Positions 1 to 64,000 of a DNA stretch of 64,000 bases are shown one piece after another. The stretch comes from Keratinibaculum paraultunense (lineage in GTDB: Bacteria > Bacillota > Clostridia > Tissierellales > Tepidimicrobiaceae). The notes beneath the pieces were generated by a model. The model did no database searches, was not told where the DNA came from, and saw only the letters and a program-made list of their open reading frames with translations. Each line of letters opens with the position of its first letter. Position 1 is the first letter of the stretch. Where the stretch lies: positions 1,426,001 to 1,490,000 of the forward strand of contig NZ_CP068564.1 in the NCBI RefSeq assembly GCF_016767175.1, read 5' to 3'. The position numbers and the translations under genes were made by a program.

Positions 1-36
1 CACATCTCCTGGGCCTGCACCTACAAAGCTAATCAT
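1..36 (-). CDS. cbiF: CbiF, cobalt-precorrin-4 C11-methyltransferase (N-terminal 12 codons only)
   Basis: Only the first 12 codons lie in the window; they read MISFVGAGPGDV, the SAM-binding N-terminus typical of CbiF (family start M-x-x-F-V-G-A-G-P-G-D). The ATG at 36-34 overlaps the end of cbiL by 8 bp, and a GGAGG-type ribosome binding site lies in 46-52, inside the cbiL 3' end. The position after cbiL in a cobalamin operon supports the call. The rest of the gene lies beyond base 1, so completeness cannot be judged. Confidence 0.75.
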   Translation of the reverse strand, partial: MISFVGAGPGDV

Positions 37-691
37 CGGCTTTCCTCCTTCCAATAATAAAGGATAGGTAATCTTTATCTTTTATTATTTCATCCTTTTT
101 GGTAAGTATCTTCTCATCTTTTAGACTTACTCTTTTTATATATGCATAACTAAAACCCTTATTTTCTAATATATCCAATATTTTTTCCTTATCTTTCATA
201 GTTTTTAGTATACATAAAGTATCTATATTATCTAACATGTTTTCTTGAAATTCATCCATTAATAAAAATTTATCCCCTTTTACTGTTAAAGGTATTTTCG
301 ATTGAGCTGCCCCTAATACAAAGGATGATATCCCTGGAATTATTTCTACTTGAATTTTATTCTTGTCTAATTTTTCCATTATGTATATAAAGGTACTATA
401 TATCATAGGATCTCCTATGGTTAAATACACTCCATATTCTCCTTCTGGAATTTCAGTATAAATTATTTGGGCTGCATTTATATAATCTTTTTCTGTAACT
501 TTTCCCATGGGAAAATCTAATAATATCACTTTTTTGTATTGGATATATTCCTCTACTGTATCTAGTGCTATGTTTTTATCTTTATTACTTGGAGCAAATA
601 CTACACTAGCCCCTTGAATCTTTTTTACTGCCTTTATTGTCAATAACTCCTTATCTCCAGGACCTGTTCCTATTCCATATAGTTTTTTCAC
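29..691 (-). CDS. cbiL: CbiL, cobalt-factor II / precorrin-2 C20-methyltransferase
   Basis: A 220-residue tetrapyrrole (corrin/porphyrin) methylase that adds the C20 methyl group using S-adenosylmethionine in the anaerobic B12 pathway. The family signatures are visible: GIGTGPGD at residues 6-13, GDPMIYSTF at 93-101 and PGISSF at 119-124. Length is normal. The start is GTG, with a GGAGTG ribosome site 5 bases upstream, and overlaps the TGA stop of cbiT, which indicates translational coupling. It is followed by cbiF. CbiL is preferred over other methylases because of the GTGPGD start and the operon order. Confidence 0.9.
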   Translation of the reverse strand: MKKLYGIGTGPGDKELLTIKAVKKIQGASVVFAPSNKDKNIALDTVEEYIQYKKVILLDFPMGKVTEKDYINAAQIIYTEIPEGEYGVYLTIGDPMIYSTFIYIMEKLDKNKIQVEIIPGISSFVLGAAQSKIPLTVKGDKFLLMDEFQENMLDNIDTLCILKTMKDKEKILDILENKGFSYAYIKRVSLKDEKILTKKDEIIKDKDYLSFIIGRRKADD

Positions 692-1236
692 TTTTTCACT
701 CCTTTTACTATAAATATAGGATTTTCACCTTTCATAAGCCCTATATCATCCCTATAGGAAGACTGAATTAAATGGACTTCTATTTCTTGATATTTATGGA
801 TTTCTAACAAATTAATAAATTTATTTAAATTTTTTAATGTGATAAAATTTCCACACAATATTCCTTTTGATTCTAAATGTTTCTCTAAATAATTAAATAT
901 TCCCTCTAGTTTTCCTCCACTACCTCCTAGGAAACATTTATTAAATTTAATATCAGGTAATACCTCTGGTGCTTCTCCAAGTATTACTTCTACTTCTACT
1001 TGAAATTTAGATTTATTTATTTTTATAATCTCTACACCCTCTTGGGTTTTTTCAACAGCCCAAACTTTTGCACCTTGTAAAGCTGCTTCTATGGATATAC
1101 TTCCTGTACCAGCACCTATATCCAATAGCCTGTCTCCTTTTTCTATAGATAGATAAGCCATATTTAATATTCTAATATTGAATTTTGTCATGGGAACCTT
1201 TCCTCGTATAAATTCATTATCTTTAATCCATCGCAT
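688..1236 (-). CDS. cbiT: CbiT, cobalt-precorrin-6B C15-methyltransferase (decarboxylating)
   Basis: A 182-residue Rossmann-fold SAM methyltransferase that methylates C15 and decarboxylates the acetate side chain on C12. The glycine-rich SAM motif LLDIGAGTGSI spans about residues 37-47, and the N-terminal IKDNEFIRGKVPMTK segment is typical of CbiT. It is separate here, not fused to CbiE as in CobL of aerobic bacteria. Its ATG lies inside the end of cbiE (14 bp overlap) and its stop overlaps the cbiL start, so the three are probably translated as a coupled block. Confidence 0.92.
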   Translation of the reverse strand: MRWIKDNEFIRGKVPMTKFNIRILNMAYLSIEKGDRLLDIGAGTGSISIEAALQGAKVWAVEKTQEGVEIIKINKSKFQVEVEVILGEAPEVLPDIKFNKCFLGGSGGKLEGIFNYLEKHLESKGILCGNFITLKNLNKFINLLEIHKYQEIEVHLIQSSYRDDIGLMKGENPIFIVKGVKK

Positions 1237-1821
1237 TTTCTACCACCACCACTGATAAAGGTGAAATATCCTCTAAAGCTTCTCCTATATTTACCTTTAT
1301 TATTCTCTCATCTTCATAGGAGAGATTGAAACCTGCATATATTATTCCCTCTATGCCCATTTTGTATAATCTTTTAGATATGCTTGAAGGGCTATTATCC
1401 TTGTCTGTAAGAATTATAGAAAATTTATGCTCCTTTATAGTGTCTAAGTTTTCCTCTCTACCATGGAGAGATAATAGATTTGCTCCTTGCCAACTTTTAC
1501 CTAGTTTAGCCATCATATACTGAAAAGAGGAAATCCCTGGCATTATTTTTTCAATTACAATATTTTGTCTATTAAGATATTCTACTATTCCATAGAAACA
1601 AGGGTCCCCTGATGCAAGTATTAAAATATGTTCATATTCTTTTATTAGTTTATCTATATAAGCTATCTTGTTGATTTTTATAATATCCTTTCTGATAATC
1701 TCTAAGGAATTGGAAACTCTTCCAAAAGCTACTACATTTTCATAGCTTTTTATAGCTTCCATAACTTCCATAGTCAAATATTTAGGATTACCAGGTCCTA
1801 CTCCAGCTACTACTACCCCAT
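1223..1821 (-). CDS. cbiE: CbiE, cobalt-precorrin-7 C5-methyltransferase (anomalous start region)
   Basis: This corrin methylase shows the LASGDPCFYG and MPGISSFQYM motifs. The conserved N-terminus VVVAGVGPGNPKYLT is encoded at 1816-1775, but that frame has no ATG, GTG or TTG ahead of the GVGPGNP motif and meets an in-frame stop just upstream. The nearest ATG (1821-1819), well spaced from an AGAGGTG ribosome site, reads ATG-GGG-TAG in the cbiD frame and ends cbiD. One extra G in the run of four, or a -1 slip on it, would join that ATG to the CbiE frame. The first ordinary start is TTG at 1777, which would delete the SAM-binding glycine loop. Function is firmly supported; the start is unresolved. 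Confidence 0.8.
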
Positions 1822-2889
1822 ATGAACACCTCTTTCAATGGAATATATAATTACTTTAACAGGATACTTCTCATCCTTTAAATATCTTTTTATCCTTTGC
1901 TCAGCTCCCCTTTCCATATCCTGTACTATATCTTTATAACCTGCATCAATGCATAAATTTAATCCTTCTTCTGCAGTTATACAGCTATTTATCCTTTTTA
2001 ATAGACTTTTAGGTGCTCCCTTTAATGCTAAATAATATATGAATGCTTCCATCCTAGCATCTGATACACTACTATGAGTATTGAATATACCTATGGATAG
2101 TTTTGAAAACTTTCCTATATGACCTATCAAAGTAATTGATTTAAATCCCTTATTATATATGTATGAAATACTATCTCCAATATAGTTTGAAATTTGTACT
2201 ATACTATGTTTAAAACCTAATGATTTAGCTATCTTTTCTCCATAGTTTCCAGGAACTAATATTATATTATCTTTGCCATATTGATCTTCTATTGCATCTA
2301 TTTCCATATATATAGTCTTAATTAATGCCTCTTGGGACATAGGATATACTATACCTTTAGTTCCTATGATAGATATTCCTCCTTCTATACCTATGTTTTT
2401 ATTATGGGTTTTTTTGCTAATTTCTTCCCCTTGAGGAGCATATATCACTACATCATATCCTTTTTGAGATACTTTCCTTATTTCCTTTTTTATCATTTCT
2501 TTAGGAACTGGGTTTATTGCAGCTTCTCCAATTTCACCAAATAAGCCTTTCCTTTTTATCCTCCCTATACCTATGCCCCCATCTATAGTTATTTTATTAT
2601 CATCTCGTCTACTTACCTTTGCATATATTTTTATGCCATCAGTTACATCTGGGTCATCTCCTCCATCCTTTGTTACAGAACAAGATGCACTATTTTTATT
2701 TATACATGGATCGTTTATTTCAAGTTTTAGTTTCATTCCAGCAGGAGTATCTATATTTACATAATCTACTATTTTCTGAATCTCCAACATTAAGGCTGCT
2801 GCCTTCGCAGCAGCTGCAGCACAAGAACCTGTGGTATATCCACATCTTAATTGTTTCCCATCTTTAATAACATACTTATCTAATTTCAT
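1813..2889 (-). CDS. cbiD: CbiD, cobalt-precorrin-5B C1-methyltransferase
   Basis: A 358-residue enzyme that methylates C1 after ring contraction in anaerobic B12 synthesis. The hallmark N-terminal motif CGYTTGSCAAAAAKAA is at about residues 16-31, and the Gly-rich DDPDVTDG and GEAAINPVPKEMI segments are present. Length matches the family. It overlaps cbiC by 4 bp. Its last codons read VHMG followed by TAG; that ATG-GGG-TAG string coincides with the point where cbiE should begin, so cbiD and cbiE are intimately overlapped and could even be joined by a frameshift. Confidence 0.93.
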   Translation of the reverse strand: MKLDKYVIKDGKQLRCGYTTGSCAAAAAKAAALMLEIQKIVDYVNIDTPAGMKLKLEINDPCINKNSASCSVTKDGGDDPDVTDGIKIYAKVSRRDDNKITIDGGIGIGRIKRKGLFGEIGEAAINPVPKEMIKKEIRKVSQKGYDVVIYAPQGEEISKKTHNKNIGIEGGISIIGTKGIVYPMSQEALIKTIYMEIDAIEDQYGKDNIILVPGNYGEKIAKSLGFKHSIVQISNYIGDSISYIYNKGFKSITLIGHIGKFSKLSIGIFNTHSSVSDARMEAFIYYLALKGAPKSLLKRINSCITAEEGLNLCIDAGYKDIVQDMERGAEQRIKRYLKDEKYPVKVIIYSIERGVHMG

Positions 2890-3506
2890 CTTTCCACCAC
2901 CATATACAATAAGGCATTTATAATAGATGCTGCCACATTACTTCCTCCTTTAGTACCTACAGTGGAAATAGAAGGAATATTAAATTCCCTTAAATATTCC
3001 TTAGATTCTTCTGCACCTACAAAACCTACTGGAACACCCACTATAAATCTAGGATTAACCTTTTCCTCTTCTACTAATTCTAGTAATCTAAATAAAGCGG
3101 TAGGTGCATTCCCTATTACAAACATATCTATTCCTTCTTTTACAGCTAAATCTATAGCTATGGATGAACGAGTGGTATCTAAATTTTTAGATAATGTATA
3201 TGCTCTTTCATCCTCTATGAAACATTTTAATTCACATTGAGTTTTAGATAGGGCTCTTTTGTTTATTCCCATATATGCCATTTTAGTATCAGTAAATATA
3301 ATACCTCCTTTTTTTATACTATCTATAGCCCTTTCAACAAAATTTTCTTTAAAAACTATAATATTTCTATATTCCAAATCTCCTGTTGTATGAATCATCC
3401 TTTTGACTATCATCTTCTCTTTATCAGTAAAGGAGGTATTGCCCATTGCCTTCTCTATAATGTCCATACTTTTATTTTCTATTTCCATTGGATTTTTAAT
3501 ATACAT
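2886..3506 (-). CDS. cbiC: CbiC, cobalt-precorrin-8 methylmutase
   Basis: A 206-residue precorrin-8X methylmutase (CbiC/CobH family) that moves a methyl group from C11 to C12 to give cobyrinic acid. Recognisable segments are the N-terminal I-x-x-P-M-E-I-E-x-x-S-M start, GNAPTALFRLLEL near residues 125-137, and VGVPVGFVGAEESKE near 155-170. The stop overlaps the cbiD start by 4 bp and the start lies inside the cbiA 3' end by 11 bp. Nothing unusual was seen. Confidence 0.93.
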   Translation of the reverse strand: MYIKNPMEIENKSMDIIEKAMGNTSFTDKEKMIVKRMIHTTGDLEYRNIIVFKENFVERAIDSIKKGGIIFTDTKMAYMGINKRALSKTQCELKCFIEDERAYTLSKNLDTTRSSIAIDLAVKEGIDMFVIGNAPTALFRLLELVEEEKVNPRFIVGVPVGFVGAEESKEYLREFNIPSISTVGTKGGSNVAASIINALLYMVVER

Positions 3507-4812
3507 AGATACCCTCCTTGCCCTTTTCTATTTTGTTTGATAGATAATTAAAAGCCTTCATATTTCCAAGGAAATGAATATGAGGGTATTGAGCTAATAC
3601 ATTTTTATATCTATATCCACATTTCCAATTTCTATTTCCCTTTGGCTTTTTAATATAATATAAAGGTTTGTCCTCTATATCTATAACAGAATAATGAAAC
3701 TCTTGTCCCTTTAAAATATCCCCTTTGTTGCCTAATAGGGTATCTTCCATTAAATTGATATCTACATATCCAAACCTTTGAAGCCTATCCTTCATATAGG
3801 CTTTTCCTTTAAATATTCCCACCATGGAACAATCTTCTATCTCTTCTACCAAATACATAAAGCCCCCTGCCTCTCCATAAATATAGCCTCCTCTTTCTGC
3901 CATATTTTTAATAGAATTTAACATAGTTAAATTTTGAGATAATTCTTCTTTATATAGTTCTGGGTATCCTCCACCAATGTATAATAAATCACATTCAGGA
4001 ACTTTAGTATCCCTAAGGGGAGAAAAATATTGTACCTGGCAGGTGTTTTCTAATAACTTTAAATTTTCACTATAGTAAAAGGAAAAAGCCTCATCATAAG
4101 CTATAGCTACTTTAATATTTCTTTTAATAGGATATTTGTAATTAGCTACATCCCCTTTACTCATCAAAGAAATTAATCCATCTATATCTACAGTTTTTTC
4201 TATAGTCCTTGATATTTTATCAATTACATCCTTTATGTATTTGTCATTTTGTACTAATCCTAAATATCTACTTTGTATATTTAAATTTTTATCATTTTCT
4301 ACATAACCTAATACCTGAATTCCAACATATTCTTCTATTTTTTCCTTCAATAAAAGATATATATCTTTCCTTACCTTATTCAATATTATCCCTTTTATAT
4401 TAGAATCCAAAAAATCTACCATACCTTTTATCTTAGGAATTGCAGAAAACATCTCCCCTTGAGGTGTATAAATCAGTATTGAGTTTATATTTAACTTTCT
4501 AGCTATATCATAGCTAGAATTTTCAAAATCATTATATATCCCATCAAAATATCCCATCGCTCCTTCTATTACCCCATATTCTCCTGGGTTCATGGATAAA
4601 GCATGTTTAAAATTTTCTCCCATCATATGAATATCCAAATTTCCTGCTAATTTTCCTGAAGCTAATCCTAAACATTTAGTGTCTATAAAATCTGGTCCTG
4701 TTTTAAAAGCAGATACATCTAATCCCCTATTTTTTAATGCCCTTATTATTCCCAATGTAATTATAGTTTTCCCTGTATTGCTAGAAGGAGCTGTTATCAT
4801 TATGGTTTTCAT
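3496..4812 (-). CDS. cbiA: CbiA, cobyrinic acid a,c-diamide synthase with inactivated glutaminase site
   Basis: A 438-residue protein with an N-terminal P-loop synthetase domain (APSSNTGKT at 8-16) and a C-terminal GATase-type domain. The enzyme amidates carboxylates a and c of cobyrinic acid with ATP. In family members the GATase nucleophile is Cys in a GECGGFMYL motif. Here the motif reads YGEAGGFMYL: Ala315, codon GCA at 3870-3868. The neighbouring EFH motif (His373) is kept, but its usual GHEFHYS reads GQEFHYS. The synthetase half looks intact, so the likely outcome is an enzyme that uses free ammonia in place of glutamine. Loss of the Cys is seen directly; the functional consequence is inferred. 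Confidence 0.9.
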   Translation of the reverse strand: MKTIMITAPSSNTGKTIITLGIIRALKNRGLDVSAFKTGPDFIDTKCLGLASGKLAGNLDIHMMGENFKHALSMNPGEYGVIEGAMGYFDGIYNDFENSSYDIARKLNINSILIYTPQGEMFSAIPKIKGMVDFLDSNIKGIILNKVRKDIYLLLKEKIEEYVGIQVLGYVENDKNLNIQSRYLGLVQNDKYIKDVIDKISRTIEKTVDIDGLISLMSKGDVANYKYPIKRNIKVAIAYDEAFSFYYSENLKLLENTCQVQYFSPLRDTKVPECDLLYIGGGYPELYKEELSQNLTMLNSIKNMAERGGYIYGEAGGFMYLVEEIEDCSMVGIFKGKAYMKDRLQRFGYVDINLMEDTLLGNKGDILKGQEFHYSVIDIEDKPLYYIKKPKGNRNWKCGYRYKNVLAQYPHIHFLGNMKAFNYLSNKIEKGKEGIYVY

Positions 4813-5860
4813 CTAATCTCTCCAATTCTTTAAAAGTTTCTATTAATTTTAAATTGTTCTTTCTGCTTTTTATGGCAACTCTAATATAGGTATTGTCCAA
4901 CCCGTTAAAACTAGAACATTTTCTAATTACTAATCCTCTATTTAAAAAGAATTTAAATACATATTCTTCATTCCATTTTAAAAGTTTTATAAGTACATAA
5001 TTGGCATGGGTATTATATGGTTTTATGCCTTTTATATTGGATAATTGTTCAAGGAGAAATTTTCTCTCTTCTTCTATATAAGTTTTACTCATTTCAATAT
5101 ACTCTTTACACTCAAATATATATCTGCCAGCTCTATCTCCTAGCGAATTGACACTCCAAGGTAGTGCTACTTTATCATGTACATTTCTTATATCTTCTGA
5201 TACACAACCATATCCTAATCGTATTCCAGGTAAAGCAAAAAACTTAGTTGCTGCTCTAATTATGCCTATTCTATGAAAAGACTTTTCTTTAAAGATCTGT
5301 ATACTGTCATAATCCTCTGGACAGAATTCATAAAAAGCTTCATCCAATAGTAGATATCCTCTTTTTTTGTTTACAATTTCATATAGTTTTTTTAAGGTAT
5401 CTTTTTCAATCCTTAGTCCTGTAGGATTATTAGGATTTCCTAAAATCAGCAAGTCGTCAGGTTTCATAGTATCTTCTATATTAGATAAATTTAATGTAAA
5501 ATCATCCTTGTATTTTAGTCTAATAACTTCTTTGCCATGAACTAATGCTCTTTCTTCATATTCAGAAAAGGAAGGTAAAACTACTATAATTCTAGGAAAC
5601 ATGATTATAAAATTATCTATTATATCCACTGCTCCATTGCCTACCACTACATTTTCAGGGCTGCATTTTAAATATTTAGATATACTTGTTTTAAGATGCC
5701 TATATTTTATATCTGGATAGTTGGTCATATCGGTAAAGCCTTTTATTAATTCTTCTTTAAGCCCTCCTGGAAATCCTAATGGATTTATATTACTGCTAAA
5801 ATCTATTAATTCTCCATCGTAATATTTTTCATAAGTAATTAAATCCCCTCCATGTTCCAT
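4781..5860 (-). CDS. cobD: CobD, L-threonine-O-3-phosphate decarboxylase
   Basis: A 359-residue fold-type I PLP enzyme of the histidinol-phosphate aminotransferase-like family. It decarboxylates threonine phosphate to (R)-1-aminopropan-2-ol phosphate, the linker for the B12 nucleotide loop. Visible features are the MEHGGDL start and FSSNINPLGFP (21-31), GNPNNPTG (141-148), LLLDEAFYEF (170-179) and the PLP lysine K206 in the motif TKFFALPGIRLGYG. The 3' end overlaps the start of cbiA by 32 bp, and cbiB, the enzyme that uses its product, lies 4 bp upstream. A histidinol-phosphate aminotransferase role is unlikely in this context. Confidence 0.9.
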   Translation of the reverse strand: MEHGGDLITYEKYYDGELIDFSSNINPLGFPGGLKEELIKGFTDMTNYPDIKYRHLKTSISKYLKCSPENVVVGNGAVDIIDNFIIMFPRIIVVLPSFSEYEERALVHGKEVIRLKYKDDFTLNLSNIEDTMKPDDLLILGNPNNPTGLRIEKDTLKKLYEIVNKKRGYLLLDEAFYEFCPEDYDSIQIFKEKSFHRIGIIRAATKFFALPGIRLGYGCVSEDIRNVHDKVALPWSVNSLGDRAGRYIFECKEYIEMSKTYIEEERKFLLEQLSNIKGIKPYNTHANYVLIKLLKWNEEYVFKFFLNRGLVIRKCSSFNGLDNTYIRVAIKSRKNNLKLIETFKELERLDENHNDNSSF

Positions 5861-5864
5861 CTTT

Positions 5865-6815
5865 TCACCTACCTAATAAATTATTAATTAATCCACATAG
5901 TATAAGTAATAATCCTTCTGTTCTATACATAATTTCAATAGTTTTTTTAATGTCTTCCCTATTAATGTTTCTAGTGTTATCACCTATAGTTGGTTTTTCC
6001 ACAATCTTTCCAAAATAATAGCTATTGCCTCCTAATTGAATATTTAATAGTCCTGCTATTGCACCTTCTGGATATATAGCATTGGGACTTTTATGGTTTT
6101 TCCTATCCCTTATCATAATCCTAAAGCCTTCCTTTACATCAAATCTAAATATAGAGGATATACACATTAAAACTCCAGTAAGTCTAGCTGGAATATAATT
6201 AAATACATCATCAATTCGTGCAGGAAAGAAACCTAAATCCATATATTTTTCATTTTTGTATCCTAACATGGAATCCATGGTATTCACCATTTTGTACATT
6301 AACCCTCCTGGGGCTCCCAATAACATAATATAGAATAATGGTGCTATGACTCCATCAGCAGTATTCTCTCCTACTGTTTCTACAGTTGCTTTTATTATCT
6401 CTTCTTCTGTAAGATTTTTAGTATCTCTTCCCACTATATAAGAAAGCCGATGTCTTGCTTCTTCTAAACTTATATCTAATCCATAAAATACCTTCATGGC
6501 CTCCTTATCTAAGCATCTAGCTGCTATACAGGTATATATAAGGTATGTATTTATGATGGGATATACTACTTTGTATTTTTTTATAGTTTTTAATAATATA
6601 TAAGGAAATATAAAAGCTAAAGCTATATTAAATATTGTTATTAAAAATCCCCAAAACTTTAAACCCAGTATGTTATTTGAATAATTTTTATCTATTTCCC
6701 TTACTAGTTTTTCTTCAAAAGCAATTAGTTTTCCCATAAGTTTTACAGGATGGGGAAAATTATAGGGATCTCCTAAAATTAAATCTAATATTACTGCTAT
6801 AAGTATACATTTCAT
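5865..6815 (-). CDS. cbiB: CbiB, adenosylcobinamide-phosphate synthase
   Basis: A 316-residue integral membrane protein that attaches aminopropanol phosphate to adenosylcobyric acid. The family start, LDLILGDPYNFPHPVKLMG, is clear at about residues 10-28. Further signatures are ETVGENTADGVIAPLFY, NTMDSMLGYKNEKY and the DRKNHKSPNAIYPEGA segment. Several hydrophobic helices are present (for example residues 54-78 and the C-terminus). It lies between cobQ and cobD, 4 bp before cobD. A 59-bp gap separates it from cobQ, the longest spacing within this part of the operon. Confidence 0.93.
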   Translation of the reverse strand: MKCILIAVILDLILGDPYNFPHPVKLMGKLIAFEEKLVREIDKNYSNNILGLKFWGFLITIFNIALAFIFPYILLKTIKKYKVVYPIINTYLIYTCIAARCLDKEAMKVFYGLDISLEEARHRLSYIVGRDTKNLTEEEIIKATVETVGENTADGVIAPLFYIMLLGAPGGLMYKMVNTMDSMLGYKNEKYMDLGFFPARIDDVFNYIPARLTGVLMCISSIFRFDVKEGFRIMIRDRKNHKSPNAIYPEGAIAGLLNIQLGGNSYYFGKIVEKPTIGDNTRNINREDIKKTIEIMYRTEGLLLILCGLINNLLGR

Positions 6816-6874
6816 ATTTTCACCTAATCTAATTTGTTTTTTAGTAAACTAATATTGAATATTCCCTTGTCAAT

Positions 6875-7714
6875 CTATATATTTAATAAAGAATATACAT
6901 AATCCATATCCAAATTTTGTCTAATCAATTGGGATAGCTTTTTAAATTCTTCTTCAAGCTCTTCATCCCTTTGTGATGAGATATTACAACGCTTTTCATA
7001 GTCTATAAGGGAATCCTCATCTACAAGTTCCAATGGTGTATAGGGTATTGTTCCAATAACTGGTATATTTAAAAGCTCCTCTATCATTTTAATACCTGAA
7101 TTTAATAACCTTTTATCTCCCCTAAATTTATTTATTATCAATCCTTTAATTCTTTTTCTTTCTTCCTCTTCTAAAAGCATAACCGTGCCATAAAGGGATG
7201 CAAACACTCCTCCCCTATCTATATCCCCTACTAACAATACTGGAGCATCAACCATTTCTGCTATACCCATATTTACTATATCATTTTGCTTTAAGTTTAT
7301 TTCAGCAGGACTACCTGCTCCTTCTAATACTATAATATGGTGTTCCTTTTCTAATTCTTGATAAGCTTTTTCAATTGTAGGCTTTAATTTATTTTTATAT
7401 GAAAAATACTCTAAAGCCTCCATCCTCTTGTAAAACTTCCCATTTATTATTACATCACTTCCTTTATCAGAATTAGGTATTAATAATATGGGATTCATAT
7501 TGGGATTTGGCTCAATACCAGCTGCTTTAGCTTGTAGTGCTTGAGCTGTACTTATTCTATATCCCTCTATTGTTTCATAATATTTTGAGGACATATTTTG
7601 AGACTTAAAAGGGGCAACCTTATATCCATCTTCTTTGAATATCCTACACAATGCAGTAGCTATAAAGGATTTTCCTGCTGAGGATGTAGTCCCTTGTATC
7701 ATTATATTTGTCAT
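6875..7714 (-). CDS. cobQ: Short CobQ/CbiP, cobyric acid synthase lacking the glutamine amidotransferase domain
   Basis: CobQ amidates side chains b, d, e and g of adenosylcobyrinic a,c-diamide. The family is normally about 490-510 residues: an N-terminal P-loop synthetase domain plus a C-terminal GATase domain. This protein has only 279 residues. The P-loop GTTSSAGKS (8-16), FKSQNMS (37-43) and [13 protein letters not shown] (164-176) are intact. The synthetase domain ends at about 236, then after a short linker runs straight into [20 protein letters not shown] (258-277), which resembles the extreme C-terminal helix of full-length CobQ. The GATase domain therefore appears cleanly excised, not merely truncated. 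ATG start with a GGAGGG ribosome site. Inferred: an ammonia-dependent enzyme. Confidence 0.88.
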
Positions 7715-7741
7715 GTTTTCCCTCCAATACGATAAATTTTT

Positions 7742-8515
7742 CTATATTATATTTTTTAAATGATCCATGTATATATCTTGTATTGCCTTTACCTCTCCCA
7801 AACCTTGTAATATTGGTTCTACAATAAATCCTTCCCTTTCCAATATACTTCTCCAAGAGTCCTCTTCTTTTGATGCCATATCATTGATAGCATGATCTCC
7901 TGCTACCAGCATAAAAGGCCTTAAAATAATTTTTTCTATTTCTCTATCCTTTAATATAGGAATTATATCCTCAAGGGCATTTTTACCTTCTACAGTAGCT
8001 ACAAATACATTTTCATATCCTTCTTCTTTAAAAGTCTTTTCCAATTTTTCATAGGATTTATCGACTTCATGATCTGTGCCATGTCCCATAAATATAATTG
8101 CTTCATCAGGCTTTAATGCCAAAAGTCCCAATCCCCTTACTACTTTTTTATAGTCTTTATCATCATATAGAAGTGGTTTTCCTATTTTAATAGAATAATC
8201 TTTGTTTTGATTTAAAAATATTTTCACTTGTTTTTGTATTTTTTCATATTCATGTCCTGGTATTATATGAAGAGGCTGTATGTATATATCTTTTACCCCA
8301 TTGAATTTCATCTCGTCCAATGCATCTTTAATATTATTTACAATGTAATTATCCCTTTTTTTAAGTTTTTCTATTATCATTTGAGAAGTAAAAGCCCTTA
8401 GCACAAGATAATCCTTGTATTTTTCTTTTATTCTATTTTCAATGGACTCAATGGATAGCTTCCTAGCTTTTTCATAGCTTGTACCAAAACTAGCTACTAT
8501 AATCCCTTTTTTCAT
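7742..8515 (-). CDS. cbiK: CbiK, sirohydrochlorin cobaltochelatase (anaerobic)
   Basis: A 257-residue class II chelatase that inserts cobalt into sirohydrochlorin, the committing step of anaerobic B12 synthesis. It begins KKGIIVASFGTSYEKARK and keeps the two metal-site histidines in MGHGTDH (His145) and LVAGDHAINDM (His208), which match the spacing of the Salmonella CbiK pair. PLHIIPGHEYEK (81-92) is also typical. No signal peptide, so cytoplasmic, unlike some periplasmic CbiK proteins. Its ATG lies inside the end of cbiO, so cobalt import and insertion are translationally linked. Confidence 0.92.
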   Translation of the reverse strand: MKKGIIVASFGTSYEKARKLSIESIENRIKEKYKDYLVLRAFTSQMIIEKLKKRDNYIVNNIKDALDEMKFNGVKDIYIQPLHIIPGHEYEKIQKQVKIFLNQNKDYSIKIGKPLLYDDKDYKKVVRGLGLLALKPDEAIIFMGHGTDHEVDKSYEKLEKTFKEEGYENVFVATVEGKNALEDIIPILKDREIEKIILRPFMLVAGDHAINDMASKEEDSWRSILEREGFIVEPILQGLGEVKAIQDIYMDHLKNII

Positions 8516-9323
8516 AAATATCTCCTTTCATGGACTTACTTAAAGATAGTAATTGATCTTCATTCCTACACAAAGGTAATCCTAATTCTTGATGAATTTT
8601 TACCAGCCAAGGTCTCTCAAGATTTGCATTATTTAATAATTCTTTTTTTAAAAAAATCTCCTCTGGTAATCCTTCCCCTACTAATTCTCCTTTTCCTAAT
8701 ATATAAATGTAATCACATACTTCATATATAAGATCCATATCATGACTAGATAAAACTACCTTTTTTTCATAACTTAAATGTTTTATTATCTCTTTCATTT
8801 GTCTAGTAGTATATGGATCTAGACCACTAGTCGGTTCATCCAATAATATTATTTCCAAATCCATTGCCAAAACCCCTGCTATAGCAATTTGTTTCTTTTG
8901 ACCATAGCTTAAAAAATGAGTAGGTTTATCCTTTAAATGATAGCCCTTTACCTTTTTTAAAGCATTTTTTACTCTTATTTTTATCTCCTTTTCTGAAAAA
9001 TCTAAATTTCTAAGTGAAAAAGCCACATCATCATATACTTTGGAATAAAATAATTGCTTATCTGGATCTTGAAATACCATATTAACCTTTTTTCTATATT
9101 CCCTGAGAAATTTCTTATTGTATCTTATAGGCTTATTTTTATATTTTATTTGCCCTCTACTAGGCTTTAATATGCCTAATATGTTTAAAAATAATGTAGA
9201 CTTTCCTGAACCATTAGCCCCAATAATTCCAATTATATTTCCATTATTAAAATCCATGTGTATATTTTTTAAAGCTATTGTTCCATCTTCATATTGGTAT
9301 CCTAAATTTTCTACTTTTATCAT
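8490..9323 (-). CDS. cbiO: CbiO, cobalt ECF transporter ATPase
   Basis: A 277-residue ABC ATPase energising the CbiMNQO cobalt importer. Walker A is GANGSGKST (35-43), the Q-loop lies in MVFQDPDKQLF, the signature reads LSYGQKKQIAIAG, Walker B is IILLDEPTSGLDP and the switch histidine is in LSSHDMD. A single CbiO rather than the EcfA1/A2 pair fits a dedicated metal-type ECF system. It abuts cbiQ with no gap and overlaps cbiK. The C-terminal 40 residues beyond the ATPase core are not recognised as a domain. Confidence 0.93.
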   Translation of the reverse strand: MIKVENLGYQYEDGTIALKNIHMDFNNGNIIGIIGANGSGKSTLFLNILGILKPSRGQIKYKNKPIRYNKKFLREYRKKVNMVFQDPDKQLFYSKVYDDVAFSLRNLDFSEKEIKIRVKNALKKVKGYHLKDKPTHFLSYGQKKQIAIAGVLAMDLEIILLDEPTSGLDPYTTRQMKEIIKHLSYEKKVVLSSHDMDLIYEVCDYIYILGKGELVGEGLPEEIFLKKELLNNANLERPWLVKIHQELGLPLCRNEDQLLSLSKSMKGDIYEKRDYSS

Positions 9324-10007
9324 TTAATCACCTGTTTTAAATTCTCCTCTATACAATCTAGTTTCCAAAGAAATTTGCATATCCTGAAATCTAATTAAAA
9401 GTGCTATAAGTAGACTTTTTATAAGTAAGGAAATAGATCTATAAGTATTTTTAATACTGGTATAACCAAATCTTAGCTCTTGAGCCATTATTATATCTTT
9501 AGATTCTTCTAAAAATATAAATATGGATCTATAGATTAATACCAAAAGCTCTATTACTATGTTTGGCATTTTAAGTTTTTTAAACACCCCTATCATATGA
9601 TTTAATGGTGTAGTAAGAGTTAAAAATAAAGTAGAGCTAATGGAGGCTAGTACCCTAATGGTCAATTTAAAAAATTCTATTAAAGATTTATAGGTAAATC
9701 CTAAATATTTATTAGATATTTTAATACTCCAAATGAATACATCCTCATTGGATATGCTTAACAATATGGTAATTCCACTTATAGTTAAAAAAATTATAGG
9801 TACAATTAAAATTTTAAAATATCTATTAATAGGTATTTTAGCTACAAATATAGTTAAACAAATCATAAGCAGAAATACCATTAAATTTACATAGGAATTA
9901 TCTATAGTAATAGCAAGTATTAATGCTCCTATGGCAAAGATCATCTTTGCCATAGGATTGAAATCTTTTAATCTATTGGTATAAGCATATTTATCTATTA
10001 GTAGCAA
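9324..10007 (-). CDS. cbiQ: CbiQ, cobalt ECF transporter transmembrane (T) component
   Basis: A 227-residue membrane protein with about five hydrophobic segments. It starts from TTG, preceded by AAGGAGAG at good spacing, and the first residues [17 protein letters not shown] match the CbiQ N-terminus. The coupling region that contacts CbiO contains AQELRFGYTS and LETRLYRGEF, equivalents of the Ala-Arg-Gly motifs of ECF T-components. It overlaps the cbiN 3' end by 17 bp and ends exactly where cbiO begins. Confidence 0.9.
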   Translation of the reverse strand: MLLIDKYAYTNRLKDFNPMAKMIFAIGALILAITIDNSYVNLMVFLLMICLTIFVAKIPINRYFKILIVPIIFLTISGITILLSISNEDVFIWSIKISNKYLGFTYKSLIEFFKLTIRVLASISSTLFLTLTTPLNHMIGVFKKLKMPNIVIELLVLIYRSIFIFLEESKDIIMAQELRFGYTSIKNTYRSISLLIKSLLIALLIRFQDMQISLETRLYRGEFKTGD

Positions 10008-10284
10008 TATTTCGTCTCTCCTTCATCATGCCAAAAATATATCCAATAACTCCTGCACCAATAGCCACTTGCAATGAAAACAATAAGCTTTCTATCTCTC
10101 CACTAGGCGGCTCCCAAAGAGCATCAAACCAAGGTTCATAATCAGGATTTATCTCACCTATAACATCTTCTGCCTGATCGTCTGCTCCCTCAAATTCCGC
10201 ATCTTTTTTCATAACTAGGGGAACTATTATTAAAATAATAGCTAAAATTATCAACCATACATTAGTCTTATTTGATGTTTTCAA
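9991..10284 (-). CDS. cbiN: CbiN, cobalt ECF transporter accessory membrane protein
   Basis: A 97-residue protein with two membrane segments (about residues 8-26 and 66-86) flanking an acidic external loop that includes [21 protein letters not shown], the signature region of CbiN. The start is TTG, preceded by GGGGTGAT and located inside the 3' end of cbiM. In characterised CbiMNQO systems CbiN stimulates cobalt uptake by acting on CbiM. The overlaps on both sides imply coupled translation with cbiM and cbiQ. Confidence 0.9.
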
Positions 10285-10999
10285 TACGTATCACCCCTTC
10301 TTTGTGATATTCTATAAGCAGATTATATACAATTGCCGTTACTATTCCTTCTACTATAGCGAGAGGAATTTGAGTTACAGCAAATACAGATAAAAATTTA
10401 CCCATTGAACCAACAAATCCTGTTGTAGCATCAGGAAATGCTAAGGCTAATTGAATTGCTGTAATTACATAAGTCATCAAATCCCCTAAAAATGCTGCTA
10501 GAAAAACTGTAAAAGTTGTATTGGTATCTCTTTTCTTTAATAGTTTAAATATTCCATAAGACACTAAAGGTCCTACTATTGCCATGGAAAAAGTATTGGC
10601 TCCAAGGGTAGTTAATCCACCATGGGCTAATAGTAATGCTTGAAATAATAATACAATCAATCCCACCACAGTCATAGTTGTAGGTCCAAATAATATAGCA
10701 CCTAATCCAACTCCTGTTGGATGGGAACAGCTTCCTGTTACTGATGGTATTTTCATTGCAGACAATACAAATACAAATCCCCCTGCTAGTCCTAAAAGAA
10801 CTTTTTGATTTGTATCCCCTTTAAATATTTGACTTACTTTTTTAAAGCCTACTATTATAAAGGGTAAAGATACAACTGCCCAAATAATTGCCCATTTTAC
10901 TGGTAGAAACCCCTCCATTATGTGCATAGCCTGACCAATATTTGGAGTCAACAATAATATTAATAGAATCGATAAAAAAATTACTTTTTTGTTTTTCAC
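10268..10999 (-). CDS. cbiM: CbiM, cobalt ECF transporter substrate-binding membrane component
   Basis: The substrate-specific membrane subunit. I place the start at GTG 10999, preceded by AGAGGTGAG at 4-base spacing. This gives an N-terminal signal-like helix ending NIGQA, followed by MHIMEGFLP; the mature N-terminal Met-His is the cobalt ligand region of CbiM. An upstream ATG at 11077 is in frame, but it would add 26 residues not seen in the family and would start inside the leader just after the terminator. [15 protein letters not shown] is the second conserved metal-site segment. First gene of the riboswitch-controlled operon. Confidence 0.9.
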
Positions 11000-11059
11000 A
11001 AAACTCACCTCTCTTTTTTTATTTAAAGGTAATACTACCTCATTTGCTAGTGCTACAGA

Positions 11060-11097
11060 CAAAATAAAGACCCTCACCTTCTAAAGGTAGGGTCTTT
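11060..11097 (-). terminator. Intrinsic terminator in the cobalamin riboswitch leader
   Basis: On the minus strand AAAGACCCT (11097-11089) pairs with AGGGTCTTT (11074-11066). The stem is extended inward by ACCTT/AAGGT around a short loop with one bulged base, and is followed by ATTTT. It lies between the aptamer and cbiM, the expected expression platform for transcription attenuation when cobalamin is bound. Confidence 0.8.
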
Positions 11098-11159
11098 AAC
11101 TTCAAATATAAGCACACAAAAATATGCCTATCCTTCCCACCGAAGGCTAGTTTAACTAA

Positions 11160-11314
11160 ACATTAGGCAGGTCTCCTGACTTATGGTCCTCCTACTCTCA
11201 ACACCTTCCCAAGATTTTCTCAGTGGTACAAGTTGATTTCGTCCCAATTACAGTAGCGGGGGCTGTACTGGATTTTCACCAGTTTCCCTATTAATCTAAT
11301 AGAACCTAATACTT
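11160..11314 (-). ncRNA. Cobalamin riboswitch aptamer (cbiM operon leader)
   Basis: The minus strand contains the cobalamin riboswitch core in order: GGGAAACTGGTGAAAATCC, AGCCCCCGCTACTGT, then the B12-box-like GTCAGGAGACCTGCC at 11180-11166. A closing P1 helix can form between ATTAGG (11310-11305) and CCTAAT (11168-11163). It is followed by a transcription terminator and then cbiM. It should repress the whole cobalt uptake and B12 synthesis operon when adenosylcobalamin is plentiful. Confidence 0.93.
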
Positions 11315-11338
11315 TTTATATGCAGTTGTTATAATTAC

Positions 11339-11367
11339 ATGATAACTTAATATTAATTTAAATGCAA
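11339..11367 (-). promoter_or_regulatory. Probable sigma-A promoter of the cobalamin operon
   Basis: On the minus strand, TTGCAT (11367-11362) and TATCAT (11344-11339) are separated by 17 bp. This places the transcript start near 11331, about 20 bases before the aptamer P1 helix. It would make the cbi operon independent of the ornithine operon that ends at 11377. Inferred from sequence only. Confidence 0.5.
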
Positions 11368-11376
11368 CTTATATTA

Positions 11377-12441
11377 CTAAACTATTTTCTTTTTAACATA
11401 TTCTGATGTCATAAGTCTTAATATGCCACCATAGCTTAATTTAAAATGGACTTTATCTCCAATTTTGTAATCTATCTTGCTCTCTGTACCATCTAGTATA
11501 AGATGATCACTGCTACCTCCCAGTATGCTTAATCCCTCGTCCAATGGAAAAATAGCATCAATTTCTACATCTTGTTTTCCAATAGCACATATAATCCTCT
11601 TTCTAATTCCTTTGTCTACAAAAGTAGGAATCTTACCAAAAGCATCTCTACCTATTTCCCCTGTAGGTACTGAAGGCTTATATTTTACTTCTATTATTTC
11701 AGCTGCTAATTTAAAAACATCATCATAAGTATCATCTATTCTATTACCATAAGCGGTTTCAACACCCAATACTAATGACTCTCCTAATCTTAAATTATTT
11801 ATACCTTCTATAGGTTTATTATCCATCAATAAATATAGGCTACTAGAATTACCTCCAGATATAATTTCTAAGTCTATATCAAATCTATTTTCTATATCCT
11901 TTGAAAGTTTAACTAACCTTCCTAAATTATTAGCATCAGGAATTACTCCTCCATAACAAGTTAAGTTTGTTCCTATACCTATTAATTTTACTCCATCCAT
12001 TTTTATAATATGTTCTACTGCTTCGTAAATTTCATTTTCATTATAATAGCCTTCTCTCAAATCACCAAGGTCTACCATCAATATTATATTATGGCATCTA
12101 CCTTTTTTAAAAGCTTCTTTAGATAATACTTTTACAGTTTCTAACTCTGAATTAAGGGATATATCTGCGTATTCTACTACTCTATCTGCTTCAGAAATCA
12201 TTGGTAATCTTAAAAGCATTTTTGGAATATTAAAATCCTTTAATTTAATTAAATTCTCTATCCTTGAATCAGCAATATAAGTTACTCCGCCATCTATATA
12301 TGCTTTTGCAATTTCAGGATAACCACAAAAAACTTTTGTCACACCAGCAACTGTAATCCCATATTTATTGCATAAATTTACCATGATTTTCACATTGTGT
12401 GTCAATTTATTTAAATCTATTTCCACATTGGGGTACTTCAT
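11377..12441 (-). CDS. orr: Ornithine racemase
   Basis: A 354-residue PLP-dependent racemase of the alanine-racemase-like fold that converts L-ornithine to D-ornithine, the substrate of ornithine 4,5-aminomutase. The PLP lysine is K36 in VAGVTKVFCG; VDLGDLREGYY and ISGGNSSSLYLL are family segments, and length matches the clostridial enzyme. It is the last gene of the ord-ortA-ortB-oraS-oraE-or4-orr operon, about 45 bp after or4. The context distinguishes it from an alanine racemase. Confidence 0.9.
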   Translation of the reverse strand: MKYPNVEIDLNKLTHNVKIMVNLCNKYGITVAGVTKVFCGYPEIAKAYIDGGVTYIADSRIENLIKLKDFNIPKMLLRLPMISEADRVVEYADISLNSELETVKVLSKEAFKKGRCHNIILMVDLGDLREGYYNENEIYEAVEHIIKMDGVKLIGIGTNLTCYGGVIPDANNLGRLVKLSKDIENRFDIDLEIISGGNSSSLYLLMDNKPIEGINNLRLGESLVLGVETAYGNRIDDTYDDVFKLAAEIIEVKYKPSVPTGEIGRDAFGKIPTFVDKGIRKRIICAIGKQDVEIDAIFPLDEGLSILGGSSDHLILDGTESKIDYKIGDKVHFKLSYGGILRLMTSEYVKKKIV

Positions 12442-12486
12442 ACTTGTCCTCCAATCATTTTAAATCTTAACATATAGATTAATAAT

Positions 12487-13848
12487 TTATTCGATCCCTA
12501 GACTAAGCTTTAGCAACTCTAAAGCTTCATCAGGATACTTTTTACTCATTACTCCTAAAGAAGCCATTATATAATAATTATCTATTAATATATTTACTTC
12601 TTTATTTGGTAACAATTCATGTGCTTTTTTATTCAAAGGAATTTGTTTTAAAATTTCAACTCTATTTGGCAGTCGAGTTAAAGGACCACCTGTACCAATT
12701 ATAGTTTTTACCATAGTCAAATCCTTACCTTCAGCTACAGTTTTCTTACCACTAGGCCCATATAAGTACCTTAGTCGTCCTGCATGCCTTTTAGTTGCTG
12801 CTACGGCTCCATGTAAAGCTAATTCTTCCACAAATGCTATCTCCAATTCTCCTTCTGGAATTGGTTTATAGTTTTCTATTAATCTCTCTAATTTTCCCAA
12901 TGATATGTTCAATTTTTTAGCTAATTCTTCTTTCCCTACCATATCTACTATATTATGCATATTAACATATACACCTAAATCTCCTTCTACTGTTCTCTTT
13001 GCTAAAGGTTCTGGATTTATCAATATTCTACTTATCTCATCACTTCCAGGAGTAACAGAATGAACATCAGTAGTTGCTCCTCCTACATCAATGGTCATCA
13101 AGTCTCCCATATGCTCATACAATAATTTTGAAGCTTCCATAACTGCTCCCGGGGTTGGCATTATTGGACCGGTTATCATCTCTTTAACTTTTCCCATTCC
13201 TGGACCATGAATTATATGTTCTTCAAACACTTTTTGAATAACTTTTCTAGTAGGTTCTATATTTAATTCATCAATTTTAGGATATACATTTTCTACAATA
13301 TATAATTCAGCTTTTTTGCCACGAAATATATCCTCTACTTCCTGCTGATTTTCCACATTCCCTGCATATATTATTGGTATGTCTAAATTAAGATCAGCTA
13401 TAAGCTCAGCATTATATAATGCTGTATCTCTCTCTCCATAATCTACTCCACCAGCAATCAAAATTATATTTGGATTTATTTCTTTAATCTTTCTTAAATC
13501 AGATTTTCTCAATTTACCTGAAGTTATATATTTAACATTAGCTCCTGCTCCTAATGCAGCTTCTTTAGCAGCTTTAACTGTCATATCATACACAAGACCA
13601 TGGACTGTCATCCTTAGTCCTCCAGCAGCACTACTAGTGGCTATAATTTCATTACATTCTATTCTGTTAGTTCCTAAATTATCAACTAGATCAGAAATAG
13701 CAGATTTAAGTCCTATATTCACATCTCCATCTTCTACAGAAGTAGGGGCTTGACCTTGCCCTAAAAAAGTAGGGCAAGGATATAGATTAAAAGCATTTAC
13801 TACCGTAGTAGTACTACCTATTTCTGCAACTAATATATCAATCTTCAT
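12487..13848 (-). CDS. Or-4, GlmL/MutL-family ATPase accompanying ornithine aminomutase
   Basis: A 453-residue protein of the ASKHA ATPase superfamily. It begins with the phosphate-1 motif VAEIGSTTTVVNAF and has MTIDVGGATTDVHSV as phosphate-2. Homologues sit beside B12-dependent carbon-skeleton and amino mutases (glutamate mutase GlmL, and or-4 in the ornithine cluster of Clostridium sticklandii). A role in protecting or reactivating the B12 mutase has been suggested but is, to my knowledge, unproved. It overlaps oraE by 11 bp, consistent with a dedicated partner. It is not the DNA-mismatch-repair MutL. Confidence 0.85.
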   Translation of the reverse strand: MKIDILVAEIGSTTTVVNAFNLYPCPTFLGQGQAPTSVEDGDVNIGLKSAISDLVDNLGTNRIECNEIIATSSAAGGLRMTVHGLVYDMTVKAAKEAALGAGANVKYITSGKLRKSDLRKIKEINPNIILIAGGVDYGERDTALYNAELIADLNLDIPIIYAGNVENQQEVEDIFRGKKAELYIVENVYPKIDELNIEPTRKVIQKVFEEHIIHGPGMGKVKEMITGPIMPTPGAVMEASKLLYEHMGDLMTIDVGGATTDVHSVTPGSDEISRILINPEPLAKRTVEGDLGVYVNMHNIVDMVGKEELAKKLNISLGKLERLIENYKPIPEGELEIAFVEELALHGAVAATKRHAGRLRYLYGPSGKKTVAEGKDLTMVKTIIGTGGPLTRLPNRVEILKQIPLNKKAHELLPNKEVNILIDNYYIMASLGVMSKKYPDEALELLKLSLGIE

Positions 13849-16060
13849 CTTTTGCCTTCATCTCTCTTCTCTTTTTAACTAAAAATGTTGCTACCTGATC
13901 CCCATTAGAGCCTCTGCCAAAGCCTGCATCCATACCATGTTTTACAGCTAATTCGTTAGATACTTGAGTGCCACCTGATACAAGGATGATATCATCCCTT
14001 ATTCCTTTTTCTATACATAGTTCATGCAATTTTTTCATATTCTTATAATGAATATCGTCATGACTTATTATAGTTGAGGCTAAAATTGCATCTGCATCTA
14101 TCTCAATAGCTGCATCTACTAATTTTTCTACAGGAACGGAGGTTCCTAGATAATGACATTCAATTCCATATTTTTCAATTCCACCATGCTTTATATCGAT
14201 AATTTCTCTTAATCCAACAGAGTGTTCATCTTCTCCTACTGTAGCAGCTACTACTTTCATAGGATTTTTCTTTATTTCTTCTCTTATTTCATCTTCCGTC
14301 AATATTTCTGGTTCAGGTGGAATAACTAATTCATCTAAATCTATAGTAAAGTCAACTCTACCCTTTAACTCAATTCTTGTTCCTTCTGCTAATTGCATTA
14401 TCTCCTTATGAATTACCTCTACATCTTCTAATCCCAATTTTTTACCTATTTCTAAAGCAGCAAACTCTGCTACCCTTGCTTCTACTGGTAAAAACATTGT
14501 TATTAATATTATGCCATCTCCTAACCATTCCATCTCTGGCTTTATTTTAGAAGATTTTCTTAATTCTTCAGTTTCCTCTAATCTTACATATACATTATCA
14601 TTTTCATCTAATTCATCTATAAATATTATTTTATCAGGATCTTCAAAGGTACAACCACCTATCAATTTAGAAGGATTGTCTACAGCTGATTCATCATATT
14701 GAGCTATATTATTATATCCAAAGTGAGCAGTAACTGGAGCCATATAATCTTCTTCTCTTTCATATACAGTACCTACTCCAACTCCTCCATTTATTTTCCT
14801 TGCAATCCCATCTTCATTTCTTTCAGGATAATAGCCTGAATCTACGAAGAAACCTTGTTCTACAGCATTAAAATATCCTCCCACTTCTAGAATTTCTTCT
14901 AAAAACAATACTGCTCTTTCTTTTAATTCTCTTACTTTGTCTGCTAATTCTCCTTCATCCCTTTTTATTTCTACCATTCGTGTTAATCCATCCATACCAT
15001 TAAATGCTTGTTTTGCTGTATCTACTGCTTCTATATTGTAAATGTGCCAAGGTACATTTCTACCTTCATCTGGAGTAATAGTAGATTGAATTTCAGCTCT
15101 TGTTAATTGAGATATTAATAAGTTTAAAGTATGAGTAACAGTAGCTTCCCTTGTAGATGATTCCATGTATTTGGTGTTCATCTGTGCCCTCATTTTATAT
15201 TCCTTAAATAGTTCTCTTAAAGCTACTGCGTAAGGTAAATCTAATCTCATACAAGGTGCTGGTGGTGCTGTTGGTGGTACTGTAGATAAGCATATGTTCT
15301 CCTTTTTCATTCCTGCTTTTACTGAAAACATTGAATTAATAGCATGTTGTACCATTAACTCTGGCATTACTTTCCACGCTTCCCTAGCTGTTGCATTGGC
15401 ATTATGAGCTCCATCAATTTGAACCATATCAGCCCAAGCCATTATTTTCTTTGCACAAGCAGCATCTACAAAAGATCGAACCATATTTATATTTCTATAC
15501 AATACATTATATTGAGGATCTTGATGTGCTCCATTGACTCCTTCCTCAGCAAACATAACTGCAATTTCAGGTCCTGCTACTCCACTAACATAGGAGTGAT
15601 AATTAATTGGTCTACCCACTTCATCTTCTATTATGTCTAATGCTTTTCTTTGAGCTCTTACTTGCTTTCTAGTTATAGGAATCCCGCCAATTCCTTGAGG
15701 AGTTCCTTCTATTAATCCATCATAATGACTTTGTCCAGCAGTTCTAATAACCATTATATGATCTGCACCATGCCAAGCAGCCATTCTCATACGTCTAATA
15801 TCATCTTCAAACCTACCTGATGCAATTTCTGTAGTAATAACGGATTTTGGTTGAGGATCTATATTATCAAAATATTTTGCTGCTGGCAAAGGTTGACTAT
15901 TTTTTAAGGGTTCTGATGTATCATAATATTCAAATTTTCCTATTTTTCTTTTTTCCCCTACACCTTTTCGCCAAGTCCAACCTCTTCTTCTAGGTCTATA
16001 TTTATCTAAATCTTTTAGTATATATTCTATATCTAATTTTTCATTAGGCTTTAGTTCCAT
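13838..16060 (-). CDS. oraE: D-ornithine 4,5-aminomutase large subunit (OraE)
   Basis: The 740-residue catalytic subunit that moves the 5-amino group of D-ornithine to C4, giving 2,4-diaminopentanoate, with adenosylcobalamin and PLP. The N-terminal TIM-barrel part is followed by a B12-binding Rossmann domain. The base-off cobalamin motif DEHSVG has D611, H613 and G616, and the PLP-binding lysine is K624 in IDIKHGG; the His-Lys spacing of 11 matches the characterised enzyme. It starts one base after the oraS stop. Known for large domain motion between resting and active states. Confidence 0.95.
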   Translation of the reverse strand: MELKPNEKLDIEYILKDLDKYRPRRRGWTWRKGVGEKRKIGKFEYYDTSEPLKNSQPLPAAKYFDNIDPQPKSVITTEIASGRFEDDIRRMRMAAWHGADHIMVIRTAGQSHYDGLIEGTPQGIGGIPITRKQVRAQRKALDIIEDEVGRPINYHSYVSGVAGPEIAVMFAEEGVNGAHQDPQYNVLYRNINMVRSFVDAACAKKIMAWADMVQIDGAHNANATAREAWKVMPELMVQHAINSMFSVKAGMKKENICLSTVPPTAPPAPCMRLDLPYAVALRELFKEYKMRAQMNTKYMESSTREATVTHTLNLLISQLTRAEIQSTITPDEGRNVPWHIYNIEAVDTAKQAFNGMDGLTRMVEIKRDEGELADKVRELKERAVLFLEEILEVGGYFNAVEQGFFVDSGYYPERNEDGIARKINGGVGVGTVYEREEDYMAPVTAHFGYNNIAQYDESAVDNPSKLIGGCTFEDPDKIIFIDELDENDNVYVRLEETEELRKSSKIKPEMEWLGDGIILITMFLPVEARVAEFAALEIGKKLGLEDVEVIHKEIMQLAEGTRIELKGRVDFTIDLDELVIPPEPEILTEDEIREEIKKNPMKVVAATVGEDEHSVGLREIIDIKHGGIEKYGIECHYLGTSVPVEKLVDAAIEIDADAILASTIISHDDIHYKNMKKLHELCIEKGIRDDIILVSGGTQVSNELAVKHGMDAGFGRGSNGDQVATFLVKKRREMKAKDED

Positions 16061-16426
16061 TTATTTTTCACCTACCTTAAATATTTCCATTACATCATCC
16101 CACATCTCTCCTTGAACTAGCTTTAACCCTGCTTCTCTTATTTCTAAATCCTTTTCTTTAGCTAATCTATATACTATATGCCCTGCTCCTTTGCCTAACA
16201 ATCCTCTATCAATTGCCCCATCTACTATAGCTTTAGCTTCTATGCTAGAAAAGCCCATGCGTAATAGTACAGATCTTTCAATAGAAGGGGTTGTGTTTTT
16301 TTCAGCTAGTTCTATAAGAGGATCTACTATCTTTTCAGTTAACTCCCAAAATCTAGCTTCTAATTCCTCTTCAGTTAGGTTTGCTAAATGTTTTCTTCTT
16401 TCTTGAAAATCATCTTCCCTTTTCAT
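16061..16426 (-). CDS. oraS: D-ornithine 4,5-aminomutase small subunit (OraS)
   Basis: The 121-residue helical subunit that forms the heterotetramer with OraE. Sequence features include FQERRKHLANLTEEELEARF near the N-terminus and RGLLGKGAGHIVYRLAKE in the second half, as in clostridial OraS. It directly precedes oraE without a gap, matching the stoichiometric pairing, and follows ortB by 10 bp. No cofactor motif is expected or seen in this subunit. Confidence 0.92.
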   Translation of the reverse strand: MKREDDFQERRKHLANLTEEELEARFWELTEKIVDPLIELAEKNTTPSIERSVLLRMGFSSIEAKAIVDGAIDRGLLGKGAGHIVYRLAKEKDLEIREAGLKLVQGEMWDDVMEIFKVGEK

Positions 16427-16436
16427 ATTTCCCCTC

Positions 16437-17852
16437 CTAATATTTTACACCTAATTCATCTAATACAGATTTTACAAATTCTTCACTAGATTTAGTATCC
16501 TCAACTAAAAATTCTAAGTCCTCTTTACTTACTTTTTCTACTTTATTATTTTTAATGCAATTTCTAATATAGGATCTTCTAATTCTATTTAAATCTACTT
16601 CACTAGTTTTTATATAGCCTGGATCCTTTGGAAGAATTATATTCTTTCCTGGTACTTCTTCTGTAGGATCTCCTATTAATACTTCTATTCCATTTTCCTT
16701 AGCAAAGGTTAGTTGAGGCTGAATATGTTTCCCTGCACCAGTATATTCTGTTTCTTGTACTACTATAATCTGATCTTCATCTAATTCTTGTGCTAATTTA
16801 AATGCAGCAGCTAAAGATGTATTCCCTGCAGGTCCTCTTTCTAAGCCTTCTAATTGTGCTAATACTTCTGTCATATAAAATACAGAACCTTGATTTATAG
16901 TTACATATCTATCCATATATCTTAAAGGTCTTGCTGCAGATCTAGGAACATCTGATCTGTCTGGCCAAGTTGCAAATGGAATTCCAAATCCAGTATGTCC
17001 TGTAGTGAAAGATTTTTTATTAAATTGAGTATCACTTGCCATATGAAGCCCTTCTAGACTAACACTTGCTCCTACCACTTGAGAATCTGCTCCTGCTTTT
17101 TTTAGCCCTCTTGCTGTTCCAGTAAGATTACCTCCTCCTGCATTTGTTACTACTACTACGTCAGGATCTCTACCTTCTTGTTCTCTAAATTGCATGGATA
17201 ATTCATATCCTAATGTTTCTACTCCTGCTATTCCAAATGGAGTATATAAGGAAGCATTAAAGTAACCTGTTTCTTCTAGTAATATTAAAAATGTATAGAA
17301 TAATTCTGGTCCTACTGTAAGCTGTACTACTTCTGCACCATAAGCTTCACATTTTCTTGCTTTCTCTATTATTTCAGGCTGTCCAACTCCTCTAGAATCA
17401 TAACATTCTTGAACTACTATACATTTTAAACCTCTTATTGCCGCTTGTGATGCAACTGCTGCACCATAGTTGCCACTGGTAGCCGCTATAACACCTTTGT
17501 ATCCAAGTTTTTGTGCATGATAGCAACTAGTAGCTGCTCTTCTATCCTTGAAACTTCCTGAAGGATTAGCTGCCTCGTCTTTTATAAATATTCGAGCTCC
17601 TTTTCCTTTTGGTGCATATTTTCTAGCTAGTTTTGTTAAATTCCTCAATTCTAATATAGGGGTATTCCCTACACCAGTTTCTTTTTGAATTTTTTGTATC
17701 TCTTCAAGGGTATATCCTGTTTCTCTCATCATTCTTTCATAATCAAAAGCAATGCCACCCGATTCAAATTCATCATAATCTATGCCTATGGCATCTTTCA
17801 TAATTTCCCCTTTTCTTTCCATTACAGCTTCAAAACTCATATCCTTAGTCAT
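16437..17852 (-). CDS. ortB: 2-amino-4-ketopentanoate thiolase beta subunit (OrtB)
   Basis: A 471-residue PLP enzyme of the threonine synthase/tryptophan synthase beta-like fold (type II). The PLP lysine is K102 in ANPSGSFKDRRAA, and VVVTNAGGGNLTG is the phosphate-binding glycine loop. With OrtA it cleaves 2-amino-4-oxopentanoate with CoA to alanine and acetyl-CoA. The gene starts 2 bp after the ortA stop and precedes oraS, the order known from ornithine-fermenting clostridia. The context and the presence of OrtA rule out a plain threonine synthase. Confidence 0.93.
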   Translation of the reverse strand: MTKDMSFEAVMERKGEIMKDAIGIDYDEFESGGIAFDYERMMRETGYTLEEIQKIQKETGVGNTPILELRNLTKLARKYAPKGKGARIFIKDEAANPSGSFKDRRAATSCYHAQKLGYKGVIAATSGNYGAAVASQAAIRGLKCIVVQECYDSRGVGQPEIIEKARKCEAYGAEVVQLTVGPELFYTFLILLEETGYFNASLYTPFGIAGVETLGYELSMQFREQEGRDPDVVVVTNAGGGNLTGTARGLKKAGADSQVVGASVSLEGLHMASDTQFNKKSFTTGHTGFGIPFATWPDRSDVPRSAARPLRYMDRYVTINQGSVFYMTEVLAQLEGLERGPAGNTSLAAAFKLAQELDEDQIIVVQETEYTGAGKHIQPQLTFAKENGIEVLIGDPTEEVPGKNIILPKDPGYIKTSEVDLNRIRRSYIRNCIKNNKVEKVSKEDLEFLVEDTKSSEEFVKSVLDELGVKY

Positions 17853-17854
17853 AC

Positions 17855-18160
17855 TTATTCACCATCCTCTTTTATTAAACTACGTACTTGTCTGCCAATG
17901 TACAATAATTCTGGAACGCATTTTCCAAAATCATGCTTATAATAAGGATTTACCTCTACTAATGTACCTTCAACTTTTCTGCCTATATAAGTTTCTACTT
18001 CTACTTTATCTCCAATATTAGCTTCATCATTTAATAAAAATCCTTTATCCCAAAATTCTAAAGGTACCTTTTGAGTATCTTCTGGTATATTTGGTGCCCT
18101 CTCTCCTGCTTCTAATACTATATTATGAATCCTTACCCAATCTCCTCGTTTAGCATCCAT
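17855..18160 (-). CDS. ortA: 2-amino-4-ketopentanoate thiolase alpha subunit (OrtA)
   Basis: The 101-residue small subunit of the thiolase that produces acetyl-CoA and alanine in oxidative ornithine fermentation. The sequence has the family features KRGDWVRIHNIVLEAGERAPN near the start and NPYYKHDFGKCVPELLYIG near the end. ATG start with a GGAAGGA-type site upstream. It sits between ord and ortB, as in characterised clusters. No independent catalytic motif is visible; activity requires OrtB. Confidence 0.92.
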   Translation of the reverse strand: MDAKRGDWVRIHNIVLEAGERAPNIPEDTQKVPLEFWDKGFLLNDEANIGDKVEVETYIGRKVEGTLVEVNPYYKHDFGKCVPELLYIGRQVRSLIKEDGE

Positions 18161-18217
18161 ATTAATCCTTCCTTTCCTTTTAATTTATTTTATAAGGGAC
18201 TTCCCTACTAATCATTT

Positions 18218-19261
18218 TTAATCAATCAACTCTCTTACATCACCTACTATAGCTCTTGGTGCTGGTAAATCAATCATAGTCTTAAGTCCTGGACTAGCAT
18301 TAATTACATGAGGTATCATATTAACACACATAGCTATGGTACCAATTCCCCCTGGTACTTCTGGTTTTATTGACATATTTATATTTGGTGTTCCTTCAAT
18401 AGTTATATAATCTCCTGTGTCTATTCCTTCTAATTGAGGCTCTATCTGTTGTGGGTGTAACATTTCAATTTTAAGTTCTCCATCCACATAGCCATAACCT
18501 TTCATATTACAACCTGCTACTTTCCCTGGCTCAACTTCAATATAAGGAGTTCTTCTGTAAACATTTGTTACTATAGGCTCTCTAACTAATTCTATATTAT
18601 CCAATTTCCAACCTAGTGCATCAGCAATCATAGTAATAGATTCTGGAAAACCTACATGCCCAGCTAATGTACCTTCTTCTACTCTTTTATTAAATTCTTC
18701 AACTTCCAATCCAACTCCTTGACCATTAAGTACTGCAGGACCAAAAGGTGATAAGCTGTTTACTCTTTTAACTTTAATATTTTTTACATCAGTACAAGCT
18801 CCTGTTAAAACTAACACCAATAAATCCATCATCAAACCTGGATTTATTCCAGTTCCTAAAACAGTTACACCATTTTCTTTTGCTATTCTATCCATTTCTT
18901 TAGCAAGTTCTGGCTCTTGAGCTTGTGGATAAGCCATTTCTTCTGCCGTTGAAATTACATTAATTTTCTTTTCTAAACAATATTTAATCTTATCAAAATT
19001 ATCTTTTACAAAGGAATCAGTAGAAATTATAACTATATCAGCTGCACCTTCTTTTATTACTTCCTCATATGTTCCTATAATTACATCTTTTCTATCTCCT
19101 CTTTCTACATCTAAGTAGTCATACATACTTTTCCCTATTCTTTCTCCTCGCCATGCTACTCCTACAATTTCTACACCTTTTTTAGTAAGTAAAGTTTCTG
19201 CTATACCTTTCCCCATAGCACCTAAACCCCAAAGTATCACTCTAACATTTTCTTTTTTCAT
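18218..19261 (-). CDS. ord: 2,4-diaminopentanoate dehydrogenase
   Basis: A 347-residue NAD(P)-dependent dehydrogenase that deaminates (2R,4S)-2,4-diaminopentanoate to 2-amino-4-oxopentanoate and ammonia. The N-terminal dinucleotide-binding motif is VILWGLGAMGKGIAETLL (residues 8-25), and GTGINPGLMMDLL is a conserved segment of this dihydrodipicolinate-reductase-like family. CGGAGGTG ribosome site, ATG start. It is the first gene of the ornithine operon and is preceded by a 539-bp control region holding a -24/-12 promoter. Confidence 0.92.
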   Translation of the reverse strand: MKKENVRVILWGLGAMGKGIAETLLTKKGVEIVGVAWRGERIGKSMYDYLDVERGDRKDVIIGTYEEVIKEGAADIVIISTDSFVKDNFDKIKYCLEKKINVISTAEEMAYPQAQEPELAKEMDRIAKENGVTVLGTGINPGLMMDLLVLVLTGACTDVKNIKVKRVNSLSPFGPAVLNGQGVGLEVEEFNKRVEEGTLAGHVGFPESITMIADALGWKLDNIELVREPIVTNVYRRTPYIEVEPGKVAGCNMKGYGYVDGELKIEMLHPQQIEPQLEGIDTGDYITIEGTPNINMSIKPEVPGGIGTIAMCVNMIPHVINASPGLKTMIDLPAPRAIVGDVRELID

Positions 19262-19351
19262 TTAAACACCTCCGTAATATTTTTAATATTTTGTACCAAT
19301 TTAGACATCTCTTCCTTTTTCCCTTTAGGAGAAACAAACAAAAATCTTATG

Positions 19352-19386
19352 CCTATATATATTAACTTGCAATTTTCCTGCCAACT
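19352..19386 (-). promoter_or_regulatory. Sigma-54-type (-24/-12) promoter for the ornithine operon
   Basis: On the minus strand TTGGCAGGAAAATTGCA runs 19384-19368. It fits the sigma-54 consensus TGGCAC-N5-TTGCA with one mismatch, and the invariant GG (19382-19381) and GC (19370-19369) are exactly 10 bp apart. Transcription would begin near 19357, giving a leader of roughly 95 bases before ord. Sigma-54 activators are known to control amino-acid fermentation in clostridia. No activator gene lies in the window. Confidence 0.72.
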
Positions 19387-19534
19387 TTTTTTTATTTTTA
19401 CACCTAATATAAACTACTATAAAAAACATCTGTCAACATCAGCTAAACTGATAATTCAAGCTTTTTTATTGTATATAATTAGTACCATTTATTTATTAAA
19501 TAAACTTATAAAAAGTGAATACTTTGCTTTTTTA

Positions 19535-19670
19535 TGCAAAATTATTTGCATTGATATGCAAAGTATTTTGCATATAGCTTATATATGGTTATTTTATGAA
19601 TAGACAAACTATTCTAACTTTTTTCACCTTATGTCTATCACAATCTTTACATAGTGCAAAATAATTTGCA
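19535..19670. promoter_or_regulatory. Three palindromic sites TGCAAA-N4-TTTGCA, probable enhancer (UAS) sites
   Basis: Perfect inverted repeats with identical spacing lie at 19535-19550 (spacer ATTA), 19557-19572 (spacer GTAT, arms extended to 9 bp at 19554-19575) and 19655-19670 (spacer ATAA). The first two centres are 22 bp apart, about two helical turns. Relative to the predicted ord start they centre near -185, -207 and -305, the range where sigma-54 activators bind. They also lie upstream of the divergent pdxS gene. The binding protein is unknown. Confidence 0.7.
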
Positions 19671-19726
19671 TCAGAATTTGTCTATTTTCTCGTTTCATTA
19701 ACAGCTTATAATGTTACTAATATGTA

Positions 19727-19776
19727 TTGACTTTTTGGGTACAGTTTAGTAGTATATGGGTACAATTAAAACTGTA
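19727..19776 (+). promoter_or_regulatory. pdxS promoter with PdxR-like repeats
   Basis: TTGACT (19727-19732) and TAGTAT (19750-19755) are 17 bp apart. Two direct repeats GGGTACA (19737-19743 and 19758-19764) start 21 bp apart, one in the spacer and one just after the -10 box. An inverted repeat TACAGTTT/AAACTGTA (19740-19747, 19769-19776) brackets the -10 region. Such repeats recall operators of MocR-type PdxR regulators; no pdxR gene is present in the window. Confidence 0.6.
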
Positions 19777-19800
19777 TTCATATAAAGGAGGTATTTATTT

Positions 19801-20661
19801 ATGAAAAATGTAAATGAATTAAATAATAAGTTAATAGGTGGAGTTATTATGGATGTGGTAAATCCAGAACAAGCTAAAATCGCTGAAAATAGTGGTGCAG
19901 TAGCTGTAATGGCTTTAGAAAGAGTCCCAGCTGATATTAGAAAACACGGCGGAGTTGCTAGAATGTCTGATCCTCAATTAATAGAAGATATATTAAATAC
20001 TGTATCTATCCCTGTAATGGCAAAGGTAAGAATTGGTCATTTTGTTGAAGCACAAATACTTGAATCTTTAGGTGTAGATTACATAGATGAAAGTGAAGTA
20101 TTAACTCCAGCAGATGATAAATATCATATAGACAAAACAAAATTTAAGACCCCTTTTGTTTGTGGAGCAAGAAATTTAGGAGAAGCATTAAGACGTATTG
20201 GTGAAGGTGCTTCCATGATAAGAACAAAAGGAGAAGCAGGTACTGGTAACGTAGTAGAGGCTGTAAAACATATGAGGACAGTAAATGCACAGATTAGAAA
20301 ATTAAAAAATATGCCCAAAGAAGAACTTATGACTGCTTCTAAAGAAATGGGAGCTCCATATGATTTAGTATTATATGTTGCTGAAAATGGCAAACTCCCA
20401 GTATTAAATTTTGCAGCAGGAGGAATTGCTACTCCAGCAGATGCAGCTCTAATGATGCAACTAGGCTGTGATGGTGTCTTTGTAGGATCTGGAATATTTA
20501 AATCTGAAAATCCAGAAAAAAGAGCAAGAGCCATTGTTGAAGCTGTTAAAAATTATGATAATCCTAAAAAACTTGCTGACATATCAAAAGGATTAGGAGA
20601 AGCAATGGTAGGAATAGAAATTAGCAATATTCCTGAAGAAAATTTATTTTCTGAAAGATAA
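19801..20661 (+). CDS. pdxS: PdxS, pyridoxal 5'-phosphate synthase subunit without adjacent PdxT
   Basis: A 286-residue (beta/alpha)8 PLP synthase that builds PLP from ribose 5-phosphate, glyceraldehyde 3-phosphate and ammonia. The catalytic lysines are present: K75 in [10 protein letters not shown] and K143 in [12 protein letters not shown], matching K81 and K149 of Bacillus subtilis. The N-terminus before GGVIMDV is 12 residues against 18 in B. subtilis, shortening helix alphaN, which takes part in PdxT docking. pdxT normally follows directly but is absent here. The AAAGGAGG site and ATG at 19801 make the start secure. It lies divergent from three PLP-dependent ornithine enzymes. Confidence 0.95.
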
Positions 20662-20672
20662 AGTTGTTAGTA

Positions 20673-20702
20673 TTGAATAAAGCAATTATTTTGTTATATT
20701 AT
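20673..20702 (+). promoter_or_regulatory. Possible promoter for the alpha/beta hydrolase pair
   Basis: TTGAAT (20673-20678) and TATTAT (20697-20702) are separated by 18 bp, about 40 bases ahead of the gene at 20744. No terminator hairpin was found between pdxS and this site, so partial read-through from pdxS is possible. Confidence 0.35.
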
Positions 20703-20743
20703 GATATAATAAACTTAGCACTACTTTAAGAAAGGAACATTAA

Positions 20744-21751
20744 ATGAACATTAACTTTAATTATGATAAAAAACATATAGACTATATTTCTGGATATATA
20801 TTTAAAGGTAGAAATTATAGATGCAGTTATGTTAGATATAAATCTCTATATAAAAACTGTGCTCCTGGCACTGAAAATGTTGAATTTTATTTTTATCAGC
20901 CAAAAGGTGAGATCCGAGCTTCTACTATGATACTTCATGGATTAGGAAGTAGAAATATCAAGTTTTTATTATGGCTTGGACCTCACCTAGCTAATGCAGG
21001 AGTAAGTACTAGTATATTAATTCTTCCTGGTAACTATACTAGAGTTGAAAATGGATCCATGAGTGGCAGATCCTATCTATATCCTGATATAAACATAATG
21101 TATCAATTTTGGGAACATGGAGTAGTGGATACATTAACCACTATAGATTTATTGGAACAACAAAATTGTTGGAAAAAAAACAATATAATAGTTGGTTATT
21201 GCCTAGGTGGTATGATCTCATCAATAATTGGAGTAATAGAAAATAGAATAAATCATCTATTGTTTATGACCACCGGAGGACATATCCCTAGAATATTGCA
21301 TAAATCTCCTGCTACTGCATTTGCTAGACGATTGTTTAGTAAGGGCTTAGGAATTGATTTTTATTTAAAAGATGAGTATATGTTGTATAAAATATATAAT
21401 GAACAATTCCCTATGGTAAAAAATATGAATTTTGATGAAATTATATCCAGCGATAAAATTCATCCTTTATTTAAGATAGATCCTATTTCTTATGCTCATC
21501 TTTTAGATAAGAAAAAAGTAACTTTTATAGATGCTTACTTTGATTCTACACTTCCTATACAATCACGGAAGATATTGTATGAAGAAATGGAAGATGCAAA
21601 TAGAAAAATACTACCTATAAGCCATGTAAACTGGTTGCCTTTTGAATACTTATTAGCTAAATATATACTTCATAAATTAAATATAAATGAAAAAGTAGCT
21701 AAAAAAGCTTTATTAACTAGGGAAACCATTGAAAATCCATTGAAAAAATAA
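20744..21751 (+). CDS. Alpha/beta-hydrolase fold protein with a cysteine at the nucleophile position
   Basis: A 335-residue alpha/beta-hydrolase. The oxyanion-hole motif ILHGLGS is at 63-69 and the nucleophile elbow is VGYCLGGM, with Cys153 where most esterases have Ser. SHVNWLP near the C-terminus supplies a candidate His. Cys nucleophiles occur in dienelactone hydrolases and PHA synthases, but the rest of the sequence does not let me assign either. No signal peptide. AGAAAGGA site, ATG start. A second hydrolase follows after 22 bp, suggesting a two-gene unit of unknown substrate. Confidence 0.75.
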   Translation: MNINFNYDKKHIDYISGYIFKGRNYRCSYVRYKSLYKNCAPGTENVEFYFYQPKGEIRASTMILHGLGSRNIKFLLWLGPHLANAGVSTSILILPGNYTRVENGSMSGRSYLYPDINIMYQFWEHGVVDTLTTIDLLEQQNCWKKNNIIVGYCLGGMISSIIGVIENRINHLLFMTTGGHIPRILHKSPATAFARRLFSKGLGIDFYLKDEYMLYKIYNEQFPMVKNMNFDEIISSDKIHPLFKIDPISYAHLLDKKKVTFIDAYFDSTLPIQSRKILYEEMEDANRKILPISHVNWLPFEYLLAKYILHKLNINEKVAKKALLTRETIENPLKK

Positions 21752-21773
21752 TTCTTTATTAGGTGGTATATTT

Positions 21774-22760
21774 ATGAATAAATTAAAAGAAAAATTAAAA
21801 ATGTCCTATTTTATAGCAAATAAAATATACTTATTCTTAATATTTATATTATTATCAATTGAAGATTTAACCCTGGGACTTTATTATTTTTTACTTTCTA
21901 TTATCATATATGTTTGGAAAATTTTCACTTCCAAAGTTCCTATAGAAGTAGATGGAGAATTTAGAAATAAAACCTATGTATATAAAAAAGCAAATAATAA
22001 AGAATTAAAATTGGATATATGGTACCCTAATAGTAATAAAAATAAATATCCTTTAGTATTTTTTTGTCATGGCGGTGGTTGGATTTCAGGCTTTAGGAAT
22101 CAGCCTAACAACATATCTTGGTGTAAATATTTAGCTTCCAAAGGACTAGCTGTTGTAAGCATAGATTATAGATATGGCTATAAAAATACCATGGAAGACA
22201 TTCTATCTGATTATAATGATGCTCTTAATTATGTTAAAAATAATAGTGAAATGCTATCTATAGATAAAAATAATATAGTATTAATGGGCTTATCTGCAGG
22301 TGGACATTTGTCATTACTGTACTCTACTTATTATACTTATATTGAAGACAAAGATAAAATGTCAGGTATAAAAGCAGTTGTTGCTTATTATGCTCCATCA
22401 GATTTAAAAGATATTTTTGTTTCAGAAAACAAATCTATATTTGCAAAGTTTGCTACTAAACAAACTTTAAAGGGAAGCCCTACAAAAAAAGAAGAAATAT
22501 ACGACTATTATTCCCCTATTAACTGGGTTAGTCCAAATATGGTACCTACTTTATTAGCACATGGAAAATTAGATGTTACAGTTCCTTTTAAGTCTTCAGT
22601 TAATTTTGCTAAAAAACTAAAAAAATATAACATAAAATATGCATTTTTAGTTCACAAAAAAGGTGGACATTCATTTGATACTAAATTAAAGGATATAACT
22701 ACTATAAATATTTTGGAAAGAACTATTAGATATATAAAAAAATCATTAAATTATAAATAG
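21774..22760 (+). CDS. Membrane-anchored alpha/beta hydrolase (esterase/lipase, HSL-like)
   Basis: A 328-residue protein with a hydrophobic N-terminal region (about residues 18-52, one or two membrane passes) followed by a hydrolase domain. FCHGGGWISG (97-106) is the HGGG oxyanion motif of the hormone-sensitive-lipase/carboxylesterase group. GLSAGGH (172-178) carries the nucleophile Ser174, and HKKGGHSFD near the C-terminus carries the probable catalytic His. It follows the Cys-type hydrolase and precedes recX by 8 bp. Substrate unknown; acyl or acetyl esters are the usual targets. Confidence 0.82.
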   Translation: MNKLKEKLKMSYFIANKIYLFLIFILLSIEDLTLGLYYFLLSIIIYVWKIFTSKVPIEVDGEFRNKTYVYKKANNKELKLDIWYPNSNKNKYPLVFFCHGGGWISGFRNQPNNISWCKYLASKGLAVVSIDYRYGYKNTMEDILSDYNDALNYVKNNSEMLSIDKNNIVLMGLSAGGHLSLLYSTYYTYIEDKDKMSGIKAVVAYYAPSDLKDIFVSENKSIFAKFATKQTLKGSPTKKEEIYDYYSPINWVSPNMVPTLLAHGKLDVTVPFKSSVNFAKKLKKYNIKYAFLVHKKGGHSFDTKLKDITTINILERTIRYIKKSLNYK

Positions 22761-22768
22761 GTGATAAC

Positions 22769-23389
22769 TTGAAAATTACAAAAATTGAACAACAAAAAAA
22801 CAATAAAGAAAGGGTAAATGTATATATAGATGATAAATTTGCCTTTGGACTTATGATAGAAATTAAGTATAAGTATGATTTACAAGAAAACATGGAGATA
22901 AATGAAGAATATATTGAAAAAGTACTAAGGGAAGAAGAACTTTCTAAAGCTAAAGATCAAGCTTTAAAATTTTTAACTTATAGACAAAGATCTGAAAAAG
23001 AAATCATTGATAAACTAAGAAAGAAAGGCTTTGAAGAATCTATAATAGATGACACATTAAATTATCTAAAAAAATATAAATTGGTAGATGATGTGGAGTT
23101 TGCAAAAGCATTCATGAAGGACAAAATAAACCTAAATAAATTTGGTCCCATAAGGATTAAACACGAATTATATAAAAAAGGTATAGATAATACTATAATT
23201 GAAAAAGTGCTAGAAGAAAATGATAATGAAGATGAATATAATAGAGCTCTAAATTTAGCTAAGAAAAAACTCCCTTCTTACAAAAATGACGATAAAAATG
23301 CCATATACAGAAAATTAGGAGGATTTCTTCAAAGAAAAGGTTACTCTTATGACTGCATTTTTAAAGTACTAAAGGAGTTGGTTAAATAA
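22769..23389 (+). CDS. recX: RecX, regulator of RecA
   Basis: A 206-residue RecX-family protein made of helical three-helix repeats that binds RecA filaments and modulates recombination. Typical repeat wording is seen in ALKFLTYRQRSEKEIIDKLR, KKYKLVDDVEFAKAFMKDK and FGPIRIKHELYKKGI. It starts at TTG (22769) behind TAGGTGAT, 8 bp after the hydrolase stop. It ends immediately before the GIY-YIG gene, with no gap. recA is not in the window. Confidence 0.9.
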   Translation: MKITKIEQQKNNKERVNVYIDDKFAFGLMIEIKYKYDLQENMEINEEYIEKVLREEELSKAKDQALKFLTYRQRSEKEIIDKLRKKGFEESIIDDTLNYLKKYKLVDDVEFAKAFMKDKINLNKFGPIRIKHELYKKGIDNTIIEKVLEENDNEDEYNRALNLAKKKLPSYKNDDKNAIYRKLGGFLQRKGYSYDCIFKVLKELVK

Positions 23390-23656
23390 ATGTGCTATGT
23401 ATATATTTTAGAATGTGCTGATAATACCCTCTATACGGGATGGACCATAAACTTGGATAGAAGAATTAAAACACATAATAAAGGTAAAGCTTCTAAGTAC
23501 ACTAGAGCCAGATTACCTGTTAAATTAGTATACTTAGAAACTTTTAATAGCAAAATTGCTGCTCAAAGACGAGAATGGGAAATCAAACAAATGAGTCGTA
23601 AGGATAAACTTATGTTAATTAAAAATCAAAGTAAACTTAATCAAAAAATTAATTGA
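23390..23656 (+). CDS. GIY-YIG nuclease-fold protein (UPF0213/YhbQ-like)
   Basis: An 88-residue single-domain GIY-YIG protein. The signature strands are [17 protein letters not shown] (residues 3-19), followed by the [24 protein letters not shown]-type segment with the conserved Arg; [13 protein letters not shown]-like wording supplies the Glu. The family has nuclease folds, and some members act on DNA ends, but the cellular role is not settled. It begins on the base after recX, so the two are probably cotranscribed and may act together in DNA repair. Confidence 0.85.
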
Positions 23657-23711
23657 ATAATGTATAGAAGGAAACTTCCTTGTTAATCTTTGTAAATTTA
23701 TCAATATTCTT

Positions 23712-24644
23712 TTATCTATTTGCTTCAATTACATATGGAAGAGACCAATATTTACTTATGCCTAAATTCTTCGTCTTTATAGTCCCGTCTTTATATTTAA
23801 TAGTTACATAAGAGTTAACAGTAGCCCCATCTATCCCTTTTATAATAATTTTCTCTTCTCCTATCTTTAAATTGGGATTGTTTTTATAATATTTAGGTGC
23901 TTTTATTATATTACTAATATCGTGGTGCCATTTTACTTCAGGGGACTCTTCCCTTCCATAAAATCCTATATATAATCTATTTTCAATAACTTCTGCCCAT
24001 ATTAATATTGGGTATTCTTTATCATTTTTAAATTTAAAATCTTTAGAACCATATGCAACCGTGGCATCTTGACCGTAAGGTACATAATTTACAGGCATAA
24101 TGTGATTATGTCTTTCCACTATTTCTAAATCACTGAGCACAGCTACATTATATAATGTAGAAGCAATTTTACATACTCCGCCTCCTTCTGTTTCAACTAT
24201 ATTTTCCCCTGCATAGGATGCTCCTTTCCTATAACCCTTATCTTTAGTATAAGGACCTATACTTTGATTTTGGGAAAATACCTCTCCTGGTTGAACCACC
24301 TTACCTGATAAAGATTTTGCTGCTATTTGCACATTATACTCTTCTCCTGGTAATGGATCTATAAGTACAGAACAAAAAGCAGACATCAATACATGAGTAC
24401 CATTTTTTTCTTGAGCTTTTAAAAACTTTACATCTTTTTCCCAAGGAAGCTTTGACACTGAGCTAGATTTTTCAGGTATATCCCATTCAGATTGTTCCTC
24501 ACTTTGTGAACTACAAATATCTATCTCTACACAATCTTCTTCTACTTTTATATTTTCCACTATGTTGGGATTATTAGATTCTAAAGCTAATAAAGTGGCT
24601 AAATGAGCCATGAATATATTAAATTTATCTTTATTCAATTTCAC
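23712..24644 (-). CDS. VanW-domain protein with a C-terminal G5-like region
   Basis: A 310-residue protein. The VanW domain covers about residues 100-225 and includes SGKVVQPGEVFSQNQSIGPYT (residues split around GPY), EGGGVCKIASTLYNVA and IVERHNHIMPVNYVPYGQDA. The last 60 residues resemble a G5-type surface domain. No signal peptide or lipobox is seen at the start, unusual for a G5-bearing protein, so an upstream start or cytoplasmic location cannot be excluded. The family name derives from vancomycin clusters, but no resistance genes are nearby. Function is probably cell-envelope related and is not established. Confidence 0.75.
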   Translation of the reverse strand: MKLNKDKFNIFMAHLATLLALESNNPNIVENIKVEEDCVEIDICSSQSEEQSEWDIPEKSSSVSKLPWEKDVKFLKAQEKNGTHVLMSAFCSVLIDPLPGEEYNVQIAAKSLSGKVVQPGEVFSQNQSIGPYTKDKGYRKGASYAGENIVETEGGGVCKIASTLYNVAVLSDLEIVERHNHIMPVNYVPYGQDATVAYGSKDFKFKNDKEYPILIWAEVIENRLYIGFYGREESPEVKWHHDISNIIKAPKYYKNNPNLKIGEEKIIIKGIDGATVNSYVTIKYKDGTIKTKNLGISKYWSLPYVIEANR

Positions 24645-24754
24645 ACCCCCAAAATTAATACTTACTAATATAGTTTTAATATTATTGGTGTGAAATATAC
24701 AAAAGAAATATGATATTATATTTATATAAACAAAATAAAATATGAGGTGATCTA

Positions 24755-25321
24755 TTGTCCAATTTTTTTGAAAAAATTAAAAAAAATCCAATTATTGCTG
24801 CTGTAAATGAATTGGATGTCCTCACTGAAGCATTAAATTCTCCTTGTGAAAGTATATTTCTTCTTACAGGAAATATTTTTAACTTAAAGGAAATAGCCAA
24901 CAAAGTTAAAACTAAAAATAAAGAAATATATATAGATATAGATTCAATCGATGGTTTTTCAAAAGACACTTGGGGATTGGAATATATAATAAAAAATATA
25001 CATCCTAATGGAATTATAACTACTAAAGAAAACTTAGTCTGGTTAAGTAAAGATTTAGGAGCTTTTACCATCTTAAAACTATTTATTTTGGATTCTATTT
25101 CATTAAAAAAGGGTATCCAATCTATAAATACAACTAGACCTCACGCTGTAGAAATATTTCCAGGAATCATGCCCAAAATTACAAAAATGATATTCTCCGA
25201 AACAAATATCCCCATTATAACTAGTGGTTTAATTATAAAAATGGAAGATGTAAAAGAAAGCTTAAATGCTGGTGCAATAGCTGTATCCACCAATAATAAA
25301 AGCCTATGGCATATGACATAA
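24755..25321 (+). CDS. glpP: GlpP-family glycerol-3-phosphate-responsive antiterminator
   Basis: A 188-residue (beta/alpha)-barrel protein. In Bacillus, GlpP binds glycerol-3-phosphate and nascent leader RNA to allow read-through in front of glpFK/glpD. Typical segments are IIAAVNELDVLTEAL, IYIDIDSIDGFSKDT, HPNGIITTKENLVWLSK, RPHAVEIFPGIMPKI and PIITSGLI. It starts at TTG (24755) with GAGGTGAT upstream. No glycerol genes lie beside it, so its target operon must be elsewhere; this orphan position is mildly unusual. Confidence 0.85.
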   Translation: MSNFFEKIKKNPIIAAVNELDVLTEALNSPCESIFLLTGNIFNLKEIANKVKTKNKEIYIDIDSIDGFSKDTWGLEYIIKNIHPNGIITTKENLVWLSKDLGAFTILKLFILDSISLKKGIQSINTTRPHAVEIFPGIMPKITKMIFSETNIPIITSGLIIKMEDVKESLNAGAIAVSTNNKSLWHMT

Positions 25322-25323
25322 TA

Positions 25324-25380
25324 ATACTCCCTTAAGGTATCAAGTTTTTGTTTTTTAATCTGTCTGCCTTAAGGGAGTAT
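25324..25380. terminator. Long convergent stem-loop between glpP and cstA
   Basis: Perfect 14-bp arms ATACTCCCTTAAGG (25324-25337) and CCTTAAGGGAGTAT (25367-25380) flank a 29-base T-rich loop. It sits between convergent genes and can terminate from both sides. The loop is longer than usual and no clean U-tract follows on the plus strand. Confidence 0.6.
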
Positions 25381-25410
25381 AATATAATATTATATCAATT
25401 TCTTAATTTT

Positions 25411-27039
25411 TTACTTCATTTGTTGGCTCACTTTTGTATCTTTTTTAAAAAGTATCTTATAACCCTCAACAGCTAATACTATAGCAAGTATAAATAACAA
25501 TATTGGAAGTACAACTAACACATAATTTGCAGCTATAAAATTATTCTTAATTAACAATACTAAAGCACTAAGAGTTACTACAAGCATGAATATCATAGGT
25601 ATGGTTATCATATTGAAACTTTTGTTGGATTTTTTTAACCATAATGCTACAGCCATCAATGCTAATGCAGATAATAATTGATTTGCAGATCCAAATATTG
25701 GCCAAATAACTGCATAACCACCAGATGCAAGTATAGAAGCTAAAACTACTATAATAAGAGTAGATACATACATATTAGTTAATGAAGATTGAGTTTCCTT
25801 TTCAGGGTCTTCAAAATATTCTTGGAAAATAAATCTTCCAAGTCTTGTAGCAGTATCAAGACTAGTTAATGCAAAAGCTGACACTGCTAAAGCAACAAAA
25901 GTCTTCCCAGTTTCAAAAGGAATTCCTAATTTAGACATGAACACACCTATACCATTAGAAAATACATTTACTGGACCATCTTTTAATAATTCCGATAATT
26001 CTCCTTGAGTTAAATAAGCAGCAGTAATTAAAGCAATAACTGCTAAAGCTCCTTCAATAAGCATACCACCATATCCTATTTTTTTTGAATCTTTTTCATT
26101 GTCAATTTGTTTAGATGTAGTTCCAGAAGCTACCAATGAGTGAAAACCTGATATGGCTCCACAAGCAACTGTAACAAATAACATTGGAAATAGATATTGT
26201 ACATTATTTCCATCAACTACCTTAAATGCTGTAATAGCATCTAACTTGATTTCTGGTCTGTATATTATTATTCCTAATACCGCTCCAATCATCATAGCAT
26301 ATAATAGAAATGAATTCAGATAATCTCTAGGCTGCAATAATATCCATACTGGTGCTGTAGATGCAATAAATATATAAATAGCTAATATGACTATCCAAGT
26401 GTTTACACTCAATTGAAGTGGAAACAAAGTTCCAAGCCATACACATACAAATAATAATATTACACCGACCACTGTCCCTACCTTTAAAGATACACCTTTT
26501 CTATATACTGCATACCCAAAACCAATAGCTAAAATCATAAATAATAACGATGAAGTTGCTGCCTCTGGTGTGGAAGCAAAAGTAGAAGCAACTATATTAG
26601 AAAATGCTGCAACTATTAATAATAAAGTAAGCCATGCAAATATGGAAAATAACTTCTTGCCTTTTTGACCCATAGTATCATTTATTACTTCTCCTATAGA
26701 TTTTCCTTTATGACGAATAGAAACAAATAAAGAACCAAAGTCATGAACTCCTCCAAAAAATATGCTTCCTATTACTATCCATAACAATACTGGAACCCAA
26801 CCAAATATAGCCGCTTGAATTGGTCCATTAATTGGTCCTGCTCCTGCTATAGATGAAAAATGATGCCCTAACAATACTGCAGAACTAGTCGGTACATAGT
26901 CTACTCCATCATTTATTTCATGAGCAGGAGTCTTCCTTGTAGAATCTACTCCCCATTTTTGAGCAAGCCATGAACCGTAGGTAGCATAAGCTATAATAAA
27001 TACCACAATACTACCTATTACCATTAACAATGAAGCCAT
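25411..27039 (-). CDS. cstA: CstA family transporter (carbon starvation / pyruvate-type permease)
   Basis: A 542-residue polytopic membrane protein with some 14-16 hydrophobic segments. CstA signatures include YGSWLAQKWGVD near the start, DYVPTSSAVLLGHHFSSIAGAGPINGP (hallmark, split around HHF), FGGVHDFGSLFVSIRHKGKS and SGFHSLVASGTTSKQ. Characterised relatives (BtsT, CstA) take up pyruvate or peptides. Length suits the shorter BtsT-like group. It is cotranscribed with a 164-residue unknown gene 25 bp upstream. The LytS/LytR-type regulators found with some relatives are absent here. Confidence 0.88.
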   Translation of the reverse strand: MASLLMVIGSIVVFIIAYATYGSWLAQKWGVDSTRKTPAHEINDGVDYVPTSSAVLLGHHFSSIAGAGPINGPIQAAIFGWVPVLLWIVIGSIFFGGVHDFGSLFVSIRHKGKSIGEVINDTMGQKGKKLFSIFAWLTLLLIVAAFSNIVASTFASTPEAATSSLLFMILAIGFGYAVYRKGVSLKVGTVVGVILLFVCVWLGTLFPLQLSVNTWIVILAIYIFIASTAPVWILLQPRDYLNSFLLYAMMIGAVLGIIIYRPEIKLDAITAFKVVDGNNVQYLFPMLFVTVACGAISGFHSLVASGTTSKQIDNEKDSKKIGYGGMLIEGALAVIALITAAYLTQGELSELLKDGPVNVFSNGIGVFMSKLGIPFETGKTFVALAVSAFALTSLDTATRLGRFIFQEYFEDPEKETQSSLTNMYVSTLIIVVLASILASGGYAVIWPIFGSANQLLSALALMAVALWLKKSNKSFNMITIPMIFMLVVTLSALVLLIKNNFIAANYVLVVLPILLFILAIVLAVEGYKILFKKDTKVSQQMK

Positions 27040-27064
27040 AATTTAAATCCCTCCTTTAAAATAA

Positions 27065-27559
27065 TTATAAACTATAAACCTCTTTAACCTCCTTCCCTTT
27101 TTTATTAGTCACTATATACTCATCATCAATAGCAACCAAAATTAATCTAATATCCACCCAACCTCTAAATCCAAATAAAAATCCCTTGTGATATTTAAAT
27201 TTCTTTACAGTATTTATAACATAATTACTTGGTTTGTTTTTTACTACTATTACCCCTGTGATAATACTAGACATATGTTCTTGGGTAGGATTTACCAATA
27301 TATCTATTGCTTTAACTAAAGTATTAATATATCTGTTAAAATCGTATTTATCTAAAGCATCAAATGTTTTTATAAGACAATATTCATTGTTTTCTAAAGC
27401 ATATACAACCATTTTTTTAGTCAAAACATATTTTTCTAATCTAAAATTATATTTAGCAAATAAATCAAATTTATAGTCATCTATATTATAATTATCTATA
27501 AGATCAAAATTCTTTTCAAATCTCTTTTTAATAATATTTAAATAAGCATCAAAATCCAT
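27065..27559 (-). CDS. Conserved hypothetical protein upstream of cstA
   Basis: A 164-residue soluble protein that I do not recognise. It is rich in Tyr, Asp and Lys and has no membrane segment or signal peptide. Two parts are visible: a helical N-terminal half (to about residue 90) and a C-terminal half with beta-like segments around SSIITGVIVVKNKPS and GFRGWVDIRLILVAIDDEYIV. GGAGGG ribosome site and ATG start. It lies 25 bp ahead of cstA with no terminator between, so it may regulate or assist that transporter; this is inference from position only. Confidence 0.7.
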   Translation of the reverse strand: MDFDAYLNIIKKRFEKNFDLIDNYNIDDYKFDLFAKYNFRLEKYVLTKKMVVYALENNEYCLIKTFDALDKYDFNRYINTLVKAIDILVNPTQEHMSSIITGVIVVKNKPSNYVINTVKKFKYHKGFLFGFRGWVDIRLILVAIDDEYIVTNKKGKEVKEVYSL

Positions 27560-27586
27560 TTTTCCCTCCTTTACCCCTTGTGTAAA

Positions 27587-27823
27587 TTATATAATAATTA
27601 ATTTATTTAAGAAAGGTCTAAAGAAGTTTTTATATTCACAAGTTTTTATAATAAATTTCCATTCCTGTTTTTTTAATATTTTCTTTGCTACATCTAAAAA
27701 TCTTAATTTTAGCTTTAGTTTTTCATTTAATTTAAAAACTTCTATTTTCTAAAAAACTTCCTCTACTATATTAATATTCTGAATTTTTTCTAACATGTAT
27801 ATTAATTTCAACCAATATCTCAA
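27587..27823 (-). pseudogene. Possible decayed small gene downstream of the lipoprotein
   Basis: Directly after the lipoprotein stop, and in the same frame, the minus strand reads 24 codons (beginning TTG-AGA, with ATG at 27796), a TAG at 27751-27749, then 53 further open codons to TAA at 27589-27587. The second part reads like protein (for example KLRFLDVAKKILKKQEWKF). In 27 percent-GC-like DNA, a Lys/Leu/Ile-rich open stretch can arise by chance, so this is tentative. If real, it is a small protein broken by one stop codon, or an eroded extension of the preceding gene. Confidence 0.3.
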
Positions 27824-29329
27824 TTAATCTTCTATAACTACTCCACCATTTTTTATAAATTCCTCTTCCCACATCTCTGGATATTTACCTATAGACCATT
27901 CATCCATTATTATCTTTTCTGTTGGTTTTAATTTAATTTTACCTATAGGCGTATGTCCTATATCTCCTTTATCTATTGGATAAATCATTATACTATTCCG
28001 CGTAACAATAATTATTATATCCTCCGCTGGCGATGTGAAAGCGTCTATAGCTTCTGGCACTTTAGACTTAATAGCATTCCATGGTATATGAAGTTCATCA
28101 TAATGAACTACTTCTTTTGAAGGCACAACTTTTATATTAAAGTTTTTATAACTATACATCCCATCTTGTACAAAATTAACCCTTCCTTTATATATCCAAT
28201 GACCATTCCTTCTAAATAATCCAAAATTTTCCTCATTAGGGCTAAAATCTATAGAACTATATCTATATTGACTATCTGAAGATAATATTGCCTTGTAACC
28301 TTCATCTAAAAGAGAAGCTTTACCTGCTTCTCCAGCTATATGAGATATCTTTACTGGACTATCTTCATTTAAGTTATCTATTAAATAAAACTCCAGTAGT
28401 CTTTCTCCTTTATTTAAATGATTTATTTTCTCTATTGAAATATAATCATTGCCCACATAAAGTATGTTTTTTAAACTATTATTTTCCCCTGTTTTCTCTT
28501 TCCCCTTGACTATCTTTCTCTTTTTCATTTCTCCATCTACAGTTTTCTTTAACGGATAAGCTAATATTTTATCATTATCTTTTTCTCTTTGAACTTCTAC
28601 CTTCCAAAAACCAGTTTTTCTAGGTAAAAATATATCTTTCATCTCATATATGCTAACTATTTCCTTATTATAACTTCTTATCAATATAGTTCTATAATTC
28701 CAATTTTCTATATTCCCATTTTGATCTTCTAAATTAAGACTCTTAAGGCCTATTAGTATAGAAGAATTTACAATTTGACTATCAGCCAAACTTGAACTTT
28801 TAAACATAGCCTTTTCTTTATAAAAATACTCTGCTACATCTTCATCACTTATCTTTTGAGAAACTAATCTTAAATAAAAAAATACTCCATCTATATTCAC
28901 AATGATTTTATCATCAGACTCTTTTATAAATTCATAGAAAAATTGATCTTCACTTGTAATGGATATAATTTGAATTTTGTCTTTTTCTATACCTAAAAAG
29001 TCTGGGTTAGTTTTATAATGATATAATATATAATCCCAAGTATTAATATTTTTTGTTTTGAAAATTGGATCTTTACAGCAATCATCTCCCAAAACAACCA
29101 AATCCTCATGAAATAAAGCATCTTTTCCCATATAATATTTAACTATTTCTTCAACCTCTTCTTCTTCCACAGTAACTTTATAATCTTCTATTACCCATTT
29201 CCCATAAATAGGTAAAGATTCATTTTTAGGTGCCATTATAGTGTCTCCGATTTCAATATTTCCAGCACTACAAGATGTAATGAATAAAATAATAGTTATT
29301 AATATAATTATAAGTAAATATTTTTTCAT
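27824..29329 (-). CDS. Putative lipoprotein of a two-component operon
   Basis: A 501-residue protein with an N-terminal hydrophobic segment ending in the lipobox ITSC (Cys20), so it is predicted to be anchored outside the membrane. The rest is a large extracellular part without a domain I recognise; a stretch near the C-terminus (RNSIMIYPIDKGDIGHTPIG) has beta-propeller-like wording, which is only an impression. It follows the histidine kinase by 1 bp, so it is likely cotranscribed and could act as its sensor partner or as an output of the system. Confidence 0.7.
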   Translation of the reverse strand: MKKYLLIIILITIILFITSCSAGNIEIGDTIMAPKNESLPIYGKWVIEDYKVTVEEEEVEEIVKYYMGKDALFHEDLVVLGDDCCKDPIFKTKNINTWDYILYHYKTNPDFLGIEKDKIQIISITSEDQFFYEFIKESDDKIIVNIDGVFFYLRLVSQKISDEDVAEYFYKEKAMFKSSSLADSQIVNSSILIGLKSLNLEDQNGNIENWNYRTILIRSYNKEIVSIYEMKDIFLPRKTGFWKVEVQREKDNDKILAYPLKKTVDGEMKKRKIVKGKEKTGENNSLKNILYVGNDYISIEKINHLNKGERLLEFYLIDNLNEDSPVKISHIAGEAGKASLLDEGYKAILSSDSQYRYSSIDFSPNEENFGLFRRNGHWIYKGRVNFVQDGMYSYKNFNIKVVPSKEVVHYDELHIPWNAIKSKVPEAIDAFTSPAEDIIIIVTRNSIMIYPIDKGDIGHTPIGKIKLKPTEKIIMDEWSIGKYPEMWEEEFIKNGGVVIED

Positions 29330-29330
29330 G

Positions 29331-30728
29331 TTAGCTTCTCCCTTCTATTGGAAGAAATACTGAAATAGTTGTACCTTTTTCCAATTTACTTTCTACATTA
29401 ATAGTCCCTCCATGGAGAATTACTATTTCCTCACATATTGAAAGACCTAATCCACTATGAGATTTACTATTTTTTCCCTTATAAAACTTTTCCATAATAT
29501 ATGGGAGTTCCTCCTTCGAAATCCCACAACCATTATCTATTACTTGAATTAATATATTATCTCTTTTATTTTCCACTTTTAAATCTACCTGTCCACCAGC
29601 AGGAGTAAATTTAAAAGCATTATCCAATAAATTTATTAGCAACTGTTTAATTCTATTTTCATCAGCTATTATAATTGGTAAATCTTTATAATGAACATTA
29701 AATAATATATCCTTCTCTTTAGCTCTAGGGAGAAATTGTTTTGCAATTTGTTTTATAAGATTTGATAACTGAATCTCTTTTTTCTCTAAAGTTATTCTAC
29801 CAGATACAAATCTAGAAAAATCCAATAATTCTTCAACCATATTTGATAATCGATCACTTTCTTTCTCTATTATATCTAATCCATCCTCAAGTAATTCTTT
29901 GTCGTTCACTTCTGCTCCTTTAAGGGTAATAGCCCAACCCTTTATAGAAGTTAAAGGAGTTCTTAATTCATGAGATATTGAGGATATAAAATCATTCTTC
30001 AATTGTTCTTTTTTTATTAGTTCCTCTGCCATATAATTTAAAGTATCAGAAAGCTTTCCTATTTCATCATCAAATTTCTTCTCAGACCTTATATCTAATT
30101 GACCATTAGCCATCTTTTGAGCCACATCTGTTACTTCTTTTAGCGGTTTTACTATAGTATCAGCTAAAAAAAGACTAACTACACCAGATATTAATATTAC
30201 CATACCTCCTACCGCTAACAATACCATAGCAATATTTCTTATTATTCTATTTGTTTCTTTTAAGGAAGATATAAATCGCAGTATACCTATCATTTTACCT
30301 TCTACCTTTAAAGGATAAGATATCGCTATTACTGGATGAGATGAATAATCTACATTGCCTATCCAAGTACCTTTTTTACCTTCAAATGCTTTTACTACAT
30401 CACTAGTATTTATTGTAGAATCTAAATCAGATGCACCTATGGAATCCATAAGAACTTTCCCTTCTAAATCTAATATTTGAACTTGAGCTGTAGTTTGATG
30501 CCAAAATACATCTACATCATCTATTATAATATCTTCCAAATTAGTTGTAGAAAAATATTTTGAATAAAAATCAGAGGAAAACATTATTTGATTTGAAAGT
30601 ATTTCTTCAACGCTTTTATAATAATACTGCTTAACAGCATTTACTAAAAAAATTTCTAATATCAATACGGTAATCAATATAACCAACATAAAATTTCCTA
30701 CTAATCTTTGTTTTATACTAGCTTTCAT
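29331..30728 (-). CDS. Sensor histidine kinase (PhoR/ResE-like)
   Basis: A 465-residue membrane kinase. A first membrane helix (about 10-32), an extracellular sensor region (33-163) with PDC/sCache-like wording, and a second helix (164-190) are followed by a HAMP domain (191-243). The phospho-accepting H253 is in SSISHELRTPLTSIKGW. The ATPase part has N, G1 and G2 boxes (NLLDNAFKF, IQVIDNGCGIS, HSGLGLSI). Its start lies 20 bp after the response regulator stop. The stimulus is unknown; the adjacent lipoprotein suggests a cell-envelope signal. Confidence 0.9.
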   Translation of the reverse strand: MKASIKQRLVGNFMLVILITVLILEIFLVNAVKQYYYKSVEEILSNQIMFSSDFYSKYFSTTNLEDIIIDDVDVFWHQTTAQVQILDLEGKVLMDSIGASDLDSTINTSDVVKAFEGKKGTWIGNVDYSSHPVIAISYPLKVEGKMIGILRFISSLKETNRIIRNIAMVLLAVGGMVILISGVVSLFLADTIVKPLKEVTDVAQKMANGQLDIRSEKKFDDEIGKLSDTLNYMAEELIKKEQLKNDFISSISHELRTPLTSIKGWAITLKGAEVNDKELLEDGLDIIEKESDRLSNMVEELLDFSRFVSGRITLEKKEIQLSNLIKQIAKQFLPRAKEKDILFNVHYKDLPIIIADENRIKQLLINLLDNAFKFTPAGGQVDLKVENKRDNILIQVIDNGCGISKEELPYIMEKFYKGKNSKSHSGLGLSICEEIVILHGGTINVESKLEKGTTISVFLPIEGRS

Positions 30729-30747
30729 AATTTCCTCCTACTATTTA

Positions 30748-31440
30748 CTATTCTCTCCACCTATAGCCTACTCCCCAAATAGTTTCAATATAATAAGGAT
30801 TACTAGGATCTTCTTCTATCTTAGAACGCAATCTTCTAATATTAACATCAACAATTTTTGAATCTCCAACAAAATCATAACCCCATACTAAATTTAGTAT
30901 TTCATCCCTATTAAAAGCCTTTCCTGGATTTTTCATAAACAATTTTATAATGGAATACTCTGTAGGAGTCAACTCTATTTCTTCTTTTCCCCGATAAAAC
31001 CTTCTTGAATAAGTATCAATTTTAAAAGGTGGATAAGCTATTATATTAGATTCATCTAAAGTATTTATTTCCATTCTTCTAATTATAGATTTAATTCTTA
31101 ATACTAATTCCATGGGATTAAAGGGCTTTATCATATAGTCATCAGTTCCATATTCAAGTCCCATAATTTTATCTATATCTTGTGATTTAGCTGTTAACAT
31201 TATTATACCTATTTCAGGAAATTCTTCTCTAAGTATTTTACACACTTCAAATCCATCAATTCCTGGCAACATAATATCTAATACTACCACATCTATAGAT
31301 TCAGTTCTAGTAATGTCAATTCCCTCTTCACCTGTTCCTGCCTCTACTACCGTAAAACCATTTCGTTCTAAATTTATTTTAATAAATTTTCGAATATTTT
31401 TTTCATCCTCTATTATGAGTACTTTATTACTTGATGCCAT
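30748..31440 (-). CDS. OmpR/PhoB-family response regulator
   Basis: I place the start at ATG 31440 (MASSNK), behind TGGAGGT; an upstream in-frame TTG at 31455 would overlap the ribosome site. The protein is 230 residues. The receiver domain has the acidic pair in IIEDEKN, phospho-acceptor D55 in VVVLDIMLPG, and K in DDYMIKPF. The winged-helix DNA-binding domain contains IELTPTEYSIIKLF and VDVNIRRLRSKIEEDP. It is the first gene of the regulator-kinase-lipoprotein operon. Confidence 0.92.
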   Translation of the reverse strand: MASSNKVLIIEDEKNIRKFIKINLERNGFTVVEAGTGEEGIDITRTESIDVVVLDIMLPGIDGFEVCKILREEFPEIGIIMLTAKSQDIDKIMGLEYGTDDYMIKPFNPMELVLRIKSIIRRMEINTLDESNIIAYPPFKIDTYSRRFYRGKEEIELTPTEYSIIKLFMKNPGKAFNRDEILNLVWGYDFVGDSKIVDVNIRRLRSKIEEDPSNPYYIETIWGVGYRWRE

Positions 31441-31501
31441 ATTATGTACCTCCAATTAATGTATTTATTAATAAAACAATTGCTGAATGATTTAACAGCA
31501 A

Positions 31502-32353
31502 TTATTTTATTACATTAAATTCATACCCATTTTGTTGTAAATACTCAATTATATCTGGCAAAATTTCTACTGTAGTCTTTTTTGACTCCATATCATGCAT
31601 TAGGATTATTAATTTTTTCTTACCTTTAGAAGTATTTTTAAATCTTTGAAATAATTTGTTCTTTGAAATATTATGCCCTTCTGCATCACCATTTAATGCA
31701 TTCCAGTCATAATACATATACCCATTATCTATTGCTACTTTTCTAAAAGGTGCTTTCTTTTCTCCAAAGGAACCTCCAGGAAATCTTATAATATTAGTTT
31801 CAAAATCTTCTCCTAATATTTCCTTCAATACCCTTTCAGTGCTCCTTATTTCATTTAAAAAACTAGTAGTATTTTTATATACTTTTTTATATTTATGGGA
31901 ATAGCTATGATTCCCTAATGCATGTCCTTCTTTATATATTCTATTTATTATATCTGGATTTTTTTCTGCTAAATTACCTATTACAAAAAAAGTTGCTTTT
32001 ATGTTATACTCTTTTAATATGTCCAATATTTCAAGGGTATTTTTCGAAGGTCCATCATCAAAGGTTAAATATGCTATTTTTTTATTTGATTTAATTTCTT
32101 TTTGTTGTTTTAACTCTTCTGCTTCAATCAATTTCTTTTCATGTTGCAAAGCCAAATTAATTGCTGATTTTTCTGACATTAATGCTATACTTTCCTTTAA
32201 AACCTCAGCTTTTGCAGTATTTGACGGAACATCTTGATAAAACCCAATAAAAACTCTAATAACTAACAATATAAGCACCATTAAAAAAGTAATTAAAAAT
32301 TTCTTTCTTCGTATTCTATTTTTTTTAACTTCTAATCTTTGTGACCTAGTCAT
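31502..32353 (-). CDS. Membrane-anchored polysaccharide deacetylase (NodB domain)
   Basis: A 283-residue protein with a cytoplasmic basic N-terminus, one membrane helix (about 19-39), a helical linker and a NodB deacetylase domain outside the cell. Motif 1 is TFDDGPS (D99, D100), motif 2 is GNHSYSH (H149, H153) and motif 3 is RFPGGSFG. All metal and catalytic positions are present. The likely substrate is peptidoglycan N-acetylglucosamine (PgdA-like) or another surface glycan. It lies just upstream of the two-component operon with a separate 5' region. Confidence 0.88.
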   Translation of the reverse strand: MTRSQRLEVKKNRIRRKKFLITFLMVLILLVIRVFIGFYQDVPSNTAKAEVLKESIALMSEKSAINLALQHEKKLIEAEELKQQKEIKSNKKIAYLTFDDGPSKNTLEILDILKEYNIKATFFVIGNLAEKNPDIINRIYKEGHALGNHSYSHKYKKVYKNTTSFLNEIRSTERVLKEILGEDFETNIIRFPGGSFGEKKAPFRKVAIDNGYMYYDWNALNGDAEGHNISKNKLFQRFKNTSKGKKKLIILMHDMESKKTTVEILPDIIEYLQQNGYEFNVIK

Positions 32354-32483
32354 AAAATGTCACCCTTTGTCTTAGATCATCTTCTTTTCTATTATTTTGT
32401 CTATATACCCTATATACAGGATACTATAGAATCAAAAAAAATTCACTACAAACTTATTAATAAATTATTACAAATTTATTACA

Positions 32484-32516
32484 AAACCTCCCTATGCGTT
32501 ACGCATAGGGAGGTTT
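32484..32516. terminator. Terminator after the ABC exporter
   Basis: A near-perfect 33-base palindrome has 16-bp arms AAACCTCCCTATGCGT (32484-32499) and ACGCATAGGGAGGTTT (32501-32516) around one unpaired base. It lies 12 bp downstream of the exporter stop on the minus strand. T-rich DNA follows on both sides, so it may act in both directions. Confidence 0.75.
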
Positions 32517-32528
32517 ATTTAATGTTTC

Positions 32529-34256
32529 TTATGATGCTAATTCTTTAAATTGAGATCTATATAATTTTGCATATATATAATTTTGTTTTAATAATTCCTC
32601 ATGACTTCCTCTTTCTTCTATACCTTCATTGGTTAATACCAATATTTCATCTGCATTTTTTATAGTTGATAATCTATGGGCTATTATCAAAGTTGTTCTT
32701 CCCTTTGCTAATTCCTCAAGAGATTGTTGTATCAACACTTCTGTTGCAGTATCTAATGCAGAAGTTGCTTCATCTAATATTAATATTGGAGGATCCTTTA
32801 GGAATAATCTTGCTATAGATATACGTTGCTTTTGTCCACCAGAAAGTTTAACACCCTTTTCTCCTATATATGTGTCATACCCATCAGGTAAACTCATTAT
32901 AAAATCATGTATTCTAGCCTTTTTTGCAGCTTCAATTATATCCTCTTCTGATTTTGTAGGATCACCATAAGATATATTATCCCTTATAGTACCAGTGAAT
33001 AAAAACACATCCTGTTGAACTATACCTATGTTTTGTCTTAGAGATTTAAGTTTAATATCCTTAATATTGTATCCATCTATAAATATATCTCCTTCATTTG
33101 TATCATAAAATCTAGGAATTAAATGGCATAATGTAGTTTTTCCTGAACCAGATGGTCCTACAATTGCTACAGTTTTACCAGCTTCAATGTCTAAATTTAT
33201 ATTAGACAATACTTTATCTTCACCATCATTATAACTAAAAGAAACATTTTTAAATTGAATATGTCCTTCTACATCCTCTAATTCTATTGCATCTTCTTTA
33301 TCTACTATATCTGACTTAATATTCATAATCTCCATAAATCTTTCAAATCCAGTCATACCATCTTGATATTGTTGCATGAAAGCTGCTAATCTTCTAATTG
33401 GTTGCATAAATAAATTTACATATAATGTATAAGCTATTAAATCTCCTAAATTTATAAAATTTCTATATACAAAGTATCCTCCTAAACTTATTACTATTAA
33501 ATTTAAAATATTGGTCATTATACCTATACCTGCAGAAAATTCTGCCATAGCTTTATAGGACTGTTTTCTTGCATCTCTAAACAATTCATTTCCTTTGTTA
33601 AACTTTTCTATCTCATAATCCTCATTCGTAAAAGATTTTGCTACTCTAATCCCAGATATGCTATTTTCCAATTGAGCATTTACATCAGCTATTTTCCTTC
33701 TAACTTCACGGAAAGATTCCTCCATCTTCTTCCTCTTTGTAATAGCAAACCATATCATAATTGGTACAAAGGAAAATATAATTAAAGTAAGTTTCCATTC
33801 TATTCTAATAAGTAATATAAATGAACCAACAAACATTACTAATGAAATAAACAAATCTTCTGGACCATGATGAGCTAACTCAGTAATATCCCTTAAATCA
33901 TTTACTAATCTAGACATTATATGCCCTGTTTGAGTATTATCGTAATAACTAAAGGGCAATGTTTGTAAATGAGAAAACAAATCTTTTCGCATATCATGTT
34001 CAATATATACTCCTAATACATGTCCCCAATAAGACACTATATACTCACTAATATATCTTAATATAAATAAAAACATCATAATTATAGTCCATTTGATTAG
34101 TAAATCTATTCTTCCCTGGGGAATTATTTCATTGACTATATTTCTAGAAAACATTGGAAATATTAAATCAAATATGGATATTAAAAAAGCAAAAAACATA
34201 TCAATAAAAAATAATTTTTTATGGGGCTTATAATAAGATATAAATTCCTTAAGCAT
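32529..34256 (-). CDS. ABC exporter, fused permease and ATPase (MsbA/MdlB-like)
   Basis: A 575-residue half-transporter with six predicted membrane helices in residues 1-310 and an ATPase domain in 330-570. Walker A is GPSGSGKTT, the signature is LSGGQKQRIS, Walker B is PILILDEATSALD and the H-loop is in IIAHRLS. It works as a dimer to export lipids, peptides or drugs. It starts 2 bp after a MarR-type regulator, a common arrangement for drug-responsive efflux pumps. There is no second half-transporter beside it, so it is probably a homodimer. Confidence 0.9.
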   Translation of the reverse strand: MLKEFISYYKPHKKLFFIDMFFAFLISIFDLIFPMFSRNIVNEIIPQGRIDLLIKWTIIMMFLFILRYISEYIVSYWGHVLGVYIEHDMRKDLFSHLQTLPFSYYDNTQTGHIMSRLVNDLRDITELAHHGPEDLFISLVMFVGSFILLIRIEWKLTLIIFSFVPIMIWFAITKRKKMEESFREVRRKIADVNAQLENSISGIRVAKSFTNEDYEIEKFNKGNELFRDARKQSYKAMAEFSAGIGIMTNILNLIVISLGGYFVYRNFINLGDLIAYTLYVNLFMQPIRRLAAFMQQYQDGMTGFERFMEIMNIKSDIVDKEDAIELEDVEGHIQFKNVSFSYNDGEDKVLSNINLDIEAGKTVAIVGPSGSGKTTLCHLIPRFYDTNEGDIFIDGYNIKDIKLKSLRQNIGIVQQDVFLFTGTIRDNISYGDPTKSEEDIIEAAKKARIHDFIMSLPDGYDTYIGEKGVKLSGGQKQRISIARLFLKDPPILILDEATSALDTATEVLIQQSLEELAKGRTTLIIAHRLSTIKNADEILVLTNEGIEERGSHEELLKQNYIYAKLYRSQFKELAS

Positions 34257-34258
34257 AC

Positions 34259-34702
34259 CTATCCCTCCTTTGTTAAAATATCATGTAATTTAGACAAGTT
34301 ATTAAGTAATTCATTTACATCTTCCTCTCTCATTTTTTCCAATGCCTTATATACTACTCTATTACTTCTTTCCTGTTTAATTGTATTAACTAAATCCTTA
34401 CCTTTTCTAGTAATACAAACACGAGTAATTCTTCTATCTTCTGTATCAACACATTTTTCTACTAATCCTTTTTCTTCTAAACGAGAAACTTTTTCTGATA
34501 TGGTATTTTGAGCTCTATTAAATTTATTAGATATATCTTTAATAGTAGGTGCTCTTTCTAATTTGTTTAAATAAATTAATAGATGATGTTGATCATAGGT
34601 TAGCCCATATTCTTGAGCTATCTCATGACCTTTTTCATGGATTATTTTATTACATTTTCTAATATAGTAAGAAATAAAATCAGATTTTTGTTGTAATTCC
34701 AT
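34259..34702 (-). CDS. MarR-family transcriptional regulator
   Basis: A 147-residue winged-helix regulator. The DNA-binding region comprises APTIKDISNKFNRAQNTISEK and the wing in KCVDTEDRRITRVCITRKGK, the characteristic D-x-R-D/R wing of MarR proteins. GGAGGTTAT ribosome site, ATG start. It is translated just ahead of the ABC exporter, and an inverted repeat over its promoter region suggests autorepression. A ligand cannot be named from sequence. Confidence 0.88.
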   Translation of the reverse strand: MELQQKSDFISYYIRKCNKIIHEKGHEIAQEYGLTYDQHHLLIYLNKLERAPTIKDISNKFNRAQNTISEKVSRLEEKGLVEKCVDTEDRRITRVCITRKGKDLVNTIKQERSNRVVYKALEKMREEDVNELLNNLSKLHDILTKEG

Positions 34703-34721
34703 ATAATAACCTCCAGAAATT

Positions 34722-34752
34722 TCGTATAACTAAAATATCGTCATACGATATT
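34722..34752. promoter_or_regulatory. Probable MarR operator
   Basis: An inverted repeat AATATCGT-CAT-ACGATATT spans 34734-34752, and a further half-site TCGTAT at 34722-34727 is inverted relative to ATACGA at 34743-34748. It lies 20-50 bp upstream of the marR start codon, where a repressor would cover the promoter. Confidence 0.6.
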
Positions 34753-34792
34753 ATATCATTTAACATTTATTTTTTCAAATATAATATATAAT

Positions 34793-34824
34793 AAAAAAGG
34801 CAAAACCCTAATTAACAGGTTTTG
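34793..34824 (-). terminator. Terminator overlapping the stop of the AlkP-like membrane protein gene
   Basis: On the minus strand CAAAACC (34824-34818) pairs with GGTTTTG (34807-34801), with the TAG stop of the gene in the loop, followed by a T-run at 34798-34793. This is a compact intrinsic terminator. Confidence 0.7.
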
Positions 34825-36706
34825 TCTTCTTATTATATATTAATAAGGAAATAAGATAATGAATCATATACACGAATGTAATCATTCCAGTATCGTTTAA
34901 CAAAAATCCTATAATACTAGTCAATAATATAATATAGATTTCCCTATCCAAAATAAAATTCTCCCATTTCAATAATTTAACTAAAGTATAAATTTGGCAA
35001 GGAATAACAATTATAAATGGAGGTGTTAAAGTAAGTTTTATTAATTCTTTTGCCTTCACTTTAAACATATCTTTAAATTCACTAAATCCAAAATTTTTAA
35101 TTCTTATTATAAAATTAATAGCATGACTTTTATCACCACTATAATAATCAAAGTACATATTTATTCCAAATATCAATGCACCTATAAGAATCAATAGTAT
35201 TATATTATGAACATTGAAATCCTTATTTAACAAATCCACATATATTACTATCAAAAATAATGCTGCAGAAGTTATAAAACCTCCGGTATTTGCACCATAA
35301 TTTGCAGACAAGGCTATCATGTTCGTCAAAAAAAACAATATACATATTGTATAATCTAACAATTTATTTGGCAACAATTCTTTAATGTAATAATAACTTA
35401 TTACAGAAGTAGCTAATAAAACCCCCATTATTCCATTATTAAATCCATAATATCTTGCACCATAAAATAAGTTATTAAATCCTATATAGGAATTATATAT
35501 AAGCTTTGGATAAAAAAATATTCCCATTAAAATCATTCCATAGGTCAAAGTTGAAAATAATCCTATAATATTTATATCATTATTTATCATATGTACAGTT
35601 ATGATATATGTGATTGATAAATTCATAAACAAGTATAATAATATATTTATATGAAGATTGGATAATCCCATAAGTAAAGATACAAATATATTTATTATTA
35701 CAAAACTATTATATATATTTATATCCTTAAGTTTATTCCATTTATTTTTAAATATAAAGTATGCAGTATAGCCTTGTAAAGAATATACTATACCATGAAA
35801 TATTGAAGCAATCCAGAGCATATTTATAGTCTTTTTAAATAATATTTTTGCTAAATTTAATGGATCATTTTTTGGAGTTATTTTTATTGGATTTCCTATA
35901 GCTTTCGAAATATCTATACCATTATTATGAAGCAGATTTGCATATATATCTTCTACAGTTATAATTCCTTCCCTTTTAGTGGAAGATGAAGTTAACAGTC
36001 CTTTGTTAGTGCCATTAATATATATTACAGGAGTCAAATTATTATTAAGTATATACTTCATATTTGGTGATACACTTCTTGAAATGACTATAATATTATG
36101 TTGCTTAAATTGTTTAACATACTCTTTTAATATCTCTTTTCTATTATAAATATTTTCTATATTATAGGACAATACTAATATATCGGATTTAGATAAATGA
36201 GTATTTGTTTTTTCTTCAAGCCATTTCGTATCATATTTTATCTGTATTTCTCCAGATTTAATATTTCCTTTTTTGTTGGCAGCTATTATAGCAGAAGAAT
36301 CATCTCCTATATAGGATACACCTTTTTTCCCCATTTTTTCTCCTAACATATTCACTTCTACATTATTATTCCTTTTATACAAATCCTCTAACATATCTTC
36401 AAATCCTATTACACGAATAGTTCCATCTGGCTTTTTACAAAGCCCTTTATAATTTTCAGATTTTACACCTACTTTTCTTCCTGTGGCAATAGAAAAATAA
36501 AGGCTTTCATCTCCATAGGGTTTTCTCATCTTTATATTCATAAATCCTATCCCAAAATTATCCATATCGAATATAAATTCTATATCTTCCATACTTAGTT
36601 CATCTACCAATATAAGTATAGCCTTATTTTCGTCAGCATAAGAAATATTATGAAAAGAAAAAATAATTATAAATGCTAATATTAAAATTATTCTGCTTTT
36701 TTTCAT
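34808..36706 (-). CDS. Uncharacterised membrane protein with an extracellular AlkP-like domain
   Basis: A 632-residue protein with a signal peptide (cleavage near ISYA, residue 25). The extracellular region to about 290 starts AILILVDELSMEDI, similar to the metal-binding strand of alkaline-phosphatase/phosphoglycerate-mutase-like enzymes; it also holds IATGRKVGVKSENYKG and VISRSVSPN. About ten membrane helices follow, with a loop GARYYGFNNGIMGVLL. I do not recognise a named family. Whether all metal ligands are present cannot be decided by eye. It is the last gene of a set with a 74-residue membrane protein and an XRE-TPR regulator. A role in envelope polymer or lipid chemistry is a guess. 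Confidence 0.6.
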   Translation of the reverse strand: MKKSRIILILAFIIIFSFHNISYADENKAILILVDELSMEDIEFIFDMDNFGIGFMNIKMRKPYGDESLYFSIATGRKVGVKSENYKGLCKKPDGTIRVIGFEDMLEDLYKRNNNVEVNMLGEKMGKKGVSYIGDDSSAIIAANKKGNIKSGEIQIKYDTKWLEEKTNTHLSKSDILVLSYNIENIYNRKEILKEYVKQFKQHNIIVISRSVSPNMKYILNNNLTPVIYINGTNKGLLTSSSTKREGIITVEDIYANLLHNNGIDISKAIGNPIKITPKNDPLNLAKILFKKTINMLWIASIFHGIVYSLQGYTAYFIFKNKWNKLKDINIYNSFVIINIFVSLLMGLSNLHINILLYLFMNLSITYIITVHMINNDINIIGLFSTLTYGMILMGIFFYPKLIYNSYIGFNNLFYGARYYGFNNGIMGVLLATSVISYYYIKELLPNKLLDYTICILFFLTNMIALSANYGANTGGFITSAALFLIVIYVDLLNKDFNVHNIILLILIGALIFGINMYFDYYSGDKSHAINFIIRIKNFGFSEFKDMFKVKAKELIKLTLTPPFIIVIPCQIYTLVKLLKWENFILDREIYIILLTSIIGFLLNDTGMITFVYMIHYLISLLIYNKKTKPVN

Positions 36707-36718
36707 ATAGACACCCTT

Positions 36719-36943
36719 TTAATATATGATATAACTAACTATACAAAGTACCCCTAATACAACTGAAAACACTCCTAATAATGTCCTGTATTTAACTATT
36801 ACATTATCTTCATTTATCTCAATTTCTTCAACAATCCTTTTATTATTCACACTTTTAATACAATATCTTTGACCTAATATTAATATAAATCCTAATATTA
36901 AAAATAAAAAACCCAGCATTAACAATATCAGCACCTCATTCAC
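36719..36943 (-). CDS. Small membrane protein, unknown function
   Basis: A 74-residue protein with two hydrophobic helices (about residues 4-24 and 52-73) joined by a charged loop containing NNKRIVEEIEINEDNVIVKY. It starts 2 bp after the regulator gene stop and ends 12 bp before the large AlkP-like membrane protein gene, so it is almost certainly part of the same transcript. No family recognised; a small accessory subunit is plausible. Confidence 0.65.
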   Translation of the reverse strand: MNEVLILLMLGFLFLILGFILILGQRYCIKSVNNKRIVEEIEINEDNVIVKYRTLLGVFSVVLGVLCIVSYIIY

Positions 36944-36945
36944 AA

Positions 36946-37677
36946 TTATTTTTCCATCTTTTGAATCAATCCTAATACCCTTTCATCTTTAAACATTATA
37001 TTATTTATGATGCTTTTAGCTATTTGAAACTGTCCTAATTTATAGTAGGAAAGTGCTTTATAAAAAAGTAAATTATCATCTTTTCCAAATAAACCTGCTA
37101 AATTATAATATACAATTGCCATATCATAATTTAAATCCATAAAATAAGCCTTCCCCATATGTATATATACATCTTTCATTTTTTTCTTGTCTTTAATTTT
37201 AGAATAATATAATAAACTCTTAGAAAAATGAGTTATAGCACAACTATAAAGTCCATCCTTATAAAGAAGTTTTCCCTTTTTTTCCAATGCAATAGCTAAT
37301 ATATCCTTTAGCTCATATTTATTTGATAAATATATTATTTTATATAATTCTCTATAGTTTTCAATTTTGTTGTTCTTATTTTCATTCTTTATACGGCTTA
37401 ACCAATCTAAACAGTTATCTCTGGCTAAATCTTTTTCGTTTTTCACAAAGTAAGAAGCAGTTAAATTTAATTCTATGCCCATTTCTCTTGCTCTCTTATT
37501 TAAAGTATCTGCCAAATAAGTTGCATTTATTATACTTATAGGTCTCTTACCATTTTCAAACATAGATATATAATTCTTAGACATGTTTTTCCCCGCTAAA
37601 TCTTCCTGTGTTAATCCTAACTCCTTTCTGAGGTTTTTGAGCCTTTGTCCTGGCTTTAAAATGGTGAATTTATCCAT
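36946..37677 (-). CDS. XRE-family regulator with C-terminal TPR repeats
   Basis: A 243-residue protein. The N-terminal helix-turn-helix (about 10-65) reads GQRLKNLRKELGLTQEDLAG followed by MSKNYISMFENGKRPIS. The remainder is helical with tetratricopeptide-like repeats (for example residues 120-150 and 160-195: YKDGLYSCAITHFSKSLLYY and MDLNYDMAIVYYNLAGLF). This architecture resembles peptide-sensing RRNPP regulators, although no signal-peptide gene was found here. It heads a three-gene set and probably controls the two membrane proteins downstream. Confidence 0.8.
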   Translation of the reverse strand: MDKFTILKPGQRLKNLRKELGLTQEDLAGKNMSKNYISMFENGKRPISIINATYLADTLNKRAREMGIELNLTASYFVKNEKDLARDNCLDWLSRIKNENKNNKIENYRELYKIIYLSNKYELKDILAIALEKKGKLLYKDGLYSCAITHFSKSLLYYSKIKDKKKMKDVYIHMGKAYFMDLNYDMAIVYYNLAGLFGKDDNLLFYKALSYYKLGQFQIAKSIINNIMFKDERVLGLIQKMEK

Positions 37678-37710
37678 TTTGTTCCCTCCAAATTTATTTC
37701 AAAAAACCTT

Positions 37711-38559
37711 TCACAATAAAACTCTATTTACTTTTAATTTAGATCTTTTATATATCCAATTTATAATATCAAATATAATCTTATCTTTCCCATTTTCGTT
37801 TAAAATCTCATGATATAAATCATCATATATTTTTATTTCTTTATCTTTAGAAGAAATATTATTATACAAAAATATTGCTGTTTCTTTAGGTACTATCTTA
37901 TCCTTCTCCCCATGAGTTATTAAACATGGATACTTATATTTTCTTATGTTTTTCCTTATCCAATCTGGACCTTTTATTAAAAACTGAACATGAAAATTTA
38001 AAGTAGCCTCTTTTAACACCAAAGGATCCTTTTCATATTCCTCAATCATTCTAGCTACACTGCATATATCTTTTGATAGTGGATCTTTTATTTTCATTTT
38101 AGGTAAAAATATGTTTATAAATCTATATAGTTCCCCTTTTAAACCTTTAATTTGTGGATTTCTTTTTATAGCTGCACTAGAAAAAATCTGTCCTTCCAAT
38201 TTATCTGAACATTGGATGCCATATATACAATTTATAAATCCTCCCATACTATGCCCTAACATAAATAAAGGTACAGCAGGATATTCACTTTTAATTAAAT
38301 CCACCATTTCATCTGCATCTTTTACAAGCTCCATAAAATTTTCTATATATCCCTTTTCTGATTGACTTCTACCATGCCCACGTAAATCATATCTATATAC
38401 TCCTATATTTTCTTTTTTTAATCTACTAGCTATATAATCATACCTACTACAATGCTCTCCAAAGCCATGATTTATCAATACATTAGCTACTGGTTCTTTG
38501 GGAACATCTTTTATATAGAATAATTTAACTCCATCTCTACATTTTAAATAGTCCCCCAT
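37711..38559 (-). CDS. Monoacylglycerol-lipase-like alpha/beta hydrolase
   Basis: A 282-residue serine hydrolase. NHGFGEHCSRYDYIASRL (residues 29-46) is the HG motif of the monoglyceride lipase group. YDLRGHGRS follows, the nucleophile elbow is GHSMGG, the acid lies in THGEKDKIVP and the catalytic His in DDLYHEILNE. No signal peptide, so an intracellular lipase or lysophospholipase. It starts 10 bp downstream of addA, suggesting read-through from the addA transcript. A downstream terminator was not identified. Confidence 0.85.
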   Translation of the reverse strand: MGDYLKCRDGVKLFYIKDVPKEPVANVLINHGFGEHCSRYDYIASRLKKENIGVYRYDLRGHGRSQSEKGYIENFMELVKDADEMVDLIKSEYPAVPLFMLGHSMGGFINCIYGIQCSDKLEGQIFSSAAIKRNPQIKGLKGELYRFINIFLPKMKIKDPLSKDICSVARMIEEYEKDPLVLKEATLNFHVQFLIKGPDWIRKNIRKYKYPCLITHGEKDKIVPKETAIFLYNNISSKDKEIKIYDDLYHEILNENGKDKIIFDIINWIYKRSKLKVNRVLL

Positions 38560-38569
38560 TTGACTCCCC

Positions 38570-41500
38570 CTAATCCATATTACATATTACATCATATACA
38601 CAGTCTCCATTACAATTGTAATTTTTATCATAATTTTTTATAGCATTATTCTTTTTAACAAAATCTATGAAATTTTTCACTTCCTCATAATTTTTAATCA
38701 ATTCATGAGAATTAATATTTACATTCTCTAGTTCTCCTGTTTCCAATAACAGTATACTTGCTCTGTTTACTTTTATATTACTTATGTTTTGAAAAGCATA
38801 AGCATAAAGTTGTAATTGAGGTTTATAATATTCAATTAGCTCTTCCTTATTATCAACCCTATTAGTTTTAAAATCAAGTATTTCTGCTTTTCCATTTTTT
38901 ATATTTATCCTGTCTATTATACCATGAATATAAGTATCCTCAATTTTTATATAAAAATCCTTTTCTCTATACACATAGTCGTAATCTTCTCTATAATATT
39001 TTAGATAATTTTTTATATAAGACATAAGTTGGTCTTCCAATTCTCTATTATATAGTAATCCATAAGAACTTACTATATCTTTTAAAAGTTGATCAATTTT
39101 CACACCAGTCCTATAATGTTCACAAAATTCGTGAACTATTGTACCTCTAGTAGAAGGATCAATAATTCTTCCTGTATAAGCTTCTTCTTTCGATGTGAAA
39201 TATAGGGTTTCTACAGGAAATCTATTATAATGTTTTAGAAAAAATAATTTCTTACAGTATCTAAAATCTAAATACTGAGATACACTAAAACTGTTAAAAA
39301 CTTTATAGGCATACCCAGGTATATCTACCAACAAAGGTACAACTTTAGTATTAGCACCAGAAAATTTTCGATTAAATATTTCTTGTTTTATTAGTTTTAT
39401 CTTTGCTTTTTCTTCTTTAGCATTAGTATCCACACTATCTATATAAATTACTTTATCCTCATCTAAATGATCCTTTATAATCTTTTTAAATCCTCTTTCT
39501 TGTCCTTGATTTCCTATTATTAGTTTTTCTTTAGCTCTAGTCATAGCTACATATAGAATTCGTTTGTTTTCTTCCTCTTCTTTTTCTTTTAGCTCATTTC
39601 TTATAATATCATACAGAGGAGATTTATCACTATGCTTTATTCCAATACCTTTTTCCTTATTGAATAAAATAGATGGTTGATTATAATTAAATCCCCTAGC
39701 CATTTGAGGTATTATTACTACAGGAAACTGTAACCCTTTAGATTTATGTATAGTCATAATCTTGACTACATTAGCTTCCTCAGATTGAATTTTTCCTTGA
39801 GATTCATCTTTATGTCTTATATTCTCAATATAGTCTATAAAATCCTCTAAAGAGCTGAAATGTTTTATATCAAATTCTCTAGCTATATCTAAAAATTTAT
39901 AAATATTTGATAAAGCTTGTTTTCCCCCTTTTTGTAGTAAAAGAGTTTCTAAAAAATAAGTACCATCCACTAACTCCTTTGTTATAGATTCAACTCCACA
40001 TAAATCTTTTTTTGCAATCAATCTATTTAACAGTCTATTAGCTTCTATTAGTTTTCTTTTTTGTTCTTTATCTATATAAGGAATATCTTTAGTCATGGTA
40101 TCTAGTAAGTTTTTTTCATTATGTCTTAACAACCAATATATAGTCTTATCAGAAATACCTATCATAGGACTTCTTAAAAAACCTATATAAGCTATTGTAT
40201 CATAGCGATTGGATATAGCTTTTAGTCCATTTAACACATCTATTATTTCTTGACTTTCATAAAAACCCTTGCCTCCAACATTATAATAAGGTATTCCATA
40301 TTCCCTTAATGCTTCTTCATATATATGATCTATGGTTGTAGCTCTAAACAATAAAGCAAAATCACCGTAATTAAATTCTCCGTTTTTTACCAGTTCCTTA
40401 ATTCTACTAGCTATTAACCTGCTCTCCACATAGGCATTATATTGACTGGAATTTACATTGGGAAGAACATCTATATCTTTTTTTTCTAATATTTCCACAT
40501 CAATATCATTATTTGATCTATGTTGTGACTCTAATGCATCATATTTGTCCCCCATAAGTTTTCCAAATAGAGAATTTAAAAAGTCCAATATAGTATCAAA
40601 TGATCTAAAATTTTTATCTAATGTAATTGGTTTTTGATTGGATACCTTTTCTATATCTTCCATTACATCATAAAACACCTGCAAATCTGCTCCTCTAAAT
40701 CCATATATGGACTGTTTAGGATCTCCTACTATGAATAAATTAGAACAATCTAATAAACTGTCTTTAGAACACAACTTATAAAATATATTTTTTTGTAACT
40801 CATTGGTATCTTGAAATTCATCTATCATTATGTATTTAAATCTATTTTGATATTTTTTCTTTATAGATTCATCTTCTAATAATCTTAAAGTTAAAATCTG
40901 TAAATCATCATAATCTAATGCAGCAAGTTCATCTTTTCTATTGGTATATTCTTCATCTATTTGTATTATCAAGTCCATCAAAGCATCATAAGTCCATCTA
41001 TATTCTATTTCCCTAATCATAAGAGCATGATCTATTGCTCTCTTTAACTCATCTATTTTATCTTTTTCCTTAGAATTAGTTCCAATATTATCATACAAAT
41101 ACTCTAAAATGGGGATAAGTTCTTCTTCTGTATATGAATCTTCGTAAAATTTAATCCATATATGGTCATCTTTAAGCTTATATATCTTAGAATTCTTCCT
41201 TGATTTACTCATCAAATACAAGAATGTTTCCTTAATATAATAGATGTTATCTTTGTCTATCTTAAACTCATCTATAGTATCAAGGGTCATCTTTTTTACC
41301 TCTTGTAATGTATATCCAACAGTACGTATTTTATAATACAGGCTTTTTATATCATTTGCTATCCAATTTAAATCATCTCTGTCAAACAACCTAACTAAAT
41401 TATATATTTTTTCATCTCTTTCAATTCCCTTTAATAATATATCCTGTATAACTTCTTCTAATAATTGATCTCCTTCGTCATCATCTAAAACCGTAAACAT

Positions 41501-41857
41501 AGGATCTATTCCTAATTTTAGTGCATTCTCCCTGAGTATATTCCCACAAAAACTATGGATAGTGGATATATTAGCCTTTTCCATATCTCTATAAAATCTA
41601 TTCCATTTTTCATTCTGAGGAATCCTATTTTTTATCTCCTTACGAATTCTTTCTTTCATCTCTTGAGTAGCTTTTTTAGTAAAAGTTATAGCAACTATAG
41701 ATTCTATTTCTTTACCTTTTTCTAAATCCCCATTTTCTAAAATATAAATATATCTTTCAGTAAGTACTTTAGTCTTACCTGTTCCAGCTCCTGCATTTAC
41801 AGATACATTTTTATCTATGGTTTTGATAGCTTTGTCTTGGGCATGAGTATTTTTCAT
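38570..41857 (-). CDS. addA: AddA, ATP-dependent helicase/nuclease subunit A
   Basis: A roughly 1095-residue UvrD-type helicase with a C-terminal RecB-family nuclease. I take ATG 41857 as the start, 5 bases after AAGGTG; an ATG one codon upstream is also possible. Walker A is AGAGTGKT (22-29); IMIDEFQDTN is motif II, and later helicase motifs include VGDPKQSIYGFRGAD and MTIHKSKGLQFP. The nuclease domain holds HGIIDRI, ILDFKTNR and LQLYAYA. With AddB it processes double-strand breaks for recombination. addB lies farther upstream, separated by an unrelated gene. Confidence 0.93.
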   Translation of the reverse strand: MKNTHAQDKAIKTIDKNVSVNAGAGTGKTKVLTERYIYILENGDLEKGKEIESIVAITFTKKATQEMKERIRKEIKNRIPQNEKWNRFYRDMEKANISTIHSFCGNILRENALKLGIDPMFTVLDDDEGDQLLEEVIQDILLKGIERDEKIYNLVRLFDRDDLNWIANDIKSLYYKIRTVGYTLQEVKKMTLDTIDEFKIDKDNIYYIKETFLYLMSKSRKNSKIYKLKDDHIWIKFYEDSYTEEELIPILEYLYDNIGTNSKEKDKIDELKRAIDHALMIREIEYRWTYDALMDLIIQIDEEYTNRKDELAALDYDDLQILTLRLLEDESIKKKYQNRFKYIMIDEFQDTNELQKNIFYKLCSKDSLLDCSNLFIVGDPKQSIYGFRGADLQVFYDVMEDIEKVSNQKPITLDKNFRSFDTILDFLNSLFGKLMGDKYDALESQHRSNNDIDVEILEKKDIDVLPNVNSSQYNAYVESRLIASRIKELVKNGEFNYGDFALLFRATTIDHIYEEALREYGIPYYNVGGKGFYESQEIIDVLNGLKAISNRYDTIAYIGFLRSPMIGISDKTIYWLLRHNEKNLLDTMTKDIPYIDKEQKRKLIEANRLLNRLIAKKDLCGVESITKELVDGTYFLETLLLQKGGKQALSNIYKFLDIAREFDIKHFSSLEDFIDYIENIRHKDESQGKIQSEEANVVKIMTIHKSKGLQFPVVIIPQMARGFNYNQPSILFNKEKGIGIKHSDKSPLYDIIRNELKEKEEEENKRILYVAMTRAKEKLIIGNQGQERGFKKIIKDHLDEDKVIYIDSVDTNAKEEKAKIKLIKQEIFNRKFSGANTKVVPLLVDIPGYAYKVFNSFSVSQYLDFRYCKKLFFLKHYNRFPVETLYFTSKEEAYTGRIIDPSTRGTIVHEFCEHYRTGVKIDQLLKDIVSSYGLLYNRELEDQLMSYIKNYLKYYREDYDYVYREKDFYIKIEDTYIHGIIDRINIKNGKAEILDFKTNRVDNKEELIEYYKPQLQLYAYAFQNISNIKVNRASILLLETGELENVNINSHELIKNYEEVKNFIDFVKKNNAIKNYDKNYNCNGDCVYDVICNMD

Positions 41858-41956
41858 CATTTCACCTTCTTTACTATAAAGTACCATATTTATATATTAT
41901 AATAATGACCTTTAGTTTACAAGGTAAAACAATTATAAATAATGTTACATTCCATC

Positions 41957-41984
41957 AAAAAAACAAGCAGGTATTTCTACCTGT
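41957..41984 (-). terminator. Terminator after the double-cubane protein gene
   Basis: On the minus strand CAGGTA (41983-41978), loop GAAA, TACCTG (41973-41968) is followed by CTTGTTTTTTT. It lies between the 42029 gene and addA and implies that addA has its own promoter. Confidence 0.75.
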
Positions 41985-42028
41985 TCGCTTAATTACATTA
42001 TACTTTTTTATTCAAATTCTTTTTATAT

Positions 42029-43177
42029 TTATAACATCTCTAAAAGAGCATTTATCCTTGTATTCATTTGCCCCATATCCAATTCTGAATAATCGGTTTC
42101 TATATATAGATAAGGTTTATGCTTTTTTTCAGTGACAAATTTTTTAACGTTGTAAGCTTCTACATTAAAAGTATGACAAGCCTGAAGAACTACTTCTATT
42201 ACCCCATCTATCTGATATTCATCTATCATTTCATCTAAAGCTTCAAATCTTCTTGGATTTGGTGTCATTACAGAGCAACTTACATTTAAATACTTTTCTG
42301 TTAAGGCATCTATAGGATCTATAGTTTCATCTACTAATGTCATCTTTTCTCTAACACCACTACAATTCTCAAAAGCTACTATATCAGCACCGGACTCTTC
42401 AATGGTTTTTAGTACTTTGTTTCTTACACCATTTACTGGACAGCCTGTAATAAGTATTCTTGGTCTATTAGATTTAGTACTTTTTAACTCTTTTTCATAT
42501 TTCTCTTTTAATTCCTTTGTTCGTTTTGATATAAAATCACATTGAGATTTTCTATCAAATTGAAATCCTAAAGCCTCTATTGTTTCATTTATTTCACAAC
42601 CAGATATAGGCGATGGATTTAATTTTCCTAATTCATAAAAATCCATTAGAATTTTTCTTTCTCTATTTCTCTCCTTTATCTCTTCTCTTAAAATATCTTC
42701 AGTAATTTCTACATTAAATGTTTTTTCTAATACTTCCTTGAGCCTTAATAATTCCTCTCTCCAGTATACAAAAGCATGATCCATATCTTGTCCTTGAGGT
42801 AAGTGCATAACATGAATGGGCTTTATCTCATTTAATAATTCATACATTTTTTTCTTCCCATCACAAGTTGTTTCTCCCACTAATAAATCTGCAAAATAAA
42901 AGTATGGACATTGTTCAGATATTGCAAATCCATAGCTAGATTTTATTAAAGGACAAAGATTTTTAGGTAAATGCCTTTCTGCATAATGTATTGGTTCATC
43001 TGATGTGCCACATAAACTAACAGCTACAGCTCCTGCAGCATGAATAAGCTCTATAGGTGTATATGTACAAAAAATTCCCACAACAGGAACTCCTTTTTCT
43101 TTTAAAGCTTTTACCTTCAAAAAACCTTCTCTTCTAGCTTCTTCATAGTTTTCAAAATTTTCCGGTAAAGTTACCAT
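42029..43177 (-). CDS. Double-cubane cluster protein (2-hydroxyacyl-CoA dehydratase D-component family)
   Basis: A 382-residue protein of the HgdB/FldC/YjiM superfamily. I choose ATG 43177 (MVTLPENF), 6 bases after GGAGGTG; a GTG at 43186 overlaps the ribosome site. Cysteines in GIFCTYTPIELIHAAG, SLCGTSDEP, NLCPLIKSSYG, EQCPYFYFAD, TGCPVNGVR, ENCSGVREK and LQACHTFNVE could bind iron-sulfur clusters. A single-subunit form with no acyl-CoA transferase or second dehydratase subunit fits the double-cubane reductases, which reduce small substrates at low potential. The usual ATP-dependent activator gene is not adjacent. It sits oddly between addA and addB. Confidence 0.82.
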   Translation of the reverse strand: MVTLPENFENYEEARREGFLKVKALKEKGVPVVGIFCTYTPIELIHAAGAVAVSLCGTSDEPIHYAERHLPKNLCPLIKSSYGFAISEQCPYFYFADLLVGETTCDGKKKMYELLNEIKPIHVMHLPQGQDMDHAFVYWREELLRLKEVLEKTFNVEITEDILREEIKERNRERKILMDFYELGKLNPSPISGCEINETIEALGFQFDRKSQCDFISKRTKELKEKYEKELKSTKSNRPRILITGCPVNGVRNKVLKTIEESGADIVAFENCSGVREKMTLVDETIDPIDALTEKYLNVSCSVMTPNPRRFEALDEMIDEYQIDGVIEVVLQACHTFNVEAYNVKKFVTEKKHKPYLYIETDYSELDMGQMNTRINALLEML

Positions 43178-43296
43178 ATTTACCACCTCCTTGAATCTAT
43201 CTTATAATTATATAAGAATTATTAGGTAATAATCCAATAGAATGTCTTTATATAAAATTTTATTCTATAGATAGTATTTATATTGTTATTTTGAGC

Positions 43297-43340
43297 AAAA
43301 ACAAATAAGTGATAAAATTTTACTTTTATCACTTATTTGC
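43297..43340 (-). terminator. Terminator downstream of addB
   Basis: Perfect 16-bp arms CAAATAAGTGATAAAA (43302-43317) and TTTTATCACTTATTTG (43324-43339) surround a 6-base loop; on the minus strand the hairpin is followed by TTTTTGC. It lies 31 bp past the addB stop. Confidence 0.75.
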
Positions 43341-43370
43341 AGCCTTTTATTTAATTAATATTGTAATGTA

Positions 43371-46300
43371 TTACACTTCCACCTCAAAAGACTCTTCATA
43401 CCTACAAATATCTTTATATATACAAAAAGGTGAACATTCCATAGGATTTACTGAAAAATCTCCATTGTGAATTAAGTCTATATATTCCTTTATAGTCCCT
43501 TTGGTTGTATTTAATAATTCCTCTAATTCCTCTTTTGTTACTGCACCTTTATGATTTTTGCTAACTAGATGCTTTTCTTCTATATTACCAATTTTAAGTT
43601 GAAATTCTCCTTTGGAGATTATTCCATACATGGCTGCTACTATTTCTTTATCTTTTTGAGACATTATATATACTGGCAATTGAAGAGATAAACCTGAAAT
43701 CATGTCATCTATATTTTTAATATTGTAATCAGTATTTTTATAGTCTATTATCACATATTTTTCTTCATCTACATATTTATCTATCCTATCTATTTTTCCA
43801 GTAAGGTATATTTCTTTACCTTCTTCATATATACTAAAACTCCTATTTCTCCCAAATTCCACTTCAAAATCCATAGGCAATATTTTCTTTTTATATCCAG
43901 ATAACCTATCTATATCAGATTTTATAAATCTCAGTATTCTTTGGGCATTATTTTCCATTCTAAGTTGCCACAACTTTGTATTCTCTTGAATCCCCAAGCC
44001 TTTCATATTTTCCTTTATCCTGTTTAATATATATTCATAAGTTTCATCTACTAAAAATTCTTCTATTCCTAATACATGATTTTGTATCTCATGTTTATAG
44101 TAATAATAATATTCCTTTAATACTTGATGGCTAATTATACCTCTATCTATAGGAGTATAATCTATTAATATCCTATCCATCTCCTCTACATTTAATATAT
44201 TGTTTAATAAAAATAAATAAGGACATCGCCCATAATTTTCTAAATAACTAATGGAATATACTTTATTTTTATGAATATTTTCTATATCCTTTATAATATT
44301 TATATCAGATATATTTCCACTAAATTCATTAAACTCTTTTTTATCTCTTTTTAACTCACATAATACCTTACTGTTAATTTTATCTAAGACTTCTTTATCC
44401 ATATAATTGCACATGGATATAATTTCATTATTACATTCCTCTTCATAATAACTATAAAGTATATATCTTAATACGTCCTCATTTGTAGTTAATTGATTTG
44501 GATCAGTTTTAAGCAAATAATCCATATCCACATCTATCAATTTTATTTTTTCATGTTCAACTATCCTTAATATTTCATCTAAAAACATGGAAGGAATATC
44601 CTTTTCATCTCCTGTAGCATTTTCTGAATAGGATAAATACAAATTACCTTTACAATTAGCAACAGAAGTAGTAAACATTAAAGATTCCTTGTCTAATTTT
44701 TCGTAGTAATTTTTTATATCCAAACCTATTGATTTTAGTTCAGCATAATTATCTTCTTTGAAAAAGAAATTTTCATCTCGTAAGTTTGGATATTTCCCTT
44801 GAGATAAACCTACTATAAACAACAATTTAAACTCTTGTCCCCTTGCTGTTACTGGTGTTAATATATTAACTCCATTTTTATTCCCATAAATCCATGTTAT
44901 GCTTTCTCCCTCTAAGTAATTCTCCATAAGTTGTATAAACTGTTCTAGTGAAATTTCATAGGAAACTATATGTATTAGGGATTTAAGTTTATCCAGCATT
45001 TTGTTTAATTTATCAAAAGCAGTAAAATCTCTAAGGAGAATATCATAATCCTCTGTCTTATTATATACGCTTAATATGTTTTCTCTTATAGCTAAATTGC
45101 CAATTAAAAAATCCACTATCTCTATATATTCCTCTAAATTTCCTTTACTAGGTATCAAGCTTTGTTCTTCTTCTATTTTAAAAATTATATCATCTATTGT
45201 AGAAGCATATTCGGAAGCCATCACTTGTTGACTATTTTTTATATCATCTAGGCTTTTAATTGGAGTTTTTCTTAATATATATTCTATGGCTTCTCTTTCT
45301 TCATCTTCACAGATTTTTAAATAATTAGATTTTATTCTATTGATTATATTATTTTTATCCTTTGGATTTTCTCTTAATTTCAATACATATAATACTTCCT
45401 TTATTAAAGGAATTTCAGTTAAATTTATATCTCTATTTAAAGTACAAGGGATTTTTTCTTCTTCAAATACTTTAAACATTATATTTTTATACTCCTCAGG
45501 ATTTGCCAATACAATTCCCATATCCTTAAGATTAGTTCCTTTTACAAAATGTCTTTTTATTTCTTCTGCAACCTTTTTCATCTCTAGATAGCTATTAGCT
45601 GCTTTTATTACATTAACATACTCTTTGGATTGGATCTTTTTGTTTTTCATGCTAAACATAGTATTAACAAGCTCTTCATTAGGATAATAACTTGCTTTTG
45701 AAACCTTTTGTATTTTAAAATCCAATAATTTTAATTTATTTAATGTTTCCTCTAACGTTTGAAAGTTTTCGTCTCTATTAAAAGGCATATTTATGTATAT
45801 AGAAATAGGCAATTTTAATATTTCCTTTAATAATTTCCACTCTTGAGGTCTAAAATCAAAAAACTCATCAATTATTATAAAATCTAATCCTTCAAAAAAA
45901 CTGTTATCTTCCCTCAACAATACTATGCTTTTAAAAAAACTTTCCTCTCTATCGATTAATTTATATTCATCGAGGCATTTTTCATATATACTATAGACAA
46001 GCCCAATTTCCTCATAAAAAGGAGAATTAGGACATCTAGATAAGTATTCCTTTGGAGTAATTAAAGACCTTTTTGTTTCCCCTATTATTTGCGATAATAT
46101 CTTAATAAATCCTTTCTTGTCCCATACAGATTTATAATATTTAAGTTTTCCTTCTTCTTTTAATCTTTTTAATATATGAAAAATAAGTGTTTCTTTTGTC
46201 TCTTCATCTATGTAGGCATAAAACTTTCTCTCTATCAATCTATCCACTATATCGTCAAATGTGAATAAGTTTATATCAAAAGTTTGTCCTACTTTTTCTA

Positions 46301-46454
46301 TCATATAATTTCTATATTTAGTTAATAGATTCCCATTAGGCAATATATAATAAAACTTAGATCCCTTATTTTCTCTCAAATACTCTATTGACTTATTTAA
46401 TAGTTCATCTTTTTTTGTATTATTATAAGGTCCTAAATATACAATTCTATCCAT
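43371..46454 (-). CDS. addB: AddB/RexB-like ATP-dependent nuclease subunit B
   Basis: A 1027-residue partner of AddA. ATG 46454 (MDRIVYLGPY) is 6 bases after GGGGTG. The middle resembles an inactivated UvrD-type helicase (FIIIDEFFDFRPQEW, ILTPVTARGQEFKLLFIVGL). The C-terminal PD-(D/E)XK nuclease has LTGKIDRIDKY and VIIDYKNT. Iron-sulfur cysteines appear as RCPYLFLL and MECSPFCIYKDIC. The N-terminus reads GPYNNTKKDELL where Bacillus AddB has a Walker A P-loop, so ATP binding by this subunit looks lost, as in RexB-type proteins. addA is not directly adjacent. Confidence 0.85.
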   Translation of the reverse strand: MDRIVYLGPYNNTKKDELLNKSIEYLRENKGSKFYYILPNGNLLTKYRNYMIEKVGQTFDINLFTFDDIVDRLIERKFYAYIDEETKETLIFHILKRLKEEGKLKYYKSVWDKKGFIKILSQIIGETKRSLITPKEYLSRCPNSPFYEEIGLVYSIYEKCLDEYKLIDREESFFKSIVLLREDNSFFEGLDFIIIDEFFDFRPQEWKLLKEILKLPISIYINMPFNRDENFQTLEETLNKLKLLDFKIQKVSKASYYPNEELVNTMFSMKNKKIQSKEYVNVIKAANSYLEMKKVAEEIKRHFVKGTNLKDMGIVLANPEEYKNIMFKVFEEEKIPCTLNRDINLTEIPLIKEVLYVLKLRENPKDKNNIINRIKSNYLKICEDEEREAIEYILRKTPIKSLDDIKNSQQVMASEYASTIDDIIFKIEEEQSLIPSKGNLEEYIEIVDFLIGNLAIRENILSVYNKTEDYDILLRDFTAFDKLNKMLDKLKSLIHIVSYEISLEQFIQLMENYLEGESITWIYGNKNGVNILTPVTARGQEFKLLFIVGLSQGKYPNLRDENFFFKEDNYAELKSIGLDIKNYYEKLDKESLMFTTSVANCKGNLYLSYSENATGDEKDIPSMFLDEILRIVEHEKIKLIDVDMDYLLKTDPNQLTTNEDVLRYILYSYYEEECNNEIISMCNYMDKEVLDKINSKVLCELKRDKKEFNEFSGNISDINIIKDIENIHKNKVYSISYLENYGRCPYLFLLNNILNVEEMDRILIDYTPIDRGIISHQVLKEYYYYYKHEIQNHVLGIEEFLVDETYEYILNRIKENMKGLGIQENTKLWQLRMENNAQRILRFIKSDIDRLSGYKKKILPMDFEVEFGRNRSFSIYEEGKEIYLTGKIDRIDKYVDEEKYVIIDYKNTDYNIKNIDDMISGLSLQLPVYIMSQKDKEIVAAMYGIISKGEFQLKIGNIEEKHLVSKNHKGAVTKEELEELLNTTKGTIKEYIDLIHNGDFSVNPMECSPFCIYKDICRYEESFEVEV

Positions 46455-46465
46455 AGTATTCACCC

Positions 46466-47368
46466 CTATATATTATCAAAAGCTATTTTAGCAGCTCCAA
46501 TCATACCAGAATCATTTAAATATTTAGCAGGTAAAATAGTAGTTCCTCTTGGATTATTACAGTTTTGTTTATAATACTTCACTACATCATTCCACCAATA
46601 TTCTTTAGAATTTATAACTCCTCCACCTATTATTATAGCTTCTGGATCAAATATGTTTTTAATACTTATTAGATATGTACCTAAATCTTCTATATATCTT
46701 TTCACAGCTTTTTTAGCGTACTCATCTTCACTGAACTTTTTGAATATATCTTTTCCCTTAAGTTTTCTTCCTGTTATCTCATAATAGGTTTTTTCTAGGG
46801 CATTACCAGAAATATATTGTTCTACACAACCTTTTTGTCCACAATTACATTGCCTTCCATTTGGATACAATATTACATGACCTAATTCAGCTCCTTGATA
46901 ATTTTTCCCATGCCAAATACCAGATTCCTGAGAGTATATACCTCCACCTACTCCTGTTCCTAAAGTTAACATTATAAAACTATGTAATCCCTTAGCTGCA
47001 CCTAACCACGCCTCACATATAGCAGCTACATTCGCATCATTTTCTACAAATATAGGTACATCTTTAAATCTTTTTTCTAACTCTCCTCTTATATCAGTAT
47101 AAGCCCAATCCTTTATATTACCTCCAATGGATAGAACTTTCCCTTCATTTACATCTATAAATCCAGGAGAACCTATACCAATAGCTTCCACTTTTTCTCC
47201 TTCTATTAACTCATCTATTACCTGAAATATCCTCTCTAATACCTTTTCTCTACCTTGTTGGGCTTGAGAATCTCTTATGCTCCGTTTCAATATATTACCC
47301 TTCTCATCAATAAGTCCTCCATATATACTGGTTCCGCCTAAATCTATGCCTATTGCCTTTCTCATCAT
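46466..47368 (-). CDS. ROK-family sugar kinase (glucokinase / N-acetylhexosamine kinase)
   Basis: A 300-residue ROK kinase. The phosphate-1 ATP motif is GIDLGGTSIYGGL (residues 8-20). FVENDANVAAICEAW contains the catalytic Asp, TLGTGVGGGI is the second ATP loop, and the zinc motif CNCGQKGCVEQ with GAELGHV is intact. Two ATG codons in tandem (47368, 47365) could each start. It lies 14 bp after nagZ, so phosphorylation of GlcNAc or a related amino sugar released by NagZ is a reasonable inference; glucose is the alternative. Confidence 0.85.
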   Translation of the reverse strand: MMRKAIGIDLGGTSIYGGLIDEKGNILKRSIRDSQAQQGREKVLERIFQVIDELIEGEKVEAIGIGSPGFIDVNEGKVLSIGGNIKDWAYTDIRGELEKRFKDVPIFVENDANVAAICEAWLGAAKGLHSFIMLTLGTGVGGGIYSQESGIWHGKNYQGAELGHVILYPNGRQCNCGQKGCVEQYISGNALEKTYYEITGRKLKGKDIFKKFSEDEYAKKAVKRYIEDLGTYLISIKNIFDPEAIIIGGGVINSKEYWWNDVVKYYKQNCNNPRGTTILPAKYLNDSGMIGAAKIAFDNI

Positions 47369-47381
47369 ATATTGCTCCCTT

Positions 47382-48635
47382 CTATTTGTTGTTAAATTTA
47401 TCTATATTATCTAAAAATAATTTTGTCTCTTGATTTATAGATTCTACATCAACCCATTGTATGGTTTTATCAATAATATTATATTTTTCTTTGAGCTCCA
47501 AAATCCTATATAGTTTTTCATTTAATTCCTCTTCAGTTATATTTCCATTTTTTACTTCATCTTTAATCCTATGGATTACATTTATTACATTTTCTTCTCC
47601 ACTACCTATTAGTAAAATATCTCCTCCAGCTTTTAAGTATTTTACAGCAGCATCTTCTAATGCATAATTTCTAGTTATAGCACCCATAGTCATATCATCA
47701 GAAATTATGACTCCATTAAAGGAAAGCTTTTTTCTAAGTAAATTAGTTATTATCTCCTTCGACAAAGAAGCCGGATAAATATCATCTATTTTAGGAAACA
47801 TTATATGTCCTATCATAATCCCATCTGCTCCTACTTTTATTCCTTCTAAAAAAGGAACCAATTCTAGATCCTTTAATTCATTTAAATCCTTATCAACTAC
47901 AGGTATATCCTTATGGGAATCAATAGAAGTATCTCCATGACCAGGAAAGTGCTTTATGATAGGTATAATATTCTCAGAACTTATTCCCTTCATCACTTGA
48001 ATACCGTTATGAATAACTACATCTACATTGGAACCAAAAGACCTGTCCCCTATTACTAGATTTTTGAAATTAGAATTTATATCAAATACTGGTGCAAAGT
48101 TCATATTAAAGCCCAAGGATTTAATCCTTTTAGCTAATATTTTACCATATTGATAAGATATATCTTTATCATCTATATTCCCTATCTGTTTGGCTGAAGG
48201 CATATTTAAAAAAGGACTTGGGAGTCTTTTAACTCTTCCTCCTTCTTCATCTATGGAAAGAAACAATGGCACAGGATTTATTTTATTTTCTTCCTTCAAA
48301 TCGTTCAATAATTTAATAGTTTGATCTACATTTAACATATTATGTCTAAATAGTATAAATCCCCCAATATGATAGTCCTCAATAATAGACATTAACCAAT
48401 TATCCATGGAAGTACCATTAAATCCAACTATAAAAAGCTGACCTATCTTTTCATCTAAATCCATGTTTTCTATGGATTCTTGTATTGGATCTATAGTTTT
48501 TTCTTCTATAATATCTATTGTTTTTTTATCATTTTCAATTAATATTTCTTCTTCAGTCTTGTTATTAATATTAGAACAGCCGGATAAAAAAATCATTAAA
48601 ATCAATATTGCAACTATATAAATATTATGTCTCAT
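47382..48635 (-). CDS. nagZ: NagZ-like beta-N-acetylhexosaminidase lipoprotein (GH3)
   Basis: A 417-residue glycoside hydrolase family 3 enzyme. The lipobox LSGC (Cys20) predicts a surface-anchored lipoprotein. Domain features include IGQLFIVGFNG, GGFILFRHN, LFLSIDEEGGRVKRLP, the NagZ-specific KHFPGHGDTSIDSHKDIP (catalytic Asp-His) and VIISDDMTMGAI with the nucleophile Asp. It removes GlcNAc from peptidoglycan fragments outside the cell. The ROK kinase gene directly follows, pointing to wall-sugar recycling. Confidence 0.9.
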   Translation of the reverse strand: MRHNIYIVAILILMIFLSGCSNINNKTEEEILIENDKKTIDIIEEKTIDPIQESIENMDLDEKIGQLFIVGFNGTSMDNWLMSIIEDYHIGGFILFRHNMLNVDQTIKLLNDLKEENKINPVPLFLSIDEEGGRVKRLPSPFLNMPSAKQIGNIDDKDISYQYGKILAKRIKSLGFNMNFAPVFDINSNFKNLVIGDRSFGSNVDVVIHNGIQVMKGISSENIIPIIKHFPGHGDTSIDSHKDIPVVDKDLNELKDLELVPFLEGIKVGADGIMIGHIMFPKIDDIYPASLSKEIITNLLRKKLSFNGVIISDDMTMGAITRNYALEDAAVKYLKAGGDILLIGSGEENVINVIHRIKDEVKNGNITEEELNEKLYRILELKEKYNIIDKTIQWVDVESINQETKLFLDNIDKFNNK

Positions 48636-48669
48636 AAAAATTTATCCTTTCTGTTATTAGCCCAATTTA

Positions 48670-49584
48670 TTAAGCAAAAATACTCAATCCTAACTCTTTA
48701 GATAAACCCTTTAATATTCCATAGCCTACTATAGAATTACCATATTTATCTAAAGAAGGACCATATACTCCTATACCATATTTGTTTGGCACTACTCCTA
48801 GTATTCCCCCTGCTACTCCAGATTTAGATGGTATACCTACTTCTACAGCATACTGACCACTAAAATCGTACATACCACAAGTTGTCATAATAGCTACTAT
48901 TATATTAGCAATTCCCTCTGGATAATGTGTATCTCCATTAAGAGTTCTACATTTATTTGCAAAAAAGGTTCCTATTTTAGCTAAATGAATACAGTTAATC
49001 TCTATAGAACATTGTTTAAAATATACATCTAATACCTCTTCTACATCTCCTTCTATTAAACCTTTCTCCTTTAATAAATAAGCCATAGCTCTATTTCTAT
49101 TACTTGTACTTTTTTCTGACATATATACTTCTTTGTTGTAGGATATATTTTCATCTCCAGTAATATCTCTAATTAAATTCAACAGCCTTGTAAATTTTTC
49201 ATTTCCTTTCCCTTCTATTAGAGAAGTAGTAACTATGGCTCCTGCATTTATCATAGGATTTGAAGGTTTTCCTTCTTCATGCAATTCTAGTTTATAAAAA
49301 GAATTAAAAGGTTCATCAGTAGGCTCCATACCTACCCTTTGAAACACTTCATTCTTTCCCTTATCTAATATTGCCAACATCAAAGCTATTACTTTTGATA
49401 TACTTTGAATAGTAAATTTTTTAATATATTCTCCACTACTATATACATTTCCTTTAATATCCATAATGCAAATTCCAATATCATCAGAATTTGCATTGGA
49501 TAAAGCTGGTATATAGTCTGCAACTTTACCATATTTGGTTAAATATTTATTTTCTTCTATTAATTTATTTAATACATTCTCCAT
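48670..49584 (-). CDS. glsA: Glutaminase A
   Basis: The start is set at ATG 49584 (MENVLNKL), behind AGAAGGAGG; an upstream in-frame ATG at 49620 would place the ribosome site inside the coding region. The 304-residue protein is a serine-lysine glutaminase of the beta-lactamase-like fold. The catalytic pair is in TIQSISKVIA, and NPMINAGAIVTTSLI, ENISYNKEVYMSE and SGVAGGILGVVP are family segments. It releases ammonia and glutamate from glutamine, notable in a genome segment where glutamine-dependent amidotransferases appear inactivated. Confidence 0.92.
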   Translation of the reverse strand: MENVLNKLIEENKYLTKYGKVADYIPALSNANSDDIGICIMDIKGNVYSSGEYIKKFTIQSISKVIALMLAILDKGKNEVFQRVGMEPTDEPFNSFYKLELHEEGKPSNPMINAGAIVTTSLIEGKGNEKFTRLLNLIRDITGDENISYNKEVYMSEKSTSNRNRAMAYLLKEKGLIEGDVEEVLDVYFKQCSIEINCIHLAKIGTFFANKCRTLNGDTHYPEGIANIIVAIMTTCGMYDFSGQYAVEVGIPSKSGVAGGILGVVPNKYGIGVYGPSLDKYGNSIVGYGILKGLSKELGLSIFA

Positions 49585-49701
49585 ATAACAACCTCCTTCT
49601 AATACCATTTTCCTATACATAAAATTAAAAGCTTAAATATAAAATTATGATATAAATAATTCTTAAAAAACTCAAATATTCATCAGATAGTTCTACTTCT
49701 T

Positions 49702-51366
49702 TTAGTGAATATCAAAATCAATACCTCCAATAAACTCTCTTAATATAGAAGTAGGCGGAATCCTTTTTTCATCCTCAATATCTTTAAAATAACTTAAAAA
49801 TCTCAATAATCTTTTAGCTTCAGAATAATATATACTGCTATTATCTATTTGTCTTAATAATGGAACAGCATGTTTTTTCAATACTGACAATTCATATACC
49901 AAAGCTGAATCAAACATAACATCTGCTTCTTCTTGATAAGGGAATATATTTTTTTCTTCTCCTTTGGTAACTCCTTCCCAAAGTTTAAAAGTTCTAAATA
50001 CATCATTTCCCCTGTATAAATTATCTCTTACCATTCTTCTTATGAATCTAGTGTCAGTAGTGGATATTCTATTGTGAGCATCAATATTTAATTGAGTTAA
50101 AGCAGATATATATATTTTAAACTTATTTTTTTCTGGAATATATGTAGCTAATTTAGGATTTAATCCATGAATACCTTCTACTATTATTGGATGATCCTTA
50201 TCTACTTTTATCCATATACCTGAACTTTCTGATTTTCCAGTAACAAAATTGAACTTAGGTAATTCTATCTCTTCTCCTTCTAATAGTTTTACCAAATCTT
50301 CATTAAATCGTTTTAAATCAATAGCTTCTAAGGCTTCATAATCAGGTTCTCCCTCTTCATTTAAAGGGGTAAGTTCTCTGTCCACAAAATAGTCATCTAT
50401 AGAAATGGATATGGGTCTTTTACCATTGACTTTAAGATGAACAGCCAATCTCTGAGCAAATGTGGTCTTCCCTGAAGAAGAAGGTCCTGCTATTAAAATC
50501 ATATTTATATCATCATCTTGACAGATCATATCAGCTATTTTAGCAATATTTTTTTCATGAAGAGCTTCTGATACTCTTATTACCTCATATATGCTTTCAT
50601 CTTCTATCTTCTCATTTAAAGAGCCCACATAAGCTAAATCCAATATGTCTGCCCATTGTGTAGCTTCTTTAAATACCTTACTTAATTTCTTCTGTTCTTT
50701 AAATTCTGGTAATTTGTTTTGACTTTCCCTAGTTGGAAATAGTATTATAACCCCTGGATAATAGTATTTTAGATCAAATATCTTCACATAACTTGTAGAC
50801 GGGGCAAGATAGCCGTGAAATCCATCTACATAATCCCCTATTCTATATATTTGAATCTTTTCCCTATCTAAAGTATTATATAATCTTATTTTATCTTCAT
50901 GTCCATATTTTTCAAACAAAGCTATTCCTTCTTCAAAAGGCACTTTTTCCCTTATAATTGGTATATCTTCGTTTATAATTTCTTCCATTTTAGATTTTAA
51001 CAGTTCTATTTCACTAAAAGTTATAGATTTTCCTTTCTCTAATTCTGCATAAAGACCTTTATCTAATGAATGCTCTATTTTTATTGTATAATTAGGAAAT
51101 ACTTCTTTACAAGCTAGTATAAATACAGCAGATATGGTTCTTTCATATATCCTATGTCCATCCTTTTCACATATATCCAAAAATTTTATATACATATCCT
51201 CTTCAACTTTTTCCCATAAATGATATACTTCATTATTTATTCTAGCTCCCAAATACTTTTTACAATCCTCACCATAAATTTGTTCAGATAATTCCTTCAA
51301 TGTAATATTCTGTTGAGTATATACTTCCCCTATTCCTTCTACGTAAACCCTTATTTTTTCTTCCAT
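49702..51366 (-). CDS. Nucleoside kinase (uridine kinase-like) with N-terminal TGS-type region
   Basis: A 554-residue protein. Residues 1-65 resemble a TGS domain. A following region (about 65-250, containing KVPFEEGIALFEKYGHEDKI and GDYVDGFHGYLAPST) resembles the second additional domain of threonyl-tRNA synthetase. The C-terminal part is a phosphoribulokinase/uridine-kinase P-loop domain: Walker A is IAGPSSSGKTTFAQRL, then SIDDYFVDRELTP and IIVEGIHGLNP. This fusion is common in clostridia and annotated as nucleoside kinase; the true substrate is not established from sequence. It is monocistronic or coupled to the upstream RluA gene, 16 bp away. Confidence 0.85.
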   Translation of the reverse strand: MEEKIRVYVEGIGEVYTQQNITLKELSEQIYGEDCKKYLGARINNEVYHLWEKVEEDMYIKFLDICEKDGHRIYERTISAVFILACKEVFPNYTIKIEHSLDKGLYAELEKGKSITFSEIELLKSKMEEIINEDIPIIREKVPFEEGIALFEKYGHEDKIRLYNTLDREKIQIYRIGDYVDGFHGYLAPSTSYVKIFDLKYYYPGVIILFPTRESQNKLPEFKEQKKLSKVFKEATQWADILDLAYVGSLNEKIEDESIYEVIRVSEALHEKNIAKIADMICQDDDINMILIAGPSSSGKTTFAQRLAVHLKVNGKRPISISIDDYFVDRELTPLNEEGEPDYEALEAIDLKRFNEDLVKLLEGEEIELPKFNFVTGKSESSGIWIKVDKDHPIIVEGIHGLNPKLATYIPEKNKFKIYISALTQLNIDAHNRISTTDTRFIRRMVRDNLYRGNDVFRTFKLWEGVTKGEEKNIFPYQEEADVMFDSALVYELSVLKKHAVPLLRQIDNSSIYYSEAKRLLRFLSYFKDIEDEKRIPPTSILREFIGGIDFDIH

Positions 51367-51382
51367 GTTAATCCCCCTATTC

Positions 51383-52357
51383 TTATTTTATTTGAAATAG
51401 CTCTTTTTCAATTTTTTGAAATTTCCTATCAAGCTCCCCAATAAACTGTTTGTTATTTAAATAATCTAAAGGTTTATCTAAACCATGAAATACCACCTTA
51501 TGGCTATGGAGAAATTGGCTTTCTAATCCATACCTTTGCTTAAAAAACTTATTAGTTGCTTTATGTCCATACTTGGTATCCCCTATAACTGGATGCCCTA
51601 TAGAAGCTAAATGAGCTCTTATTTGATGAGTTCTTCCAGTAATAAGTTGTATCTCAAGTAAAGTATATTCCTCTGAATTAGTTATAGGCACTATCTTAGT
51701 AACAATTTTCTTAGAATTCCTCATAGGCTCTTTTGAAATCTTTACCTTATTTAATTCACTATCCTTTATTAAATATCCTTCTAATATTATTTCTTTATCT
51801 ATTATACCTTTTACTACAGTCTTATAAAATCTATGAATTTTTTCATTTTTTATTCCTTCATTTATCATCTTTAAAGTTTCATAGTTCTTGGCACCTATAA
51901 TTATACCACTAGTATTTCTATCTAGTCGATTGCATATAGCTGGAGTAAAAGTCTTTTCTATTCTTGGATTATATTCCCCTTTTACATATAAATAGTGAAT
52001 TAAACTATCTACTATATTATCGCCATAATTTTTATTTGCTGAATGGGATAATATGCCTACTGGTTTGTTTATTAATATTATATTTTTATCTTCATATATT
52101 ATATTTGGAATTAAAGAACTTTTTATTATCTCATCCTTTTCTACAAATTTATCAATAGTTTCATCAGCAAGATAAAGTTGAATAACATCTCCTTCTACTA
52201 TAATAGTATCCGGATTAGCTTTTTTACCATTTAATTTAATATTTTTCTTTCTAAGCATTTTATATATAAAGCTTTGAGGTGCTTTAGAAAAATATTTTTT
52301 TAAAAATCTATCGAGCCTTTGCTCTGACTCATTTTTACCAATAATTAATTCTTTCAA
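51383..52357 (-). CDS. RluA-family pseudouridine synthase
   Basis: A 324-residue RNA pseudouridine synthase. The N-terminal S4 RNA-binding domain (about 1-70) contains [10 protein letters not shown] and [14 protein letters not shown]. The catalytic domain has the active-site Asp in [17 protein letters not shown], followed by [12 protein letters not shown]-like wording ([22 protein letters not shown]). It is of RluC/RluD type, so the target is probably 23S rRNA, but the exact uridines cannot be read from sequence. Confidence 0.88.
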
Positions 52358-52465
52358 AGTTTTATCACCTTTCTTATATTCTTATGTTATAATTATAATA
52401 TAATATATTTTGAAGCTTTTTCAAAATCTTAATTTGGTGAATGCCATTTAAAGAGGTGAATTTTC

Positions 52466-52924
52466 ATGAAAAATTTTTTTGAAAGCTTAAAAGACTTTCT
52501 ATATGATAGTATAGATTATGTAATGATGATTTTAGTAGTTTTAGTAGTTGCTTTAATCCTAAATTGGAAATTAGGTGGATTGTTTACTAAAGATAATATG
52601 AATATACCTTCTTCTAAAAAGCAAAATGAAACTACTCAACAAGAATCTAGTTCAGCAAAAAATTCTAATGAACATAATCAGAAAAATAATGATAAAAATT
52701 TAGAGGAAACAAGCTCTAATGAAATTGTAAAAATCACTATACCTCCTGGATCTCTACCTTTAAAAATTGGGAGTATTCTGGAAAATAATGGTCTAGTTGA
52801 AGATAAAAATGTTTTTGTTCAAAAGGTTATTGATTTAAATTTAGAAACCAAATTAAAATATGGAGATTTTGAAATATCCAAAAATAGCTCTATAGAAGAA
52901 ATATTAAATATTCTTACTAAATAA
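52466..52924 (+). CDS. Membrane-anchored protein with only the LysM-like part of MltG/YceG
   Basis: A 152-residue protein: a short cytoplasmic start, one membrane helix (about 17-36), a low-complexity Asn/Ser/Glu/Lys linker (37-88), then a domain reading ITIPPGSLPLKIGSILENNG that matches the LysM-like subdomain in front of the catalytic domain of the lytic transglycosylase MltG. The catalytic domain itself (with its Glu) is missing, so this is not an active MltG. A role in cell-wall assembly is an inference. AGAGGTGAA site, ATG start, followed closely by a strong terminator. Confidence 0.7.
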   Translation: MKNFFESLKDFLYDSIDYVMMILVVLVVALILNWKLGGLFTKDNMNIPSSKKQNETTQQESSSAKNSNEHNQKNNDKNLEETSSNEIVKITIPPGSLPLKIGSILENNGLVEDKNVFVQKVIDLNLETKLKYGDFEISKNSSIEEILNILTK

Positions 52925-52958
52925 AAACTTCTTTCTCATTAATGAGAAAGAAGTTTTT
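52923..52958. terminator. Bidirectional terminator, perfect 36-base palindrome
   Basis: AAAAACTTCTTTCTCATT and its exact complement AATGAGAAAGAAGTTTTT form an uninterrupted palindrome between convergent genes. Because the arms begin with A-runs and end with T-runs it can terminate from both sides. Confidence 0.85.
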
Positions 52959-52981
52959 ATTTAGATTCATTCTTTAAAGTG

Positions 52982-53533
52982 CTAATATTTCTCATTTATA
53001 TAGTCATCTATCAAGGATTTTTTTTTCTCCTCAATAAATACTCCTTCCTCCCTTAAAATTCTTAGTAACCAACGGCTTTTAGAATGAAATATAGCCTCTT
53101 TATAATCTAGTAATACTATTTCATACAACTTATCTCTTAAAAATTTTGATTCTACTTCTATAAAATAAGCTTCTACATTTTTAAATTCTAAATACTTCAA
53201 TAATTGCAATGTAGCTTTATCTTTTTCGTGATAGTAACGATTACCCATGTTTTTATAGTAGGCATAATATTCGTCATGTTTTCCATCTTTTCTAATATCC
53301 TTAGCTAACATAGTATAATATTTTGCTAATACATTATAATATTGGTAATTATACATTCCCTTCTCAAAACTATCAATTTTATCAAAAGGTTTTATATTCA
53401 TAGCTTGCACAAAATCAAAATTAGATTCTAAAAATTCTTTTTTTGAAATATCTCCGTTGCTATATTGAATAATAAGGGAGCTTCTATTCTCAAAAAACGT
53501 ATCAAATATACCCTTACTTTTATAATACGCCAA
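52982..53533 (-). CDS. Conserved hypothetical protein (possibly DUF6648)
   Basis: A 183-residue soluble, largely helical protein rich in Tyr and Lys. It begins MAYYKSKGIFDTFFENRSSL, and GDISKKEFLESNFDFVQAMN resembles the small-domain start of clostridial DUF6648 proteins; I am not certain of the family number. There are no catalytic motifs, membrane segments or signal peptide. Its neighbours are a terminator on one side and an rRNA pseudouridine synthase 54 bp upstream. I cannot propose a function. Confidence 0.65.
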   Translation of the reverse strand: MAYYKSKGIFDTFFENRSSLIIQYSNGDISKKEFLESNFDFVQAMNIKPFDKIDSFEKGMYNYQYYNVLAKYYTMLAKDIRKDGKHDEYYAYYKNMGNRYYHEKDKATLQLLKYLEFKNVEAYFIEVESKFLRDKLYEIVLLDYKEAIFHSKSRWLLRILREEGVFIEEKKKSLIDDYINEKY

Positions 53534-53587
53534 TTATAACACCCTATCTAAATATAATTTGTAATTAATTAGATTATATCATAACTT

Positions 53588-54313
53588 TTAAAATTTTTCC
53601 TTCAACAGACGGATTTCTTCTTTTGTTAATTCTCTATATTCTCCTGAATTTAAGGTTTCATCCAATTTCAATAAACCAATTGATATCCTTTTCAAATATA
53701 CTACTTCCATATCAATTGCTTCAAACATTCTTTTAACTTGATGATATTTCCCTTCCTTTATAGATAATTTTACCTTAGAATATGTATTAGACTCTAGTAT
53801 CTCTAAATCTGCTGGCAATGTCTTATATCCATCATCTAACACAATACCCTGTTTAAAATATTCTTTATGCTTTTCCTCTACTAAACCATATATTTCAGCA
53901 TAATAAGTTTTTTCTATCCCCTTTTTAGGAGATAATATTTCATGAGCAAATTTGCCATCATTTGTAAGTAATAAAAGACCCTCTGTATCCTTATCCAATC
54001 TTCCTACAGGAAAAGGATTAAATATCAAATATCTTTCATCTATTATATCCAATACAGTTTTATTAATTGGATCATCGGTGGACGAAACTACATCTTGCGG
54101 TTTATTCATCATAATATATATATATTTCCTATATTTTACTTCATTTCCATCAACAGTAATTATATCTTCATAAGGGTCTACTTTAAAGTCTTTTTTTATA
54201 ATTATATGATTATTTACATTAACTCTACCTTCTTTTATAATTTTTTGTACATCTTTTCTGCTACCATATCCCATATTGGATAAAATTTTATCTAACCTCT
54301 CTTTTTTTGTCAT
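53588..54313 (-). CDS. RsuA/RluB-family pseudouridine synthase
   Basis: A 241-residue rRNA pseudouridine synthase. An S4 domain (1-60: ERLDKILSNMGYGSRKDVQK) precedes the catalytic domain with PVGRLDKDTEGLLLLTNDG carrying the active-site Asp, and the RluB/RsuA motif EGKYHQVKRMFEAI. The length fits the small-subunit (RsuA) or shorter RluB group; 16S versus 23S targeting is undecided. GAGAGG-type site upstream of the ATG. Confidence 0.9.
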   Translation of the reverse strand: MTKKERLDKILSNMGYGSRKDVQKIIKEGRVNVNNHIIIKKDFKVDPYEDIITVDGNEVKYRKYIYIMMNKPQDVVSSTDDPINKTVLDIIDERYLIFNPFPVGRLDKDTEGLLLLTNDGKFAHEILSPKKGIEKTYYAEIYGLVEEKHKEYFKQGIVLDDGYKTLPADLEILESNTYSKVKLSIKEGKYHQVKRMFEAIDMEVVYLKRISIGLLKLDETLNSGEYRELTKEEIRLLKEKF

Positions 54314-54503
54314 GTAATTCTCCTCTTCTCACTCAACAAACACTTTCTATTAATTTATACTACTCACATCTACAAATATATTATATATTATATATTTATA
54401 TTATTTTTAAATTTTATAAAATAATCTGAGTATATTTTAGAAAAAACAACACAAAATAGTTATAGATATTAGCAATATCCTTAATATATAGGAGGGAATA
54501 GAA

Positions 54504-54683
54504 ATGCATAAGGAAAATAACAAAGAACCTCTAGATGGTGTAAAGTGCATAGTAAATACTTGTCAATATCATCTATTAGGAGACCAATGTGGAGCACATA
54601 AAATAGAAATTCAACCAAGAAATGCATCTACTACTGAAGAAACTGACTGTGCAACTTTTAGACCTCAAGATAGCATGGAATAG
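54504..54683 (+). CDS. DUF1540 cysteine-rich small protein
   Basis: A 59-residue protein too short for most gene finders. It reads DGVKCIVNTCQYHLLGDQC at residues 11-29 and ends ETDCATF plus six residues. Four cysteines (15, 20, 29, 49) in the C-x4-C-x8-C...C-A-T-F arrangement are diagnostic of DUF1540, probably a small metal-binding domain. AGGAGGG ribosome site 9 bases upstream. Homologues are widespread in clostridia, some linked to sporulation, but function is unknown. Its TAG stop lies within a palindromic terminator. Confidence 0.85.
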   Translation: MHKENNKEPLDGVKCIVNTCQYHLLGDQCGAHKIEIQPRNASTTEETDCATFRPQDSME

Positions 54684-54710
54684 AATAGACAGGTTAACCT
54701 GTCTATTCTA
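54681..54710. terminator. Bidirectional terminator covering two stop codons
   Basis: TAGAATAGACAGGTT and its exact complement form a perfect 30-base palindrome. The plus-strand DUF1540 stop (54681-54683) and the minus-strand ATPase stop (54705-54703) both lie inside it, so one sequence serves two genes. Confidence 0.75.
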
Positions 54711-55128
54711 TTCCTAGTTCTATGCAATTTTCCTTTAAATCATCTGGCATGTCTTCTAACATATACTCTACATTAATATAAAACTCCGTCTCAAATTTTT
54801 CCGATATCAATTCTAAATCTTCTTTCAGCCTTTTTAAATCTTCCATCTCTAAAGGAATTATTTTATATATACTATCTACATATATCTTTTCAACATCATA
54901 ATCTCTGCCAATTATTCCACATAAAAAGCCATAGAAAGATTCAATATTATTTATATTGAATTCCATGGCATTTATTAATCTTACAGCATAGTTGAGATTA
55001 AATATATGATTATCGTCTACATCAACAAAGATAATATTTCCATTACCTTCCTTAATATCTTCATTAGCTTGATCTATTAACCATTTAGTTTTTCCACTTC
55101 CCTTTGGTCCTAAAATAAATTTTACCAT
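54703..55128 (-). CDS. Small P-loop ATP-binding protein, unknown role
   Basis: A 141-residue protein with a clear Walker A at its start, FILGPKGSGKTKWLID (residues 4-19), and possible Walker-B-like strands in NIIFVDVDD and KIYVDSIYKI. It is rich in acidic residues, with no membrane segments. Too small for a helicase or ABC protein; no family recognised. GGAGGGC-type site upstream. It is convergent with the DUF1540 gene and shares its terminator. Confidence 0.7.
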   Translation of the reverse strand: MVKFILGPKGSGKTKWLIDQANEDIKEGNGNIIFVDVDDNHIFNLNYAVRLINAMEFNINNIESFYGFLCGIIGRDYDVEKIYVDSIYKIIPLEMEDLKRLKEDLELISEKFETEFYINVEYMLEDMPDDLKENCIELGIE

Positions 55129-55217
55129 ATAAAGCCCTCCTTTTTTAGTACTACATTATATTATATTATTCTACATTACTTTTCATTTTCCTCTTTTATT
55201 TTAAAATAAAATTTTTA

Positions 55218-56162
55218 TCAAAAATCCAATGCTTTCCCATTTAAGTAGTTGCATTTAACTCCTTGCTTAGTATTTCTTCTTTCCATTTCAGCAACTATTT
55301 CATCCCGTATCTTCCACCAAGATTCATTCCAATTTACAAATAAAGTATCTTTTTCTGGAGCACGGCCTATAATTCTTTGAACTACTACGTCTTCATCTAA
55401 ATATTCTAAAAAGGTAATTACCCTTTCAATATACTCTTTTTTAGATATTAAATCAATTTTCCCTTCTTTGTACATCTTTCCTAGTTTTGTCCCCTCTACA
55501 ACATATAAAGCATGAAGCTTTATTTCCTCTATATTTAGAGCAGATAATATTTTAGCATTTTCTATTACATCATACATATTATCCCAAGGAAGATTTAAAA
55601 TCAAATGAGCACAAGTCCTAATTTCATAGCTTTTATTTCTAATTACAGCATCTATAAACTCAGCTAATGTATGTCCTCTATTTATTTTTCTTAATGTATG
55701 ATAATTTGCCGTCTGCAAACCTAACTCTATAGTTATTTCTAAATTATATTTTTCTCTAACATTAGATAAATACTTTAAGTATTCATCATTTATACAATCT
55801 GGTCTAGTAGATACAGATATACCTACCACGTCTTCCACTATAGCTTCTTCTATATAACTTTTAAAATCCTCTAAAGGCATATAGGTGTTAGTAAAGGATT
55901 GAAAATAAGAGATGAATTTTTTAGCATTATATCTCTTGCTAATATAAGCCTTGTTTTTCTCTATTTGTTCTTTTACAGAATAGGTACTAGGGAGGTTTTC
56001 AAAGGAACCTCCCTCTTCCCCGCAATATATGCACCCACCAGTACTTAATTTCCCATCCCTATTGGGACAAGTTAAAGGTAAACTAATAGGTAGTTTATAT
56101 ACCTTTTCTCCAAATTTTTCTTTTAAATACTTGGAATAAGCATTATACACTGTAATATCCAT
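55218..56162 (-). CDS. Radical SAM protein of the YhcC/TIGR01212 family
   Basis: A 314-residue radical SAM enzyme. The cluster cysteines are in TCPNRDGKLSTGGCIYC, the spaced form typical of this family; SVSTRPDCINDEYLKYL, ELGLQTANYHTLRKINRGHT and HLILNLPWDNMYDVIENA are further conserved blocks. The substrate is unknown; homologues are widespread in bacteria. It lies 14 bp downstream of the M1 peptidase gene, so probably cotranscribed, without an obvious functional link. Confidence 0.88.
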   Translation of the reverse strand: MDITVYNAYSKYLKEKFGEKVYKLPISLPLTCPNRDGKLSTGGCIYCGEEGGSFENLPSTYSVKEQIEKNKAYISKRYNAKKFISYFQSFTNTYMPLEDFKSYIEEAIVEDVVGISVSTRPDCINDEYLKYLSNVREKYNLEITIELGLQTANYHTLRKINRGHTLAEFIDAVIRNKSYEIRTCAHLILNLPWDNMYDVIENAKILSALNIEEIKLHALYVVEGTKLGKMYKEGKIDLISKKEYIERVITFLEYLDEDVVVQRIIGRAPEKDTLFVNWNESWWKIRDEIVAEMERRNTKQGVKCNYLNGKALDF

Positions 56163-56176
56163 CTAATTCACCTTTT

Positions 56177-58303
56177 CTATTTGTACATTCCTTTAATTTC
56201 CACATCTTCTCTATCTATTATAAATTGGCTAGGTTCTCCCCAAGAATCTAATGGATTATATTTAAATATCATTTCATCATATAAATAAAATTTTTCCCCA
56301 TTCAATTCTTGATTAAGAACTTTTTCTTTATCTAAAAATACTATTAATACTAATCTATCTAAATTATTAGGATTTTCCATTATAAAAGTACCTTCTGCTC
56401 CTTCTCTTATTACAGAAATCCCTTTAATTTTAATAGTATCTTTAAAAATATTTATAGGTAAATATTTAGCCATTTCTTTCATTATACTGTGATTCTCTGG
56501 GTAGCCTATTAATATTAAATTTTGCTTTTTATCTTCTTTATTTAATTTATCTTCTTCAATTACTTTTATATCCATATTATAATTAAATTTAAAGCACTCT
56601 TGTATATTTAAAATGAAATTATCTACCATCATTTCATGTTCTTTTTTTACATAATTTGGTTTTACTACTATTAAATCTTCTCCTTCCAATGCTCTAAGTA
56701 TTATACTTCTTGTTATTAAACCTTTTATCTTTTCCTGTTCCTTTATATCTCTTTTATCCATTGCCTTGAAAATTTCTGCTCTTTCATTTTCATTAAGCTC
56801 TATATTTTTAGGATAATAATTTGGATCATTTACTGCCTTTTTCATTATGTTCTTAGTTTCTTTTCCTGCTATTTCTTCTATAGTATCTATTAATCCCTCA
56901 ATAGATGCGTTTTTAAAAAGATACTTTTCATAGTATTTTCTTAAAAATTTAGTAAATGTTTCTTCTCCTAATCTTTGTCTTAAATCTTCAAAAAAAGCTG
57001 GTCCCTTCTTTTGATAAATTACACTGGAATACTCATCCCAATTACCAAAATCTGCTACAGAACTATTTATAGGTGTACTCTTTTCTGGATAAAAATTAGC
57101 TCTAATTTGATAATCTACACCATTTTGATGATATTTACCATATTCTTTTTCAAAATATAATGCAGTCATAAACACAGTTAAAGATTCATCTAAAAAAGGT
57201 TCTTTAAATTCATTATTTCCTACCCCTACATACCACCATTGATGCATAGTTTCATGAACAGCTGCTTCTATAATAAAAGGGGCATATTCTTCGCTTTCAT
57301 CTTCTAAATCATAATATCTACCCATTTGAATTACTTGAGGATATTCCATAGCACCTCCAGCAAGATAAGTTTCCGCAATTTTTAATTCATCATAAGGATA
57401 TTTTCCTACAGTAGTATTCATAAATTTTACAGTTTTGGCTACTTCGTTTAATATTCTATCTGCTATGCTTTCAATAACTTTTTCTTCAGCAAAATCTTTG
57501 TCAACCATATAATAATGGCTTATCTTTATGCCATCCACTTCTTTGCTTTTTATTTTATAATTTGGACTCATAAAAATTACAAAATCTCTAACTTTCTCTG
57601 CATTAATTTCTAAAGTTTTACTTTCATTTTCTATTTTTTCTTTTGTTATGTTTCCTGTAGATGCCACCACCATATTTTTAGGAATTGTCAATTTCACATT
57701 ATAATTAGAAACATCGCTATAGTTAGATTCCCCAACAGGATGATATGGATTTTTATCCCACTTATTTGTTTTTTCATCATAAATAGATAATATAGGATAC
57801 CAATTAGTTAAAGAATATTCCTCATTTACATGATGTAAACGATGATTTCCTTCTGGAATCTTTAATTTAAATTTAATTTTTACTTTTACCTTTTCGCCTT
57901 TTTTTATAGGTTTTTCTAATATAATTTTTAGTATTTGATTGTCAGTAGTATACTTAGGTTCACTGTTGTTTATATGTACTTCTTCTATTTCTATCCATCC
58001 TTTTTCTTCTTCTTGAATTTCAGGTATTTTATCCACAAAATACATACCGCCAATTATAGGCATAGTTTCATAGGATAAATAAGAATTAGGATATAAATGA
58101 AATACAATTTCTTTTAATTCTGAATTATAGGAATTAGTAATCTCCACTAACTGTTCCCCATATATCATATGGCTTTTTGTATCTAATGTAAGATTCATAT
58201 TATATTCAGTTGGGCTATCTAAACCAATTGCAAAATTTAATTGAAAACTAGTTAAAACTATTAATAATGCTAATACAATAGATAAACTTCTCTTTTTATT
58301 CAT
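56177..58303 (-). CDS. Secreted M1-family zinc metallopeptidase
   Basis: I set the start at ATG 58303 (MNKKRSLS), behind GAGGGGGAGAG. The 708-residue protein has a signal peptide (about residues 1-26). The zinc motif HETMHQWWY is followed 18 residues later by the third ligand Glu in FLDESLTVFM, and AGGAMEYPQV replaces the classical GAMEN exopeptidase motif. An immunoglobulin-like N-terminal region precedes it. A C-terminal extension (about 530-708) is not recognised. Likely a surface or exported aminopeptidase that helps supply amino acids for fermentation. It is followed by the radical SAM gene. Confidence 0.87.
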   Translation of the reverse strand: MNKKRSLSIVLALLIVLTSFQLNFAIGLDSPTEYNMNLTLDTKSHMIYGEQLVEITNSYNSELKEIVFHLYPNSYLSYETMPIIGGMYFVDKIPEIQEEEKGWIEIEEVHINNSEPKYTTDNQILKIILEKPIKKGEKVKVKIKFKLKIPEGNHRLHHVNEEYSLTNWYPILSIYDEKTNKWDKNPYHPVGESNYSDVSNYNVKLTIPKNMVVASTGNITKEKIENESKTLEINAEKVRDFVIFMSPNYKIKSKEVDGIKISHYYMVDKDFAEEKVIESIADRILNEVAKTVKFMNTTVGKYPYDELKIAETYLAGGAMEYPQVIQMGRYYDLEDESEEYAPFIIEAAVHETMHQWWYVGVGNNEFKEPFLDESLTVFMTALYFEKEYGKYHQNGVDYQIRANFYPEKSTPINSSVADFGNWDEYSSVIYQKKGPAFFEDLRQRLGEETFTKFLRKYYEKYLFKNASIEGLIDTIEEIAGKETKNIMKKAVNDPNYYPKNIELNENERAEIFKAMDKRDIKEQEKIKGLITRSIILRALEGEDLIVVKPNYVKKEHEMMVDNFILNIQECFKFNYNMDIKVIEEDKLNKEDKKQNLILIGYPENHSIMKEMAKYLPINIFKDTIKIKGISVIREGAEGTFIMENPNNLDRLVLIVFLDKEKVLNQELNGEKFYLYDEMIFKYNPLDSWGEPSQFIIDREDVEIKGMYK

Positions 58304-58362
58304 GACTCTCCCCCTCATATTTATTTAGAAAAGCTAAAATATTTTAGTTTCCTATCATTTAT

Positions 58363-59193
58363 TTATAATTTTAATATCCTTCTTAATTCAAAAGCTACTC
58401 CTGCTTGATTATTGTCCTTTTTAGTTATTATATCTGCTACTTCTTTTACCTGTTGGCTAGCGTTTTTCATTGCAATTCCACATCCTGCATTTTTTATCAT
58501 CTGAGCATCATTGTTATCGTCTCCTATTGCAATAATTTCCTCAGGAGATATTCCCTTTTTCTGAGCATATTCTTTTAAGCTTAACCACTTATTTCCTAAT
58601 GGATTCATAATCTCTAAAAGAGCCTCTGCATTTTGAATATTTTCCATTATATGAGAACTATATCTATTAGGGTATTTTTTATTAATATCCAAATAAAAAT
58701 CCTCTAAAATATCCTTATCTCCTACAAATATTACTGCCAATATGTCATCATCTAATTCTAAATAGTTTTCTACAATTTTATATCTTTTCTCATGAGGAGA
58801 TATATAGTTACTATATACACTATTATTTTCTTTCATTTCAATTACCATATCATATCCATCTTCGTACCTATCTACATGGAGTATAGGATTAAGACCTCTT
58901 TTTTTGCTTTCTTCTATTAAAATCTTGAAGTCGTCTAAGTTCAAGCATTTTTTGATTAATATTTCATCATTTGAAATATATCTCACTATATTACCATTAT
59001 TTGCAAGTACAACTAAAGATCTATCTATATCTTTCAAAAACTGCTTTGCTGACCAATATCTTCTCCCTGTAGCAATTACTACTTCATATCCTCTATCTAT
59101 AAGTTTATTGATTAAATCTATATTTTCTTTTGGAATATTTTTATCATCATCTAACAAAGTCCCATCTAAATCTATGGCAACTAATTTATACAT
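58363..59193 (-). CDS. Cof-type HAD phosphatase
   Basis: A 276-residue haloacid-dehalogenase phosphatase of the Cof (C2B cap) type. ATG 59193 (MYKLVAIDLDGTLLDD) is 9 bases after GAGGTG; an in-frame GTG at 59205 overlaps that site. Motif I is DLDGT, motif II is VVIATGR, motif III the Lys in NKWLSLKEY, and motif IV is IAIGDDNNDAQMI. Substrates of this group are sugar phosphates or flavin/pyridoxal phosphates and cannot be assigned here. Between the M18 and M1 peptidase genes. Confidence 0.88.
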   Translation of the reverse strand: MYKLVAIDLDGTLLDDDKNIPKENIDLINKLIDRGYEVVIATGRRYWSAKQFLKDIDRSLVVLANNGNIVRYISNDEILIKKCLNLDDFKILIEESKKRGLNPILHVDRYEDGYDMVIEMKENNSVYSNYISPHEKRYKIVENYLELDDDILAVIFVGDKDILEDFYLDINKKYPNRYSSHIMENIQNAEALLEIMNPLGNKWLSLKEYAQKKGISPEEIIAIGDDNNDAQMIKNAGCGIAMKNASQQVKEVADIITKKDNNQAGVAFELRRILKL

Positions 59194-59222
59194 TATGGCT
59201 ATCACCTCATATGCTACTTTAT

Positions 59223-60527
59223 TTATACGCTATAAAATTCTTTAAATGTTCTATATACATAATGATGATCTAATACTCCTCCTAATTCTCTAATGGAGTG
59301 CATAGCAAGTATTGGATTTCCAATATCTACTGAAGGAATATCCAATTGAGTTGAAGAAATAGGTCCTATAGTTGAACCTCCTCTTTCATCAGATCTATTA
59401 ACAAATTTCTGTACTGGTACTTTTATGGATTTACATATCCCTTCATATATTGCTGATGATAAACTATCAGTAGTATATGATTGACTAGCAGATATCTTTA
59501 TAGTAGGTCCTCCATTTATTATAGGTCTATTGGTAGGATCCTGTTTATCTGTGTAATTAGGATGCAAAGCATGAGCCATATCTGCAGAAATTAAAAAAGA
59601 TTTAGATAAAGCCCTGTAATAGTCTTCTTTGTCTTTACCTAAAGATAAAGCTATTCTTTCCAATATTGTTCTCAGCATTGGACTAGCTGCACCTTGTTTA
59701 GTGGCACTTCCTACCTCTTCATTGTCAAAACAAACTAATACATTAGTAGCCTGAGAAACTTTGCTGTTTACAAAACCATATAATCCTGCATGAACCATAG
59801 CTAAATCATCTAATCTACCTATAGATATAAATTCCTCATTAAGACCTACTAAAAAACCTTCTTCTGTATTATATAAAAATAATTCAAAATCCAATATATC
59901 TTCTACTTTTTTAATATCCAATCTTTCAGCTATCAACTTCAATAAAAAATTATCCTTTTTAAATTTATCATCTATAATCGCTAACAAGGGTAAAGTATCA
60001 ATTTGAGGATTTATCTTTATACCTTCATTTATTTTTCTATTCATATGAATAGCTAAATTAGGTATAATCATCAATGGCTCTTTAAAATCAACTAGCTTTT
60101 CTTCAGGATTTAAAGGGTTATCTGCCTTTATAGAAACCCTTCCCGCTAATGATAATGGTCTATCAAACCAAGTATTTAATATAGGACCTCCATATACTTC
60201 AGTATTTAATTTTAAATATTTATCTTCTACAACCATCTCAGGATTAGGTTTAATCCTAAAACATGGTGCATCTGTATGGGCTCCTATTAATCTAAAGCCT
60301 TCCTGTTCAATCTCTCCCTTACCTATTTCAAACGCTATAATAGCTGATTTATTTTTTATTATGTAATATTTACCTTCTTTTTCTAAATTCCATACTTCTT
60401 CCAATTTAATTTCATTAAATCCATTATCCTGCAAAATTTCCTCTACGCTTTTTACAACATGAAAAGAACTAGGACTTTGTTGTATAAAATTTATTAAGGA
60501 TTTTGCAAATTCTTTTTCCTTATTCAT
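59223..60527 (-). CDS. M18-family aminopeptidase
   Basis: A 434-residue dinuclear zinc aminopeptidase. The start is placed at ATG 60527 (MNKEKEFAKS), with AAAGGAT upstream; 13 upstream in-frame residues lack family similarity. Conserved parts are GAHTDAPCFRIKP (first metal ligands), GGPILNTWFDRPLS, IGRLDDLAMVHAG, VCFDNEEVGSAT (catalytic Glu) and SADMAHALHPNY. It probably cleaves N-terminal residues from peptides in the cytoplasm, consistent with an amino-acid-fermenting lifestyle. Confidence 0.9.
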   Translation of the reverse strand: MNKEKEFAKSLINFIQQSPSSFHVVKSVEEILQDNGFNEIKLEEVWNLEKEGKYYIIKNKSAIIAFEIGKGEIEQEGFRLIGAHTDAPCFRIKPNPEMVVEDKYLKLNTEVYGGPILNTWFDRPLSLAGRVSIKADNPLNPEEKLVDFKEPLMIIPNLAIHMNRKINEGIKINPQIDTLPLLAIIDDKFKKDNFLLKLIAERLDIKKVEDILDFELFLYNTEEGFLVGLNEEFISIGRLDDLAMVHAGLYGFVNSKVSQATNVLVCFDNEEVGSATKQGAASPMLRTILERIALSLGKDKEDYYRALSKSFLISADMAHALHPNYTDKQDPTNRPIINGGPTIKISASQSYTTDSLSSAIYEGICKSIKVPVQKFVNRSDERGGSTIGPISSTQLDIPSVDIGNPILAMHSIRELGGVLDHHYVYRTFKEFYSV

Positions 60528-60589
60528 CACATTATCATCCTTTCTTATTTTCCATATATAAAACAATCATACTAATAGTATATCTTTAC

Positions 60590-60624
60590 AAAAAGAATAC
60601 TTCAACTTAATAGTTGAAGTATTC
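60590..60624. terminator. Terminator after the DUF1292 gene
   Basis: GAATACTTCAACT (60595-60607) and AGTTGAAGTATTC (60612-60624) form a 13-bp stem with a 4-base loop. On the minus strand TTTTTG follows, 10 bp after the DUF1292 stop. Confidence 0.8.
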
Positions 60625-60633
60625 TTTATAGAT

Positions 60634-61005
60634 TTATTTCTCATCTTCATCTTCAAATTCTTCATCATCGTCAACCAAAAAGTCGTAATCCTCTTCATCA
60701 TCAAGAAAATCTAAATCCTTTTCTTCAAACAATTCATAAAAAGCTTCAGAAACTATTTCAAATTCTTCTTCATCTTCTATATTTATCAATTGAAATCCCT
60801 CATCATCTTCTTCAAATCCATATATAAATATTTCATCTTCACCTATAGGAACTAAAGCTATATATTCATAATCCTCTACTTCAAACGTTCCTAAAACTGC
60901 ACACTCTAATTCTGTACCATCTTCTAGTGTAAGATAGATAATATCCATTTCATCAATGTGTTCATGATCTTCACAACCACAATTTTCATTATGCTTTTTA
61001 TCCAT
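60634..61005 (-). CDS. DUF1292 (YrzB-like) acidic protein
   Basis: A 123-residue protein starting at ATG 61005, 7 bases behind AAAGGAGA; an ATG two codons upstream is too close to that site. The central DUF1292 region reads IYLTLEDGTELECAVLGTF and IALVPIGEDEIFIYGFEEDD. The last 35 residues are almost entirely Asp/Glu. The short N-terminal CGCEDHEH cluster could bind metal. Function unknown; homologues usually sit near alaS/yrrK, which are absent here. Confidence 0.88.
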   Translation of the reverse strand: MDKKHNENCGCEDHEHIDEMDIIYLTLEDGTELECAVLGTFEVEDYEYIALVPIGEDEIFIYGFEEDDEGFQLINIEDEEEFEIVSEAFYELFEEKDLDFLDDEEDYDFLVDDDEEFEDEDEK

Positions 61006-61160
61006 AATCATTCTCCTTTACCAAATATTTTTATATACCATATGCTAATAATATACTATTTTATTATAGAAGTATACATGATTATTAAAATTTTTTAATT
61101 AAAATTTTTGCTGATTCTATTTTCAATTAGCTTTTATCAAATAGTTTTAATCTTCCAATT

Positions 61161-62546
61161 TTATTCCCATCTAATTACCTTGCCATTTTTTATTTTATAT
61201 ATCATAAAATTGTCGTTGCCAAAAACATCTACATATCTAATAAATATCTTTTGGTCTTCTTTAACCTTATCAATTTTTATATAAATGATAGAATCTAAAT
61301 TCCTTTTATTATTTCTATAGTATTGCCATCTTAAATTTGGTAAATTGTCTTTATAATTTGGATCAATGCCAATAAAGTCCAATAGGGATAAGGAGTTTTT
61401 TGTTAATATCTCATTTATAAGTTCTCTATCTTTGTCTTTAATATTAATTTTATTTAAATCTATTTCATATCTATCCAGTTCTATCTTTAAACATTTAATG
61501 CCATTATCGTTTTCAAGTATTATTTCATTTAAATATAGTTTCCCTGCTCTTTCATCCCTTATATTAGGTTTATATATATAAAATGGAGTAGAATTGTTTT
61601 CAATTAATCTTTTTGCTATAGTCAATGAAGATAAGCTTCCTATATCTGACATTATCCACCTTCTATTTAATTTTTCTGCCACCACTCCAGTGGTTCCACT
61701 GCCTGCAAAAAAGTCCGCTATTAAAGAATCTTCATCAGAAGATGTTAATATTATTCTTTCCAATAGTTTTTCTGGCTTTTGAGTATCATAGCCTACCCTT
61801 TCTTTAGAGGTTCTACCTACCATATCTATTTGCCATACATCTTTTAAATTGACTAAGGTATACCAACCTAATTCATCTTTATATTCTTTAACTCCTTTAA
61901 ACTTATAGGGTTTAAATCCTCTATTATAAGATTTTTCCTTTTGAGGATTAAATATATACTCCTTTCCCTTTGTGTATACTAATATGGTATCATGTTTTTT
62001 AGAATAATATCGTTTACTTGCTCCTCCAGATTTATAAGCCCATATGATTTCATTTAAAAAATTCTCTCCCCCAAATATCTGATCCATTATAATTTTTATG
62101 TAATGGACAGTCCTGTAGTCTAGATGGACGTACAGGGTTCCCTTTTCACTTAATAGTTCTTTCATCAAAAAAAGTCTAGTACATAACATTTTAAGGTAGG
62201 AAAAAAATCCTTCTTCCCAAGTATCATCATAGGCAAAATGTTCTATTATATCCTCTTCTTCATCATGGTATAAAAATATTTTACCTTTATATTTGGTTTT
62301 AGTGAAAAAGGGTGGATCTATATATATCAAATCTATTTTTCCCTTATACCCTTCTTCTAATAACTTTTTCATTACTATAAAATTATCTCCTTGATAAAAT
62401 TGGTTATAAGTGGATTCATCCTTTTTAAAATTGGGGCAGATCTTTTCCTTTTGATGGAAGATATCCACATAGGGTTTAGTTAAAAAATTCTTAGACTCCC
62501 TTTTTCCAATATCAATAACTTCAGATAATTTCTCTATTGTTAGCAT
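61161..62546 (-). CDS. Beta-class DNA (adenine/cytosine-N4) methyltransferase, orphan
   Basis: Start at ATG 62546 (MLTIEKLSEV), behind GAAGGAGA; upstream in-frame codons belong to the end of nrdJ in another frame. The 461-residue protein has motif IV LIYIDPPF (catalytic DPPF at 77-80) before motif I DFFAGSGTTG (about 278-287), the beta-class order seen in Mod subunits of type III systems. A variable region between (GYDTQKPEKLLERII precedes motif I) probably recognises the target. There is no restriction (res) gene in the window, so it is either solitary or a repurposed regulator. It starts 19 bp after nrdJ and may be cotranscribed. Confidence 0.85.
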   Translation of the reverse strand: MLTIEKLSEVIDIGKRESKNFLTKPYVDIFHQKEKICPNFKKDESTYNQFYQGDNFIVMKKLLEEGYKGKIDLIYIDPPFFTKTKYKGKIFLYHDEEEDIIEHFAYDDTWEEGFFSYLKMLCTRLFLMKELLSEKGTLYVHLDYRTVHYIKIIMDQIFGGENFLNEIIWAYKSGGASKRYYSKKHDTILVYTKGKEYIFNPQKEKSYNRGFKPYKFKGVKEYKDELGWYTLVNLKDVWQIDMVGRTSKERVGYDTQKPEKLLERIILTSSDEDSLIADFFAGSGTTGVVAEKLNRRWIMSDIGSLSSLTIAKRLIENNSTPFYIYKPNIRDERAGKLYLNEIILENDNGIKCLKIELDRYEIDLNKINIKDKDRELINEILTKNSLSLLDFIGIDPNYKDNLPNLRWQYYRNNKRNLDSIIYIKIDKVKEDQKIFIRYVDVFGNDNFMIYKIKNGKVIRWE

Positions 62547-62565
62547 TATAATCTCCTTCAAAAGC

Positions 62566-64000
62566 TTATATGGAACAAGGACTGTATCCACAATCTCTAC
62601 ACTCTGCACATCCACCACTATGAACTAAAACTCCACCACACATAGGGCAAACATCTGGATTCTCTTTCAAATGTTCTTCTATCAATTTATTTATTTCTCG
62701 TTGTAACTTTTCAATTCTTTCAAATCTGTTTAAATTAGTTTTATCTGTAATTAATACACCTGTTCTAGCACAACCGTCTCTATATATAGTAACTCCTTTC
62801 AGCCCCTTTTTCCAAGCATACATATATAATTCTTCAACTTGTTCCACAGTAAAATCATTAGGGACATTTACAGTAGATGATATACTAGCATCTATATATT
62901 GTTGCCATGCAGCCTGCACATCTATTCTAGCCTTATAGTCCAAATTCAAAGTGGTTACAAAATAATCTGGTAAATCTTCTTCCCGAACTATATTATATTT
63001 GTCCATATACTCTTTAACTATTGGAGTAAATACTCTATAATAAGTATCTCCACCATGTAATGATTCAGATTTTCTAATGTAGGATATTTGAAAAATTGGT
63101 TCTAATCCACTACTGCATCCAATCAATGTAGATATGCTTCCTGTTGGTGGTATAGTTAAAAGCTGGGAATTTCGTAATCCATATTTTTTAATTAATTCAA
63201 GTACATCTTCTTCTGCATTAGATAACAAAAAAGGTGATTTTAAAATGGCTTCTCTATTATATCTAGGAAATGGACCATATTCTGCTGCTAAAAGAGCTGA
63301 CTGCTTTAAAGCTTCATTCACTAAAACTTTTCCTATATGGTGAATTAATTCAATGGATTCTTCGCTACCATATTTTATTCCCATCTTTATAAACATATCT
63401 GCTACTCCCATTATCCCTAAACCTATTTGTCTTAAATCTCTAGACAATTCTCTCTGTTCCTTCAATGGATGGAGATTTATATTCTCATCCAATACCTCAT
63501 TTAAATAAATAATGCCTTCTCTTACCATTTCTGCAAATCCTTTAAAATCAAAATTAGCCTTTGAAGTAAATGGATTTTTTACAAATTCACTTAAATTTAT
63601 AGAGGATAGGTTACAAGAGCCATAAGCTGGTAGTGTCTCCTCAGCACAAGGGTTTACACCAGCAAATTTGAAACTATCATCTTCACTCATAAGATGCCAA
63701 GAATTTATACGATCTTGATACAATACACCAGGTTCTGCCATATTCCAGTTGTTTTCTGCAATTTTTCTAAACAATTTCCTGGCTTTTATGATCTTTCTAA
63801 TTTCTTCACCAGTAGCATCTACATAAAAATATAATTCATAATCTTTGTCTTCTTCAACAGCTCTCATAAAATCATCAGTAACATTAACAGATATGTTAGC
63901 ATAATTTATCTTATTTAAATCATTTTTCACATCAATAAATTCCTCAATATCTGGATGATTACAATCCATGCTAAGCATCAATGCTCCACGTCTTCCCTTC
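62566..64000 (-). CDS. nrdJ: Adenosylcobalamin-dependent (class II) ribonucleotide reductase, 3' part
   Basis: The reading frame is open to the window edge, so the N-terminal portion is missing. Visible are GRRGALMLSMDCNHPDIEEF at the edge, NPCAEETLPAYGSCNL (radical-site and substrate cysteines), QIGLGIMGVADMFIKMG, TIPPTGSISTLIGCSSGLEP and the C-terminal Cys-rich tail CPMCGG...CAECRDCGY. The long vitamin-B12-type layout with that tail marks class II. It makes deoxyribonucleotides with no oxygen requirement and needs adenosylcobalamin, linking it to the B12 operon in the same segment. Confidence 0.93.
   Translation of the reverse strand, partial: KGRRGALMLSMDCNHPDIEEFIDVKNDLNKINYANISVNVTDDFMRAVEEDKDYELYFYVDATGEEIRKIIKARKLFRKIAENNWNMAEPGVLYQDRINSWHLMSEDDSFKFAGVNPCAEETLPAYGSCNLSSINLSEFVKNPFTSKANFDFKGFAEMVREGIIYLNEVLDENINLHPLKEQRELSRDLRQIGLGIMGVADMFIKMGIKYGSEESIELIHHIGKVLVNEALKQSALLAAEYGPFPRYNREAILKSPFLLSNAEEDVLELIKKYGLRNSQLLTIPPTGSISTLIGCSSGLEPIFQISYIRKSESLHGGDTYYRVFTPIVKEYMDKYNIVREEDLPDYFVTTLNLDYKARIDVQAAWQQYIDASISSTVNVPNDFTVEQVEELYMYAWKKGLKGVTIYRDGCARTGVLITDKTNLNRFERIEKLQREINKLIEEHLKENPDVCPMCGGVLVHSGGCAECRDCGYSPCSI

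Follow-up and report, generated by a model that had tools for sequence, protein, structure and literature searches.

Putative ammonia-fed CbiA and CbiP in Keratinibaculum paraultunense, an organism in whose genome no glutamine synthetase gene is detected

The window, the whole stretch of 64,000 nucleotides of K. paraultunense DNA that was analysed, contains a B12 biosynthetic operon in which all genes described here lie on the minus strand. It comprises cbiL (29–691; TIGR01467, 167 bits), cbiT (688–1236; TIGR02469, 97 bits), cbiD (1813–2889; TIGR00312, 379 bits), cbiC (2886–3506; PF02570, 245 bits), cbiA (3496–4812), a cobD-type aminotransferase gene whose product resembles L-threonine-O-3-phosphate decarboxylase (4781–5860; TIGR01140, 253 bits, below the cut-off of 290.55), cbiB (5865–6815; TIGR00380, 255 bits), cbiP (6875–7714), and cbiK, which encodes a sirohydrochlorin cobaltochelatase (7742–8515; NF047852, 248 bits, below the cut-off). 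Cobalt transport is represented by the transporter component gene cbiM (10268–11077; TIGR00123, 294 bits). This complete operon adjoins a gene for a B12 consumer, oraE (13838–16060; NF040743, 1447 bits), which encodes a subunit of the B12-dependent D-ornithine 4,5-aminomutase.

The product of cbiA is a 438-residue homologue of cobyrinic acid a,c-diamide synthase that lacks the glutaminase nucleophile. It matches TIGR00379, and over the whole protein it scores 380.5 bits with the NCBIfam family for this enzyme, NF002204 (cut-off 254). Pfam recovers the two-domain layout of CbiA/CobB: a P-loop synthetase domain (PF01656; residues 4–178, positions 4279–4803) and a GATase_3 domain (PF07685, 116.8 bits; residues 234–416, positions 3565–4113). 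CobB and CobQ keep just the cysteine and the histidine of the catalytic triad, and mutating either of these residues in GatD kills its glutaminase activity (PMC5871853). In the K. paraultunense enzyme, whose translation contains GGYIYGEAGGFMYL, the position of this cysteine in the motif GEAGGFMYL is taken by Ala315 (codon GCA, 3870–3868), as an earlier note on this DNA had claimed. Also in agreement with that note, the catalytic histidine of the dyad is retained as His373 in QEFHYS (codon 3694–3696), and the first histidine of the usual GHEFHYS is replaced by Gln370 (codon 3703–3705). Searches of the PDB with phmmer and profiles returned no useful relative of CbiA, and the nucleophile position was therefore checked by alignment and against the secondary structure that AlphaFold predicts (mean pLDDT 89). 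In the predicted structure, residue 315 lies between a strand (residues 310–314) and a helix (residues 316–321), at the site where class I GATases have their nucleophile elbow.

A sequencing error at Ala315 is ruled out, since the same residue is found in a second genome of the genus (G206, contig L054) and at the equivalent position of [Clostridium] ultunense (L035) and Clostridium sp. Cult1. Fixation of the alanine, which the earlier note had raised, is not borne out by the alignment: Ala, Gly, Ser, or Cys occupies the position in related Tissierellales. A different cysteine at the structural nucleophile position was looked for, and none is present. A conserved cysteine elsewhere in the protein is likewise ruled out as a substitute nucleophile, because, of the positions that hold the remaining cysteines (47, 258, 274, 328, and 398), 47 and 328 lack Cys in all 67 Cys-type enzymes, and Cys at 258, 274, and 398 is scattered through both the Cys-type and the Cys-less groups. 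Glu371 and His373 are kept in CbiA, and His373 is conserved in 49 of 51 Cys-less and 67 of 67 Cys-bearing enzymes. Since position 370 is His in 65 of the 67 Cys-bearing enzymes versus 19 of the 51 Cys-less ones, Gln370 is read from the alignment as part of the same erosion as the loss of the cysteine. Compared with contig L054, the whole of CbiA has a dN/dS of ∼0.07, which is similar in both domains (dN 0.0044 and dS 0.068 in the GATase_3 domain), and the ratio of GATase to synthetase divergence among relatives has a median of 1.06 in Cys-less versus 1.02 in Cys-bearing enzymes. The gene is thus judged to be intact and under purifying selection, not decaying.

The protein encoded by cbiP is a 279-residue homologue of cobyric acid synthase from which the GATase_3 domain is excised in frame. 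Its synthetase domain scores above the family cut-off (NF001989, 366.9 bits, matching residues 3–237 only), and no GATase_3 domain was found in it by Pfam, NCBIfam, or alignment, which upholds the description of CbiP in the earlier note as a second B12 amidation enzyme of the operon without a glutaminase. Alignment with full-length CbiP (475–491 residues) reveals a gap, corresponding to the GATase domain, that runs from about residue 249 to the last 30 residues. The C-terminal helix pair, which lies after the GATase domain in the full-length protein, is kept (residues 250–279, positions 6878–6967), is confidently modelled by structure prediction, and matches a helix pair at about residues 190–218 of CbiA; in BLASTP, residues 139–218 of CbiA align with residues 189–278 of CbiP. 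The GATase domain of CbiP therefore appears to be inserted into the synthetase domain before the final helices, such that excision of the insert leaves the synthetase domain complete. The matching helix pair of CbiA precedes the CbiA GATase domain. This comparison suggests that the point of the synthetase fold to which the GATase domain is attached differs between CbiA and CbiP. The solved folds closest to the CbiP model include stand-alone dethiobiotin synthetases. The reading frame of cbiP is intact, and the gene is taken, from its sequence, to be under purifying selection. A second GATase_3 gene was sought in the closed genome with PF07685: CbiA alone exceeds the cut-off, a match at 2119645 (L003) scores below it, and neither a GatD-like partner for CbiP nor a separate GATase_3 subunit of the GatD/MurT type was found.

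The genome is a single closed contig of 2,307,997 bases (2.31 Mb). It was searched family by family, with PF07685, PF00117, PF13507, PF13522, and PF00120. Three proteins only match PF00117: the CTP synthase PyrG, the GMP synthetase GuaA, and a class I GATase-DUF1284 protein. PyrG keeps its cysteine in an intact GICLGMQ motif. In GuaA, which is encoded outside the window (L063, G000:C1:445313–445852 and downstream), AIGYG replaces GICYG, such that the catalytic cysteine is Gly. PurL and PurF (L278 and L279, G000:C1 ∼459474–462300, outside the window) have both lost the nucleophile cysteine. In PurL (PF13507), GIGSG replaces GICNG, and the histidine region is altered too, with ANSDR in place of GHSER. 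PurF, the sole PF13522 match in the genome, has Ser in place of Cys1, with a TTG start codon directly before it, (TTG)-Ser-Gly-Val-Ile-Gly. A typical GlmS scores well with PF13522 (73 bits for the N terminus of Escherichia coli GlmS, with an approximate query sequence). A GlmS with the usual glutaminase domain thus goes undetected in the genome. Glutamine synthetase (PF00120) is absent from the genome, and the same search is positive in 14 of 14 control genomes. The judgement of the earlier note that chance decay is unlikely gains weight from these results, as two enzymes are hit within the operon, PurF, PurL, and GuaA are affected as well, and purifying selection is seen. Among relatives, G217, used as a control, has the normal cysteine in both PurF and PurL, G202 has lost both nucleophiles, and G210 has lost that of PurL only. 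The purF and purL genes lie downstream of guaA in just 3 of 20 relatives. The class I GATase-DUF1284 protein is a fusion of 354 residues (L002, G000:C1:220005–220202 region, outside the window) with Cys and His intact in GICYGHQ and HPE.

A survey of the order, covering 249 genomes, divides the CbiP reading frames into two size classes, ∼280–325 and ∼465–545 residues. Nearly all full-length CbiP are accompanied by a Cys-bearing CbiA, the exceptions being genus g29 of family f12 and genome G095, and short CbiP is mostly accompanied by a CbiA with Ala, Gly, or Ser. The association with glutamine synthetase was restricted to genomes that are at least 85% complete. Among those without the enzyme, the CbiA cysteine is lost in 33 of 37 and CbiP is short and GATase-less in 36 of 37; where glutamine synthetase is present, full CbiP and the CbiA cysteine are both usually retained, the cysteine in 42 of 52 genomes. 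At the level of genera, the association has p ∼ 1e-7 for the CbiA cysteine and for CbiP alike, uncorrected for descent. On the CbiA tree, at least 12 changes of state are counted for the nucleophile, 5 for CbiP, and 5 for glutamine synthetase. For the last of these, the tree offers 3–5 independent contrasts, each of them neutral or as expected and none opposite, a number too small for significance. Short forms fall into at least four separate clades of a tree of the CbiP synthetase domain, by which the excision is judged to have arisen in at least four clades. Two genomes, G153 and G154, look short in this tree from partial sequence only; their CbiP is full length.

The association is imperfect. 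In genus g29 of f12 (G025, G027, and G029–G032), CbiA has Gly alongside a full CbiP and a GlnN-like gene, and CbiA can, to judge from these sequences, lose its glutaminase first. In family f13, short CbiP occurs together with glutamine synthetase, in G202 and G205 the glutaminases are lost although glutamine synthetase is present, and f16 combines an already shortened CbiP with a CbiA that retains Cys. Some individual cases, such as those of G168, G006, and G009, may be distorted by incompleteness and contamination of metagenome-assembled genomes. GuaA was compared over 30 genomes, including that of the window: the cysteine is kept in 10 and substituted in 10, the domain is vestigial in 3 and gone in 7. 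One of the 30 genomes searched, G195, has no GuaA match. The GATase domain of GuaA is wholly missing in Tissierella, G156, G218, and G110, and a remnant is seen in G189, G190, and G242. In relatives with a short guaA, no GATase gene adjoins it, and guaB lies upstream.

Wild-type CbiA and CbiP, as known from the Salmonella enzymes, accept ammonia. We hold it to be quite likely that CbiA and CbiP of K. paraultunense are fed by ammonia within a genome-wide switch that is tied to the missing glutamine synthetase. The two enzymes would be amidases driven by ATP, with free ammonia in place of glutamine as the nitrogen donor for cobyrinic acid a,c-diamide and cobyric acid. The GATase-fold domain of CbiA, with its dead nucleophile, would be kept as a structural part or as an ammonia entry path, and that of CbiP would have been cut out. 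With no glutamine synthetase, glutamine would be scarce or only imported, and the organism probably ferments amino acids in ammonia-rich surroundings. A cell that is without glutamine synthesis and bathed in ammonia would gain nothing from glutaminase sites, and these sites would consequently be lost: under relaxed selection, PurF, PurL, GuaA, CbiA, and CbiP would have been deprived of them by point mutation or excision, with the synthetase halves remaining under selection. Thus, B12 and purine amidation probably take nitrogen directly from ammonia in this organism. Some glutamine is probably present in the cell, since PyrG and the GATase-DUF1284 protein keep their cysteines. The sequences contribute to this reading the lost residues and domains, the intact frames, the purifying selection seen in both B12 enzymes, and the lack of glutamine synthetase and of any other GATase_3 gene; from these, we infer ammonia as the donor in the cell, the niche, and a causal link to the loss of glutamine synthetase.

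Ammonia can serve directly as substrate for the synthetase halves of such enzymes. The C89A variant of PfGMPS has no glutamine-dependent activity and still makes GMP from ammonium (PMC9312489), and in E. coli PurF, replacement of Cys1 by Ala or Ser leaves only the use of ammonia (PMC3261824). [Clostridium] ultunense, which comes from high-ammonia biogas reactors, has been published as lacking glutamine synthetase (PMC5924567). The same lack is published for Tepidanaerobacter acetatoxydans and Syntrophaceticus schinkii, and it has been read as a saving of ATP at high ammonia (PMC5924567, PMC4374699, PMC5113046). The same [Clostridium] ultunense is one of the Ala-bearing species of the present CbiA comparison, and CbiA of Tepidanaerobacter sp. 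GT38 (L046) has Gly. With less assurance, but still on the side of probability, free-living anaerobes that include much of Tissierellales and several Peptoniphilaceae-like genera would have abandoned glutamine as the amide donor, by convergent and repeated loss of nucleophiles or domains after the loss of glutamine synthetase.

The order of cause and effect could differ. Relaxed selection in ammonia-rich niches of amino acid fermentation could remove glutaminases and glutamine synthetase in parallel, the loss of the latter being a result of the niche and not the cause. The loss of glutaminases in G156, G202, and G205 despite glutamine synthetase fits such an account, as does the short CbiP of f16 beside an unaltered CbiA. 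The close match between the absence of glutamine synthetase and the losses in CbiP and CbiA speaks against it, and the species that have the enzyme could have lost their glutaminases earlier and then regained the gene; we regard the parallel account as unlikely, although it is the most serious competitor. Considerably less probable is that glutamine is still the donor, with a separate glutaminase, be it the GATase-DUF1284 protein, an asparaginase, or some other amidase, feeding ammonia in trans to CbiA, CbiP, and GuaA. Two-subunit amidotransferases are known in GatD/MurT (PMC6085368, PMC5871853), and the GATase-DUF1284 protein retains its catalytic motifs. Nevertheless, the closed genome has no second GATase_3 gene, no GATase adjoins the short guaA of relatives, the cell lacks glutamine synthetase, and a single shared subunit would need to serve unlike folds. 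That CbiA is decaying or non-functional, with the alanine arising from neutral drift, is barely credible: a key residue of one activity is gone, as decay would have it, but the frame is intact, dN/dS is low in both domains, the other core residues are kept, the complete operon stands beside a B12-dependent enzyme, and the same pattern recurs in dozens of genomes.

In standard teaching, amide nitrogen comes almost universally from glutamine, because glutamine synthetase keeps free intracellular ammonia low. Cys-less or single-domain amidotransferases that use ammonia are already known one by one, as NadE, archaeal PurF′, and laboratory mutants. Similar to the CbiA/CobB cobyrinic (hydrogenobyrinic) acid a,c-diamide synthases, CbiA of K. 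paraultunense combines a P-loop synthetase with GATase_3, has an equivalog HMM score, and lies in the expected operon; it differs in the replacement of the nucleophile Cys by Ala and of His370 by Gln. CbiP shares with CbiP/CobQ cobyric acid synthases the N-terminal synthetase domain above the cut-off and the conserved C-terminal helix pair, and it differs in the excision of a GATase domain of ∼200 residues. Single-domain NadE, which the present enzymes would resemble, is an amidating synthetase that works on free ammonia, as it has no attached glutaminase (PMC3376133); the NadE form is held to be ancestral, whereas glutaminases here were lost secondarily and in several enzymes. In that source, a 2012 survey of amidotransferase arrangements, glutamine synthetase is counted as the first enzyme to use ammonia and single-domain NadE as only the second, and GMP synthetase is 100% glutaminase-fused in 730 genomes (PMC3376133). 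In cysteine mutants of GMP synthetase and PurF, glutamine can no longer be used but ammonia can (PMC9312489, PMC3261824); these mutants are laboratory-made, whereas the losses here are natural, fixed in lineages, and common to several pathways. Archaeal PurF′ is a natural Cys-less homologue for which ammonia use is suggested; in contrast to the present case, it is a single enzyme, its ammonia use is putative, and the passage that describes it mentions no link to the loss of glutamine synthetase (PMC3261824). A linked loss in CbiA, CbiP, GuaA, PurL, and PurF was not found described in the full texts searched, among which most subscription journals are missing, and this negative is weak evidence.

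In entire lineages, B12 and purine synthesis appear to be fed by ammonia. Such lineages offer five enzymes in natural, putatively ammonia-only form, a test of roles of the GATase domain besides glutamine hydrolysis, a candidate genomic marker for high-ammonia life in digesters and amino acid fermenters, and simpler enzymes for B12 production without a supply of glutamine. Annotators should be wary, as these genes are probably misassigned when they are given the EC numbers of glutamine-hydrolysing enzymes.

Short CbiP is also found in other orders, in at least 11 genomes. Five of these have CbiA, with Gly in G566, G351, and G537 and Cys in G606 and G517. In G232 (L228), G018 (L230), G245, G234, G444, and G594, short CbiP occurs without a CbiA match and with cbiB and a cobD-type aminotransferase gene alongside; such genomes possibly salvage a partly amidated corrinoid. 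L230 also has cobU and cobS, and ABC transporter genes lie upstream in L228.
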